Position numbers and translations under genes: made by a program. Under the pieces are notes generated by a model. It was not told where the DNA came from, did not search any database, and worked only from the letters and a program-made list of their open reading frames with translations. Of a stretch of DNA of 44,941 nucleotides, positions 1 to 44,941 are shown one piece after another. The stretch is from NCBI GenBank assembly GCA_016200205.1, contig JACQFF010000166.1, positions 1 through 44,941 of the forward strand. The letters run 5' to 3'. Every line of letters begins with the position of its first letter. Positions within the stretch are counted from its first letter, which is position 1. The DNA is from Planctomycetia bacterium. Lineage in GTDB: Bacteria > Planctomycetota > Planctomycetia > Pirellulales > PALSA-1355.

Positions 1-1
1 G

Positions 2-640
2 ACCAGGCCCGAGGACATTCAATTCCGCTTCAATCGCTCTCCCTGGTTGATCGAGGGCAAGCAGCCGTCGGAAGTGATCCGCGAGAATATTCGCCTGGCC
101 GACGTGGCCTTGAAGACCCGTGTCGGCATCACCGCGGCCGGCTTTCGCACGCCGGGCGGGTTTGCCCACGGACTGCTCGACCGTCCCGACATTCAGAGGA
201 TGATTTTGGGTCTGGGATTTACCTGGGTCAGCAGCCTGTATCCCCCCCACCCGGTCGGCGAGGTCGGCAAGGAGCCGACGGAGGAGGTGTTCGCGTCGAT
301 CGTCGCCGCGCAGCCAGTGGCCCAGCCGTTTGTCTACCCCAGCGGCCTGGTGGAAGTACCGATGAGCCCCATCAGCGACATCGGCGCATTTCGCAACGGC
401 CGCTGGAAGTTGGCGTCGTTCATCGAGGCGGTTCGCCGGGGCGTCGAGTGGGCGATCGACAACGGCGCGGCCTACGACTTTCTGTCGCACCCCTCGTGCC
501 TGTATGTGACCGATCCGGAATTCCGCACGATCGACATGGTATGCGACATGGTTCGCAAAGCGGGGAAGCGCGCCGAATTGGTCGGGCTCGACGCGTTGGC
601 CAAGCGCGGATTGAATCGGCCGGCGCCGAAGGCGTCATAG
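2..640 (+). CDS. Polysaccharide deacetylase-type protein, C-terminal part
   Basis: The reading frame is open from the first bases of the window, so the start lies upstream and only the last 212 or so residues are visible. The motif GFRTPGGF and the later segment DFLSHPSCLYV fit the C-terminal half of a NodB-type polysaccharide deacetylase, where an Arg/Pro loop and a late His contribute to the active site. The metal-binding Asp/His-His motifs would lie in the missing N-terminal part. Such enzymes remove acetyl or formyl groups from glycans or related amides. The substrate cannot be told. The gene ends with TAG and is followed by a palindromic repeat. A formamidase or allantoinase-like member of the same fold is an alternative. 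Confidence 0.6.
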   Translation, partial: TRPEDIQFRFNRSPWLIEGKQPSEVIRENIRLADVALKTRVGITAAGFRTPGGFAHGLLDRPDIQRMILGLGFTWVSSLYPPHPVGEVGKEPTEEVFASIVAAQPVAQPFVYPSGLVEVPMSPISDIGAFRNGRWKLASFIEAVRRGVEWAIDNGAAYDFLSHPSCLYVTDPEFRTIDMVCDMVRKAGKRAELVGLDALAKRGLNRPAPKAS

Positions 641-647
641 CGAGATC

Positions 648-740
648 TGCTCCTTCTCACTTTGGGAGAAGGTCGGCATGAGGGGGTGCTTTGGGAGTTC
701 CGGACCCCTCACCCTAGCCCTCTCCCAGCGGGAGAGGGAA
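648..740. repeat. Interspersed palindromic element, copy 1
   Basis: This is a two-hairpin element. The left hairpin is CCTTCTCACTTTGGGAGAAGG and the right hairpin is CCCTCTCCC-AGC-GGGAGAGGG at 718-738. Between them, GAGGGG pairs with CCCCTCACCC. Closely related copies lie at 19129-19221 and 39886-39977. It sits in the convergent gap between the deacetylase and the reductase, so it may also act as a bidirectional terminator. Confidence 0.75.
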
Positions 741-765
741 TCGCACCCGGCCGGTGCATTGCATG

Positions 766-1788
766 TTAACCGGACGCGTCGCCTACTTTCACCAGCCGCT
801 TGCCGGTGTTGTCGCCGCCAAGCATGCCGATGAAGGCTCGCGGCAAGTTCTCAAAGCCCTCGACAATGTCTTCCCGATACTTGAGCTTGCCCTGTTTGAT
901 CCAGCCAGCCATTTCTTCGGCGGCCTCTTGAAAACGATCGGCAAACTGGAACACCAAAAATCCTTCGGCCCGGGCTTGCTTGACGATCAGGGCCCACAGC
1001 CACCGCGGGCCCACTTCGGACTCTTTGACGTTGTATTGCGAGATCTGACCACAAATCGACAGCCGTGCCCGCGGATTCAAAAGCGGTATCACGGCATCTG
1101 TAATCGTGCCGCCGACATTGTCGAAATAAACGTCGATGCCCTTGGGGCACAGCTCTTTCAGTTTCTCGACGTAGTTCTTGGTCGATCGGTAGTTGAACGC
1201 GCCGTCGAAGCCGAGTTCGTTGACGACGTAGCAAACCTTATCATCGCTTCCGGCGATTCCTACGGCGCGACAACCCTTGATCTTGGCGATCTGGCCGACG
1301 ATCGAGCCCACTGCGCCGGCGGCTCCGGAGACCACGACGGTTTCACCACTTTGCGGTTTGCCGATGTCGAGCAGTCCGAAATAGGCGGTCAGCCCGGGCA
1401 TACCCAACACGCCCAGCGCCGTGGAGATCGGGGCCAGGCCGGGGTCCACTTTCCGCGCTCCCTTGCCGTTGGTGACTGTATATTCCTGCCAGCCGAATTC
1501 TCCCTGCACGATCTCGCCCACGGCGAAACGGGGATTGTTCGACTGCACGACTTCGCCCACCACGCCGCCGACCATCACGCCGCCGATCTCGACCGGAGCG
1601 GCATACGATTTGGCATCGTTCATTCGACCGCGCATGTAGGGGTCGACTGAGACATAGAGCGCGTGGACCAGCATTTCGCCGTCATGGGGCGCCAGCGCGG
1701 GCAATTCGACCAGGCGGAAATCCGACTGCTTCGGCATTCCGACCGGACGCGAGGCTAGCGTCCACTTGCGGTTGTTGCGTTTTTCCAT
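766..1788 (-). CDS. NADP-dependent oxidoreductase, MDR superfamily (CurA/LTB4DH type)
   Basis: This 340-residue protein matches the usual length of the zinc-free medium-chain reductases that reduce the double bond of alpha,beta-unsaturated ketones or aldehydes with NADPH (leukotriene B4 12-hydroxydehydrogenase and curcumin reductase group). The N-terminal GroES-like half includes VDPYMRGRMND, a hallmark of the group. The Rossmann half carries VVVSGAAGAVGSIVGQIAK (the dinucleotide loop) at about residues 148-166 and then GIAGSDDK. No catalytic-zinc ligands are seen. The start is ATG at 1788, with no clear Shine-Dalgarno sequence. The protein is expected to be cytosolic, in quinone or aldehyde detoxification. 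It stands alone, convergent with the deacetylase. The family is clear; the substrate is not. Confidence 0.88.
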   Translation of the reverse strand: MEKRNNRKWTLASRPVGMPKQSDFRLVELPALAPHDGEMLVHALYVSVDPYMRGRMNDAKSYAAPVEIGGVMVGGVVGEVVQSNNPRFAVGEIVQGEFGWQEYTVTNGKGARKVDPGLAPISTALGVLGMPGLTAYFGLLDIGKPQSGETVVVSGAAGAVGSIVGQIAKIKGCRAVGIAGSDDKVCYVVNELGFDGAFNYRSTKNYVEKLKELCPKGIDVYFDNVGGTITDAVIPLLNPRARLSICGQISQYNVKESEVGPRWLWALIVKQARAEGFLVFQFADRFQEAAEEMAGWIKQGKLKYREDIVEGFENLPRAFIGMLGGDNTGKRLVKVGDASG

Positions 1789-2057
1789 AGAGGCGTGAAA
1801 TCCGATTTTGAGAGTCGAGAGCGTTTAGTAAGGCGGTTGCTAAGAATGCTCGCGGCCGCGAACTTCGAAGTTCTCCGCGCGTCCTAATTCTCACCTTCCG
1901 AGTGGCCCTTGGCAAATGTACCTGGCGTCCGTTGCAAACGGTGTTTTCCGAGCGCTGCCGCAAAGGGGAAATTGCCGGCTACTTCAACAGCTCCGCCCTG
2001 CGCGGTAAGATATGCGGTCGCCCGTGCTTCGTGCCCTGTTCGAAAAGGGTCCGCCCG

Positions 2058-3446
2058 ATGCTCCATCGACGCGATGCGATGATCCGCTTGGGTCAGGCCG
2101 GCTTGGGGGCATTGACGCTGCCGGGGCTGTTGCGGGCCGAGCAAATCGCGGCGTCGTCTCGCCTGCGGGCCTCGGCCAAAAACTGCATCTTGCTCTATCT
2201 CTGGGGCGGGCCACCACAACAAGACATGTGGGACATGAAGCCCGAGGCCCCCGATGGGATTCGCAGCCAGTTCAAGCCCATCGATACGGTCGTGCCGGGC
2301 ATCCAGATTTGCGATCAGCTCCCCCAGATCGCCCGCCACACCGAAAAGATGGCGATCGTTCGCTCGTTCACCCATCCGAGCAACACGCACGAAGTGGGCG
2401 TCTATCACACCCTGACCGGTAAGATCAACAACACGCTTGCCGTGCCGCGCAACATGCGCAATCGCAATGATTTTCCCAACACGGGCGCCGTGGTGTCGTA
2501 TTTCAGTCCGCCTGCGGCAATGCCGGCCAGCGTCACCATTCCGCGCCCGATCGGGCACGACGGAGTCATATACAGCGGGACTTATGCCGGTTTTCTCGGC
2601 GCGCAATACGATCCGATGGAGCTGAAGTCTCCCGGGGAAGTCAACGCGCCGCCGCCGCACAGTCTCGATTTGCTCGACGGCGTCGACGCCAACCGGCTGC
2701 AAGCCCGATGCGGTCTGCTTAAGCTGCTGGAAGATTACGATCGCATTGCCCAGCAGCGAGGCCCGCTGAAAGGTCCGCGAGGGCTCGAGCAATTTCGTGA
2801 GCAGGCATTTCGCATGCTGATGTCGCCCGAAGCGCGCGGCGCATTCGACTTGGCGCGCGAGAATGATCAGTTGCGCGACCGTTATGGGCGGAACGAATAT
2901 GGCGAGAGCTTTTTGTTGGCCCGCCGGCTCGTCGAATCGGGAGTGCGGCTGGTGACGGTGGTCTGGTACTACATTTGCCCCGACGGCAACGTGGCCAACG
3001 TGTGGGACAATCACGGCGGCACGGCCTCACTGGGCGGGATTACCGGCTACCAGATGCTCAAGGAGAAGTACTGCCTGCCGCCCTTGGATCGAGCCTATTC
3101 GGCCCTGTTGGAAGATCTGAGTGCGCGGGGCCTCTTGGACGAAACCCTGGTCGTGATGCTGGGCGAATTCGGCCGCACGCCGAAAATCAACAAGGCTGCG
3201 GGCCGCGACCATTGGGGAGCGTGCCAGTCAGTCGTCCTGGCCGGCGGCGGCATTCGCGGCGGGCAAGTTTATGGAGCCAGCGATCGGCACGCCGCCTATC
3301 CCAAGAACAATCCGGTTTCGCCGGAAGACGTGATCGCCACCATGTATCACGCTCTGGGCATCCCGCCCGAAAGTCTGATCCACGACCGCGAGCATCGCCC
3401 GCACCGGATTTCCGAAGGCCGGCCGTTGGTGGAATTGTTCGTGTAA
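2058..3446 (+). CDS. DUF1501 domain-containing protein
   Basis: This 462-residue protein belongs to the DUF1501 family, which is abundant in planctomycetes and related to the alkaline phosphatase/sulfatase fold. Visible family features are LYLWGGPPQQDMWDMKP near the N-terminus, WDNHGG in the middle, LGEFGRTPKIN and GRDHWGACQSVVLAGGG towards the end. I chose ATG at 2058 because it starts MLHRRDAMIRLGQAGLGALT, a twin-arginine-like signal. A GTG start at 1902 would add 52 residues without family character. AAGGG lies a few bases upstream. Members often sit next to a DUF1549/DUF1553 gene; here none is adjacent. The protein is probably exported. Its substrate and activity are unknown, and no enzymatic role should be assumed. 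Confidence 0.88.
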   Translation: MLHRRDAMIRLGQAGLGALTLPGLLRAEQIAASSRLRASAKNCILLYLWGGPPQQDMWDMKPEAPDGIRSQFKPIDTVVPGIQICDQLPQIARHTEKMAIVRSFTHPSNTHEVGVYHTLTGKINNTLAVPRNMRNRNDFPNTGAVVSYFSPPAAMPASVTIPRPIGHDGVIYSGTYAGFLGAQYDPMELKSPGEVNAPPPHSLDLLDGVDANRLQARCGLLKLLEDYDRIAQQRGPLKGPRGLEQFREQAFRMLMSPEARGAFDLARENDQLRDRYGRNEYGESFLLARRLVESGVRLVTVVWYYICPDGNVANVWDNHGGTASLGGITGYQMLKEKYCLPPLDRAYSALLEDLSARGLLDETLVVMLGEFGRTPKINKAAGRDHWGACQSVVLAGGGIRGGQVYGASDRHAAYPKNNPVSPEDVIATMYHALGIPPESLIHDREHRPHRISEGRPLVELFV

Positions 3447-3466
3447 TGAACTCCCAGGCATGGTGG

Positions 3467-3681
3467 GGTGGCGCCGACAACTTATTGTCGGGGTGCCGTC
3501 GGCACACGAGCTCAGCCGAGCGACGGTTGCGGCCCAAGATTGCTGAGTCTATCGCGACCCTTCTTTTGGAGGTGTCCGGGTGGCGGATTATCGGCACGGT
3601 TGTGGCCCAAGATTGCTGAGTCTATCGCGACAGCAGCCTCTTGCTGCTTCGCAACACCGACAACGAGTTGTCCGTGCCACC
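3467..3681. mobile_element. MITE-like element with inverted ends and an internal direct repeat
   Basis: The ends 3467-3491 and 3657-3681 are inverted copies of a 25-bp sequence (GGTGGCGCCGACAACTTATT... and its complement) with four mismatches. Each end is itself palindromic (CCGACAA..TTGTCGG). Inside are two 35-bp direct repeats, 3524-3558 and 3597-3631, differing at one base, both containing GGCCCAAGATTGCTGAGTCT. No open frame of note lies inside, so it would be non-autonomous. Target-site duplications were not identified with confidence. Confidence 0.6.
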
Positions 3682-4067
3682 CGCGAAGTTCTCAACCAAT
3701 ACGCCCAGCGACGCGGTGTCGCATTTGATATTTGAATCCGCCCACTCCTGCCTTTCACTCCCCGCGCGTTGCCAGCACGACCGGCGAGTGGCGAAAACTT
3801 TTACCTCTTGAGTCGGATCGACTCAATTGACCTGCGCCCTCTCGTGGCACCTTTGCTTGCGGAATAGGCAGTTCTCTCGCGCCGCCGGCTTTTTTCGTGC
3901 GCCGGCTCAATTTAGGTAACGGGCGTCCGGCCTTGTACTTACTCGGCCAACTGCGGCGGCGGCATGCACGCGCGGCGCGGCTTGGCATTGAACTTGCTCT
4001 CTAGCGGGCGTTTCGTGCCGAGGCGGCGGCGCTTGGAGCGTTGTTTTATCCAGGAACCGTGGCCCCG
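3682..4067. other. Non-coding stretch upstream of the nitrate operon
   Basis: No convincing gene on either strand. It includes a short GCCGGC-TTTTTTCGTGC-GCCGGC hairpin at about 3887-3909 and presumably the promoter of the nitrate operon. A near-match to a sigma-54 promoter at 3845-3860 (TGGCAC...TTGC) has one base too many between its halves and was not accepted. Confidence 0.4.
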
Positions 4068-5780
4068 ATGTCGGTCGACGTGAATCACAATTTTGAGCCG
4101 GTCAATGCTAGCGGCTTCTCGCTGGTCGATATGTTGCTCGACGAGCAGCGCCAACCGACGGCCGTGGAGACGTTCGCGCGGCTTCAGGTGGCCGATCGGC
4201 TGCCGACGCAAGAAAAATACTACCGTGAGCTACTGCCGCTGAGCCCGCCACGCCCCGGCGAACAGTATGCGTTCGAGGTCGATCTCGACCGCTGCTCGGG
4301 CTGCAAGGCGTGCGTCACGGCCTGCCACACACTCAACGGCCTGGACGAGAACGAGGTTTGGCGAGACGTGGGATTGTTGCATGGCGGCACGACGGATCTG
4401 CCGGTGTTGCAGCACGTCACGACCGCCTGCCATCATTGCCTGGAACCGGCCTGTCTGATCGCCTGCCCGGTCAACGCCTACGAGAAAGATCCGTTGACCG
4501 GCATCGTCAAGCATCTGGATGACCAGTGCTTTGGCTGTCAATACTGCGTGCTGGCGTGTCCCTACGACGTGCCGAAATTCAATAAGAAAAAGGGCATCGT
4601 GCGCAAGTGCGACATGTGCAGTCAGCGGCTGGCTGTGGGCGAAGCCCCGGCCTGCGTGCAGGCTTGCCCTCACGAGGCGATCCGCATCAAGGTCGTCGAT
4701 CGGCAAGACGTGGCCCACGACTGCGAATCGAGCCTGTTCCTTCCCGGCGCTCCCGATCCGCAGTTGACCCTGCCGACCACGAACTACAAATCGCGCCGGC
4801 CGCTGCCGCGCAACACGTTGCCCGTCGACTACTTTCGGGTGCGGCGTGAAGACAGCCATTTGCCGCTGGTGCTGATGCTCGTGCTTACGCAGCTTTCGGT
4901 GGGCGCGTTTTTGATTGATCTCCTGCTCAAGTCGATCGTGACGTTCGACCGGGAAGTGCTCTTCGCGGTGCATCCAGTGCATTGCGCGGCGGCGCTGCTT
5001 TTTGGAGTGACGGCCTTGGCTTCGAGCACCTGTCATCTCGGACGCCCCCTGTATGCCTTTCGGGCCGTGCTGGGCTTAAGGCATTCTTGGCTGAGCCGCG
5101 AGATCGTGGCTTTCGGCCTGTTTTCGGCGCTGGCCGGCCTATATGCTTGCTCGAGTTGGCTCTGGCCCACGGCCCAAGAAAATGTTTCGCTGACCAAGGC
5201 CCTCGGAGCGGCCGTGGTCGGCTCGGGTGTGCTGGCGGTATTCTGCTCGGCGATGGTCTATCAGGCCACGCGCCGCCCGTTCTGGAATGCCGTCGGCGTC
5301 AACACGAAGTTTTTCTTGACCACGGCTTGGCTGGGTCTGGCCGCCGCGTTGCTCACCTCGATGATTGCCGTCGGCTGGTCCGGTTCGCTTTCCGCAAGCC
5401 AGGCGTTGACCGCTTATGGCGAGTTGCTGTGCAAGCTGCTGCTGGGGGTCAGTGCCGCCAAATTGACATTCGAGAGCCTGACCTTTTTGCACCTGCGAGC
5501 CAAGCACACCACGCCGCTGAAGCGGACGGCCTTGCTCCTGGTCGGTCCTCTGGCCGGCGTGACCTGGAAGCGCTTTGGCCTGGGCGCTGTCGGCGGCTTG
5601 GCGCTGCCTGCGCTGCTGTTGCAGTCACAGACGTTTCGCCCCGGGCCGGGCTTCAGCGACCAGGCCATCGCCCTGATCGTCAGCGGTCTGTTTCTGGCTT
5701 CGCTGGCGGGCGAGTTGCTGGAGCGCTACCTGTTCTTCGTCGCCGCCGTCGCGCCTCGCATGCCAGGAGGGCTCGCATAA
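4068..5780 (+). CDS. Fused Fe-S electron-transfer and membrane-anchor subunit (DmsB-DmsC type) of nitrate reductase
   Basis: The 570-residue protein joins two subunits that are separate in DMSO reductase. Residues 70-205 hold sixteen cysteines for four [4Fe-4S] clusters: C76/79/82/86 ([11 protein letters not shown]), C121/124/129/133, C154/157/160/164 ([11 protein letters not shown]) and C181/184/196/200. Residues from about 265 to 560 form roughly eight hydrophobic helices like the quinol-oxidising anchor DmsC. No twin-arginine signal is present, so the clusters should face the cytoplasm. The gene overlaps the nitrate reductase gene by one base (TAATG), so the two are translationally coupled. 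The inferred role is passing electrons from the quinol pool to the nitrate reductase. ATG at 4068 is preferred to TTG at 4041. Family assignment is firm; the quinol role is inferred. Confidence 0.85.
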
Positions 5781-8032
5781 TGATTCGGCAAACACTGCGA
5801 CAAACGGTCGCACAACTCACTTCCGTGCTGCACCAGCGCGACGGCCAGCGGACCCGCCAACTGCTGCTTAGCCCGGGCCAATTCGGCTTGGGACTCGTGC
5901 CCGAGCGGCGGCAACCCGACGCGATTACCAGCATGGTCTGCGGCTACTGCTCAACGGGATGCAGTCTCGACGTTCACCTGCAGGATGGGCAGGCAATCAA
6001 TCTCACGCCGACGAGCGAATATCCCGTGAACTTGGGCATGGCCTGTCCGAAGGGCTGGGAATCGCTCCGTGTGCTCGACTCGCCCGACCGCGCCACGACG
6101 CCGCTCTTGAAGAACCAGCGCGGCCGGCTCGAAGCGGTCGGTTGGGATACCGCGCTGCGGACGTTCGTCGAGCGAATCAAGCAGATACAAGCCCAGCATG
6201 GTGCCGAGTCGGTCGCATTCATCAGCACCGGCCAGATTGCCACGGAAGAAATGGCGCTGCTCGGGGCGCTTGCGAAGTTTGGCATGGGTCTGGTTCACGG
6301 CGACGGCAACACTCGGCAATGCATGGCCACGTCGGTCGTGGCCTACAAACAAGCATTCGGTTTCGACGCGCCGCCGTACACCTACCAGGACTTCGAAGAG
6401 TCGGACGTTCTGATGCTGGTCGGGGCCAATTTGTGCCTGGCGCATCCGATCCTGTGGGAGCGCGTGGTGCGTAATCCGCACGATCCGCAAATCATCGTCG
6501 TCGATCCGCGCACCACCGAAACCGCCATGCAGGCCACGCGGCACCTGGCGCTAAAGCCCAAGAGTGACTTGGCCTTGTTCTATGGCTTGGCCCAGGTTCT
6601 TCTTGAAGAGGGCTGGATCGACCGGCTGTTCATTGAGGCTCACACCTCCGGTTTCTCGGAGTTTGCCACGTTCCTGCGGCCGTTCACGCCCGAGGTCGTC
6701 GAAGCGGCCACCGGCATCGACGAAGCCACGCTGCGAGACATCGCCCGCATCATTCACGAGGGCCGCCGCGTCTCGTTCTGGTGGACGATGGGCGTGAACC
6801 AGGGCTACGAGGCGGTGCGCACGGCGCAGGCGATCATCAACCTGGCGCTTATGACCGGCAACATCGGCCGGCCAGGCACCGGCGCCAACTCGATCACGGG
6901 CCAGTGCAACGCGATGGGCTCGCGGCTCTTCAGCAATACCACCAATCTGCTCGGAGGATACGACTTTCTCGACGCCGAGCATCGTCGCAAGGTGGCCAAC
7001 ATTCTGGGCATTGACGACGCGTGCATCCCCAGCCGGAACAGTTGGGCCTACCACGAAATCGTCGAAGGCATTCTGCAAGGCAAAATCAAGGGTCTATGGA
7101 TCATCGCCACCAATCCGGCCCATTCATGGATTAACCAGGGTCAGTTGCACGACATTCTCGGGCGGCTCGATTTTCTCGCCGTGCAGGACATGTATCACAA
7201 CACCGAGACGGCCCGGCGGGCGGACCTCGTGCTTCCAGCGGCGGCCTGGGGCGAGAAGGAAGGAACCTTCATCAACTCCGAGCGGCGCATCGGCACGATC
7301 AAGAAAGTCCGCCAGGCGCCCGGCATGGCACTGGCCGACTTTTCGATCTTTCGGCTGATCGCGCACTATTGGGGCTGCGCCGAACTGCTGTCCGAATGGG
7401 ACTCGCCGCCGGCCGTGTTTCAGATTCTCAAGCGATTGTCCGCAGGGCAGCCATGCGACATCAGCGGCATCGAAGATTACCAAATGCTGGACCGGCTGGG
7501 CGGCATTCAGTGGCCGTTCCCATCCGACGATCCGCCCTCCGAACAGCAACGGCGCCTCTTTGCCGACGGCCGGTTTTATCATCCCGACGGCCGGGCCAGA
7601 TTCCTCTTCGAAGCTCCGCGGCCCATGCCTGAGCCGCCGAACAATAAGTATCCGTTCCTGTTGTTGACCGGTCGCGGCAGCGCCTCGCAATGGCACACGC
7701 AGACGCGGACTCGCCAGTCGCCCGTGCTGCGAAAACTTTGTCCGCAGGAGATCTACGTCGAGATCAATCCGCTCCACGCCCGCGAGTTGGCGATCAAGCC
7801 GAACGAATTGGTGCTTGTCGAATCGCAGCGGGGATGCCTCTGGGCGAAGGCCTTTCTGACGGCGACCGTGCGGCCGGGCCAGGTCTTCATTCCGATGCAC
7901 TACGACGCCACGAATCAATTGACCGACGCCGTGTTCGATCCTTATTCCAAACAGCCCTCCTACAAAGCGTGCGCGGTGCGTATCCGCCGCGAGAGTGTTT
8001 CCACCAAATCGACATCACGCGGGCGGCCGTGA
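5780..8032 (+). CDS. nasA: Molybdopterin nitrate reductase, assimilatory type (NasA/NarB)
   Basis: This is the 750-residue catalytic subunit of a bis-MGD molybdoenzyme reducing nitrate to nitrite. The [4Fe-4S] ligands are C54, C57, C61 and C89 (CGYCSTGC ... MACPKGW). The sequence [14 protein letters not shown] places C181 where Nap/Nas enzymes have the Mo-ligating cysteine, which distinguishes it from respiratory NarG (Asp) and DMSO reductase (Ser). The C-terminal pterin-binding domain includes [18 protein letters not shown]. There is no Tat signal, so it should be cytoplasmic. The start ATG overlaps the previous stop and has AGGAGG nine bases upstream. The frame is open for a further 800 bases upstream, but that stretch is the shadow of the anchor gene. 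About 50 residues precede the first Cys, a modest extension. Context with narK and nirBD supports assimilation. Confidence 0.92.
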
Positions 8033-8073
8033 TTGGGCAGCCCGGCTACTCTTAACCTCCTGGAGCGAAGAAT

Positions 8074-9339
8074 ATGCACTTGCGAGATTTTTCCCGTGCC
8101 GGACATTGGCCCACGCTGCTGTGCTCCTTTTTGTACTTCGATATCAGCTTCATGGTCTGGGTGATGCTCGGCGCGTTGGCCAACTCGATTGCACACGAGC
8201 TAGGCTTGTCCGACGCCCAGAAGGGTTTGATGGTCGCGGTGCCGCTGCTGGGTGGAGCCGCGTTGCGCTTGGTCCTGGGACCGCTGTCGGATTACATCGG
8301 CGCGCGGCGCGCCGGCTTGATTGGCCTGACGGCCACCGTGATTCCGCTGCTTTTGGGTTGGTTCTGGGCGACCAGCTTCAGCCAGATCTTGCTGGTCGGC
8401 CTGCTGCTGGGCGTGGCCGGAGCCAGTTTCGCCGTGGCCCTGCCGCTCGCGAGCCGCTGGTATCCGCCCCAATATCAAGGTCTGGCGATGGGCATTGCCG
8501 GCGCCGGCAACAGCGGCACGGCGTTGGCCACGTTCTTCGCGCCGCGCTTGGCGGCAAACTTCGGTTGGCATGCGGTGTTTGGACTGGCTTTGATCCCGGT
8601 GGCCTTCGTGCTCGTACTCTTTGCCTTGTTTGCCAAGGATAGTCCCCAGCGCGCCGCGCCCAAGATGCTGGCCGACTATGTGGGCGTTCTGCGGCTGCAC
8701 GACACCTGGTGGTTCTGCTTCTTCTATAGCGTCACCTTCGGCGGCTTCGTTGGGCTGGCCAGCTTTCTGAATATCTTGTTTCGCGATCAGTACCAACTGA
8801 CGCCCATCGCCGCCGGCAGCTTCGCCACGCTGTGCGTGGTGAGCGGCTCGTTCTTGCGGCCCCTTGGCGGCTACCTGGCGGACCGTTTTGGCGGCATCCG
8901 CATGCTCACGGCCCTCTTCCTGGGCGTGGGCCTGTCGATGGGCGGCCTGGCCACGCTGCCGCCGCTGTTCATTGGCACAGGGCTGTTGTTCGTCACCATG
9001 GGCCTGTTGGGGATGGGCAATGGGGCCGTGTTCCAACTCGTGCCGCAGCGCTTCGCCAGCCAGATCGGCGTCATCACGGGCATCGTCGGCGCGGCGGGCG
9101 GATTCGGCGGCTTCTTGCTGCCGACGCTGCTGGGCACTCTCAAGCAAACCACCGGCACATTCGGCGCCGGCTTCATGATTTTCGCGCTCGTCGGCTTCGC
9201 CGCCGCCGGGGCGGTCGTGTTCGTCAGCCGCGCCTGGGAAGGAGTTTTCATCGCACGCGGTGGTCTTGCGGCGGCGCACGCCCAAAAAAACTGCTCGCAG
9301 CCCGAGGAGATTGGTGCCCTGCAACCCGTCGAGGCGTGA
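8074..9339 (+). CDS. narK: Nitrate/nitrite transporter, NarK/NasA family of MFS
   Basis: This 421-residue polytopic membrane protein is expected to have twelve helices. It carries the two nitrate signatures of the NNP family: GIAGAGNSGTA after helix 4-5 and GLLGMGNGAVFQLVPQRF in the second half. The MFS loop GPLSDYIGARRAG follows helix 2. It would import nitrate, and possibly exchange nitrite, for the reductases encoded on each side. The start is ATG at 8074, 41 bases after the reductase stop, with TGGAGCGAAG upstream as ribosome binding site. It is the third gene of the operon. The family is certain from signatures and context; nitrate import rather than nitrite export is inferred. Confidence 0.93.
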   Translation: MHLRDFSRAGHWPTLLCSFLYFDISFMVWVMLGALANSIAHELGLSDAQKGLMVAVPLLGGAALRLVLGPLSDYIGARRAGLIGLTATVIPLLLGWFWATSFSQILLVGLLLGVAGASFAVALPLASRWYPPQYQGLAMGIAGAGNSGTALATFFAPRLAANFGWHAVFGLALIPVAFVLVLFALFAKDSPQRAAPKMLADYVGVLRLHDTWWFCFFYSVTFGGFVGLASFLNILFRDQYQLTPIAAGSFATLCVVSGSFLRPLGGYLADRFGGIRMLTALFLGVGLSMGGLATLPPLFIGTGLLFVTMGLLGMGNGAVFQLVPQRFASQIGVITGIVGAAGGFGGFLLPTLLGTLKQTTGTFGAGFMIFALVGFAAAGAVVFVSRAWEGVFIARGGLAAAHAQKNCSQPEEIGALQPVEA

Positions 9340-9418
9340 TGGTCGTGTCATTGTCTACGAACCATTTTCAGAACGCGATTGCCGGTCGCGGCTTGATCGA
9401 AACTGGCGGCACCAAGCC

Positions 9419-12385
9419 ATGATTACCACCCATGCACACGAAAAGAAAACCATCGTTGTCATTGGCAACGGCATGGTGGGTCACCGCTTTTGTGAGCGCA
9501 TGATCGAGTTCGACGTCGAGCGTCGGTACCAGATCGTGACGTTCTGCGAGGAAGCCCGGGCGGCTTATGACCGCGTTGGCTTGACGCAATTCTTTGCCCA
9601 TCGCGACGCCGAAAAGCTGATGCTGGCCAATCTTGAGTGGTATCGGCAGCGGGATGTTCGCCTGTACGTGGGCGATCGGGCCACGAAAATCGATCGCGAG
9701 CGACGGGTCGTTCTTTCCGGCCAAGGCCGGGAGATTGCCTACGATTTTGTGGTACTGGCCACCGGATCTTATCCCTTTGTGCCCGAGGTGCCCGGCATCA
9801 AAAACCTCGGCGTGTTCGTCTATCGCACGATCGACGACCTGGAACAGATCATCGCGTACAGCCAACGCGCCAAGCGAGCGGCGGTGATCGGCGGGGGGCT
9901 GCTGGGACTGGAGGCCGCCAAGGCTGCTTACGATCTGGGTCTGGAAACGCACGTGGTCGAGTTTGCCGATCGCTTGATGCCGCGGCAAGTCGACGACGCC
10001 GGCTCGAAGCTATTGGTGCGCAAGATCGAAGAGCTTGGCGTGCGCGTGCACTTGAACAAGACCACCAAGGAAGTGCTGGGCGACGGCCGAGTCGAGGGCC
10101 TGGCGTTTGTCGATGGCGAGAAGCTGGACGTGGACATGATCATCGTGTCAGCCGGCATTCGTCCGCGCGACGAACTGGCCCGCGACTGCGGCCTGAACGT
10201 TTCGCCGCGCGGCGGAGTGGCGGTCGACGGCTGCTTGCGGACCAGCGATTTCGACATTTATGCAATTGGGGAAGTAGCCCTGTATCGCAACATGATCTAT
10301 GGGCTGGTCGCTCCCGGCTATGAGATGGCCGAGACCGCCGCGTTCAACTTCACGAACGGCTCCAAGCGCGTCTTCACCGGCGCGGACATGTCGACCAAAC
10401 TCAAGCTGATGGGAGTCGACGTGGCCAGCTTCGGAAATTACCTCGCCAGCGAGAGTGTGGCGCGGCCAATCACTTATGAAGATCCCTTTGCCGGCGTATA
10501 TAAGAAGCTGTTTTTCAGCATCGATGGCAAGCGCCTTATGGGCGGTATCCTCGTGGGCGACGCCTCAGACTACGGCACCTTGCTGATGCTTTCCAAAAGC
10601 GAAGACGCATTGCCCATGTCGCCTGGCGAACTGCTGGGCGCCTCCAGGAGCGCTGCACAAATCGATGTGTTGGGTGCGCTCGGAGAGGGGACGCAAATCT
10701 GCTCCTGCAACAACGTCAATCGGGGACAAATCTGCCAGGCGATTCGCCAAGGACAATTGACCACCGTCGGCGAGGTCAAATCGTGCACCAAAGCGGGCAC
10801 GGGCTGCGGCGGCTGCCTGCCGCTGGTCACCGATCTTCTCAAGGCCGAACTCAAGGCCGCCGGCAAACAAGTCAACAACGACCTGTGCGAACACTTCCGC
10901 CACACGCGGCAGGAGCTGTTCGAGATCACGAAGATCAAACAGATCAAGTCATTCGACGAATTGCTCGCCAGCCATGGTCGCGGCCAAGGCTGCGAGATCT
11001 GCAAACCGGCGGTCGCGTCGATTCTGGCGAGCCTGTGGAATGAGAACATCCTGAACCATGCCACATTTCAGGACACCAACGATCGCTTCCTGGCCAACAT
11101 CCAGCGGGGCGGAACGTACTCGGTCGTGCCGCGTGTGCCCGGCGGAGAGATCACGCCCGAGAAACTAATCGTGCTCGGCGAAGCGGCGAAAAAACACGGC
11201 TTGTACACGAAAATAACCGGCGGCCAAAGAATCGATCTGTTCGGAGCGCCGGTTCACCAACTGCCCGACATCTGGGAAGAGCTGGTAAACGCCGGCTTCG
11301 AAAGCGGACACGCCTATGGCAAGGCTATGCGGACCGTGAAGAGCTGCGTGGGAACTACCTGGTGTCGTTACGGCGTCGGCGACGCGGTGGGGCTGGCCAT
11401 CCGAGTCGAGTTGCGCTATCGCGGGATCCGCTCGCCGCACAAGCTCAAAGCCGCCGTCTCCGGGTGCGTGCGCGAATGCGCCGAAGCCCAAGGCAAGGAT
11501 TTCGGGCTGATCGCGACCGAGAACGGCTGGAACCTGTACGTGTGCGGCAACGGCGGCGCCAAACCACGGCACGCCGATTTGCTGGCCAGCGACCTGGATG
11601 AAGAAATGGCTCTCAAATACGTCGACCGTTTTCTTATGTATTACATCCAAACCGCCGATCGCCTGACGCGCACCAGCGTCTGGCTGGAGAAGATGGAAGG
11701 CGGTATCGACTACCTGCGAGACGTGGTGATTAACGACCGGCTGGGTATCTGCGAAGAGCTAGACCGCCAGATGCAGTTCCTGGTCGATTCGTACAAGTGC
11801 GAATGGAAGGAAGTTGTCAACGATCCCGAAAAACGGAAACTCTTCCAGCAGTTTGTCAACACGGACGAAACCGAGCCCTCCATCGAATTCGTCGCCGAAC
11901 GCGGGCAGCGACGACCAGCGGACTGGCCGAGTGACGTGGTGCCGCTGGAGCGGTTGACATTGTCAAACCACACTGGCTCGGATAATGGCCGGTCGGGGGA
12001 CGAACGACGTTGGGTCAAGGTGGGCCGGGTCGGCGACTTTCCACGAGATGGTGGCGCGGCAATCAAGCATGGCCGCTGGCAGATAGCCGTGTTTAATTTC
12101 GCTAGCCGCGGTCAGTGGTATGCCTGCCAGAACCTTTGCCCGCACAAGCGCGAAATGGTGTTGGCACGCGGCATCATCGGCGACCAGAACGGAACGCCCA
12201 AGGTGGCTTGCCCTCTGCACAAAAACACGTTCTCGCTGGAGTCCGGGGCCTGTTTGACCAACGACTCGTATGCGGTGACCGTGTTTCCGGTGAAGGTAGA
12301 AGGGGATGAGGTGTACGTCGAACTGCCGGCTGAGGAGCAAATGGTCAATTCAACTGGCCGATGTGCTATGGCCGAACCCGCATGA
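9419..12385 (+). CDS. nirB: Assimilatory nitrite reductase, NirB large subunit fused to a NirD Rieske domain
   Basis: The 988-residue protein reduces nitrite to ammonium with NAD(P)H. In order: an FAD/NAD(P) pyridine-nucleotide domain (VVIGNGMVGHRFCERM, then AVIGGGLLGLEAAKAA), a BFD-like [2Fe-2S] region from C428 (CSCNNVNRGQIC ... CGGC), a ferredoxin-like half domain, and the siroheme/[4Fe-4S] domain with C643, C649, C683 and C687 (SCVGTTWC and GCVREC). The last 120 residues are a Rieske-type NirD domain with ligands C907-x-H909 and C931-x2-H934. NirD is usually a separate small protein. ATG at 9419 is chosen because family similarity begins there; the frame is open further upstream. It starts 80 bases after narK and is the last gene of the operon. 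Any regulator of nitrate induction lies outside the window. Confidence 0.93.
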   Translation: MITTHAHEKKTIVVIGNGMVGHRFCERMIEFDVERRYQIVTFCEEARAAYDRVGLTQFFAHRDAEKLMLANLEWYRQRDVRLYVGDRATKIDRERRVVLSGQGREIAYDFVVLATGSYPFVPEVPGIKNLGVFVYRTIDDLEQIIAYSQRAKRAAVIGGGLLGLEAAKAAYDLGLETHVVEFADRLMPRQVDDAGSKLLVRKIEELGVRVHLNKTTKEVLGDGRVEGLAFVDGEKLDVDMIIVSAGIRPRDELARDCGLNVSPRGGVAVDGCLRTSDFDIYAIGEVALYRNMIYGLVAPGYEMAETAAFNFTNGSKRVFTGADMSTKLKLMGVDVASFGNYLASESVARPITYEDPFAGVYKKLFFSIDGKRLMGGILVGDASDYGTLLMLSKSEDALPMSPGELLGASRSAAQIDVLGALGEGTQICSCNNVNRGQICQAIRQGQLTTVGEVKSCTKAGTGCGGCLPLVTDLLKAELKAAGKQVNNDLCEHFRHTRQELFEITKIKQIKSFDELLASHGRGQGCEICKPAVASILASLWNENILNHATFQDTNDRFLANIQRGGTYSVVPRVPGGEITPEKLIVLGEAAKKHGLYTKITGGQRIDLFGAPVHQLPDIWEELVNAGFESGHAYGKAMRTVKSCVGTTWCRYGVGDAVGLAIRVELRYRGIRSPHKLKAAVSGCVRECAEAQGKDFGLIATENGWNLYVCGNGGAKPRHADLLASDLDEEMALKYVDRFLMYYIQTADRLTRTSVWLEKMEGGIDYLRDVVINDRLGICEELDRQMQFLVDSYKCEWKEVVNDPEKRKLFQQFVNTDETEPSIEFVAERGQRRPADWPSDVVPLERLTLSNHTGSDNGRSGDERRWVKVGRVGDFPRDGGAAIKHGRWQIAVFNFASRGQWYACQNLCPHKREMVLARGIIGDQNGTPKVACPLHKNTFSLESGACLTNDSYAVTVFPVKVEGDEVYVELPAEEQMVNSTGRCAMAEPA

Positions 12386-12607
12386 GCTTACGGCAACCCA
12401 AGTCGCGCTCTTGCTAAGTACAACGCTACCCATCGGCACTCTTGGGACGGGCAGGTTTTGGATCAAGTGCCCTTTCGGATGGGTGAAGTCCTGCTTGACA
12501 TCATTGAAGTCATCCCCCATTGACGCGCAGCCACCGAGGAAAAGGCATACCGTCACCAGTGCGCCGCCGCTCAATAACCGTAGCGTCTGTTTCTGGTACT
12601 CATTCAT
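12350..12607 (-). CDS. Possible small lipoprotein
   Basis: This 85-residue frame begins with a basic n-region and a hydrophobic stretch ending in LFLGGC, a reasonable lipobox with the cleavage cysteine near residue 27. The following segment ASMGDDFNDVKQDF is polar. It converges on nirB and overlaps its last 36 bases, which is unusual. No Shine-Dalgarno sequence is visible before ATG at 12607. I do not recognise a family. The lipobox argues for a real gene; the overlap and the Ser-rich tail argue that the 3' end may be degraded. Confidence 0.4.
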   Translation of the reverse strand: MNEYQKQTLRLLSGGALVTVCLFLGGCASMGDDFNDVKQDFTHPKGHLIQNLPVPRVPMGSVVLSKSATWVAVSSCGFGHSTSAS

Positions 12608-12992
12608 GGGGGCCAGACTCTAACAGGTTGGAATTACTAGGTCCAGACCAGTTCAGCGTTTGGCCAAACAGTGCTTTCCACGTTGACATGCTGGGCTAAT
12701 GGCAAGACCGCCCTTGATAGAGTGATTGCCTGGCGGGTTCACTCTTATCTTTACCAGATTCCCTATGGCAACGTGGGGCGGATCACCATGACCTTGAAGC
12801 GCAAGGATGCACGCCGACGGTCCCTGCGTGCCTCGCCGGCACAATTCCCCGATCCCCGGCAGAAATTCGAGCGGCTTTCAAACACAACTGCATCGGCGAG
12901 TCGAACACATTTCCTTTCGACCGGCCGACGCCGGCGCGACTGCCGGCAGATGTACGTCAAAACGGTGTTCCTCGCCTGGATTGTCGAGTCTT
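12608..12992. other. Stretch with no supported gene
   Basis: Several short frames exist on both strands, but all have the basic, low-complexity composition of GC-rich shadow frames. No RNA gene or repeat was recognised. Confidence 0.4.
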
Positions 12993-13217
12993 ATGGCCGA
13001 TGCGCCGTTGGGATTTGGGGTCAAGTGCGCGATGAAAGATTGGCTGGTGGTCCGCGCGGAGTTACCGGACGATTTGACCATTGGTGGCGGCGGGCTGCCC
13101 ACGATGAATAATGTGTCGCTTGTGGGCGGTGTCGAGATTCGCTTTGGCGATATTCGGAAACACTTTTTGCCCTGGCTTTCGGGCAACGAACCTTCAACCC
13201 CAACCGCGGCGCTGTAG
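12993..13217 (+). pseudogene. Relic of the C-terminal end of an outer-membrane beta-barrel protein
   Basis: From 12993 the frame reads GFGVKCAMKDWLVVRAEL, then NNVSLVGGVEIRFG. Alternating hydrophobic residues, the G-x-K-Y/C-x-x-x-D-W-x-x-R pattern and the final G-G-x-x-x-R-F-G strand are typical of the last two strands of an eight-stranded OmpA/OmpW-like barrel. The stop comes some 20 residues after the expected terminal strand. Nothing barrel-like is found upstream in any plus-strand frame, so the N-terminal part appears to be lost. Confidence 0.45.
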
Positions 13218-13219
13218 CT

Positions 13220-13477
13220 TCACTCCACCAACAAGACTTCGCCGGCTTCCGACACTTCTACTTCAACGATCTTGCCGGACTTGGTCTTGCCTTGGACTTC
13301 GTAAATCCCGTCAGCGATTTTCATCGCTTTATTGAATTTGACATCAGGCTTTTTCGTCTGCGCTGCATTCATTACAGCGGGCGGCACTTGGTCAATTGGA
13401 ACAACCACTTTCGTTTTCGGCGCGGCAGCCTTGCCACAACCAGCCAATAGGACCGCGAGCAACAACACTTTACGCAT
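13220..13477 (-). CDS. Small PepSY-like lipoprotein
   Basis: The 85-residue protein begins MRKVLLLAVLLAGCG, a classical lipoprotein signal with lipobox LAGC. The mature part (QVPPAVMNAA, then IYEVQGKTKSGKIVEVEVS) resembles a single PepSY-like repeat: a helix followed by a Y-E-x-x-x-K/T beta hairpin. Such small secreted domains occur in periplasmic inhibitors and binding proteins; no target is known. ATG at 13477 overlaps the stop of the preceding DUF1559 gene (TGATG), so the two are probably co-transcribed and coupled. A TTG one codon upstream is a less likely start. The larger protein at 15187-15684 contains the same kind of domain. Confidence 0.65.
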   Translation of the reverse strand: MRKVLLLAVLLAGCGKAAAPKTKVVVPIDQVPPAVMNAAQTKKPDVKFNKAMKIADGIYEVQGKTKSGKIVEVEVSEAGEVLLVE

Positions 13478-14358
13478 CAATAGTCCCCCGAGATGGTTTC
13501 GCCACCGGCTCGCGTAACCATCGCCAGATAGGTCTTGTAGTCCATCGTGGACAACAGAAAGGACACATGCCCATCGGCGAACAGGAAATTGGCCCCGTCG
13601 CCATGCAGGCTGTAGAACTGGTTGACATCCCCGCCGGACGCACCTGGCCCGATTCCTTCACCGGCATGGCCGAGCACCATGCCCGAACCGTGTTCGGCAA
13701 CTGCCTGTGCTTGAGTATTGGTGTCGTCGGGGAACAAGATGGCATTGGTGACTGCCCCGACCCAAGTTGCCTGGCCAAGCTGGTGAGTTCTTTCGCCGAC
13801 GGCAATAGTCTTGCTGCTGCCGTCCGTAATGTTTTTCAAGCCGATCTTACTGTTGCGGAAGAAAATTCCATTGCCATCGACGCCAGGCTCCGTTGTGCCG
13901 AACATGGCAACGTAGTTCGATGCCGCAACCTCGCAAATGAGTGTTCCGTCTGCCTTTTTTGCTTGCCAGACTCGTTTGATATCATCGGACGGACAAAAAA
14001 AACCAGTTATGTTGGCCACCCGCGCGCCATTGTTGGGATGCTCGATCGGTAGATCAAAATTGATGACATTGTGAATCGCCGACTCTTCCAATTGCGGCAG
14101 AATTTGCGAAGCCCAGCCCCACCCCGGACCAGTATCGTTGCCGTCGCTGTCGAATTGCGAGACGTAGCCGGCCGGAAATGCCTTGTGGGTGCCTTCAAAA
14201 TTCAGCAAAGCCAATCCAATCTGCTTGAGATTGTTCGTGCATCCCGTTCGGCGAGCGGCTTCCCGACTAGACTGGATTGCGGGGAGCAACAGACCGACCA
14301 ATAGCCCGATGATGGCGATAACCACCAAGACTTCCACGAGCGTAAAGCCACGTCGCAT
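13477..14358 (-). CDS. DUF1559 prepilin-like protein
   Basis: The 293-residue protein starts MRRGFTLVEVLVVIAIIGLL, a type IV prepilin/pseudopilin N-terminus with the cleavage site before F5 and a conserved Glu at +5. The DUF1559 body follows, with REAARRTGCTNNLKQIGLAL. Near the end are GEGIGPGASGG and FADGHVSFL, the family's H-x-G-D-G-x-x-F-L-F-A-D-G-H signature. These proteins are hugely expanded in planctomycetes and are thought to be exported surface or pilus-related proteins; individual roles are unknown. I chose ATG at 14358 because GGAG lies at the right distance and it gives a short leader; ATG at 14379 is possible. The stop overlaps the next gene's start. Confidence 0.92.
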   Translation of the reverse strand: MRRGFTLVEVLVVIAIIGLLVGLLLPAIQSSREAARRTGCTNNLKQIGLALLNFEGTHKAFPAGYVSQFDSDGNDTGPGWGWASQILPQLEESAIHNVINFDLPIEHPNNGARVANITGFFCPSDDIKRVWQAKKADGTLICEVAASNYVAMFGTTEPGVDGNGIFFRNSKIGLKNITDGSSKTIAVGERTHQLGQATWVGAVTNAILFPDDTNTQAQAVAEHGSGMVLGHAGEGIGPGASGGDVNQFYSLHGDGANFLFADGHVSFLLSTMDYKTYLAMVTRAGGETISGDY

Positions 14359-14578
14359 ATCTTGTTCTCCGGCAGCCATTCTATCACGCCTGAGTTCTGG
14401 GCGCTGTCAGCAACAGACAAAAATTCACCCCGACCAACTGACGGTCGGGTGGGCCAAGTGGATTCCGGCACCGACCGCCGAATCTACCTTGCCCGTCGCC
14501 CATCAGTATCGCTGAAACGAGCCCCGCAGGACAAGCAGGCGCCATGCCGTGCAGCGCCTTTGTGTAGAATATCTGTCC

Positions 14579-15166
14579 ATGCAATCTCATCGCCAAGCGC
14601 TGCTGTTATCTTGCTTCACTGTTGGCTACAACATCCTTGAAGGTGTTGTCAGTATTGTCTTTGCAGTTGCGGCCGGCAGTTCGGCGCTGTTGGGATTTGG
14701 CGTAGACAGCTTCGTGGAATCCCTCTCCGGGCTCGTCATGGTCTGGCGATTTAGCGGGGAATCCGGCGAACACCGGGAACTGACGGCAGTCCGACTGACC
14801 GGATGCGCACTGCTGGTTCTAGCGGCCTACGTGCTCTACGCCTCCGCCGCTCAACTCTACTTCGGCGAGGAGCCGAAACCGAGCCCCGTTGGCATCGCCA
14901 TTGCCGTCGTGTCGCTGCTGGTCATGCCGGCTCTATTGTTGTTCAAGCACCGTGCCGCAAAGGCGGTCCAAAGCCGGAGTCTGTTGGCCGACGCCAAGCA
15001 AACGCTCGGCTGTATTTGCCTGTCCGTTGCCTTGTTGTTCGGCCTGGGGCTGAACTTTCTGTTCGGCTGGTGGCAGGCCGATCCAATTTCCGGAATAATC
15101 ATCGCCGCGTTTTTGGCGCGGGAAGGCTATCGAGCATTGACGGAGCGCGAACTTTGCTGCTCCTAA
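14579..15166 (+). CDS. Short cation transporter, CDF-like membrane domain
   Basis: The 195-residue protein is almost entirely transmembrane, with about six helices. GFGVDSFVESLSGLVMVWRF corresponds to CDF helix 2 with its metal-ligand Asp, and LLADAKQTL corresponds to helix 5, where CDF proteins have an A-D-x-x-x-x-x-D/H motif. The second site has Lys-Gln-Thr rather than the zinc-type His-x-x-x-Asp, so metal specificity may differ. The C-terminal cytoplasmic domain of full-length CDF exporters (about 300 residues) is absent. ATG at 14579 is taken rather than TTG at 14549. Its neighbours are unrelated envelope proteins. It probably exports divalent metal or is a related cation transporter. Confidence 0.7.
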   Translation: MQSHRQALLLSCFTVGYNILEGVVSIVFAVAAGSSALLGFGVDSFVESLSGLVMVWRFSGESGEHRELTAVRLTGCALLVLAAYVLYASAAQLYFGEEPKPSPVGIAIAVVSLLVMPALLLFKHRAAKAVQSRSLLADAKQTLGCICLSVALLFGLGLNFLFGWWQADPISGIIIAAFLAREGYRALTERELCCS

Positions 15167-15186
15167 TATGATGAAAGCCATCGGGG

Positions 15187-15684
15187 CTAGTCTTTCTCAG
15201 CCTGCTTCTTCTCTTCATTTTTGATTTTTCCATCCGGCGTGATTTGGACTTCGACTATTTCCTTGCTGGCCGTTACGAGAAGCGTTTCGAAGAAGTCGAG
15301 CGTCGATTTATCGTTCTTTATGCTTTTGACCTCTTCGATGATCTTGTAGGTTGCTTTCGGGTATTTCGCTTCCAAGGTCCGCCTGACCGCGGTTGGCAAG
15401 TCTTTGTCGGCGATTTCTTTCTCGACTAATTGAATCTTGCCGTCGGCCCCAATGGTCACGTCAATGTTCCGCCCGTTTTGCTTGAGGCTGACTTCGTAGA
15501 CGGTCTTGCCATCCTCGGTCTCTTTTGCGGCATCTCCAATCGCGGCGTCGGGGAACATGGCGTTCACCGCTTCCAACCCCGCTTTCGGCACCTCGCTGAG
15601 CGGCACTTTCGATTCGTCCGAGCGAGCGACTTCCGAGACGACCGTCAGAGCGAGAAGGGCGACTGCAGGTAGCCAAATACGCAT
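15187..15684 (-). CDS. Secreted protein with PepSY-like domains
   Basis: The 165-residue protein has a signal peptide of about 22 residues (MRIWLPAVALLALTVVSEV..). Two PepSY-like units follow: VPKAGLEAVNAMFPDA with VYEVSLKQNGRNIDVTIGADG, then LPTAVRRTLEAKYPKA with EIVEVQITPDGKI. The tail is charged and Lys/Glu-rich. Tandem PepSY-like units of this size are common secreted proteins in planctomycetes and Bacteroidetes, with a BLIP-like fold and no established function. It converges with the CDF-like gene, leaving 20 bases between stops. It may work in the envelope with the lipoprotein at 13220, which shares the domain type, but that is inference. Confidence 0.75.
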   Translation of the reverse strand: MRIWLPAVALLALTVVSEVARSDESKVPLSEVPKAGLEAVNAMFPDAAIGDAAKETEDGKTVYEVSLKQNGRNIDVTIGADGKIQLVEKEIADKDLPTAVRRTLEAKYPKATYKIIEEVKSIKNDKSTLDFFETLLVTASKEIVEVQITPDGKIKNEEKKQAEKD

Positions 15685-16026
15685 GACAACCTCCCGTACT
15701 GGATGAGCGACGGAAACCAGTCTCCAATGAGGCCCGTTTCTCTTCCATCATGTCCAACAACAATGATACTTGATCTCCAGGGGGTTGATACCAACCGGTC
15801 GCACGATTTTTGTTCGTCGCGAGTCAGGCCCCGATTCCTCGCGGTTCCCAAAACGGCCGATTTCCAAAGTATTGGCAGCTCTTTTACGACCGGTACATTC
15901 ATGCGACGCAATCGCCCGTGACACTCAGCTCGGGGTCCACCGAATACCCACCGATTTGCGGCAGCCAAATTGAACGGGTAGACTCAGGGGGTTAAATACT
16001 AGACGACGTCGTGAGGGTGATCGTTG
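15685..16026. other. Divergent intergenic region
   Basis: The 342 bases separate the PepSY-like gene (minus) from the PSCyt1 gene (plus) and presumably hold both promoters. No repeat, RNA or small gene could be supported. GAGGGTGAT just before 16027 may be the ribosome binding site of the downstream gene. Confidence 0.4.
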
Positions 16027-19000
16027 ATGTCGCCGCGAAGTTTTCGACACGGTTGGGTCGGCATTTCGGTCCTGGCGATTTGCCTTCGCGGGGCGCCGAT
16101 TGGCGCGGCGGAGCCCCCGCAGTCGCCGGCAGCTAACAAGAAAATCGACTTCGCTCGCGACGTCCGGCCAATTTTCGAGGCGCGCTGCTTTACGTGTCAC
16201 GGCGAAAAGCGGCAGGAGAGCGACTTTCGCCTCGACCGTGGCGACGACGCTTTGCGCGGCGGGGCCAACGGCGCGGCGATTGTGGCCGGCAAAGGCAACG
16301 CAAGCCCCCTGGTCGAGCGAATTTCCGGGGCCGATCCGGATCTGCGGATGCCGCCGAAAGGGGAACTGCTCACCGCGGCCCTCGTTTCTGTGGTCCGCTC
16401 GTGGATCGACCAAGGGGCCGCCTTCCCTGCCGACTTGGAAAGCTCAACGAGTCCGAAGCCCGATCATTGGTCTCTCCAGCCGCTGGTACGACCGCCGATA
16501 CCCCCTGTCGAAGAATCACCGTCGGTCAAGAATCCGATCGACGCGTTCGTGATCGCGAGCCTGTCCGAGCACGGCTTGCGGCCGTCGGCCGAGGCTGACC
16601 GGCGTACGCTCATCCGGCGGGTTGCCGTGGATCTGACCGGGCTGCCACCGACTCCGCGGGAGGTCGCCACGTTTCTGGGCGATTCAACGAGCGACGCGTA
16701 CGAGCGGCTGGTGGATCGGCTGTTGGCCAGCCCGCGCTACGGCGAACGCTGGGCGCGGCACTGGATGGACGTGGTTCACTTTGCCGAGACGCACGGACAC
16801 GATCAGGATCGTCCTCGCGACAACGCCTGGCCCTATCGCGACTACCTGATCCGCTCGTTCAACGACGACAAGCCCTATGCCCGCTTCGTCAGCGAGCAGG
16901 TTGCGGGCGATGCGCTGTATCCCGACGAGCCGCAAGCGACCGTGGCCCTGGGATTCTTGGCGGCCGGGCCCTGGGACGAAAGCTCTCTGATGAGCATCGT
17001 CGACGATACGCTCGACAAGAAGATGGCCCAGGTGCTCGACCGCGACGACATGATCACCAACGTGATGTCGACGTTCACGAGCACCACGGTCCATTGTGCC
17101 CGTTGCCACAATCATAAGTTCGATCCGATCACGCAAGCCGATTACTACGGTCTGCAAGCAGTGTTCGCGGGGGTCGATCGGGCCGACCACGAGTTTGATC
17201 CCGATCCGGCGGTGCACAGACAGCGGCGGCTCCTGTCACAGAAAAAGCACGACGCGACCACGTGCGCCGCGGAACGGCTGCTGTCCGATGCACAACTGCA
17301 AAGCGAATTGGTGACGATCGAAGAGGCGTTTCGCCGTAGCCGCGAGGTGTGGAAGATTCTGGTGCCGACCGCCATATCGACGGCCAACGGGTCGACGGCC
17401 ACGCCCGAGGCCGATGGATCACTGCTGTTTGGCGGCCCGCGTCCCGAGAAGGATACCTATACATTGACCCTGGAAACCGAGTTGGACGCCATCACCGGCG
17501 TGCAGTTGGAAGTCTTGGCCGACTCGAGCCTGCCGCACCAAGGGCCGGGACGACAAGACAACGGAAACTTACACCTTTCGGAATTCAAGCTGTCGGCGGC
17601 GCCGGCAGCGGGTGGAGAAATGACTCCAGTGGCCATCGCCAGCGCCTTTGCCGACTTCAATCAAGAGAGTTGGGGCGTGGCCGCGGCGATCGACGGAAAG
17701 CCTGAAACCGCTTGGGGCATTCATCCCGAGGTCGGCAAGGACCACGCGGCCGTGTTCGTCCTGCGCGAACCGCTGCGCACGACCGGCGGCACGCGGCTGA
17801 CGGTTGTGCTCGAACAACTGCACGGCAGCGGCCACCTGATCGGCCGGCCGCGATTGTCGGTAACCACCGCGGCCAATCCCGAGTCAGCCCGGCCGATACC
17901 GGCGGAGTTGACCGCGATTCTTGCGGTTTCTCCGGCCGAGCGCACGGCGGCGCAAAAAGTCGAGTTAGCGCGGTCGCTCGTCGGTTGGCAGCTCGATCGG
18001 CAGTTGGCCGCGCTCCGTGCGCCGCGGACGGTGTATGCAGCCTGCAACGATTTCAAAGCCAACGGAAATTTCCGTCCCGCCGCCAGGCCGCGCCCAATTC
18101 ACATGCTGCGCCGCGGCGACATCAACCAGCCGCTCGAGGAGGCCGCGCCCGGCGCGCTGGCGTGCGTAACGGGCATCGATTCGCGATTCGCGTTAGATGG
18201 CTCCGACGACGAAGCCAGCCGCCGGGCGGCGCTGTCGCGCTGGCTCGTCGACCCGCGAAATGTGCTCACCTGGAGGTCGATCGTCAATCGGGTTTGGCAC
18301 TACCATTTCGATCGTGGCATCGTCGACACGCCGAACGATCTGGGGCGAATGGGCGGTACGCCGTCGCATCCCGCGCTGCTCGATTGGCTGGCGATCGTGT
18401 TCCGCGACGACGGTGGATCGCTCAAGAAATTGCACCGGCTGATCGTGACCAGCGCCACGTATCGCCAATCATCCGAGATCGATGCCGAGCGGGCACGCGT
18501 CGACGGCGACAACCGCCTGTTGTGGCGCATGAACCGTCACCGGCTCGATGCCGAGAGCATTCGCGACGCCGTGCTGCAGGCCAGCGGCAAGCTCGATCTG
18601 ACCATGGGAGGGCCATCGGTCAAGCAGTTCATCCAGTCGGCGGGCATCCACGTAACCCCCAACGTCGATTATCAGAACTACGACGTCGACGCACCGGACA
18701 ATTTTCGCCGTTCGGCGTATCGCTTTCTGTTTCGCACGTTGCCCGATCCCCTGATGGAATCGTTGGACTGCCCCGATGGTTCGCAGCTTGCCCCGGTGCG
18801 CAGCTCCTCGGTGACGGCGCTGCAAGCGCTGTCGCTATTGGACAATCGCTTCATCGTGCGGCAAAGCGAGCACACGGCCGCGCGGCTGACGGCAGCGGCC
18901 GCGACACAAGCCGAGCGGATTCGGCTCTTGTTCCAACTGGCCTTGCTCCGCGATCCGACGCCCCAAGAGGGCCAGCGCTGGGAAGCCTATGCGGCGAGTT

Positions 19001-19062
19001 ACGGATTGGCGAACGCCTGTCGGATGATGTTCAACACCAATGAGTTCGTGTTTGTGAATTGA
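16027..19062 (+). CDS. PSCyt1-DUF1549-DUF1553 protein (planctomycete cytochrome-domain protein)
   Basis: The 1011-residue exported protein has a signal peptide over about the first 28 residues. A PSCyt1 cytochrome-type domain follows, with heme motif C54-F-T-C57-H58 and later LRMPPKGELL, whose Met could be the sixth ligand. DUF1549 (PSCyt2) comes next, with DLTGLPPTPREVATFL and RYGERWARHWMDVVHFAETH, and a second CARCHNHKFDPI motif near residue 357. The C-terminal third is DUF1553 (PSD1) with WRSIVNRVWHYHFDRGIVDT. This is the standard architecture of a very large planctomycete family. It probably works in the periplasm with the DUF1501 protein encoded 24 bases downstream. The reaction is unknown. 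A sugar- or lectin-like insert lies near residues 450-600. ATG at 16027 is preferred to TTG at 16024. Confidence 0.92.
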   Translation: MSPRSFRHGWVGISVLAICLRGAPIGAAEPPQSPAANKKIDFARDVRPIFEARCFTCHGEKRQESDFRLDRGDDALRGGANGAAIVAGKGNASPLVERISGADPDLRMPPKGELLTAALVSVVRSWIDQGAAFPADLESSTSPKPDHWSLQPLVRPPIPPVEESPSVKNPIDAFVIASLSEHGLRPSAEADRRTLIRRVAVDLTGLPPTPREVATFLGDSTSDAYERLVDRLLASPRYGERWARHWMDVVHFAETHGHDQDRPRDNAWPYRDYLIRSFNDDKPYARFVSEQVAGDALYPDEPQATVALGFLAAGPWDESSLMSIVDDTLDKKMAQVLDRDDMITNVMSTFTSTTVHCARCHNHKFDPITQADYYGLQAVFAGVDRADHEFDPDPAVHRQRRLLSQKKHDATTCAAERLLSDAQLQSELVTIEEAFRRSREVWKILVPTAISTANGSTATPEADGSLLFGGPRPEKDTYTLTLETELDAITGVQLEVLADSSLPHQGPGRQDNGNLHLSEFKLSAAPAAGGEMTPVAIASAFADFNQESWGVAAAIDGKPETAWGIHPEVGKDHAAVFVLREPLRTTGGTRLTVVLEQLHGSGHLIGRPRLSVTTAANPESARPIPAELTAILAVSPAERTAAQKVELARSLVGWQLDRQLAALRAPRTVYAACNDFKANGNFRPAARPRPIHMLRRGDINQPLEEAAPGALACVTGIDSRFALDGSDDEASRRAALSRWLVDPRNVLTWRSIVNRVWHYHFDRGIVDTPNDLGRMGGTPSHPALLDWLAIVFRDDGGSLKKLHRLIVTSATYRQSSEIDAERARVDGDNRLLWRMNRHRLDAESIRDAVLQASGKLDLTMGGPSVKQFIQSAGIHVTPNVDYQNYDVDAPDNFRRSAYRFLFRTLPDPLMESLDCPDGSQLAPVRSSSVTALQALSLLDNRFIVRQSEHTAARLTAAAATQAERIRLLFQLALLRDPTPQEGQRWEAYAASYGLANACRMMFNTNEFVFVN

Positions 19063-19086
19063 TCCTGCTCGAAAGGCACATTAACG

Positions 19087-20655
19087 ATGGCATCGCAGGC
19101 TCGGTCAAAACGAGGGACTTTTTGGACGCCCTCTCTCTCGATGGGAGAGTGGCGGGGTGAGGGTGCATGCGCTTCGTGCAGGCCCCCTCATCCTAACCCT
19201 CTCTCGCCAGGGGAGAGGGAATTCAGTCGGCGCGAACTGCTGCTTCGATTCGGCAGCGGCTTCGGTGGCCTTGCGTTGGCTCATCTATTAGGCCAAAGTG
19301 ATTTGCTGGCCGAGCCACCTGCCGCTTCCACGCCAGCCCCGGCCGACTTGAACGGCGGCCTGCACCACCCGGCGAAGGTGAAGCGCGTGGTGCAACTGTT
19401 CATGAACGGCGGCGCCAGCCCCATGGACACGTTTGACTACAAGCCCCGCCTGGCAGAGTTGCACGGCCAGACATTCGACCCCGGCGGCAACGTGAAACTC
19501 GAATCGGTTACCGGCTCGCCGGGTTTCAAAGTGCTTAAAAGTCCCTTCGAGTTCAAACAGCATGGCCAGTGCGGCCGCTGGGTGAGCAGCGTATTTCCAC
19601 ACCTGGCCACTTGCGTCGACGATCTGGCCTTCTTGACGTCGATGTCCTCGAAGACAAACGTCCACGGCCCGGCAAGCTACATGCAGAACACCGGTTTCGT
19701 GCTGCCGGGCTTTCCGTGCATGGGAGCCTGGTTCAGCTACGCTCTGGGCAGCCTGACGGATAACCTGCCCACGTTCGTCGTGCTGCCAGACGCCAAGGGT
19801 TTGCCCTACAACAACCAGGGTAACTTCTCCGCCGGGTTTTTGCCGGTGAAGCATCAGGGTACGATCATTCGGCCGCACTTGGCTAACCCGATTGCCGATC
19901 TGTTTCCGCCCAAAACCGCCGCCTTCATTACTCCCGAGAGCGAGCGCGAAGGGCACGCTCTGTTGGCCGAAGCCAATCGCGCGCACGAGGAACAGTGGCC
20001 GGGCGATTCAAGGCTTGAAGCCCGCATCGCTTCGTATGAGCTGGCCGCGAAGATGCAGCTCAGCGCGCCCGAGGCGCTCGATCTGGCCGGCGAGACCGCC
20101 CAAACGCAAAGTCTTTACGGCTTGGACGAAAAGCCCACCGAAGCCTTTGGTCGCAATTGCCTGATAGCCCGGCGGCTGTTGGAGCGCGGGGTGCGGTTCG
20201 TGCAAGTGTGGAGCGGCGCCGCCGGCGCGACGGGCAATTGGGACAATCACGGCAACATTTCCAGCGAATTACCGCCGATCGCGCTCTCGACGGATAAACC
20301 GTGTGCCGCATTGGTAAAGGATCTCAAAGCTCGCGGACTGTTCGAAGACACGCTGGTGATCTGGACCACCGAGTTCGGCCGCATGCCATTCAGCCAGGGC
20401 ACGGCCGGGCGCGACCACAATGCCGGCACGTTCGTGTCGTGGGTCGCCGGCGCCGGGATCAAAGGCGGCGTCGCTTACGGCGAAAGCGACGAGTGGGCCT
20501 GGAAATCGCTCAAGCCCACCTGGTGCTACGATCTGCACGCCACGAGTTTGCACCTGATGGGGATCGATCACACCAAGCTGACCTTCCGCTTCAACGGCGC
20601 CAACCGCCGCCTGACCGACGTTCACGGCCAGGTGATCGACGAGATTCTGGCCTGA
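19087..20655 (+). CDS. DUF1501 domain-containing protein with a repeat-derived N-terminal segment
   Basis: The 522-residue protein is a DUF1501 member and the usual partner of the PSCyt1/DUF1553 protein encoded just upstream (24-base gap, same operon). Family features are QLFMNGGASPMDTFDYKPR, GPASYMQNTGFVLPGFP, NWDNHGN, WTTEFGRMPFSQGTAGRDHN and FRFNGANRRLTDVHG near the end. The twin-arginine-like segment SRRELLLRFGSGFGGLAL begins only at residue 47. Residues 15-45 are the translation of a palindromic repeat (19129-19221, PPHPNPLSPGERE), inserted in frame and exactly 93 bases long. That may alter signal processing or force a different start. The protein is probably exported; its activity is unknown. 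Confidence 0.9.
   Translation: MASQARSKRGTFWTPSLSMGEWRGEGACASCRPPHPNPLSPGEREFSRRELLLRFGSGFGGLALAHLLGQSDLLAEPPAASTPAPADLNGGLHHPAKVKRVVQLFMNGGASPMDTFDYKPRLAELHGQTFDPGGNVKLESVTGSPGFKVLKSPFEFKQHGQCGRWVSSVFPHLATCVDDLAFLTSMSSKTNVHGPASYMQNTGFVLPGFPCMGAWFSYALGSLTDNLPTFVVLPDAKGLPYNNQGNFSAGFLPVKHQGTIIRPHLANPIADLFPPKTAAFITPESEREGHALLAEANRAHEEQWPGDSRLEARIASYELAAKMQLSAPEALDLAGETAQTQSLYGLDEKPTEAFGRNCLIARRLLERGVRFVQVWSGAAGATGNWDNHGNISSELPPIALSTDKPCAALVKDLKARGLFEDTLVIWTTEFGRMPFSQGTAGRDHNAGTFVSWVAGAGIKGGVAYGESDEWAWKSLKPTWCYDLHATSLHLMGIDHTKLTFRFNGANRRLTDVHGQVIDEILA
19129..19221. repeat. Interspersed palindromic element, copy 2, inside a coding region
   Basis: This is the same element as at 648-740 and 39886-39977. 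It has hairpin CTCTCTCGATGGGAGAG on the left, GGTGAGGGT pairing with CCCTCATCC, and CCCTCTCTCGCCAGGGGAGAGGG on the right. Its 93 bases keep the DUF1501 frame open. Confidence 0.75.
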
Positions 20656-20703
20656 GGCAGTCGGGAAGCAAAATGGTTGCGGTCGGCTCGGCCACCCCCT
20701 ATT

Positions 20704-20982
20704 AATGCCGAGTCTCCACTGGTCGACGGCGACCTGTTGGTTTGTACGCCCGGCGGTAGCGAAGCCACGCTGGTGGCCTTGAACAAAAAGACCGGCGACA
20801 CGGTATGGAAATCGGCCGTGCCGGGGGGCGACGAGGCTGGCTATGCTTCGATCATCGTCGTCAACTCCGGCGGAATCAAACAGTATGTCCAATTCCTGCA
20901 AAAGGGGCTGGTGGGAGTGGAAGCCAAAACCGGCAAGTTCCTCTGGCGCTACGACATCAAGGACGCGAACTCTGCCAGGTAG
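20704..20982 (+). pseudogene. Fragment of a PQQ-type beta-propeller protein
   Basis: The frame reads ESPLVDGDLLVCTPGGSE, VALNKKTGDTVWKSAVPGGD, QYVQFLQKGLVGVEAKTGK and FLWRYD, which is the middle of an outer-membrane-assembly BamB/PQQ-like propeller of the planctomycete type. Neither the N-terminal signal and first blades nor the last blades are present. The fragment begins after a short repeat relic (20658-20680) and ends in a stop soon after the last recognisable blade. It is best read as a gene relic left by a deletion or rearrangement. Confidence 0.75.
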
Positions 20983-21027
20983 TCGTCTTTGACCGTGCAA
21001 CCACGATCGCGTGAGTCATTGATTCAT

Positions 21028-21969
21028 TCAGCGATACCGCCAGGTTTGCCGCAGCAGTCTGGTCGGCGGGTTAGCGGTGCGAAACTGCCAATTCCACGAT
21101 TGCGTGACGAGCATGCAAGCCAACATGGTCGCGCACTGCCGCGGGTGGCGCAGCGCGAAGGGGAATGAACGGGCCAAAATCCGGGGTATCTTTCGCATCC
21201 GTCGTAGTTCCGCATTGACGCGCCGCAGCCAGGTCTCGGACGTCAGAAAATAGTCGTACGTGCCATCGATCGTTTTTTCGAGCGAGAAGTATCCAGCGGC
21301 ACACTCCTCGAGTTGGCCCAGGGCGGGATAAAAGCCGCCGAAACTTCGCTCCAAAAACGCCCAGTGAAAACTGTCGGACCCGCGCGGGAATGTTAGCGGA
21401 CTCTTGAGCAGGTCGGATGGGTCGGGCTGCCGCACAAAATGGATCGTCGTATTGACGACCTTGCGGCTTGCCGAGCTGGGATCGATCGCTCGGTGAAAAA
21501 TCGCAAACATCTTGCGGTAGATGGAATCGGCCTGGCCGTCAATCGCATCCTCGGGATGGACGAAGTGCTCGATCGGCCCGTTGGCGATCACGGCGTCGAA
21601 GTGCCCCGTCCAGTCGTCGCCGAGGTTTTTGTAGTCAACCAGGCGGGCATCGAGTCCACGGCTTTGGCACCGCCGCACTTGCTCCGGTGAGATTGTGATG
21701 CCGACGGGGCGAGCGCCGCGATTGCGTGCTTCTTCAAGCAGGTTGCCGTTGCCGCAGCCGACATCGAGCAGTCGGGTGCCCGATCCACAGCCAACTTCGT
21801 CGAGCAAGTAGCGAATCTGATTACGCTGCGCCGTCTCGTAGGGCGTGGTCGGGTCGCCGTGATACATGCCCTCGGTGAAGTCCAACAAGCCGCAGTCGGG
21901 AAACACCTTGTCGAAAAACGTGTAGCAACTGATGGTCGTCAGTTGACGACTGGAGCCCCGGCGGTTCAT
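21028..21969 (-). CDS. SAM-dependent methyltransferase, class I (cyclopropane synthase-like)
   Basis: This 313-residue protein has a class I methyltransferase core. Motif I LLDVGCGNGNLLEEA at about residues 66-80 is followed by GITISPEQV, the wording typical of cyclopropane-fatty-acid synthase and related lipid or small-molecule methyltransferases. FDAVIANGPIEHFVHPED fits motif IV/post-I. The C-terminal half (FHWAFLERSFGGFYPALGQL) is of the CFA-synthase kind, but the bicarbonate-binding residues of genuine cyclopropane synthases were not verified. It is a monocistronic gene. The start ATG at 21969 has an upstream AGGGGGACGTACC segment. It probably methylates a lipid or polyketide-like substrate; the substrate is unknown. 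Confidence 0.8.
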   Translation of the reverse strand: MNRRGSSRQLTTISCYTFFDKVFPDCGLLDFTEGMYHGDPTTPYETAQRNQIRYLLDEVGCGSGTRLLDVGCGNGNLLEEARNRGARPVGITISPEQVRRCQSRGLDARLVDYKNLGDDWTGHFDAVIANGPIEHFVHPEDAIDGQADSIYRKMFAIFHRAIDPSSASRKVVNTTIHFVRQPDPSDLLKSPLTFPRGSDSFHWAFLERSFGGFYPALGQLEECAAGYFSLEKTIDGTYDYFLTSETWLRRVNAELRRMRKIPRILARSFPFALRHPRQCATMLACMLVTQSWNWQFRTANPPTRLLRQTWRYR

Positions 21970-22267
21970 TGGTACGTCCCCCTGCTTGGTTCAGCTTAAT
22001 CGTGCGATCGGGGATTGCACGGACAGTGTATCCAGAATATAGCAAGTACCATTCCCGCACTCGAAGACAATTCGGCCAGGACAGCCCGGTTGGTTGTCGT
22101 CCGAAAAGGGCTGGCCGGAGATGACATGGTCGGGCACGTGCCTCGAACGATCCAAAGTTCCGTTCGCGGCGTACGCGCTCTATCATATGATATCCGTAAC
22201 TGAAAAACCCTGGTCGAGGAGAGCGGAGCGTGCAAGATTCATCTTCAGGTTTGGAGACAACGGACCA

Positions 22268-23275
22268 GTGACACACGCGACACAACGCCTCAAGGTGGCC
22301 CTCGTCTATCTTGACGGACAAGGTGTACCCGGTTGGGTCCCGGAAAGCCTTGAGCGGGAAGGGATCGAACTAACCATCGGCGAATGCGCGACCCGCGCTG
22401 AATTGGCCCAACATGGCGGCGACGCGGACGTGGTTTGGCTGTTCGGCGGAGGCCGCGTCTTGAACGGAAACCTGGACGCCATTCCACGCTGCTGGGCCAT
22501 TCTCCGTACCGGCAGCGGCACCGACAACGTGCCCGTCGAGGATGCGACCGGGCGCGGCATCGTTGTCGCCAACACTCCGGCCGCGCATAGCGACGCTGTC
22601 GCCGATCATGTGATTGGACTGATGTTTGCCGTGGTGCGGCGGATCGCCGCGCTCGATCGTGCTGTCCGTGCCGGCCGCTGGGATCAAGTCTCCGGTGAGC
22701 CCTTGAATTCGATTCAAGGCCGGACGTTGGGCCTGGTCGGATTCGGCCACATCGCCCGCGAGCTCGCCCGCAAGCTTAGCGGTTTCGCGATGAAGGTACT
22801 GGCCTACGATCCTTACGTGGACGCCGAAACCATGGCGGCCCACGCGGTCGAGCCGGTAGAACTTGCGACCCTGTTGCCGCGGTCCGATTTTGTTTCGCTC
22901 CATTGCCCCCTCACGCCGCGGACCAAAAGCTTGATCGGGGAAAAGGAGTTGCGGTCGATGAAATCGACGGCGGTACTAATCAACACATCGCGCGGGCCCG
23001 TCGTCGATGAACGAGCTCTCCAACGGGCGCTCGCCGAAGGTTGGATTGCGGCGGCGGGGCTCGATGTCATTTACGAAGAACCCCCCGCGCCCGACCATCC
23101 GTTTTTTCAGTTCGAAAATGTCGTGCTGACGCCGCACTCGGCCGGCATTTCCGCGGGCGGATTGGAGCTCCGCTGGCGTCTCTCGATCGAGACCCTCGTC
23201 GCCCTGGCCGGCCGCCGTTGGCCCCCTTCTTGCGTCAACCCCGACGTGCAACCGCGCCAGAGTTTGAGCGCCTAG
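22268..23275 (+). CDS. D-isomer-specific 2-hydroxyacid dehydrogenase
   Basis: The 335-residue cytosolic enzyme is of the PGDH/glyoxylate reductase class. The NAD-binding domain carries GRTLGLVGFGHIARELARKL (G-x-G-x-x-G), ARG/Asp region LAYDPYVD, then SLHCPLTPRTKSLIGEKEL and LINTSRGPVVDE, all signature segments. Catalytic residues are Arg in the NTSRG segment, Glu in DVIYEEPPAP and His in LTPHSAGIS. It would interconvert a 2-hydroxy and a 2-oxo acid with NAD(P)H. GTG at 22268 follows GGAGACAA and matches where family similarity begins. ATG at 22187 would add 27 residues. No ACT domain follows, so it is not a full-length SerA. Substrate not predictable. Confidence 0.88.
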   Translation: MTHATQRLKVALVYLDGQGVPGWVPESLEREGIELTIGECATRAELAQHGGDADVVWLFGGGRVLNGNLDAIPRCWAILRTGSGTDNVPVEDATGRGIVVANTPAAHSDAVADHVIGLMFAVVRRIAALDRAVRAGRWDQVSGEPLNSIQGRTLGLVGFGHIARELARKLSGFAMKVLAYDPYVDAETMAAHAVEPVELATLLPRSDFVSLHCPLTPRTKSLIGEKELRSMKSTAVLINTSRGPVVDERALQRALAEGWIAAAGLDVIYEEPPAPDHPFFQFENVVLTPHSAGISAGGLELRWRLSIETLVALAGRRWPPSCVNPDVQPRQSLSA

Positions 23276-23566
23276 CGGCCCTAAAAGACCGCCGGGGACT
23301 GTCTGCTTCTCCGCGGCCCAGTGGATTCCTATTTCTCTTCGACGCTCATCGAGATGCAAAACGGGGCGGCCGGAGTCTACTCAAAGGTTCAGCGACCGTT
23401 AGGTTTTCATGCGCCCAAGCAGTAGTGCTCGCTTGGGCAGGTCGCGGAAAAGGATGCTCGGACCGTAACAACCGGCCGGTTTTCGCGCTAAGGTCAGTGA
23501 GATGTGCTGGAGACACCATGGGGGTGCCGACCGAAGCCGATAGCCCTTACTTAAGGAGTCGGTCCT
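23276..23566. other. Intergenic stretch with a repeat relic and a hairpin
   Basis: CCGGGGACTGTC at about 23291-23302 resembles part of the palindromic element at 28361-28467. A perfect 8-bp stem GCCCAAGC / GCTTGGGC lies at 23413-23438 with a 10-base loop. No gene is supported before the small frame at 23567. Confidence 0.4.
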
Positions 23567-23737
23567 ATGAAACGCTTCATTTCCTCATTGCTGCTGACGA
23601 TCGACTTCATGCTGGCGCTGCAAACGCGCACGGCCTATGCCGCGGTCTCACCGGGTTGGAGAAGCAATGCTTATCATCCCAACCGCCGAAGGACCGTGCC
23701 GATGTCGGCACGATTTAAAGACTGGCGAGTTCGGTGA
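23567..23737 (+). CDS. Candidate small secreted peptide, 56 residues
   Basis: ATG at 23567 is preceded by a strong ribosome binding site AAGGAG at 23552-23557. The product begins MKRFISSLLLTIDFMLALQT, a signal peptide ending in TAYA-A, a good signal-peptidase I site. The mature part would be about 31 residues, basic and Arg-rich (NRRRTVPMSARFKDWRVR). I do not recognise a family. The good RBS and signal make it more than a random frame, but length is short and there is no homology evidence. It stands alone between a dehydrogenase and a convergent kinase gene. Confidence 0.45.
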   Translation: MKRFISSLLLTIDFMLALQTRTAYAAVSPGWRSNAYHPNRRRTVPMSARFKDWRVR

Positions 23738-24050
23738 GCCAAAAAACCTACGCCCGTGGACAGCGAAACTTTGATCGGTTGGGCTCGTTAAGCCTCGACC
23801 CGCAGCCTCTCCCGGCGGGCGGATCGTCCTCGATTATGTCGCGGTTGAACTTGAGAACGTGGAATCCGCGGGCACTGTGTTTCACGGTCGGGTCGCGAAT
23901 TCATTTGTGAGATCGTTGCGCTTTTGGCAATGGGCTTGCGTGGGCGCCCGGTGGACTTCCTACGAGAAGTCGTCGGCGCGCTGGCGTCGGGTCGGTTCCT
24001 GCACGCCCTAGCGGCCCCTCGGTTCGCCACCACTCCTACCAGCGACCCAA
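23738..24050. other. Stretch with no supported gene
   Basis: Frames on both strands are short and lack recognisable motifs or ribosome binding sites. It probably contains the 3' regulatory sequences of the kinase gene and decayed sequence. Confidence 0.4.
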
Positions 24051-26324
24051 TCACCGTGAGCCAGTCAGAAAGGAGTCGGGCGGTTCACCGGCAAACAGCG
24101 GGTCGCCGCCGGGATCCATTGAAGCGGTCAGGGCCGCCAGGTCGCCGCGGAGCGTGAGATCAAGCAGATAGGCCAGCCCACAGCCGACCAAACCGATGGC
24201 GCCCAGGATGCCGATCACGGCGCGGTCGAAATTGAGCAGCACCAGCGCCGAGAGGGCAAGAAACGGCACCGCGACCGTTAGGCCCAAGAAGAGGCGACCG
24301 CGACGGGCTAAATCCGCCAGATCGCTCACGTCGCGGGCGTCGGCGGGCCGCGCTTGCAGCAGCCAGGGATAGCCGAATCGCACGGAGAAAAATGTCACGA
24401 CATAATAACTTTGCGTGGCGGCGATCATTCCGCACAACAGGTTCGACACAACAAAATGCCTGAAATGTTCCGGCGATAGCCGGCTCGTCGAACCCGCGCC
24501 GTAGTGAATCCAAGCAGGAATGACAAACCCCGAAACGGTCCACAGCAGGGCCGTGACCATCGCCGTGGCGGCTCCAAAGGTCAGCGCGCGGCGGACGAGG
24601 TCCGTCGAGGGCGGGGGCTCGGTTTTCTGGCCGCGGGCCAGGCGACCCAGCGTCACGAAGAGCCTGCCGCGAGTGTAGAACACGTATCCCAAGCCGAGCG
24701 TGTAAGCAATCGAGTTGATCCCCAGTATCAAATTGAAGAACGCGCGCTCATCGTCGGGACTCCCCAACCGGTCGACAATCTCCTTCCAGTTGTAGGCGAT
24801 GTTCAGCACGCACATCACAATATTCGGCAGCAGCCCAAAAAGCAGCGTCGACGCGACCGGATGGCGCTTCACCACGGAGATCAACGCGTGCCGGCTGTGC
24901 AAGAGCGCCTGCGCGCGAGGCTGAAGGCACAGGTCAAGCTCGCGCGCCAATTCGGCAGCCGATTGATAGCGGCCGCCCGCCTCAGGCTCCAGGCACTTGA
25001 GCAAGACCTCAACCACCGTCGGCGGACAGTCGATCGGCACCAGCGCGTGGGCCTGGGGAGAGACGCCGCCGCGGCGCACATTGGTCATCTTGGCTAACAT
25101 TTGCGTTTGGGTTTGTGGCAGTGCATCCTCGGCGAATGGCCGTCTGGTGGTGAGCAATTCCCATAAAAGCACGCCTAAGGAAAAAATGTCGCTACGGCCG
25201 TCAAGTTCTTCCGGTTTCCGAGCGTGGGCCGGATTGCAGGCCTCGAGTTGTTCCGGTGACATGTACGCCAGGCTGCCGCCGAAATAGGCCGCGGCAGTGG
25301 CGCCGTCAAGCTTGGAAAAGCTGATGTTGAAATCGGCCAGCTTGGGATGTCCGTCGGCGCCCACCAGCACATTGGCCGGCTTGACATCGCGATGAAGCAC
25401 GCCACGCTGGTGGGCATACGCCAGCGCCCCGGCCAGCCGCGCGCCCACCCAACAGACAACTTCCGGCCAGGTCGCCTTTTGCAGCTTGTACCGCGTCATC
25501 GAATCCGCCGGCGGTTGCTGGCCGTGATGCCCAAGCGCAAGATCGATCGCCTCCAGCAGCGTGGCGCCGCTACGCATGGCCGCTGGAACCTGCCGGGTAT
25601 GTTCGACGACGTCGTGCAGCGTGCCGCCGGCCACGTATTGCATGTACAAGAGCCGCAACTTGAGCGCGGGTAGCCGCCGCTGATCGAACACGCGCACGAT
25701 GTGCGGATGATCGAGCTGCGCCAGCGTCTGTGGCTCGAAACCCCGATCGCGCGAAACCTTCAGCGCCACCAGCCGCTGCATCGAACATTGTCGAGCCAGA
25801 AACACGGTAGCAAAAGCACCCTTGCCCAAGGATGCAAGCAGGTCAAAGTCGTCGAGCCGTTGTCCCGGCTCGAAGGGGGGAACGCGGTCGGCATTCACCA
25901 GCGCGGCCGACTGCTCGGGACTTTCGAGTTGCAAGAGTCGCCGCAGCTCGTGTTCATGCGCCGGAAAACGATCGAAGTATTCGCCGATCGACACGTCGTC
26001 GCCCTGCTGGCGGCGAACGTGGTATTCCTCATAAACGATGTCGCAGGGCACGCCGCCGGCGAGCAATTCGGGGAATTCGCGCAGGTAATCTTCCATCGTC
26101 TTCGGCCAGCGCCGCTGTTGCCAGCGATATTCCAGGTCGACTTTGATCGCCTCGATCAGCGTTAAGCGACGCAATGCGCCCGCAGCGTTGGGCAAAAACT
26201 CGGCGAGCACCGGCGGCTCGGCGGCGTCCTGCCAGGCCGCGACAAAAGCATCGAGGTGCTCCAGCAACTGTTGCCAAACCCGCGAAGCGTCGGTTTCCGC
26301 CAGGTTGTCGGCCGCTTGCGACAT
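24051..26324 (-). CDS. Ser/Thr protein kinase with C-terminal membrane domain
   Basis: The 757-residue protein has a 150-residue N-terminal helical region rich in the pattern FPELL and YFDRFPAHE, then a Hanks-type kinase domain (about 158-470). Seen are GKGAFATVFLA (P-loop), K189 in VALKV, H311-R-D-V-K-P-A-N catalytic loop, D331-F-N in the metal-binding loop, and SPE at 356-358. The usual DFG is DFN here. The C-terminal 270 residues hold about six hydrophobic helices (for example VASTLLFGLLPNIVMCVLNI). It phosphorylates unknown substrates at the inner membrane. It lies 117 bases downstream of the ECF sigma gene on the same strand, so the two are probably co-transcribed and may form a signalling pair. 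Confidence 0.9.
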   Translation of the reverse strand: MSQAADNLAETDASRVWQQLLEHLDAFVAAWQDAAEPPVLAEFLPNAAGALRRLTLIEAIKVDLEYRWQQRRWPKTMEDYLREFPELLAGGVPCDIVYEEYHVRRQQGDDVSIGEYFDRFPAHEHELRRLLQLESPEQSAALVNADRVPPFEPGQRLDDFDLLASLGKGAFATVFLARQCSMQRLVALKVSRDRGFEPQTLAQLDHPHIVRVFDQRRLPALKLRLLYMQYVAGGTLHDVVEHTRQVPAAMRSGATLLEAIDLALGHHGQQPPADSMTRYKLQKATWPEVVCWVGARLAGALAYAHQRGVLHRDVKPANVLVGADGHPKLADFNISFSKLDGATAAAYFGGSLAYMSPEQLEACNPAHARKPEELDGRSDIFSLGVLLWELLTTRRPFAEDALPQTQTQMLAKMTNVRRGGVSPQAHALVPIDCPPTVVEVLLKCLEPEAGGRYQSAAELARELDLCLQPRAQALLHSRHALISVVKRHPVASTLLFGLLPNIVMCVLNIAYNWKEIVDRLGSPDDERAFFNLILGINSIAYTLGLGYVFYTRGRLFVTLGRLARGQKTEPPPSTDLVRRALTFGAATAMVTALLWTVSGFVIPAWIHYGAGSTSRLSPEHFRHFVVSNLLCGMIAATQSYYVVTFFSVRFGYPWLLQARPADARDVSDLADLARRGRLFLGLTVAVPFLALSALVLLNFDRAVIGILGAIGLVGCGLAYLLDLTLRGDLAALTASMDPGGDPLFAGEPPDSFLTGSR

Positions 26325-26440
26325 GGAGGTCGCTCCCGCTCTTCATTTCGCCAACTTGCACGATCGTCATTCGCCGCTTCGGTACCGCTGCGACACCGCG
26401 GCCTTTGCCCAGCCGTGTAAGTATACCAGCGCCGGAGCGC

Positions 26441-27052
26441 TCAACGAGGCGCGTCGTCGGGACCGAGGATCTGCTGCAAGCGGGCCAGCGCTCGAGTGAG
26501 CATCACGCGCACCGAGCCATCGGTCTTGCCCAGCCGCTCGGCGATGTCCTTCGATGACAGTCCCTCCACGTAGCGCATCCGCAATGCTTCGCGTTGCTCC
26601 CGCGGCAGCGTCGCCAGGGCCTCCAGCAGGCGCACCTCGCGCTCTTTGCGAGATAGTGCCTGGGTTGCCGTGGTGATCGAGACCACCAGCAAGTCAATGA
26701 GGCCCGCGTGTTGTGAATCGGCGCCCGGGCTGCCGAGCGGAACCTCGCGCCCCGCGTCCCGTTTCTGGGCGCCAAAATAGCGTCGATGGGCGTCGATGAT
26801 CCTCTGCTCGGCGATGTGACAGAGCCACCCAAACGGATCGCGGTGGTCGAAGTTTGCCTGGCTCAGCGAACGAACAGCTTCAACGCTCACTTCTTGGACA
26901 ACGTCGTCAACTTCGATTTTGCGGCGCAAAGCGGCACTCAACTGCCGTTCGATGAACGCTGAGAGCGGTTTGCGGCAAACGACCAGGTACTCGGCCAGCG
27001 CGGCCAAATCGTGCTGCCTGACGCGGCTGATCAGTTTATCGTCGCTTTCCAT
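26441..27052 (-). CDS. ECF RNA polymerase sigma factor
   Basis: The 203-residue protein has sigma region 2 (VDDVVQEVSVEAVRSL and HRDPFGWLCHIAEQRIIDAHR) and sigma region 4 (ALATLPREQREALRMRYVEG, then SKDIAERLGKTDGSVRVMLTR). No region 3 is present, as in ECF sigma factors. No zinc-type anti-sigma gene is adjacent. Instead the next gene on the same strand is a membrane Ser/Thr kinase, an arrangement common in planctomycetes, where phosphorylation is thought to control the sigma factor. ATG at 27052 is chosen over GTG at 27055; GAGG precedes it at a suitable distance. The target promoters cannot be inferred. Confidence 0.92.
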   Translation of the reverse strand: MESDDKLISRVRQHDLAALAEYLVVCRKPLSAFIERQLSAALRRKIEVDDVVQEVSVEAVRSLSQANFDHRDPFGWLCHIAEQRIIDAHRRYFGAQKRDAGREVPLGSPGADSQHAGLIDLLVVSITTATQALSRKEREVRLLEALATLPREQREALRMRYVEGLSSKDIAERLGKTDGSVRVMLTRALARLQQILGPDDAPR

Positions 27053-27230
27053 CACTTTTGCCTCGCGACTGGGCAGTCTGGAGATCGCTTCAGTGTAGCG
27101 GCTTGCGCAAATCGAGAGAACTCACCAGGCTCTGTACCGGCCAAAAAATGCGCCTCGCGTAGCAACCCGGACGATCATGCGCTTCGTAAATAGTACAGGC
27201 GGCCTACGTTCGAGGGTACGGAGACGAGTC

Positions 27231-27353
27231 ATGCCAGACGGTAAACGTAAACGCCGGCACAGCCTCCAAAAGGCGCGTCGCGACTGGTACGCCAGGCACC
27301 GCTCGTCGCGATTTCTGCGCCGTTTCGGCTTGATGGCCAGATTGCTTGCGTAG
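27231..27353 (+). CDS. Candidate small basic protein, 40 residues
   Basis: ATG at 27231 follows GGAG at 27219-27222 with eight bases between. The product, MPDGKRKRRHSLQKARRDWY followed by ARHRSSRFLRRFGLMARLLA, is extremely basic (more than a third Arg/Lys/His) with an amphipathic C-terminal end. It could bind nucleic acid or ribosomes, but no family is recognised. It lies between the divergent sigma-factor gene and the RmlA-like gene. Arg codons are common by chance in GC-rich DNA, so this could be fortuitous. Confidence 0.3.
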   Translation: MPDGKRKRRHSLQKARRDWYARHRSSRFLRRFGLMARLLA

Positions 27354-27444
27354 AGGTTGCCTTGCGGCTCGACGGCCACGACGCCAAAATTGGGGGTGGC
27401 CGTTCGACTTCGTGTGCAAGCCCCACGCTGCGGGCAAGTTGCCT

Positions 27445-28359
27445 ATGCAAGAATCAGGCGCTGGATTTCAAAAAGCCATTCTTTACGCCGGCGGCGGGCT
27501 CGCGGAATTGTACCCCGTAACCTCGGCGGTGCCCAAGTGCTTATTGCCGGTTTACGATAAGCCGCTCATCTACTACTCGCTTTCGGTCTTGATGCTCTCG
27601 GGCATTCGGCGCGTGGCGGTGGTTACGCGCCCGGACGATCAAATCGCTTTTCGACGCCTGCTGGGGGACGGGCATGAGTTTGGCATCCGGATCGAGTACC
27701 TGGCGCAGGAAGCACCAGGCAGCCCGGCCGAATCTTTCGTCGCGGCACGCGACTTCATCGGCCGGGACAACGTGGCGATGATTCTGGGAGACTGCCTGAT
27801 CTACGGCGACGGCCTGCAACGACTGCTGACCGAGACCACCCGACGCGTAGTCGGCGCTACGGTCTTTGCGCACCCGGTAAGCAGCCCCGAGCGATACGCG
27901 ATCGTCGAGCTCGCGGATGACGGCACGCCAAGATCAATTGAAGAGCAGCCCGAGCATCCAAAATCGAACCTGGCCACTACCGGAATCTTCTTTTACGACC
28001 GTGAGGTGGTTGACATCGCCGCCGGACTTTTTGCGGTGAAGCCCAACGGCTTCAGCATCACGGACATCAACCGCAGGTATCTAGCCAATGGTCGGCTTCG
28101 CGTTCGGCCGTTCGGCCGCGGGTTTGCCTGGCTGGACACATCTTCGCATGCGTCGCTTACGGCAGCCGCGAATTTTATCGAAACGATCGAATCGACGCAC
28201 GGCTTGAAGATCGCCTGCCTCGAGGAGATCGGCTATCGCAAAGGGTTTCTCTCGGCCGCGGAGGTCGTCGAGGCGGCGGCGCGAATGAACAATGCCTACG
28301 GCCGGTATTTGCAAAAAATCGCGGCGGCTGGGCCCGAGTTGCAGTCGATGCCAGATTAA
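27445..28359 (+). CDS. RmlA-like nucleotidyltransferase with a degenerate active-site loop
   Basis: The 304-residue protein aligns along its whole length with glucose-1-phosphate thymidylyltransferase (RmlA), which makes dTDP-glucose. Conserved segments are CLLPVYDKPLIYYSLSVLML, YAIVELADDGTPRSIEE, PKSNLATTGIFFYD, RGFAWLDTSSHASL and HGLKIACLEEIGYRKGF. The signature phosphate loop, normally GGxGTRLYP, is GGGLAELYP at residues 16-24, losing the catalytic Arg. Lys31 of the usual SKQLLP is retained (PKCLLP). This suggests altered or lost pyrophosphorylase activity, possibly a regulatory paralogue. ATG at 27445 is where similarity starts; an upstream GTG/ATG would add 33 atypical residues. It is not next to other sugar genes. 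Confidence 0.8.
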   Translation: MQESGAGFQKAILYAGGGLAELYPVTSAVPKCLLPVYDKPLIYYSLSVLMLSGIRRVAVVTRPDDQIAFRRLLGDGHEFGIRIEYLAQEAPGSPAESFVAARDFIGRDNVAMILGDCLIYGDGLQRLLTETTRRVVGATVFAHPVSSPERYAIVELADDGTPRSIEEQPEHPKSNLATTGIFFYDREVVDIAAGLFAVKPNGFSITDINRRYLANGRLRVRPFGRGFAWLDTSSHASLTAAANFIETIESTHGLKIACLEEIGYRKGFLSAAEVVEAAARMNNAYGRYLQKIAAAGPELQSMPD

Positions 28360-28360
28360 G

Positions 28361-28467
28361 AGCCTATCCGAGAACCGTCGGGGACTGTCCCGATTCCGCG
28401 GGGGGCACCATCCGCAGGATGGTCGGGGAGCAAAATGGGACTGTCCCCTTCGAGACGCGGATAGGCT
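28361..28467. repeat. Palindromic element between convergent genes
   Basis: The outer inverted repeat is AGCCTATCCG (28361-28370) with CGGATAGGCT (28458-28467). Inside, GGGACTGTCCC occurs near both ends, and CACCATCC-GCA-GGATGGT forms a small central stem. It fills the gap between two convergent genes, so it could also work as a terminator. Decayed pieces appear at about 20660-20680 and 23291-23320. Confidence 0.6.
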
Positions 28468-29825
28468 TAAGGGGATCGCGCGGGCGTTTGGGTGCCCACG
28501 CAATAGATGCGTCGCCCGGTGCGAATCAACAGCTTGTCGCCGACGATCACTGGCGTGGCCATGCCCATGTCGTCGTCGGCCAACGGGTTGGTGTACAGAA
28601 TCTCGAACTCCGGGCCGGGCTTGAAAGCGAACGTCACGCCATCTTCGTTGAGGCAAAATAATTTGTCGTTATACGCCCAGGGAGAACTGGTAAAACCCTT
28701 CCCGTTGGGAATACGTTTGCGGCGGTAAATCTCCCGCCCGGTCTTGGCGTCGTAGGCCGCCAGGAACCCGCGATCATAGAGGATGTACATCGTGTCGCCG
28801 ACAATGAGCGGCGTGGGATGGTACGGGCCGGCTTTGTCCTGCGACCAGACGATGTAATCGCTGCTAGTCTGGGATTCGCCGAGCGAAATATCGCCCGTCG
28901 CGCCCGGCCGAATGGCATACAGCGGATTGCCGCCCCACACCACGTGTCCCGACGTGAGATATAAATTGCCGAACTGGGCGAAAGGCGTGGGAATTGCCAG
29001 GATCGATTTGCCCTTGAGTTGCCACAACAATTTGCCGTCGAGATCGTACGACCGGGCCCAGCCGATGCCGGAGGTTACGACCTCTGTCCGCTGCGCGTTT
29101 TCCCACACGAAAGGCGTTGCGTAGTTCGTCTTTTCTTCGCGCTCGATCCGAAGCATCTCTTCGCCGGTTCGTTTGTTCAGAGCCAGCAGGTACGACTTTT
29201 CATTGTTGTCGTTGACGATATAAACGCGGTCTTGATAGACGATCGGCGACGTCGCGGTTCCCCAGCCGTAATTCGTCTCGCTGGGCGGCACCAGGTGCGA
29301 CCAGAGCAGCTTGCCCTCCATGTCGTAGCAGTACAGGCCCAAGTTGCCGAAGTAGGCATAAATCCGCTCGCCATCCGTGGTGGGTGTTTCGGAGGCAAGC
29401 GTATTCTTGATGTGGTGCGACTTGGGAGGGATGCCCGCATACGCCAGGTGTTCCCACAGGGTTTTGCCCGTATCCAGGTCGAGACAGAGCACCTTCCATT
29501 CGTGCTTGTCGGTTTGCTTCGGATATTTGTTGGCGTCGACGTCTTCCAGATAGAGCCCCTTGCGTGGCTCGGGCGTGTGGCCTGTGTTGACGCAAGTCGT
29601 GAGCACGACGCGGTCGCCCCAGACGATGGGCGATGACCATCCCATGCCTGGAACGTCAGTTTTCCAGAGAATGTTTTCGCTGGCCGACCAGCGATCGGGC
29701 GGCGATCGCTTGCTGTCGGCCGCCGGCAGGCGTCCGGCGAGAAAACGGGGCACTTGTGCGTTGGCCTGGACGGGGGCCATCCAGGTCAATGCCACCAGAC
29801 AAGCCAAGATCGCGATGTGCGTCAT
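28467..29825 (-). CDS. Secreted PQQ-type beta-propeller protein
   Basis: The 452-residue protein has a signal peptide (MTHIAILACLVALTWMAPVQ, cleavage near ANA-Q). Repeated blades follow, with motifs such as GWSSPIVWGDRVVLTTC, VLCLDLDTGKTLW, IYAYFGNLGLYCYD, LLALNKRTGEEML, FLAAYDAKTGREIYRRKR and VIVGDKLLIRTGRRIYCV. This is the pyrrolo-quinoline-quinone-like propeller fold (BamB type). In planctomycetes these are mostly secreted and without known catalysis; real PQQ binding is doubtful. ATG at 29825 is chosen over an upstream TTG because CAGGAG lies before it and a signal peptide then results. The relic at 20704 is a different branch of the same fold. Confidence 0.88.
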   Translation of the reverse strand: MTHIAILACLVALTWMAPVQANAQVPRFLAGRLPAADSKRSPPDRWSASENILWKTDVPGMGWSSPIVWGDRVVLTTCVNTGHTPEPRKGLYLEDVDANKYPKQTDKHEWKVLCLDLDTGKTLWEHLAYAGIPPKSHHIKNTLASETPTTDGERIYAYFGNLGLYCYDMEGKLLWSHLVPPSETNYGWGTATSPIVYQDRVYIVNDNNEKSYLLALNKRTGEEMLRIEREEKTNYATPFVWENAQRTEVVTSGIGWARSYDLDGKLLWQLKGKSILAIPTPFAQFGNLYLTSGHVVWGGNPLYAIRPGATGDISLGESQTSSDYIVWSQDKAGPYHPTPLIVGDTMYILYDRGFLAAYDAKTGREIYRRKRIPNGKGFTSSPWAYNDKLFCLNEDGVTFAFKPGPEFEILYTNPLADDDMGMATPVIVGDKLLIRTGRRIYCVGTQTPARSP

Positions 29826-30076
29826 CGACTGAACTCCTGCAAAAAGGAACGATTGAGAGTGGGCTCGGGGAAGCACGTATCGGCCTCTGCACGTATCGGC
29901 CGCGTTCGATGCTAGCCGCCGGTTGTCGTGAGAGTCAAGCTTGCGAAGCCGGAATCTTTTCCCGGTCTTGCCGACTTCTCGCCGAGCCTCAAGCGGCCGT
30001 CACGGCGAAAGGTGGCGCGTTCCGCACTAGCGGGTGATGGTCGAGCGTGGCCGCCTTGGAAGGGAACGTTGATTGC

Positions 30077-31099
30077 TCACCGGAGCGGCGGCGGAGGGAA
30101 AGTGAGCTGATGGCGCGAGCCCTCCGACATTTCGCGGGTATACTCTCGCAACGATTTGTAAGTCGCTTGGAACTCGGCCCGCTGCACCAGTCCCTTGTAT
30201 TTTGGGGTCTGGGCCACTCGATCGAATTGCTTGAGAGAGTACTGCAACGATTCCAATTTTGGAGAATCGGTTCCTTCGAACAACTGCTCCGGCAGAGCGA
30301 GGTATTTCTGCCAGGGCTCGTCGACAATCGCATACAATTGAGACGCGTTTTTGCCGAGTGCTTCATGGAGAGTCACTAGCCTGGAGTCGCCGACCGGCGC
30401 GGCCAGCGTCGGCGACGGATTCAATTCCGCTTTGCCGCCCTGGGTAAAACGGATCAAGTCTTGCTGCAACTTGGTCGCCGATTCGGGAACCTGCTGTGGC
30501 GATTCCTGTGGGCCCGATCCGTAGTAGGCGGCTTGGGAAGCGGCGTCGATCTCAATCGCCGAGCCGTCGAGCGCCAGACCGGCAAATAATCCCCGGCTCC
30601 GCGAGTAGGAAAGAATTTCAGCCTTGAGTCGGGCATCGGTCGCCGCGGCCGCGTTACGGCCGACAGGACCGGCCGCTACCGACGCATCGGCCCCGATGGT
30701 GAACTTGCCACGCATCAGCCCTTCAACGCTCTTGGGGGTCATGAACACCAACACCACGTCAGTGGCTTGAACTCCGGCCTGCCAGCCGAAGCTGCCGCCG
30801 GTGAGCGTGACAAATTGCGGGAAACTCCACTGGCCATCATTTCCGCGAACTAACACCACGCCGTGCCCCCGACGAACGCCGGCGACAAAGCCAACCTTGA
30901 TCACATCGGGGATGATCGCCACGCCTTGCGCCTCGGAAAGCAGGCTGGCGGGGATCTGGCTGCCCAGCATGGCCATGATCTCGTGCAATACCTGATCGGC
31001 GGACCGGACCGTCTGATCAGGATCGGCCCTGGCTTCGAACGCGCCCAACGACAGAAAACAGACCGTCAGCAGCGTGACAGGCATGAGAAACAATCGCAT
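30077..31099 (-). CDS. SYLF (Ysc84-type) domain protein
   Basis: The 340-residue protein has a signal peptide (MRLFLMPVTLLTVCFLSLGA, cut near ARA-D). A SYLF domain follows at about residues 30-220: IPASLLSEAQGVAIIPDVIK, GHGVVLVRGNDGQWSFPQFV, GSFGWQAGVQATDVVLVFM and SRGLFAGLALDGSAIEID. SYLF domains bind phosphoinositides in eukaryotes; bacterial members are periplasmic lipid- or actin-like-associated proteins of unknown role. The C-terminal 120 residues are helical, without recognised domain. The PQQ gene follows on the same strand some 250 bases downstream, too far for confident operon assignment. Start ATG at 31099 has AGGAG at a good distance. Confidence 0.88.
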   Translation of the reverse strand: MRLFLMPVTLLTVCFLSLGAFEARADPDQTVRSADQVLHEIMAMLGSQIPASLLSEAQGVAIIPDVIKVGFVAGVRRGHGVVLVRGNDGQWSFPQFVTLTGGSFGWQAGVQATDVVLVFMTPKSVEGLMRGKFTIGADASVAAGPVGRNAAAATDARLKAEILSYSRSRGLFAGLALDGSAIEIDAASQAAYYGSGPQESPQQVPESATKLQQDLIRFTQGGKAELNPSPTLAAPVGDSRLVTLHEALGKNASQLYAIVDEPWQKYLALPEQLFEGTDSPKLESLQYSLKQFDRVAQTPKYKGLVQRAEFQATYKSLREYTREMSEGSRHQLTFPPPPLR

Positions 31100-31220
31100 C
31101 GTCGCACTCCTTTTCCGGGCCCCTCTCCAGACGGTCGCATTTGTCGATCGAGCTAAGGAAGTTCTATCGGACGATCGTGTTCTGGGGCAATCTCGATTCG
31201 TCGAACCCCTCTAGCCCGGT

Positions 31221-31340
31221 TTATTCATGGCCTAACGCCAGCCCGAAGCGCAAGAGAGGGAACTGCAATGACTTACCCTCGCTGGCACGTCGGGCTAGTG
31301 TGGCGCATCCAAAGAGCGTCCATTCCGGGGGCATGAATAA
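31221..31340. repeat. Nested inverted-repeat element
   Basis: Outer arms TTATTCATGGCC (31221-31232) and GGGGCATGAATAA (31328-31340) are inverted copies with two mismatches. Inside, AGCCCGAAGCGCAAGAGAGGG (31240-31260) pairs with 31276-31296. This looks like a small non-coding repeat of the GCGCAAG-type that is common in planctomycete intergenic regions. Confidence 0.55.
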
Positions 31341-31387
31341 TAACACCGAGCGGAACGATCCCGATCAAGTATCTCGGCGACCGTGCG

Positions 31388-33343
31388 TCAGAACTGATCT
31401 CGTTGCAAGACCTCCACCGTCTCGACGCAGGCCGTGACCGCGTGTTCGGGAGCAATGTTCCGGCGGACAAAGTCGAGGATTTGTTCGGCGATTTCCGGCG
31501 GCACGACGATTTCAATGCGGACTTGGGAGTTGCGAGCTGTTCGGCCTTCAGCCGCGGTTCGCCGGCCAGCACCGTAACACGGGATCGACGTGTAGCCGGA
31601 TGCTCCCAGTGCGATGCAACGGTCGACCAATTGCGATTCCAACTCGCTCTGAGCCACGATCGTCACGCGCCTGAGGCGTACGAAACCGCGTTTGCGCGCC
31701 GCGTGTGGATGGTCGGAGACCTGCCGATGCGACTCCAGGCCAACGATTTCGAGCTGTAATCCGGCCTGTTCGAAGTCCATTTCCATCTCGTGCAACTTTT
31801 CCATCACGCTGTGGTCGACCATCTTCGTGCCGGAAAGATCCAGCACCACGTTGTTCCGCTCAACCAAGCCAAGCTGTTCGATTTGGCGTCTGAAAGGCAG
31901 CCAATTGCTGAAGACCGCGGATTCTCTGGCAAAAATCACAACCGTGTTGTCGCCGCGGGTTTCGACGTCCAGGTAAGGTTTGAACAGCGAGCGAATTGGC
32001 ACGCCATTGAACACGTGAATCATGAACTTGATGCCGATGCCGATCGCGATGCCGACCAGCAGATCCGTCGCCAGCACCGCGATCACCGTCACGACGAAGA
32101 TCACCAACTGCTCGCGGCCGATCTTGTAGACGTTCAAGAATTCCTTGGGGGATCCCAAGCGAAAGCCCGTGTAAACCAGCATCGCCGCCAGCGCCCCGAG
32201 CGGAATGCGGTGAATCAGGAAGGGGATCAGCGACACGAACCCCAGCAGAAACACGCCGTGCCACATGTCCGCAAACCGCGTCCGCGCGCCGTTGTCGATG
32301 TTGGCCTTGCTGCGCACGATTTCGGAAATCATCGGCAGCCCACCCACCGATGCCGCGACCGTGTTGGCGATTCCGACGGCGATCAGGTCGCGGTTCAGGT
32401 CCGTCTTGCGCTTCCAGGGATCGAGCATGTCGATGGCCTTGGCGCTAAGCAACGACTCGAGCGACCCGATCAGCGAGAACATGATGACCCATTTCCATGC
32501 GGCCACGGTCTTCAACGCCGAAAAGTCCGGCGACGTTATCGCCTGGAACATATTGTTGGGCACGTTGACCAGGAATGTCTCGCCCAGTTCGTACTGGTGC
32601 CCAAACATCGTATACGTGTGCTCGTGCGACAGGTCCAAATATATACCCATAGGTACGGCTACGAGCAGCACAATAAGTGGCGCGGGAACCATCTTGACCC
32701 ACTGGTGTTTGATCAGCGGCAGCCCGAACAAGATCAACAAGCTGATCCCGCCGATGATGGCAACTTCCGGATTGGCGTGGGCAAACTTCTCCGGTAGTTC
32801 GCGGATGATCTCAAACGGTTCGCCCTTGGCAGTCTCACCGAATGTGACCGGCAACTGTTTGAGTACGATGATGATGCCGATTGCGGCCAACATGCCGTGC
32901 ACGGCGGCCGTCGGGAAGAAATCGCCCAACGCCCCGGCGCGCACCAGCCCGAACGCAATTTGAATCACTCCGGCCGCGACACCCACGGCCAAGGCCATCC
33001 GATAGGCCTGCATGTCCGCCGCCGGATCCTGGCCGCCGGTGAAGCCGAATTCGGTGACCGCGCCGATCGCGATCACGATCAGACCGGCTGCCGGCCCTTT
33101 GATCGTCAACTCGGCATTGCTCATGAAGCTCGTCAAGATAGCGCCGATGATCGCCGTGAACACGCCGGCAATCGCCGGGTAGCCACACGCCAACGAAATG
33201 CCCAGGCAAAGCGGCAGCGCGACCAGGAACACCAGAAAACCAGAAATGATGTCGTGCTGAAGATACTTGAAGAACCCCGCCATGTTGCCACGCGGCGTTC
33301 CATTTGTTGCAGTGGTAGTTTCATGGTCCTTGTGCGAAGACAT
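31388..33343 (-). CDS. SulP-family anion transporter with STAS and C-terminal PII/SbtB-like domain
   Basis: The 651-residue protein starts with a cytosolic tail, then the SulP transmembrane core (about residues 20-430: [20 protein letters not shown] and [20 protein letters not shown]). A STAS domain follows (about 470-545: [20 protein letters not shown]). Residues 557-651 form a ferredoxin-like domain that matches PII-like SbtB proteins: [49 protein letters not shown] and CVETVEVL. SulP proteins move bicarbonate, sulfate or other anions. SbtB regulates the bicarbonate transporter SbtA in response to adenylates, so bicarbonate transport with nucleotide sensing is a plausible inference. GGAG lies seven bases before ATG at 33343. 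Confidence 0.88.
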
Positions 33344-33367
33344 TCGATTAACTCCACTGTGGTGGAT

Positions 33368-33630
33368 AGTACCCCGACGAAACGTGGCACGATTGTTTGC
33401 TGGCCGTGTGGGCGGGCAAGGCTGACCCGACCGGCGCGAACCGCCATCGCGACCGAAGCAAGGCCTGGGCCGACAAGAGCACCCTCAACCGGATGGAATT
33501 GAGACTCGTTGCCGCCGAGGGCCGCAGCACAGCGAGAACGTGCTCTTCGAAACATCGTCGTTTTGAAGACACCACTAGCAGTAATTCAATGCCCGTTGCA
33601 CGCGCCAGGGCTTTCCAAAGTCGAATATAG
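33368..33630 (+). pseudogene. Transposase relic, IS1380-like N-terminal region
   Basis: The frame from 33368 reads [20 protein letters not shown], then [10 protein letters not shown]. In IS1380-family transposases the segment LLAVLxGKADPTG ... AGKSTLNRLEL is conserved. Similarity fades after about 33510 and the frame has no transposase catalytic core. It starts only about 25 bases upstream of the sulP start codon, in the opposite orientation. Confidence 0.55.
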
Positions 33631-33825
33631 AAATGCTCCGCTAAGTCTACTACGTCCGAACGATTACAATTCCGTAAGGTTGCATCGCGGAGACCGAAGC
33701 GGCAGATACTCGGAGATCAAGCATTGCTGTCGTCAGAATGACGTGGTCCTGGGAGGGCGACGTCATGGAGCGGGTATGGTCACCCATGTGAACCACTTGG
33801 GTGGACAACGAGCCGCAGCGACAAA

Positions 33826-33990
33826 ATGTGCGATGCCTGGACGACTCGTCGCCTTGCCATGTCGATACCCTGCGTGACCAGTTGCGACCTGTTGCAGACC
33901 CGATGGCACATCGAAAACGACACGTACCGTGAACTGAAAGAGGGTTGGCAATTGGAAGGACAACGCTGGGGCCGCGACGTTCGCCCACCG
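33826..33990 (+). pseudogene. Transposase relic, C-terminal DDE fragment
   Basis: The frame contains [20 protein letters not shown] followed by QRWGRD. This is the conserved Y-x-x-R-W-x-I-E-N-x-x-F-R-E-L-K-x-G-W pattern (with the catalytic Glu) near the end of IS4-like DDE transposases. The rest of the gene is absent. Frame and strand are the same as hisI, which follows, so the hisI frame appears open upstream only by chance fusion. Confidence 0.6.
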
Positions 33991-34083
33991 GCCACTGGAA
34001 CTTCGCCAGCCAGACGATTATGCTGGGTGGTCCACCGCTTGCCTAGCTTGCCGCTGGTTGTTCTCGACAGGAGTCTCTTTGCC

Positions 34084-34476
34084 GTGACCGCGACGAATGC
34101 CGTTTCGCCCGACTTCTCCAAGGGGGATGGCCTGCTGCCGGCGATCGCCCAGGACGCCACGACGGGCGAGGTCTTGATGCTGGCGTATATGAACGCCGAA
34201 AGCTATGCCGAAACTTTGGCCACCGGCCGGGCCGTCTATTTCAGCCGCAGCCGAAACAAGCTCTGGCGCAAAGGCGAAGAAAGCGGCAACGTGCAGCACG
34301 TCAAAGCGGTTTTTCTCGATTGCGATACCGATACCATCCTGTTGAAAGTCGATCAGGTTGGAGGAGCGGCTTGCCATGAGGGTTATTCGAGCTGCTTCTT
34401 TCGCCAGGTCACGCCCGAGGGACTGAAGGTGATCGGCAATCGCGTCTTCGATCCCAAAGAGGTGTATAAGAAGTAA
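34084..34476 (+). CDS. hisI: Phosphoribosyl-AMP cyclohydrolase
   Basis: The 130-residue protein opens the adenine ring of phosphoribosyl-AMP in step three of histidine biosynthesis. Signatures are [38 protein letters not shown] and the zinc/magnesium motif [20 protein letters not shown] followed by EGYSSCFFR. The length matches the stand-alone HisI of many bacteria; there is no HisE (pyrophosphohydrolase) domain. GTG at 34084 is chosen because family similarity begins there and AGGAG lies ten bases upstream. The longer open frame upstream belongs to a transposase relic. hisG lies 108 bases downstream. Confidence 0.93.
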
Positions 34477-34584
34477 GGATCAGGGGACAGGGGTTCGAGA
34501 TTGGAGAAACAATTGTCGGGTTCGCACCCAATTACCGACCTCCAACCCCTAATCGCCAATCCCTGACCCCCCTGGCTTCAGAAA
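34477..34584. repeat. Imperfect palindromic spacer between hisI and hisG
   Basis: GGATCAGGGGACAGGGGTTC at the left and ACCCCTAATCGCCAATCCCT followed by GACCCCC at the right are partly complementary; the ends (GGATCAGGG and CCCTGACCC) and ATTGGAG / CTCCAAC pair well. It may be a mobile intergenic repeat or an mRNA structure within the his transcript. It lacks a U-tract, so it is not a clear terminator. Confidence 0.45.
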
Positions 34585-35478
34585 ATGATGTCCGCTTCGA
34601 CCGCTCGTCAAATACTAAAGCTTGGAATTCCCGCGGGCAGCTTGCAGGAAGCCACCGGCGAATTGTTTCGCCGGGCGGGCTACAAGATTACGTTCAATTC
34701 GCGAAGCTATTTCCCCACGATCGATGACGATCAGATCGAGTGCATGCTGATCCGCGCACAAGAGATGGCCCGCTACGTGCAAGACGGGGTGCTGGATGCC
34801 GGGCTGACGGGCCATGACTGGATCATGGAGAACGGCTCCGACGTGCAGGAAGTCGCGGAGCTCGTGTTTTCCAAGGTAAGCCGCCGCCCGGTCCGCTGGG
34901 TGCTGTGCGTTCCGGAAAACTCGCCGTTCAACTCCGTCAAGGATTTGCAAGGCAAGCGGATCGCCACGGAAGCCGTGGGATTGACCGAGCGCTACCTGGC
35001 CCGCCACGGCGTGCAGGCCAAAGTCGAATTCAGTTGGGGGGCGACGGAAGTCAAACCGCCCAAATTGGCCGACGCGATTGTCGAAGTCACCGAAACCGGC
35101 AGTTCGCTGCGGGCCAACCAATTGCGGATTCTCGATGAAGTTCTGACCAGCACGCCCCGCTTCATCGCCAATCACGCGGCGTATGCCGATCCGTGGAAAA
35201 AGCAAAAGATCGACGACATCGTGTTGATGTTGCGCGGCGCGATGGCGGCCGAGGGGAAAGTCGGCCTGATGATGAATGTGCCCCGCGACCGTCTGCAACA
35301 GGTATTGTCGCTGTTGCCGGCGCTGCAGCAGCCGACGATTTCGAGCCTGGCCGACGACAATTGGGTCGACGTCAACACGATTCTCGACGAGTCGATTGTG
35401 CGCAACATCATTCCCCGCCTGAAGGCCGCCGGCGCGCGGGGGATTGTCGAATACGCGTTGACCAAAATCATCGATTGA
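34585..35478 (+). CDS. hisG: ATP phosphoribosyltransferase, long form
   Basis: The 297-residue enzyme joins ATP and PRPP in the first, feedback-regulated step of histidine biosynthesis. Seen are [20 protein letters not shown] (N-terminal), [34 protein letters not shown] and [20 protein letters not shown], the PRPP-binding segment. The C-terminal 75 residues are the ACT-like regulatory domain ([20 protein letters not shown]), so this is the long HisG that works without HisZ. Start is ATG at 34585; ATG at 34588 is equally possible. It is followed after 15 bases by a RidA-family gene with GAAAGGAG as RBS, so hisI-hisG-ridA may be one transcript. Confidence 0.95.
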
Positions 35479-35493
35479 AAGGAGCACGATCCA

Positions 35494-35988
35494 ATGAGCG
35501 CTGAATCCCGCCTGGCTGAACTCCGCCTGCAATTGCCTCCCGTCCCCAAACCGGCCGGCGTTTACAAGCCGGTCGTCGTCTTGGGCAATATGGCCTACGT
35601 GTCGGGGCACGGCCCGGTAAAGCCCGACAAGACGATGATCACCGGCCGCATCGGCGTGGACACCGATCTCGAAGGCGGAATTCAATCGGCACGTCAAACC
35701 GGTTTGGCCATTCTCGCCACCTTGCGCGAGTATCTCGGCAGCTTGGATCACGTGGTCCGCGTGGTCAAGGTCTTGGGCATGGTCAACTGCACGCCCGACT
35801 TCAAGCAACAGCCGCTGGTGATCAACGGTTGCAGCGAACTTTTCCGCGACATCTGGGGAGAAGACCACGGCGTCGGCGCCCGCAGCGCGGTCGGCATGGG
35901 TTCATTGCCGGGCAACATCACCACCGAAATCGAAGCGATTTTCGAGCTGTCCAGCCCGGTTGAGACGAAGGCCGGCGGCGTCCGATAA
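35494..35988 (+). CDS. RidA family protein (YjgF/UK114)
   Basis: The 164-residue protein belongs to the RidA/YjgF superfamily; canonical RidA hydrolyses reactive enamine/imine intermediates made by PLP enzymes. Seen are YVSGHGPVKPDK, GGIQSARQTGLAILATLREY, LDHVVRVVKVLGMVNCTPDF and MGSLPGNITTEIEAIFEL. The canonical Arg of RidA (in the C-T-R-x-x-x segment) is not obvious, and the protein is longer than RidA (about 128 residues), so it is one of the Rid subfamilies, which may have a different substrate. The ribosome binding site AAAGGAGCACG lies before ATG at 35494. The position next to hisG is notable because Rid proteins affect PRPP-linked pathways. Confidence 0.85.
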   Translation: MSAESRLAELRLQLPPVPKPAGVYKPVVVLGNMAYVSGHGPVKPDKTMITGRIGVDTDLEGGIQSARQTGLAILATLREYLGSLDHVVRVVKVLGMVNCTPDFKQQPLVINGCSELFRDIWGEDHGVGARSAVGMGSLPGNITTEIEAIFELSSPVETKAGGVR

Positions 35989-36019
35989 CGCTCGACGATC
36001 CGTCCGCGCCGGCCATGAT

Positions 36020-36640
36020 CTACAAGTCACCGCCGCCCGACAGATCGTCGCGCAAGTGGCCCCGTTCGTTGAGCGACAATAATCTAAAATCTTTTTCCCA
36101 GACCACGGTGCTGATCGAGCCGTTGTCGAGCGAGAATGGATTGCGCCCGGCGGGGATTTCCAAGAGCGCCTTGAAGGCGGCCGACAACGAGCCGCCGTGC
36201 GCCACGACGACCGCCTGGCGATAGCCCGCCTCGCGAATCGCGCAAAATGCGTCGCGGGCGCGGTTCATCAGATCCCGACGCGATTCGCCCTCGGGGATCC
36301 GGTAGTCGGGGTCTTGGCTCCGCCAGCGGGCCGCTTCGGCCGGGAATTGCCGATCGATTTCATCCCAGCAGAGTCCCTGAAAAATGCCGGCGTCAATCTC
36401 CATCAGGCGCGGATCTACCTGCACGGACATGTTCAACTTGTCGGCCACGCACTGCGCCGAATCCAAGGCGCGGTGCAATGGGCTGGCGATGATCGCGTCG
36501 AGTGCGAGCGTGCCGAGCGCCTCGGCGACGGCCTGGCATTGGCGCTGGCCCAACGGCGAGAGCTCGCTATCGCTCTGTCCTTGAATCCGGCCGGACAGGT
36601 TGTAAAACGTCTCACCGTGGCGCACGCAAAACAACTTCAT
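36020..36640 (-). CDS. Histidine phosphatase family protein (phosphoglycerate mutase-like)
   Basis: The 206-residue protein begins MKLFCVRHGETFYNLSGRIQ with the catalytic RHG and R of the family. Further signatures are SDSELSPLGQRQCQAVAEAL, IIASPLHRALDSAQCVADKL and VVVAHGGSLSAAFKALL, whose His pairs with the phospho-His. The acid residue EIDAGIFQG is also present. It hydrolyses a small phosphoester, such as a sugar or phosphoglycerate; the substrate is not predictable. ATG at 36640 is preferred because the family begins there and GAGGGC is at the right distance. Two genes on this strand are close: the thioredoxin-trypsin gene starts 78 bases upstream of this one's start. Confidence 0.85.
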   Translation of the reverse strand: MKLFCVRHGETFYNLSGRIQGQSDSELSPLGQRQCQAVAEALGTLALDAIIASPLHRALDSAQCVADKLNMSVQVDPRLMEIDAGIFQGLCWDEIDRQFPAEAARWRSQDPDYRIPEGESRRDLMNRARDAFCAIREAGYRQAVVVAHGGSLSAAFKALLEIPAGRNPFSLDNGSISTVVWEKDFRLLSLNERGHLRDDLSGGGDL

Positions 36641-36717
36641 CGGGCCCTCATCGGCGGACTGATGAACATCGAGACCATTCGCGTTTGGCCGCGCCGGCGT
36701 TCGCTTGTCGGCCCATC

Positions 36718-38235
36718 CTAGCGGAGCTTTGAATCGAGCGGGGCCGGGTCCAGACGGCCCCGTTCGCGCGGGCCGCCGGGAACGGGCGACTCTAGGATTT
36801 GAGGGCGAACTTTGAGCGATGTCAAATGGCGCGCTTCTTGAGCCTCGCGATCGGCCGCCAATTGCTTCAAAAAGGCCGATGAGGCCCGATCGAGCATGAT
36901 CACTTCGCTCTTGGCCTGCGGATTGGAGAGCGAACGCACAACGCAAATCACTTCCGCGCTGTCTCCCCGCTGCCGCATTTCCGCCAAGGCGGCCCGCTCC
37001 GCGTCACTGAGGCCACCCGGGGGATCAGCTTGCGAAGCAGACTGGGCCGCCGATAGACCCCGGGCAGGTCCCTGCGTGGCATACTTCGGTTTTGGCATTC
37101 GCGCCGGCATGTTGGGGACCTGGGCGGTGCCGGCCAGCTCTGGCTCGGGTTGGGTGCGCCGGTTTTGATACACGGTCGCTAGTCCGGCTTGATCGAGTTG
37201 GCCGTGGATGGCGGCCAGCGCGGCGTACAGTCCTTCGTTGTCGGCCGGATCCGCCGCGTTGCAGACGCCGATCACCAGGCCATCGCTGGTAAACAGCCCC
37301 CCACCGCTGCGGCCCTGGACCGGCAGACCCGCGATTTCCAGATTCGGCGGGCCGCCGAATTTATTGATCGCCGTGATTTTGGTTTCCAGCGCCGTGGCGG
37401 GTCCGCCATTGTTGCAGCCGACGCTGATCACCTTGTCGCCTCGCGCAATCGGTTGGCCTGCGGGCGCCACTTGCGCAACGTGAAGCGGAACTCCCGGCCG
37501 AATGCTGACCAGGCCGATGTCGCTTTTCAGGTCGTAGCTGACCAAGCGGCCGGGCACTTTCTGCGGAGCTCGCGGCCCGAACAAGTCGACCGTGATTTGA
37601 CCCTTGCCCTGCGAATCGCGAAAAATATGGCCGCACGTGAGCACCAGGGCTTCGCCCTGCCGCGAATCGATCAGCGTCCCCGATCCGTATGAGGTCCCCT
37701 GCGGGTCCTGAATCGTCAAACGAACGCTGGCGCGAATCAAGTCTTGCAAGCTGGCGGGAGGCTCGGGGGCGGGTTTGGTCGCCAGTCCGCGCGGGTCGGC
37801 GGAACGAGAATCCGCGGACCGCGAGGCCGTCAATGGGTTCCGATCCAATTCGCCGGGCAAAGCGATACTCCGCAGCGGCGGATCGGGCGATTGGGCGCGC
37901 GCGTTCTCGATTCCACCTTGACCGCTTCGAAAGCCGCCTTTCGAAAACAAATCCAAAAGCTCCGCCCGACGCACGGCGCCGGTGACCCGGCCGACTTCCT
38001 TGCCATCGACCAGCAGCACGAAGCAGGGGATACTTTCCACGTGATATTGCGTAGCCAGGTCGCGCTGGCGATCGATGTTGACCTTGCGCACGGGGTAGCC
38101 GGCCTGCTCGAGTTCGGCAAGGGTGCCCTCCATCGATCGACAGGGTGCACACCAGGGGGCATGAAAGTCCAACAGCACTGTCTCGCCCCCACTCGAAAGC
38201 GCCATAACCAGGGCTGCAATCTGCATCGAGACCAT
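36718..38235 (-). CDS. Thioredoxin domain fused to a trypsin-like serine protease
   Basis: The 505-residue protein has a thioredoxin fold at residues 16-110 with W28-C-A-P-C and cis-Pro (SIPCF). A Ser/Pro-rich linker follows, then a trypsin-like domain (about 160-330). H203 (VLTCGHIFRD), D239 (LKSDIGLVS) and S310 (QGRSGGGLF) make the expected triad. No PDZ domain is visible, and the last 150 residues are low-complexity and charged. The N-terminal hydrophobic segment is short, so export is uncertain. ATG at 38235 is chosen because GGAGG lies five bases upstream; ATG at 38247 and another downstream are possible. It could be a redox-linked protease or quality-control factor. Confidence 0.85.
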   Translation of the reverse strand: MVSMQIAALVMALSSGGETVLLDFHAPWCAPCRSMEGTLAELEQAGYPVRKVNIDRQRDLATQYHVESIPCFVLLVDGKEVGRVTGAVRRAELLDLFSKGGFRSGQGGIENARAQSPDPPLRSIALPGELDRNPLTASRSADSRSADPRGLATKPAPEPPASLQDLIRASVRLTIQDPQGTSYGSGTLIDSRQGEALVLTCGHIFRDSQGKGQITVDLFGPRAPQKVPGRLVSYDLKSDIGLVSIRPGVPLHVAQVAPAGQPIARGDKVISVGCNNGGPATALETKITAINKFGGPPNLEIAGLPVQGRSGGGLFTSDGLVIGVCNAADPADNEGLYAALAAIHGQLDQAGLATVYQNRRTQPEPELAGTAQVPNMPARMPKPKYATQGPARGLSAAQSASQADPPGGLSDAERAALAEMRQRGDSAEVICVVRSLSNPQAKSEVIMLDRASSAFLKQLAADREAQEARHLTSLKVRPQILESPVPGGPRERGRLDPAPLDSKLR

Positions 38236-38888
38236 GTATCCCTCCATGGAAAAAAATGCCCCGACTGCTCGATCCGTGAGCAGTGTTCTGTTGCGCGCTC
38301 AAGGCCAGCAGCGCACGACGGTAGCCCGACCCGAATTGCTGGCAGCAGGCCCTGGAAACCAGTGCCTGCGGACGGGGACCGCTCGAACAACCTCCTTGTC
38401 GAACAACGCGTTGGAAAAAGCGTAGACGTCGGCGAGCCGATGGGTCAGGCCTCCTGCCGAACCCGGTATGGACACGATTTTGGCTAGCGACGGCGGGAAC
38501 TCAACTGCCGCGACTCACGCCGATTTTTGGCTTGAGCGTCCAACATCTTGGTCCGTTTTTCCAATTCTTACAACCTCAATTCTTGGCCACCCGTTTGCCA
38601 GCATCGCCGGCCGTTTGGCCCCAAGTCATACGTTTTTACTCGTTTAGGGCGCCGCAACCGTCTTTCTGAAGCACGAACCAGGTGGCCAGCGTGGTTGATG
38701 ATGCAGTTGACATGCCAAGAGCTTCAGAAATTAGCAACACGGCGCGAGACCGCCGTTGCCCCGTGCTCTACGATAGAAGAGTCGGCCCGGAGCGATTGGC
38801 AAGCTAGCGCGAGCACTTGACGGACACCCACGGGCCGGTAGGCTCAGGTTTCTCGCTCGCTTCTTTGTCTCACGGATCAGGTAGTTGG
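38236..38888. other. Divergent intergenic region
   Basis: The 653 bases between the thioredoxin-trypsin gene and the histidine kinase gene hold no frame with recognisable similarity. They should contain both promoters. No repeat or RNA element was recognised. Confidence 0.4.
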
Positions 38889-39851
38889 ATGCGCACTTCG
38901 TATGGCTGGCCAATCACGCTAGCGGTCGTGATGATCGTGCTGGTCGTCACGCTGATTGTCGGTTGGGTCGCATTGACGGTGCGCGAGACCGAGAAATCGG
39001 CCGCCTTTTGGGTCCTGCTCCTGGTCGGCACGCTGTTTTTGGTCCTGGTGCTGGTCGGCGTGGTTTTATATCTGTTGATCTCGATCAAAGGCATTCGGCT
39101 CAATCAGCGTCAATCGAATTTCATGGATAGCGTCAGCCATGAATTGAAATCTCCAATTGCCTCGCTGAAACTTTACTTGCAAACGCTCGCTCGCCGCAGC
39201 GTTACCGAACAGCAACAAGCGAACTTTTATCGGTTTATGCTCGACGACGTCGAACGCCTCGACTCGCTGATCAACCACATGCTCGATGCCGCTCGACTCG
39301 ACCAGCAGCCCGTGGAGACCGACATCGCCGATGTCGAGCTCTCGGCCGTGTTGCGCAGTTGCGCCGAAACCGCCTGCCTTCGCTATCACCTGCCGATCGA
39401 AACGATTCGACTCGACGTAACTCCAGCAATTCTGCGGGCCCGCCCGATCGATATTGAAATGGTGTTTCGCAATTTAATCGACAACGCCATCAAGTACGGC
39501 GGCGTCGAGCCGGTGGTCGAAGTCGACTCGAAATTCGAGGGCGATGGCTCCGTGGTCACGCACATCATCGACAATGGTCGGGGGATTCCAGCCAAGCTGC
39601 GGCGCAAGATTTTCGGCCGCTTTGTCCGGCTGGGAAGCGAGCTGGAACGTTCGCAGTCGGGGACCGGACTGGGGCTGTTTATCGTCCGCACGCTGGTCAA
39701 ACGGCTGCACGGCAAGATCACGGTCCGCGATCGAGGCAATCAGCCGGGCACGGTTTTCGAGGTTCAGCTACCAGCCCGGCAGGCATCGGCGGAGGAGGCG
39801 AAAGAACCCTCGGCTCCGCCAATCGCAGACCCCCAGGACGCGGTTCGCTAG
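38889..39851 (+). CDS. Sensor histidine kinase, small membrane type
   Basis: The 320-residue protein has two transmembrane helices (about residues 9-30 and 40-64) separated by only about ten residues, so there is no real external sensing domain. The H-box is S-H84-E-L-K-S-P, followed by the dimerisation helices. The ATPase part has NLIDNAIKYGG (N box), IIDNGRGIP (G1) and GTGLGLFIVRTLV (G2). It would autophosphorylate H84 and pass the phosphate to the response regulator encoded 145 bases downstream. A palindromic repeat lies between the two genes. ATG at 38889 is chosen; TTG at 38817 would add 24 residues. The stimulus is unknown and may be sensed within the membrane. Confidence 0.9.
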   Translation: MRTSYGWPITLAVVMIVLVVTLIVGWVALTVRETEKSAAFWVLLLVGTLFLVLVLVGVVLYLLISIKGIRLNQRQSNFMDSVSHELKSPIASLKLYLQTLARRSVTEQQQANFYRFMLDDVERLDSLINHMLDAARLDQQPVETDIADVELSAVLRSCAETACLRYHLPIETIRLDVTPAILRARPIDIEMVFRNLIDNAIKYGGVEPVVEVDSKFEGDGSVVTHIIDNGRGIPAKLRRKIFGRFVRLGSELERSQSGTGLGLFIVRTLVKRLHGKITVRDRGNQPGTVFEVQLPARQASAEEAKEPSAPPIADPQDAVR

Positions 39852-39885
39852 AATTCAAGGCGCAGGGCAAAACCGCGTTGTGCAA

Positions 39886-39977
39886 TCCCCTCTCCCCCTG
39901 GGAGAGCGTTAGGGTGAGGGAGGACACGAAGAAGACAGGGCCCTCACCCCGGCCCTCTCCCAGAGGGAGTGGGAGGG
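39886..39977. repeat. Interspersed palindromic element, copy 3
   Basis: This is the third copy of the element at 648-740 and 19129-19221: CCCCTCTCCCCCTGGGAGAGCG, GTGAGGGAGG pairing with CCCTCACCC, and CCCTCTCCCAGAGGGAGTGGGAGG at the right. It lies between the histidine kinase and response regulator genes. Confidence 0.75.
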
Positions 39978-39996
39978 AAAGACTTGTTGGCAAGCC

Positions 39997-40713
39997 ATGA
40001 AGCACATCTTGGTAGTCGAAGACGAACAGCACCTGGCATTCGGCATCAAGTACAACTTGGAAGCCGAAGGTTACGAGGTGACGACGGCCGGCGACGGCCC
40101 GGCTGCGCTCAAACTGTTCGAAGAGAATTCACCAACGGTTGATCTGGTGATTCTCGATCTGATGTTGCCCGGCATGAGCGGATACGCCGTTTGCGAAGCG
40201 CTGCGCGAAAAAGGCAACGACGTGCCCGTGCTGATGCTCAGTGCCCGCACGCTGGTGGAAGACCGGGTTCGCGGTTACGACGTAGGCGCCGACCAGTACC
40301 TGCAAAAACCATTCGAGCTGGAAGAGCTGTTGAGCATGACGCGAAACCTGTTGGCTCGTCGGGCGAAGGAGGGCCCGCGTCCGGATGGCAAAGTGGTCGG
40401 GCCGATTTACGAGTTCGGCCGCGCGCAAATCAATTTCGACACCTTCAGCGTCACCGTGGCGGGCGAGCAGTTGCGGCTCACGCACACCGAAATGAAGCTG
40501 CTGCGATACTTCGCCGAAAACGAGGGCTCGGTGGTCACCCGGGCCGAATTGCTGGAGCACGTGTGGGGCATGTCGCACATGCCCACCACGCGCACCGTCG
40601 ACAACTTCATCGTCAACTTGCGAAAATATTTCGAAGAAGACCCGGCCCGGCCCAAGCACTTCTTGAGCGTCCGCGGAGCCGGCTACCGCTTTGTCGTCGA
40701 TGGAAAAGGTTGA
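39997..40713 (+). CDS. Response regulator, OmpR/PhoB family
   Basis: The 238-residue protein has a receiver domain with acid pocket E8-D9-E10, phospho-acceptor D54 (LVILDLMLPGMSG), T/S and K in the QKPFEL segment, and a C-terminal winged-helix DNA-binding domain (LRLTHTEMKLLRYFAENEGS, ELLEHVWGMSHMPTTRTVDN, RGAGYRFV). It is the cognate partner of the kinase encoded just upstream and activates or represses unknown promoters as a phosphorylated dimer. Start ATG at 39997 is preceded by the palindromic repeat and GGGAGGGAAAGA. Its stop is only 15 bases from the stop of the next, convergent gene. Confidence 0.93.
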   Translation: MKHILVVEDEQHLAFGIKYNLEAEGYEVTTAGDGPAALKLFEENSPTVDLVILDLMLPGMSGYAVCEALREKGNDVPVLMLSARTLVEDRVRGYDVGADQYLQKPFELEELLSMTRNLLARRAKEGPRPDGKVVGPIYEFGRAQINFDTFSVTVAGEQLRLTHTEMKLLRYFAENEGSVVTRAELLEHVWGMSHMPTTRTVDNFIVNLRKYFEEDPARPKHFLSVRGAGYRFVVDGKG

Positions 40714-40728
40714 GTTGCCGGCCTTGAT

Positions 40729-43620
40729 CTACGGCTTGACCAGCTCGAAATCGTCCGGCGACTTGCCCAGGTAGATGTGGTCGAACAGGGCATATTCGCC
40801 GTCCACCGGCGACAGCGCGACGCCAGTGAACGTGAACTCGCCGAAGTCGGCGAACAGGTCGCGCGTGACCACGGTAAAGCCGCTGGGCAAATTGGCGTCG
40901 ATCGCCACCGAGCCGGCATATTGCTCGCCCGCAGGTCCGGCGTGGTAGCGAAACTTGGCCGGATTGTTGGCGGCGGGACCCCACATGCCGTCATGATTCA
41001 ACTGCAAGCAGATGGTCTGACCGCCCTGCTTCTTCCAGGCGAACCGCAGAAAGCGGTATTCGCCGGGACCCGGCGTTTCGCGAATTTTCACGCCCAAGCC
41101 CGGCAGAGCCAGATTGAGGCGTTGGTCGGGCGTGACTTTGATCGAGGCCAGTCCCGAATACTTTTCTTCCGCGATGAGGCTGGCATGTCCACCCCCTTCT
41201 TTCAAATTGGCGAGGAACTCGACCTGGTCTTCGAAGACGACGAGCGGTTTTTCAGCCGGCGGCTTTTCGCCCGGTACGACTTTGATGGCCAGGGGAATCT
41301 CATTGGCGCGGATGACCGAATTCGGATTCTTCAGGTCGGTTTGCGTCGTGGCCACGAGCTTCACGTTGGCCAAATCTCCCTCCGGCGTGGCGTAGGGAAG
41401 GGCGATGGGAAATTCGAATTCCGACTTGTCGCCGGGCACCACGATGCTGGGCGCCTTGATGCCTTTGGGCAAGCCGGCCAGGCTGACACCGACCGCGAGC
41501 GAAAATCCTCCGACGCGATTGATTTTGCCCGTCACCTTGCCGGTGGGACCGACGCCCGCCCGCGCTTCGACGGGACCTTGGCTGGCCAACTCCAATGAGA
41601 TAGGGCTGGTCGCCAACATGCGTCGCGCCGGCGTCACGGCGGAGGCCACCACGCTTTTGTTGTCGGCGGCCAGCAAATTGGCCCCAATGGCCAGATCGTA
41701 CGCAAACAACGCCAGATCCGGCGGCACCAGGATCTTGGCCGCGACATCAGTTTGGTCCGCGGGAATCATCGGCGGTGCTTCGAAGCGAATCGTGCGCTCA
41801 ACGTCATCGACCTCGCGATCCTGGTTGTTGACTTTTATTTTTTTGCGCGGCGTCAACTGAGTCGTTAGCAACGTCAAACGAACGGCGCCCGCGGCTCCGC
41901 TGGCACGATTGACTCTCAATTTCACGGGTAGCGCGGTGCCCAGCGCCAGCGCGGAGTCGGCGCTGAACAAGTCCCACGCCAATCCCAGCGGACTGGGAGT
42001 CGTCACGGCCACGGCCACTTCATCGCGCAACCACGGCTGGCATTTGTTCACCGTGTTTTCCGGCATCAGCGCGGCCCGTTTGAGCGAAATGTTTCCTTCC
42101 GTGCTGGTGCCCAACACGGTAGTTAGCGATTGGGCAGGGCTCAGACCCGGCGCGCTGAGCGTCACGAAAGCCTCGGCGGCGCCGGCGGGAATTTCATCGC
42201 CGGTAATCGAAACGCTGGTGGGCAGATTGGGAAAAGTCAGTTTGATTCTTCCGTCGTAGCCAGCCCGCTTCACGCGCACCAGCACCAGGGCCGCGCCATC
42301 CTTCGGCACCAGATAGCGCTCTTCATCCAGCGACAGCGAAAAATCTGGCCCGCCGCCGGGTGTGATTGAAATCCGATAGATGAAGTCGGGGCCGCCGCGG
42401 CCTTGCAAATCGCGGATCGCGACAACCACGGCGCTGGTCTTGTCGGGCACTTTGAAATCGAGCCCCGGATCGCTGGTGCCGGGTTGATCGTCGTTGCCGG
42501 CCAATTCATTGCCCTGTTCGTTTTGGATCGACAAAACGCCGTCCAACTGCGAGCCGGCCCGGCGGGCCAGCACGTCGAACCGCAACTGCTGGCCCGGCGT
42601 CACCGCCAGGCGATAGCGGTCCTGCGCGCCCTTGTTCATGATTCGGCCGTTGATGGCGACCGGCGCGGCGGGGATTTCTTGCAATTTATCAGCGGCGGCC
42701 GCTTGCAAAATCTCGGCGTGATCGCTGACAATCACCGGTGGCCGCGAACCGGAAAGGAGATTGACCCCCAAGGGCCAGGGCGCCGGCTGAAATTGCTGCG
42801 GTGGGCCATCGGCCTTTGTCCATAGGGCCGACGCGCGTGCATCGGCCGGGAAATTGGCCGCGGCAAACTCAAAGCTTGCGCCGGTTCCTTGTTGCACCGC
42901 GAGCGGGTAAGCCAGATCGGCGTAATGGAAATCGCCAACCTTCAAACGAAAAAAGCCCGGCTCGGCGCCGCGGTAAAGCGAGTCGTGCAACTCGATGGCG
43001 TATTGTCCGTCGGCGGGTAGCATGGCTTTCATGCGGGTATCGCCGGCAATGGACGGAATCGCCTGGCTCCAACTCAGTTGGACACGCCGCGCGTCGTACA
43101 GATGCAGCACGGGATTCAACTTTGCCCCCAAGCGCAGGCTCTCGACTTCGACGAGCACCTGCTGACCTTGTTTGCCGGCAAACGAGGTCGAAAGCACGGT
43201 GCTGCCGGTGAGCCCGCCGGTCATGGCGACGCCCAAATTTGCTAACTGCGGAGCAAAAGGAAGCTGCGGCAGATTGTCGACGCCGATTGCGGCCGCGTCT
43301 GAAATGCCGCTGGCCGAGGCGACTCGCAGCAAGTAAATGCCGCTGGGGGTTTGCCCATCCAAGGAAATCTCGACTTCCAGGCGCTGGGCAGTCGCCCCGT
43401 CTTTGATCGCCTGATTGGCCACCGGCGCGGTAAGCAAAATCCGCGGCTCGGGCAGCAATTCGCTTCCGTCGATCACCAGCGTGGTGGTTCCGCCGGCCTG
43501 CAAACCCCGCAGAGAAAGACTATTGATCCGCGGAGCGGCCGAAGCCGTCGCCGGTCCAATAAGGGCTATCGACAGAGCAAAACTCAACAGGCAGCCGAAT
43601 TGCAGCACGGCACGTATCAT
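40729..43620 (-). CDS. Large secreted protein with IPT/TIG-like and PPC-type domains
   Basis: The 963-residue protein has a signal peptide (MIRAVLQFGCLLSFALSIAL, cut near ASA-A). An IPT/TIG-like beta-sandwich follows at about 30-115 (INSLSLRGLQAGGTTTLVID, PSGIYLLRVASASGIS). Two bacterial pre-peptidase C-terminal (PPC)-like domains come next: VLVEVESLRLGAKLNPVLHL with DGQYAIELHD, and RYRLAVTPGQQLRFDVLARR with DFIYRISITPG. The second half is beta-rich with alternating conserved glycine and Asn/Lys residues and no recognised enzyme motif. The protein ends FDHIYLGKSPDDFELVKP. Planctomycete genomes encode many such proteins near PSCyt genes; their role is unknown. ATG at 43620 is the start. Confidence 0.8.
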   Translation of the reverse strand: MIRAVLQFGCLLSFALSIALIGPATASAAPRINSLSLRGLQAGGTTTLVIDGSELLPEPRILLTAPVANQAIKDGATAQRLEVEISLDGQTPSGIYLLRVASASGISDAAAIGVDNLPQLPFAPQLANLGVAMTGGLTGSTVLSTSFAGKQGQQVLVEVESLRLGAKLNPVLHLYDARRVQLSWSQAIPSIAGDTRMKAMLPADGQYAIELHDSLYRGAEPGFFRLKVGDFHYADLAYPLAVQQGTGASFEFAAANFPADARASALWTKADGPPQQFQPAPWPLGVNLLSGSRPPVIVSDHAEILQAAAADKLQEIPAAPVAINGRIMNKGAQDRYRLAVTPGQQLRFDVLARRAGSQLDGVLSIQNEQGNELAGNDDQPGTSDPGLDFKVPDKTSAVVVAIRDLQGRGGPDFIYRISITPGGGPDFSLSLDEERYLVPKDGAALVLVRVKRAGYDGRIKLTFPNLPTSVSITGDEIPAGAAEAFVTLSAPGLSPAQSLTTVLGTSTEGNISLKRAALMPENTVNKCQPWLRDEVAVAVTTPSPLGLAWDLFSADSALALGTALPVKLRVNRASGAAGAVRLTLLTTQLTPRKKIKVNNQDREVDDVERTIRFEAPPMIPADQTDVAAKILVPPDLALFAYDLAIGANLLAADNKSVVASAVTPARRMLATSPISLELASQGPVEARAGVGPTGKVTGKINRVGGFSLAVGVSLAGLPKGIKAPSIVVPGDKSEFEFPIALPYATPEGDLANVKLVATTQTDLKNPNSVIRANEIPLAIKVVPGEKPPAEKPLVVFEDQVEFLANLKEGGGHASLIAEEKYSGLASIKVTPDQRLNLALPGLGVKIRETPGPGEYRFLRFAWKKQGGQTICLQLNHDGMWGPAANNPAKFRYHAGPAGEQYAGSVAIDANLPSGFTVVTRDLFADFGEFTFTGVALSPVDGEYALFDHIYLGKSPDDFELVKP

Positions 43621-43909
43621 TGCGATACCTTCTTCAATGGTCGAAGGGTTTTCATCACGAGCTATTGATGATTGCCAAAATAATGCGACCGGACGTTTAT
43701 GCCGAACTGCCCCAGTTTCTCCGGGCTTCGGTTGGTCGCCCCTGTCCTATTTATTACCAAGGGCTCAATAGCGGCAGGAGGGAGCGCCCGGCGGGAGAAA
43801 CTCCTAGCGCGTCGATCGCCGGCGCACCCAAGCGCATGCTAACGACGGGGCTATTATTTAAACGCAATTTCTTTCGGCGGCCTCGGCGGCCCCCTCAAGC
43901 GGTGTCGTC
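43621..43909. other. Intergenic stretch without supported gene
   Basis: The 289 bases between the PPC protein and the TPR protein (both on the minus strand) contain one plus-strand frame of 97 codons with no motif or ribosome binding site. It was judged a shadow. The promoter for the PPC gene should lie here. Confidence 0.4.
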
Positions 43910-44707
43910 CTAGGGAGCTTTGCCATCCGAGTCGTCGCCGAAGGGATTGTCTTCGCCGGCCTTGTCGCTCTTGGCGTCGGCATCTTTGTCGCCCGCATCC
44001 TCGGCCGACATTTCTTCTTCGGCCTCGGGTTTTTTGTCCGCGGCGTCTTCTTTGGCCGCGGGATCGGCGAACGGATCGTCGTCTCCTTCTTTGGCGGCGG
44101 GCTTCTCTTCGGCCGGCATCTCGTCGGCCGATTCGGCCTTGTCTTCTTTCTCGGCGAACGGATCCTCGACAGCAGCCGGTTCCTCGGCGGCCAGCGACGG
44201 TTTGACGGTCAACGGTGCTGGCAAGGGGGCTGGGGCCGGCGCACGCAAAACTTGGACTTCGGCCCGCTTTCGCTGCTCATAGCGGATCGCATTGCGACGT
44301 TCTTGTCGCTGGTGGGCTTCGGCGCGCGCTACCGCGCGATAACGCTCCAGCGCCAAGCGTGCCGAGCCTTGCACCCGCTCCAGAGACTTGGCCACCGGAT
44401 AGAACTGGTTGATATCGGCGCTCTCTAGTGCCGCGCCCGTTTGAAAATCGGATTTGGCATTTTGTTGCCAGCCGAGTCTCAGGTCGGCCAGCGCGCGAAA
44501 GTAATAGGCCCGCGGATCCTTGCTGCCGCCGTCGATGGCCGCGGTCAAATCGCTTGCAGCTTGGGCATAATTGCCGGCGAAGTACTGATGGACCCCGCTT
44601 CCATAGAGCTCGTTCAATACGGCATCCTGCGCGAGCAATCGACCCCCCGGCGTCAAGACGAATGCCAGGGCTACTCCACAAACCGCGCGTGCAATTTTCG
44701 TGAACAT
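43910..44707 (-). CDS. TPR-like secreted protein with acidic tail carrying DPF/NPF motifs
   Basis: The 265-residue protein has a signal peptide (MFTKIARAVCGVALAFVLTP, cut near LLA-Q). Two TPR-like helical repeats follow at about 35-90: YGSGVHQYFAGNYAQAASDL, then DPRAYYFRALADLRLGW. A basic coiled segment comes next (AHQRQERRNAIRYEQRKRAE). The last 100 residues are disordered and very acidic, with three short motifs spaced about 30 residues apart: DPFAEKED, DPFADPAA and NPFGDDSD. It might bind other envelope proteins, but no function is known. ATG at 44707 is preceded by a GAAAGAATCGCTCC segment with no strong Shine-Dalgarno sequence. Confidence 0.75.
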   Translation of the reverse strand: MFTKIARAVCGVALAFVLTPGGRLLAQDAVLNELYGSGVHQYFAGNYAQAASDLTAAIDGGSKDPRAYYFRALADLRLGWQQNAKSDFQTGAALESADINQFYPVAKSLERVQGSARLALERYRAVARAEAHQRQERRNAIRYEQRKRAEVQVLRAPAPAPLPAPLTVKPSLAAEEPAAVEDPFAEKEDKAESADEMPAEEKPAAKEGDDDPFADPAAKEDAADKKPEAEEEMSAEDAGDKDADAKSDKAGEDNPFGDDSDGKAP

Positions 44708-44840
44708 GGGAGCGATTCTTTCTCACCAGGACAACGGTGAATCCACCAACTGCGACTGACCGCGGGCCGTGAGGCACCGCGCACGGTCCTATTATAACAA
44801 GAAGCCCATCCTACTTGCCTAAATTACGCTTTTCAAGCAA

Positions 44841-44939
44841 TCAGGCAGCAACATCAGCGACAGTTGTAGGCTTTCTAATCGGCACAACGCGCACCGTCGG
44901 CAACGGCTGGACCGTTTTTGGGCAGGCGATCAAAGATTT
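44841..44939 (-). CDS. Possible C-terminal end of a protein running off the window
   Basis: The frame is open from the window edge and ends in TGA at 44841. The 32 visible residues include PKTVQPLPTVRVVPIRKPTT. No family is recognised, and the stretch is too short to exclude chance. Confidence 0.25.
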   Translation of the reverse strand, partial: KSLIACPKTVQPLPTVRVVPIRKPTTVADVAA

Positions 44940-44941
44940 GC

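Follow-up and report, generated by a model that had tools for sequence, protein, structure and literature searches.

A SulP-family transporter with a C-terminal SbtB-type PII domain in Planctomycetota

We found that a planctomycete contig of 44,941 nucleotides, analysed over its whole length (the window), encodes a SulP/SLC26 transporter joined at its C-terminus to a PII domain of the SbtB type. The same fusion recurs in the phylum, and in most relatives the gene lies next to a DAB (DabA-DabB) operon. On balance we favour the view that the protein is a bicarbonate transporter carrying its own nucleotide-responsive, SbtB-type PII domain.

Architecture and distribution of the fusion

The open reading frame lies exactly where the first-pass annotation had put it, and both strings quoted there, one of 28 residues and the other CVETVEVL, are present in it (Table 1). 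Its N-terminal part has the composition of a SulP/SLC26 family member, Sulfate_transp followed by STAS, with the STAS match falling below the curated Pfam cut-off (E 1.3e-3, 18.9 bits). The annotation had also claimed a complete ferredoxin-like domain after STAS; this held, with a Pfam P-II match at residues 558-648 (E 1.7e-11, 44.8 bits against a cut-off of 25) and a confidently predicted PII fold. GASGYT and GAGRR form a conserved signature common to the fused PII domain and SbtB.

Table 1. Coordinates of the fusion gene and its domains in the window
Feature	Position	Strand	Details
Whole SulP-STAS-PII fusion ORF	31388..33343	-	651 aa, intact; full length kept in relatives
SulP/SLC26 transmembrane domain	32087..33262	-	residues 28-419; Pfam Sulfate_transp (PF00916) E 3e-59
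STAS-like domain	31733..31966	-	residues about 460-537; Pfam STAS weak; strand-helix pattern in model
PII-like domain, SbtB/TTHA0516 type	31391..31696	-	residues 550-651; Pfam, phmmer, predicted structure
GASGYT ... GAGRR, glycine motif and T-loop base	31559..31606	-	residues 580-595; alignment with 2cz4 and SbtB

SulP-PII fusions were found at about 30 independent Planctomycetota loci belonging to many genera, which rules out a chance join, a mis-assembly or a frame artefact. When genomes of bacteria and archaea were scanned, 21 loci came up, all of them in Planctomycetota or in bacteria of no stated phylum; most were full-length fusions, including those of Thalassoglobus neptunius KOR42 (L020) and of a strain given as Rhodopirellula baltica. 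Among 294 Planctomycetota genomes, 14 matches (window included) extended into the PII domain as far as protein residue 645 or beyond, while other close SulPs, forming a second group, stopped at about residue 552. A PII model, backed by direct reading of the frames, matched the full-length copies but picked up no such domain next to the short ones. No separate PII gene was seen directly downstream of the PII-less relatives in L012, L017, L019, L022 or L032, and some genomes with such a relative have an SbtA-SbtB pair elsewhere (e.g. G283). In a plasmid search beyond Planctomycetota no fusion was found: the annotated gene of a Methylomagnum SulP homologue stops short of the PII domain and a Persicobacter match ends at residue 551. 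PII matches in long frames of two genomes (G240, 976 aa; G200, 421 aa) were apparently PII genes read through GC-rich open frames.

Identity of the fused PII domain

The closest solved relative of the fused domain, in both sequence and fold, was the free-standing protein TTHA0516 (2cz4). Phmmer against solved structures gave E 2.8e-11 for this protein and E 1e-3 for Cyanobium SbtB. Modelled alone (pLDDT 87.8), the domain showed the elements E-H-E-(H)-E-H-E of a ferredoxin-like PII fold, the complete beta-alpha-beta-beta-alpha-beta unit of the PII superfamily. The model matched TTHA0516 with Z 15.3 (1.8 A over 87 residues), and the comparison with SbtB that the first-pass annotation had proposed returned a PII fold with a T-loop, at Z about 13-14 for SbtB entries and about 10.5 for canonical PII. 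The Thiomonas protein CPII, also free-standing, has a similar fold (Z 13.3); judging by the titles of its PDB entries, its structures contain ADP/AMP and bicarbonate.

The PII tree divided in two with 100/100 support. One side held the fused domains together with TTHA0516, cyanobacterial SbtB and four planctomycete proteins that are free-standing; the other held the five other PII proteins of the host genome, all GlnB-type. The tree resolves this split rather than the branching order inside the SbtB-type group. The B-loop GDGKI and C-loop RTGE hallmarks are present in the host's own GlnB types and absent from the fused domain, which does not have the canonical GlnB/GlnK set of these two motifs and a T-loop with a uridylylation tyrosine. 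Tree and motifs together rule out a canonical nitrogen-type PII. Instead, the domain has the GxxGYT motif and GxG T-loop base of the SbtB group, and the four free-standing proteins, its nearest planctomycete relatives of that kind, each adjoin an SbtA-type gene (PF05982). Sequence, predicted fold, tree and these SbtA-adjacent relatives all agree with the earlier 'SbtB-like' label, and we regard the SbtB-type assignment as well supported on sequence and modelling grounds. The claim of an SbtB pattern stood in part: the glycine motif and T-loop base are kept, while the C-terminal CGPxGC redox R-loop is absent from the ORF and, among solved structures, TTHA0516 comes nearer than cyanobacterial SbtB. 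Cyanobium SbtB naturally has no CGPxGC R-loop either (PMC10991534), so this element is inessential to the family. Since the domain is fused to SulP rather than acting as a free-standing protein on SbtA, and SbtA was not found in the host, we class it as a fused SbtB-type domain and not as an SbtB protein. It probably binds adenyl nucleotides (AMP, ADP, ATP or cAMP).

We also considered whether an otherwise ordinary SulP carries a PII domain that has ceased to sense nucleotides and persists as an appendage for structure or oligomerisation, or as a vanishing relic. SulP-PII proteins were 55-71% identical to the window protein over the whole alignment and 25-56% in the PII part alone. Among closer relatives dN/dS was about 0.02-0.10 for SulP plus STAS and about 0.10-0.23 for PII (the L007/L008 pair was too similar to inform and some pairs were near saturation), so the fused domain is under constraint yet evolves faster than the transporter. 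Of 27 fused copies, 16 keep both glycine motifs, that of the window among them, and the other 11 have lost at least one; these 11 include a whole lineage (f45: L023, L028, L031, L034) in which the T-loop is shortened and the T-loop base and glycine motif are gone. Several close SulP relatives lack the PII domain altogether; with the 11 copies short of glycine motifs, this shows the sensor to be dispensable. SLC26 transporters are dimers whereas PII proteins form trimers, and this symmetry mismatch speaks for an appendage and weighs against the reading we favour, in which nucleotide sites would have to form between subunits. These losses and the weaker constraint agree with an appendage; a PII dN/dS still at about 0.1-0.23, GASGYT and GxGR kept in the window copy and in most DAB-linked copies, and a T-loop as long as in the stand-alone proteins beside SbtA argue against it, and we consider it somewhat unlikely.

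Transporter, substrate and genomic setting

The full-length model (pLDDT 73, moderate confidence) aligned with SLC26 structures and with BicA (6ki1). The window SulP is not a BicA orthologue: it scored 118 bits against the cut-off of 880 for the NCBIfam BicA equivalog, and in the SulP tree BicA fell in a separate clade, lying, like SLC26Dg and prestin, far from its family on a long branch. The sister of the window family was a clade that includes SulP-beta-carbonic anhydrase (CA) fusions. In a 16-sequence alignment (A1) E296 and R344 of the SulP domain were invariant, and the former falls at the position of the TM8 acid in SLC26Dg and BicA, which by family analogy suggests cation coupling. Fusions of SulP to beta-CA, of about 750-830 aa, were seen in Planctomycetota (L042, L043, L044), and some SulP-PII genomes encode another SulP whose long open frame is about as large.

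An all-against-all comparison of flanking ORFs revealed a recurrent gene set around the fused loci. Two flanking ORFs were confirmed as DabA (PF10070) with E 2.3e-216 and 1.8e-227. By position in the phylum sample, DabA adjoins the fused gene in 16 of 23 loci with enough flank to be testable, L015 being left out (L003, L005, L006, L011, L013, L016, L018, L020, L021, L024, L026, L027, L029, L030, L033 and L035; divergently in L030 and L035). The seven without it are L007, L010, the four f45 loci and the window. The usual order, on one strand, is dabA-NuoL-like-NuoM-like-sulP-PII. Pfam placed a beta-CA downstream in the L005 cluster, and homologous ORFs lie downstream in L006 and L011. Several PII-less close relatives also lie near DabA (G065, G173, G199, G268, L017, L019, L022), so the DAB link is a property of this SulP family and PII is an added layer.

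Several features of these regions were recorded separately. With NuoL-like and NuoM-like antiporter-type subunits besides DabA, the planctomycete DAB clusters (L005:1-5980, L020:3-6015 and others) exceed the two-gene DabA-DabB arrangement. A two-component histidine kinase and a probable response regulator adjoin the PII-less SulP at L017:2770-5795, L019:5328-8088 and L022:3513-5664 (the kinase was confirmed by Pfam in L022), and may take the place of the PII sensor at PII-less SulPs near DabA. SbtA genes with an adjoining PII-like gene were seen in four Planctomycetota loci (L092, L093, L098, L099), indicating SbtA-SbtB pairs outside cyanobacteria; another SbtA gene is in L094.

The DabA and CA neighbours and the sister clade with SulP-CA fusions point to inorganic carbon rather than sulfate, and on this genomic context, together with the invariant acidic residue E296, the substrate is most likely bicarbonate. 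Pfam calls the family sulfate permease, and SulP proteins carry sulfate and other anions; the protein could thus take up sulfate or another anion, with PII tuning uptake to energy or nitrogen status. Besides the carbon-linked neighbours and sister clade, the host already has a CysT/CysW-type sulfate permease pair elsewhere in its genome and the fused PII is SbtB-type, not GlnB-type, all of which makes a sulfate transporter very unlikely.

The host genome (4.96 Mb, 328 contigs) contains one recognised SulP. No DabA and no beta-CA (PF00484) turned up, either around the window copy or in the rest of the genome, and searches of the genome for SbtA (PF05982) and the RuBisCO large chain found neither, absences that are provisional at 95.8% completeness. 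The protein looks like the host's lone recognised bicarbonate-type transporter. As the window copy is an orphan with none of these four partners found, it is more likely to serve anaplerosis or pH control than to concentrate CO2, and its likeliest use in this host would be to feed bicarbonate to carboxylases or to balance pH. A related proposal is that the protein is mainly a bicarbonate/proton-balance exchanger, serving pH homeostasis or export, with PII reporting energy state, rather than an uptake system. It would fit a host in which RuBisCO was not found, and also a PII-less relative (L012) whose downstream ORF, from about 6600, reads by eye like an NhaD-type Na+/H+ antiporter; but the operon with DabA, part of a bicarbonate-accumulating system, points to uptake, and we regard the exchanger as rather improbable. 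Elsewhere in the window (24051-27055, minus strand) a Ser/Thr protein kinase gene adjoins a gene for an ECF-type sigma factor, as is common in planctomycetes.

Proposed mechanism and relation to known systems

In the bicarbonate transporter that we favour, an adenyl nucleotide (AMP, ADP, ATP or cAMP) would bind in clefts between PII subunits and set the conformation of the short T-loop and of the STAS region, so that the transporter opens or closes. A sensor tethered behind STAS would thus gate its own transporter, uniting the roles of SbtA and SbtB in one polypeptide. In most relatives the fusion gene forms part of a DAB-type inorganic-carbon cluster, which would combine vectorial CO2 hydration with bicarbonate import; in the host, where searches found no DAB and no RuBisCO, it would supply bicarbonate for carboxylases or pH control. 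Besides the symmetry mismatch, further observations weigh against this model: the window copy is not next to DAB and none was found in its genome, its SulP part is not BicA, several close relatives do without the PII domain, and 11 of 27 fused copies lack one or both glycine motifs. One further arrangement, which we think unlikely, is that the fused PII domains of neighbouring transporter dimers form trimers, so that sensing would both gate transport and link two-fold transporters through three-fold sensors into a higher-order membrane assembly, with the DAB pump adjoining in most relatives, in planctomycetes that have no known CO2-concentrating mechanism.

SbtA-SbtB resembles the fusion in having a PII of the same fold and sequence group and a bicarbonate-type partner, the latter presumed for the fusion. 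It differs in that SbtB is separate from SbtA whereas the window PII is covalently joined to SulP, in its cyanobacterial setting (the window host is not known as photosynthetic), and in detail: the T-loop of the window PII is four residues shorter than in cyanobacterial SbtB, and its CGPxGC R-loop is missing. In SbtB trimers AMP lies between subunits and the T-loops insert into SbtA (PMC8352866). BicA shares the SulP fold with STAS and, probably, the bicarbonate substrate, but it is distant in the SulP tree and has no PII domain, SbtB acting on it in trans. A contact of SbtB with BicA has been reported, though no mechanism for it is known, and whether SbtB controls bicarbonate transporters as a plug against leakage or as an inhibitor is still debated (review PMC13249358). 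Transport by SbtA and BicA has been assessed in E. coli (PMC4275256).

The SulP-beta-CA fusions, reportedly of the type of Felce and Saier 2004, likewise have a C-terminally fused, bicarbonate-linked domain and occur within the Planctomycetota sister clade; they carry a catalytic CA domain where SulP-PII has a sensory PII-like one. They correspond to clade C of PMC6458275. The DAB pump is a neighbouring operon in most relatives and no part of the fusion protein. Searches of an open-access library, which does not cover many subscription papers, found no described SulP-PII fusion. Automatic domain databases probably list the architecture already, and the gene as such is therefore unlikely to be new; what appears to be new is the placing of the fusion with SbtB and DAB.

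The fusion ties PII-like sensing to DAB pumps in Planctomycetota, a phylum that, to our knowledge, is not known for CO2-concentrating mechanisms. As one chain with a fixed 1:1 stoichiometry, present in cultured planctomycetes, it would make SbtB control of SulP transporters directly testable, and it may provide a compact module with which to engineer regulated uptake of bicarbonate.
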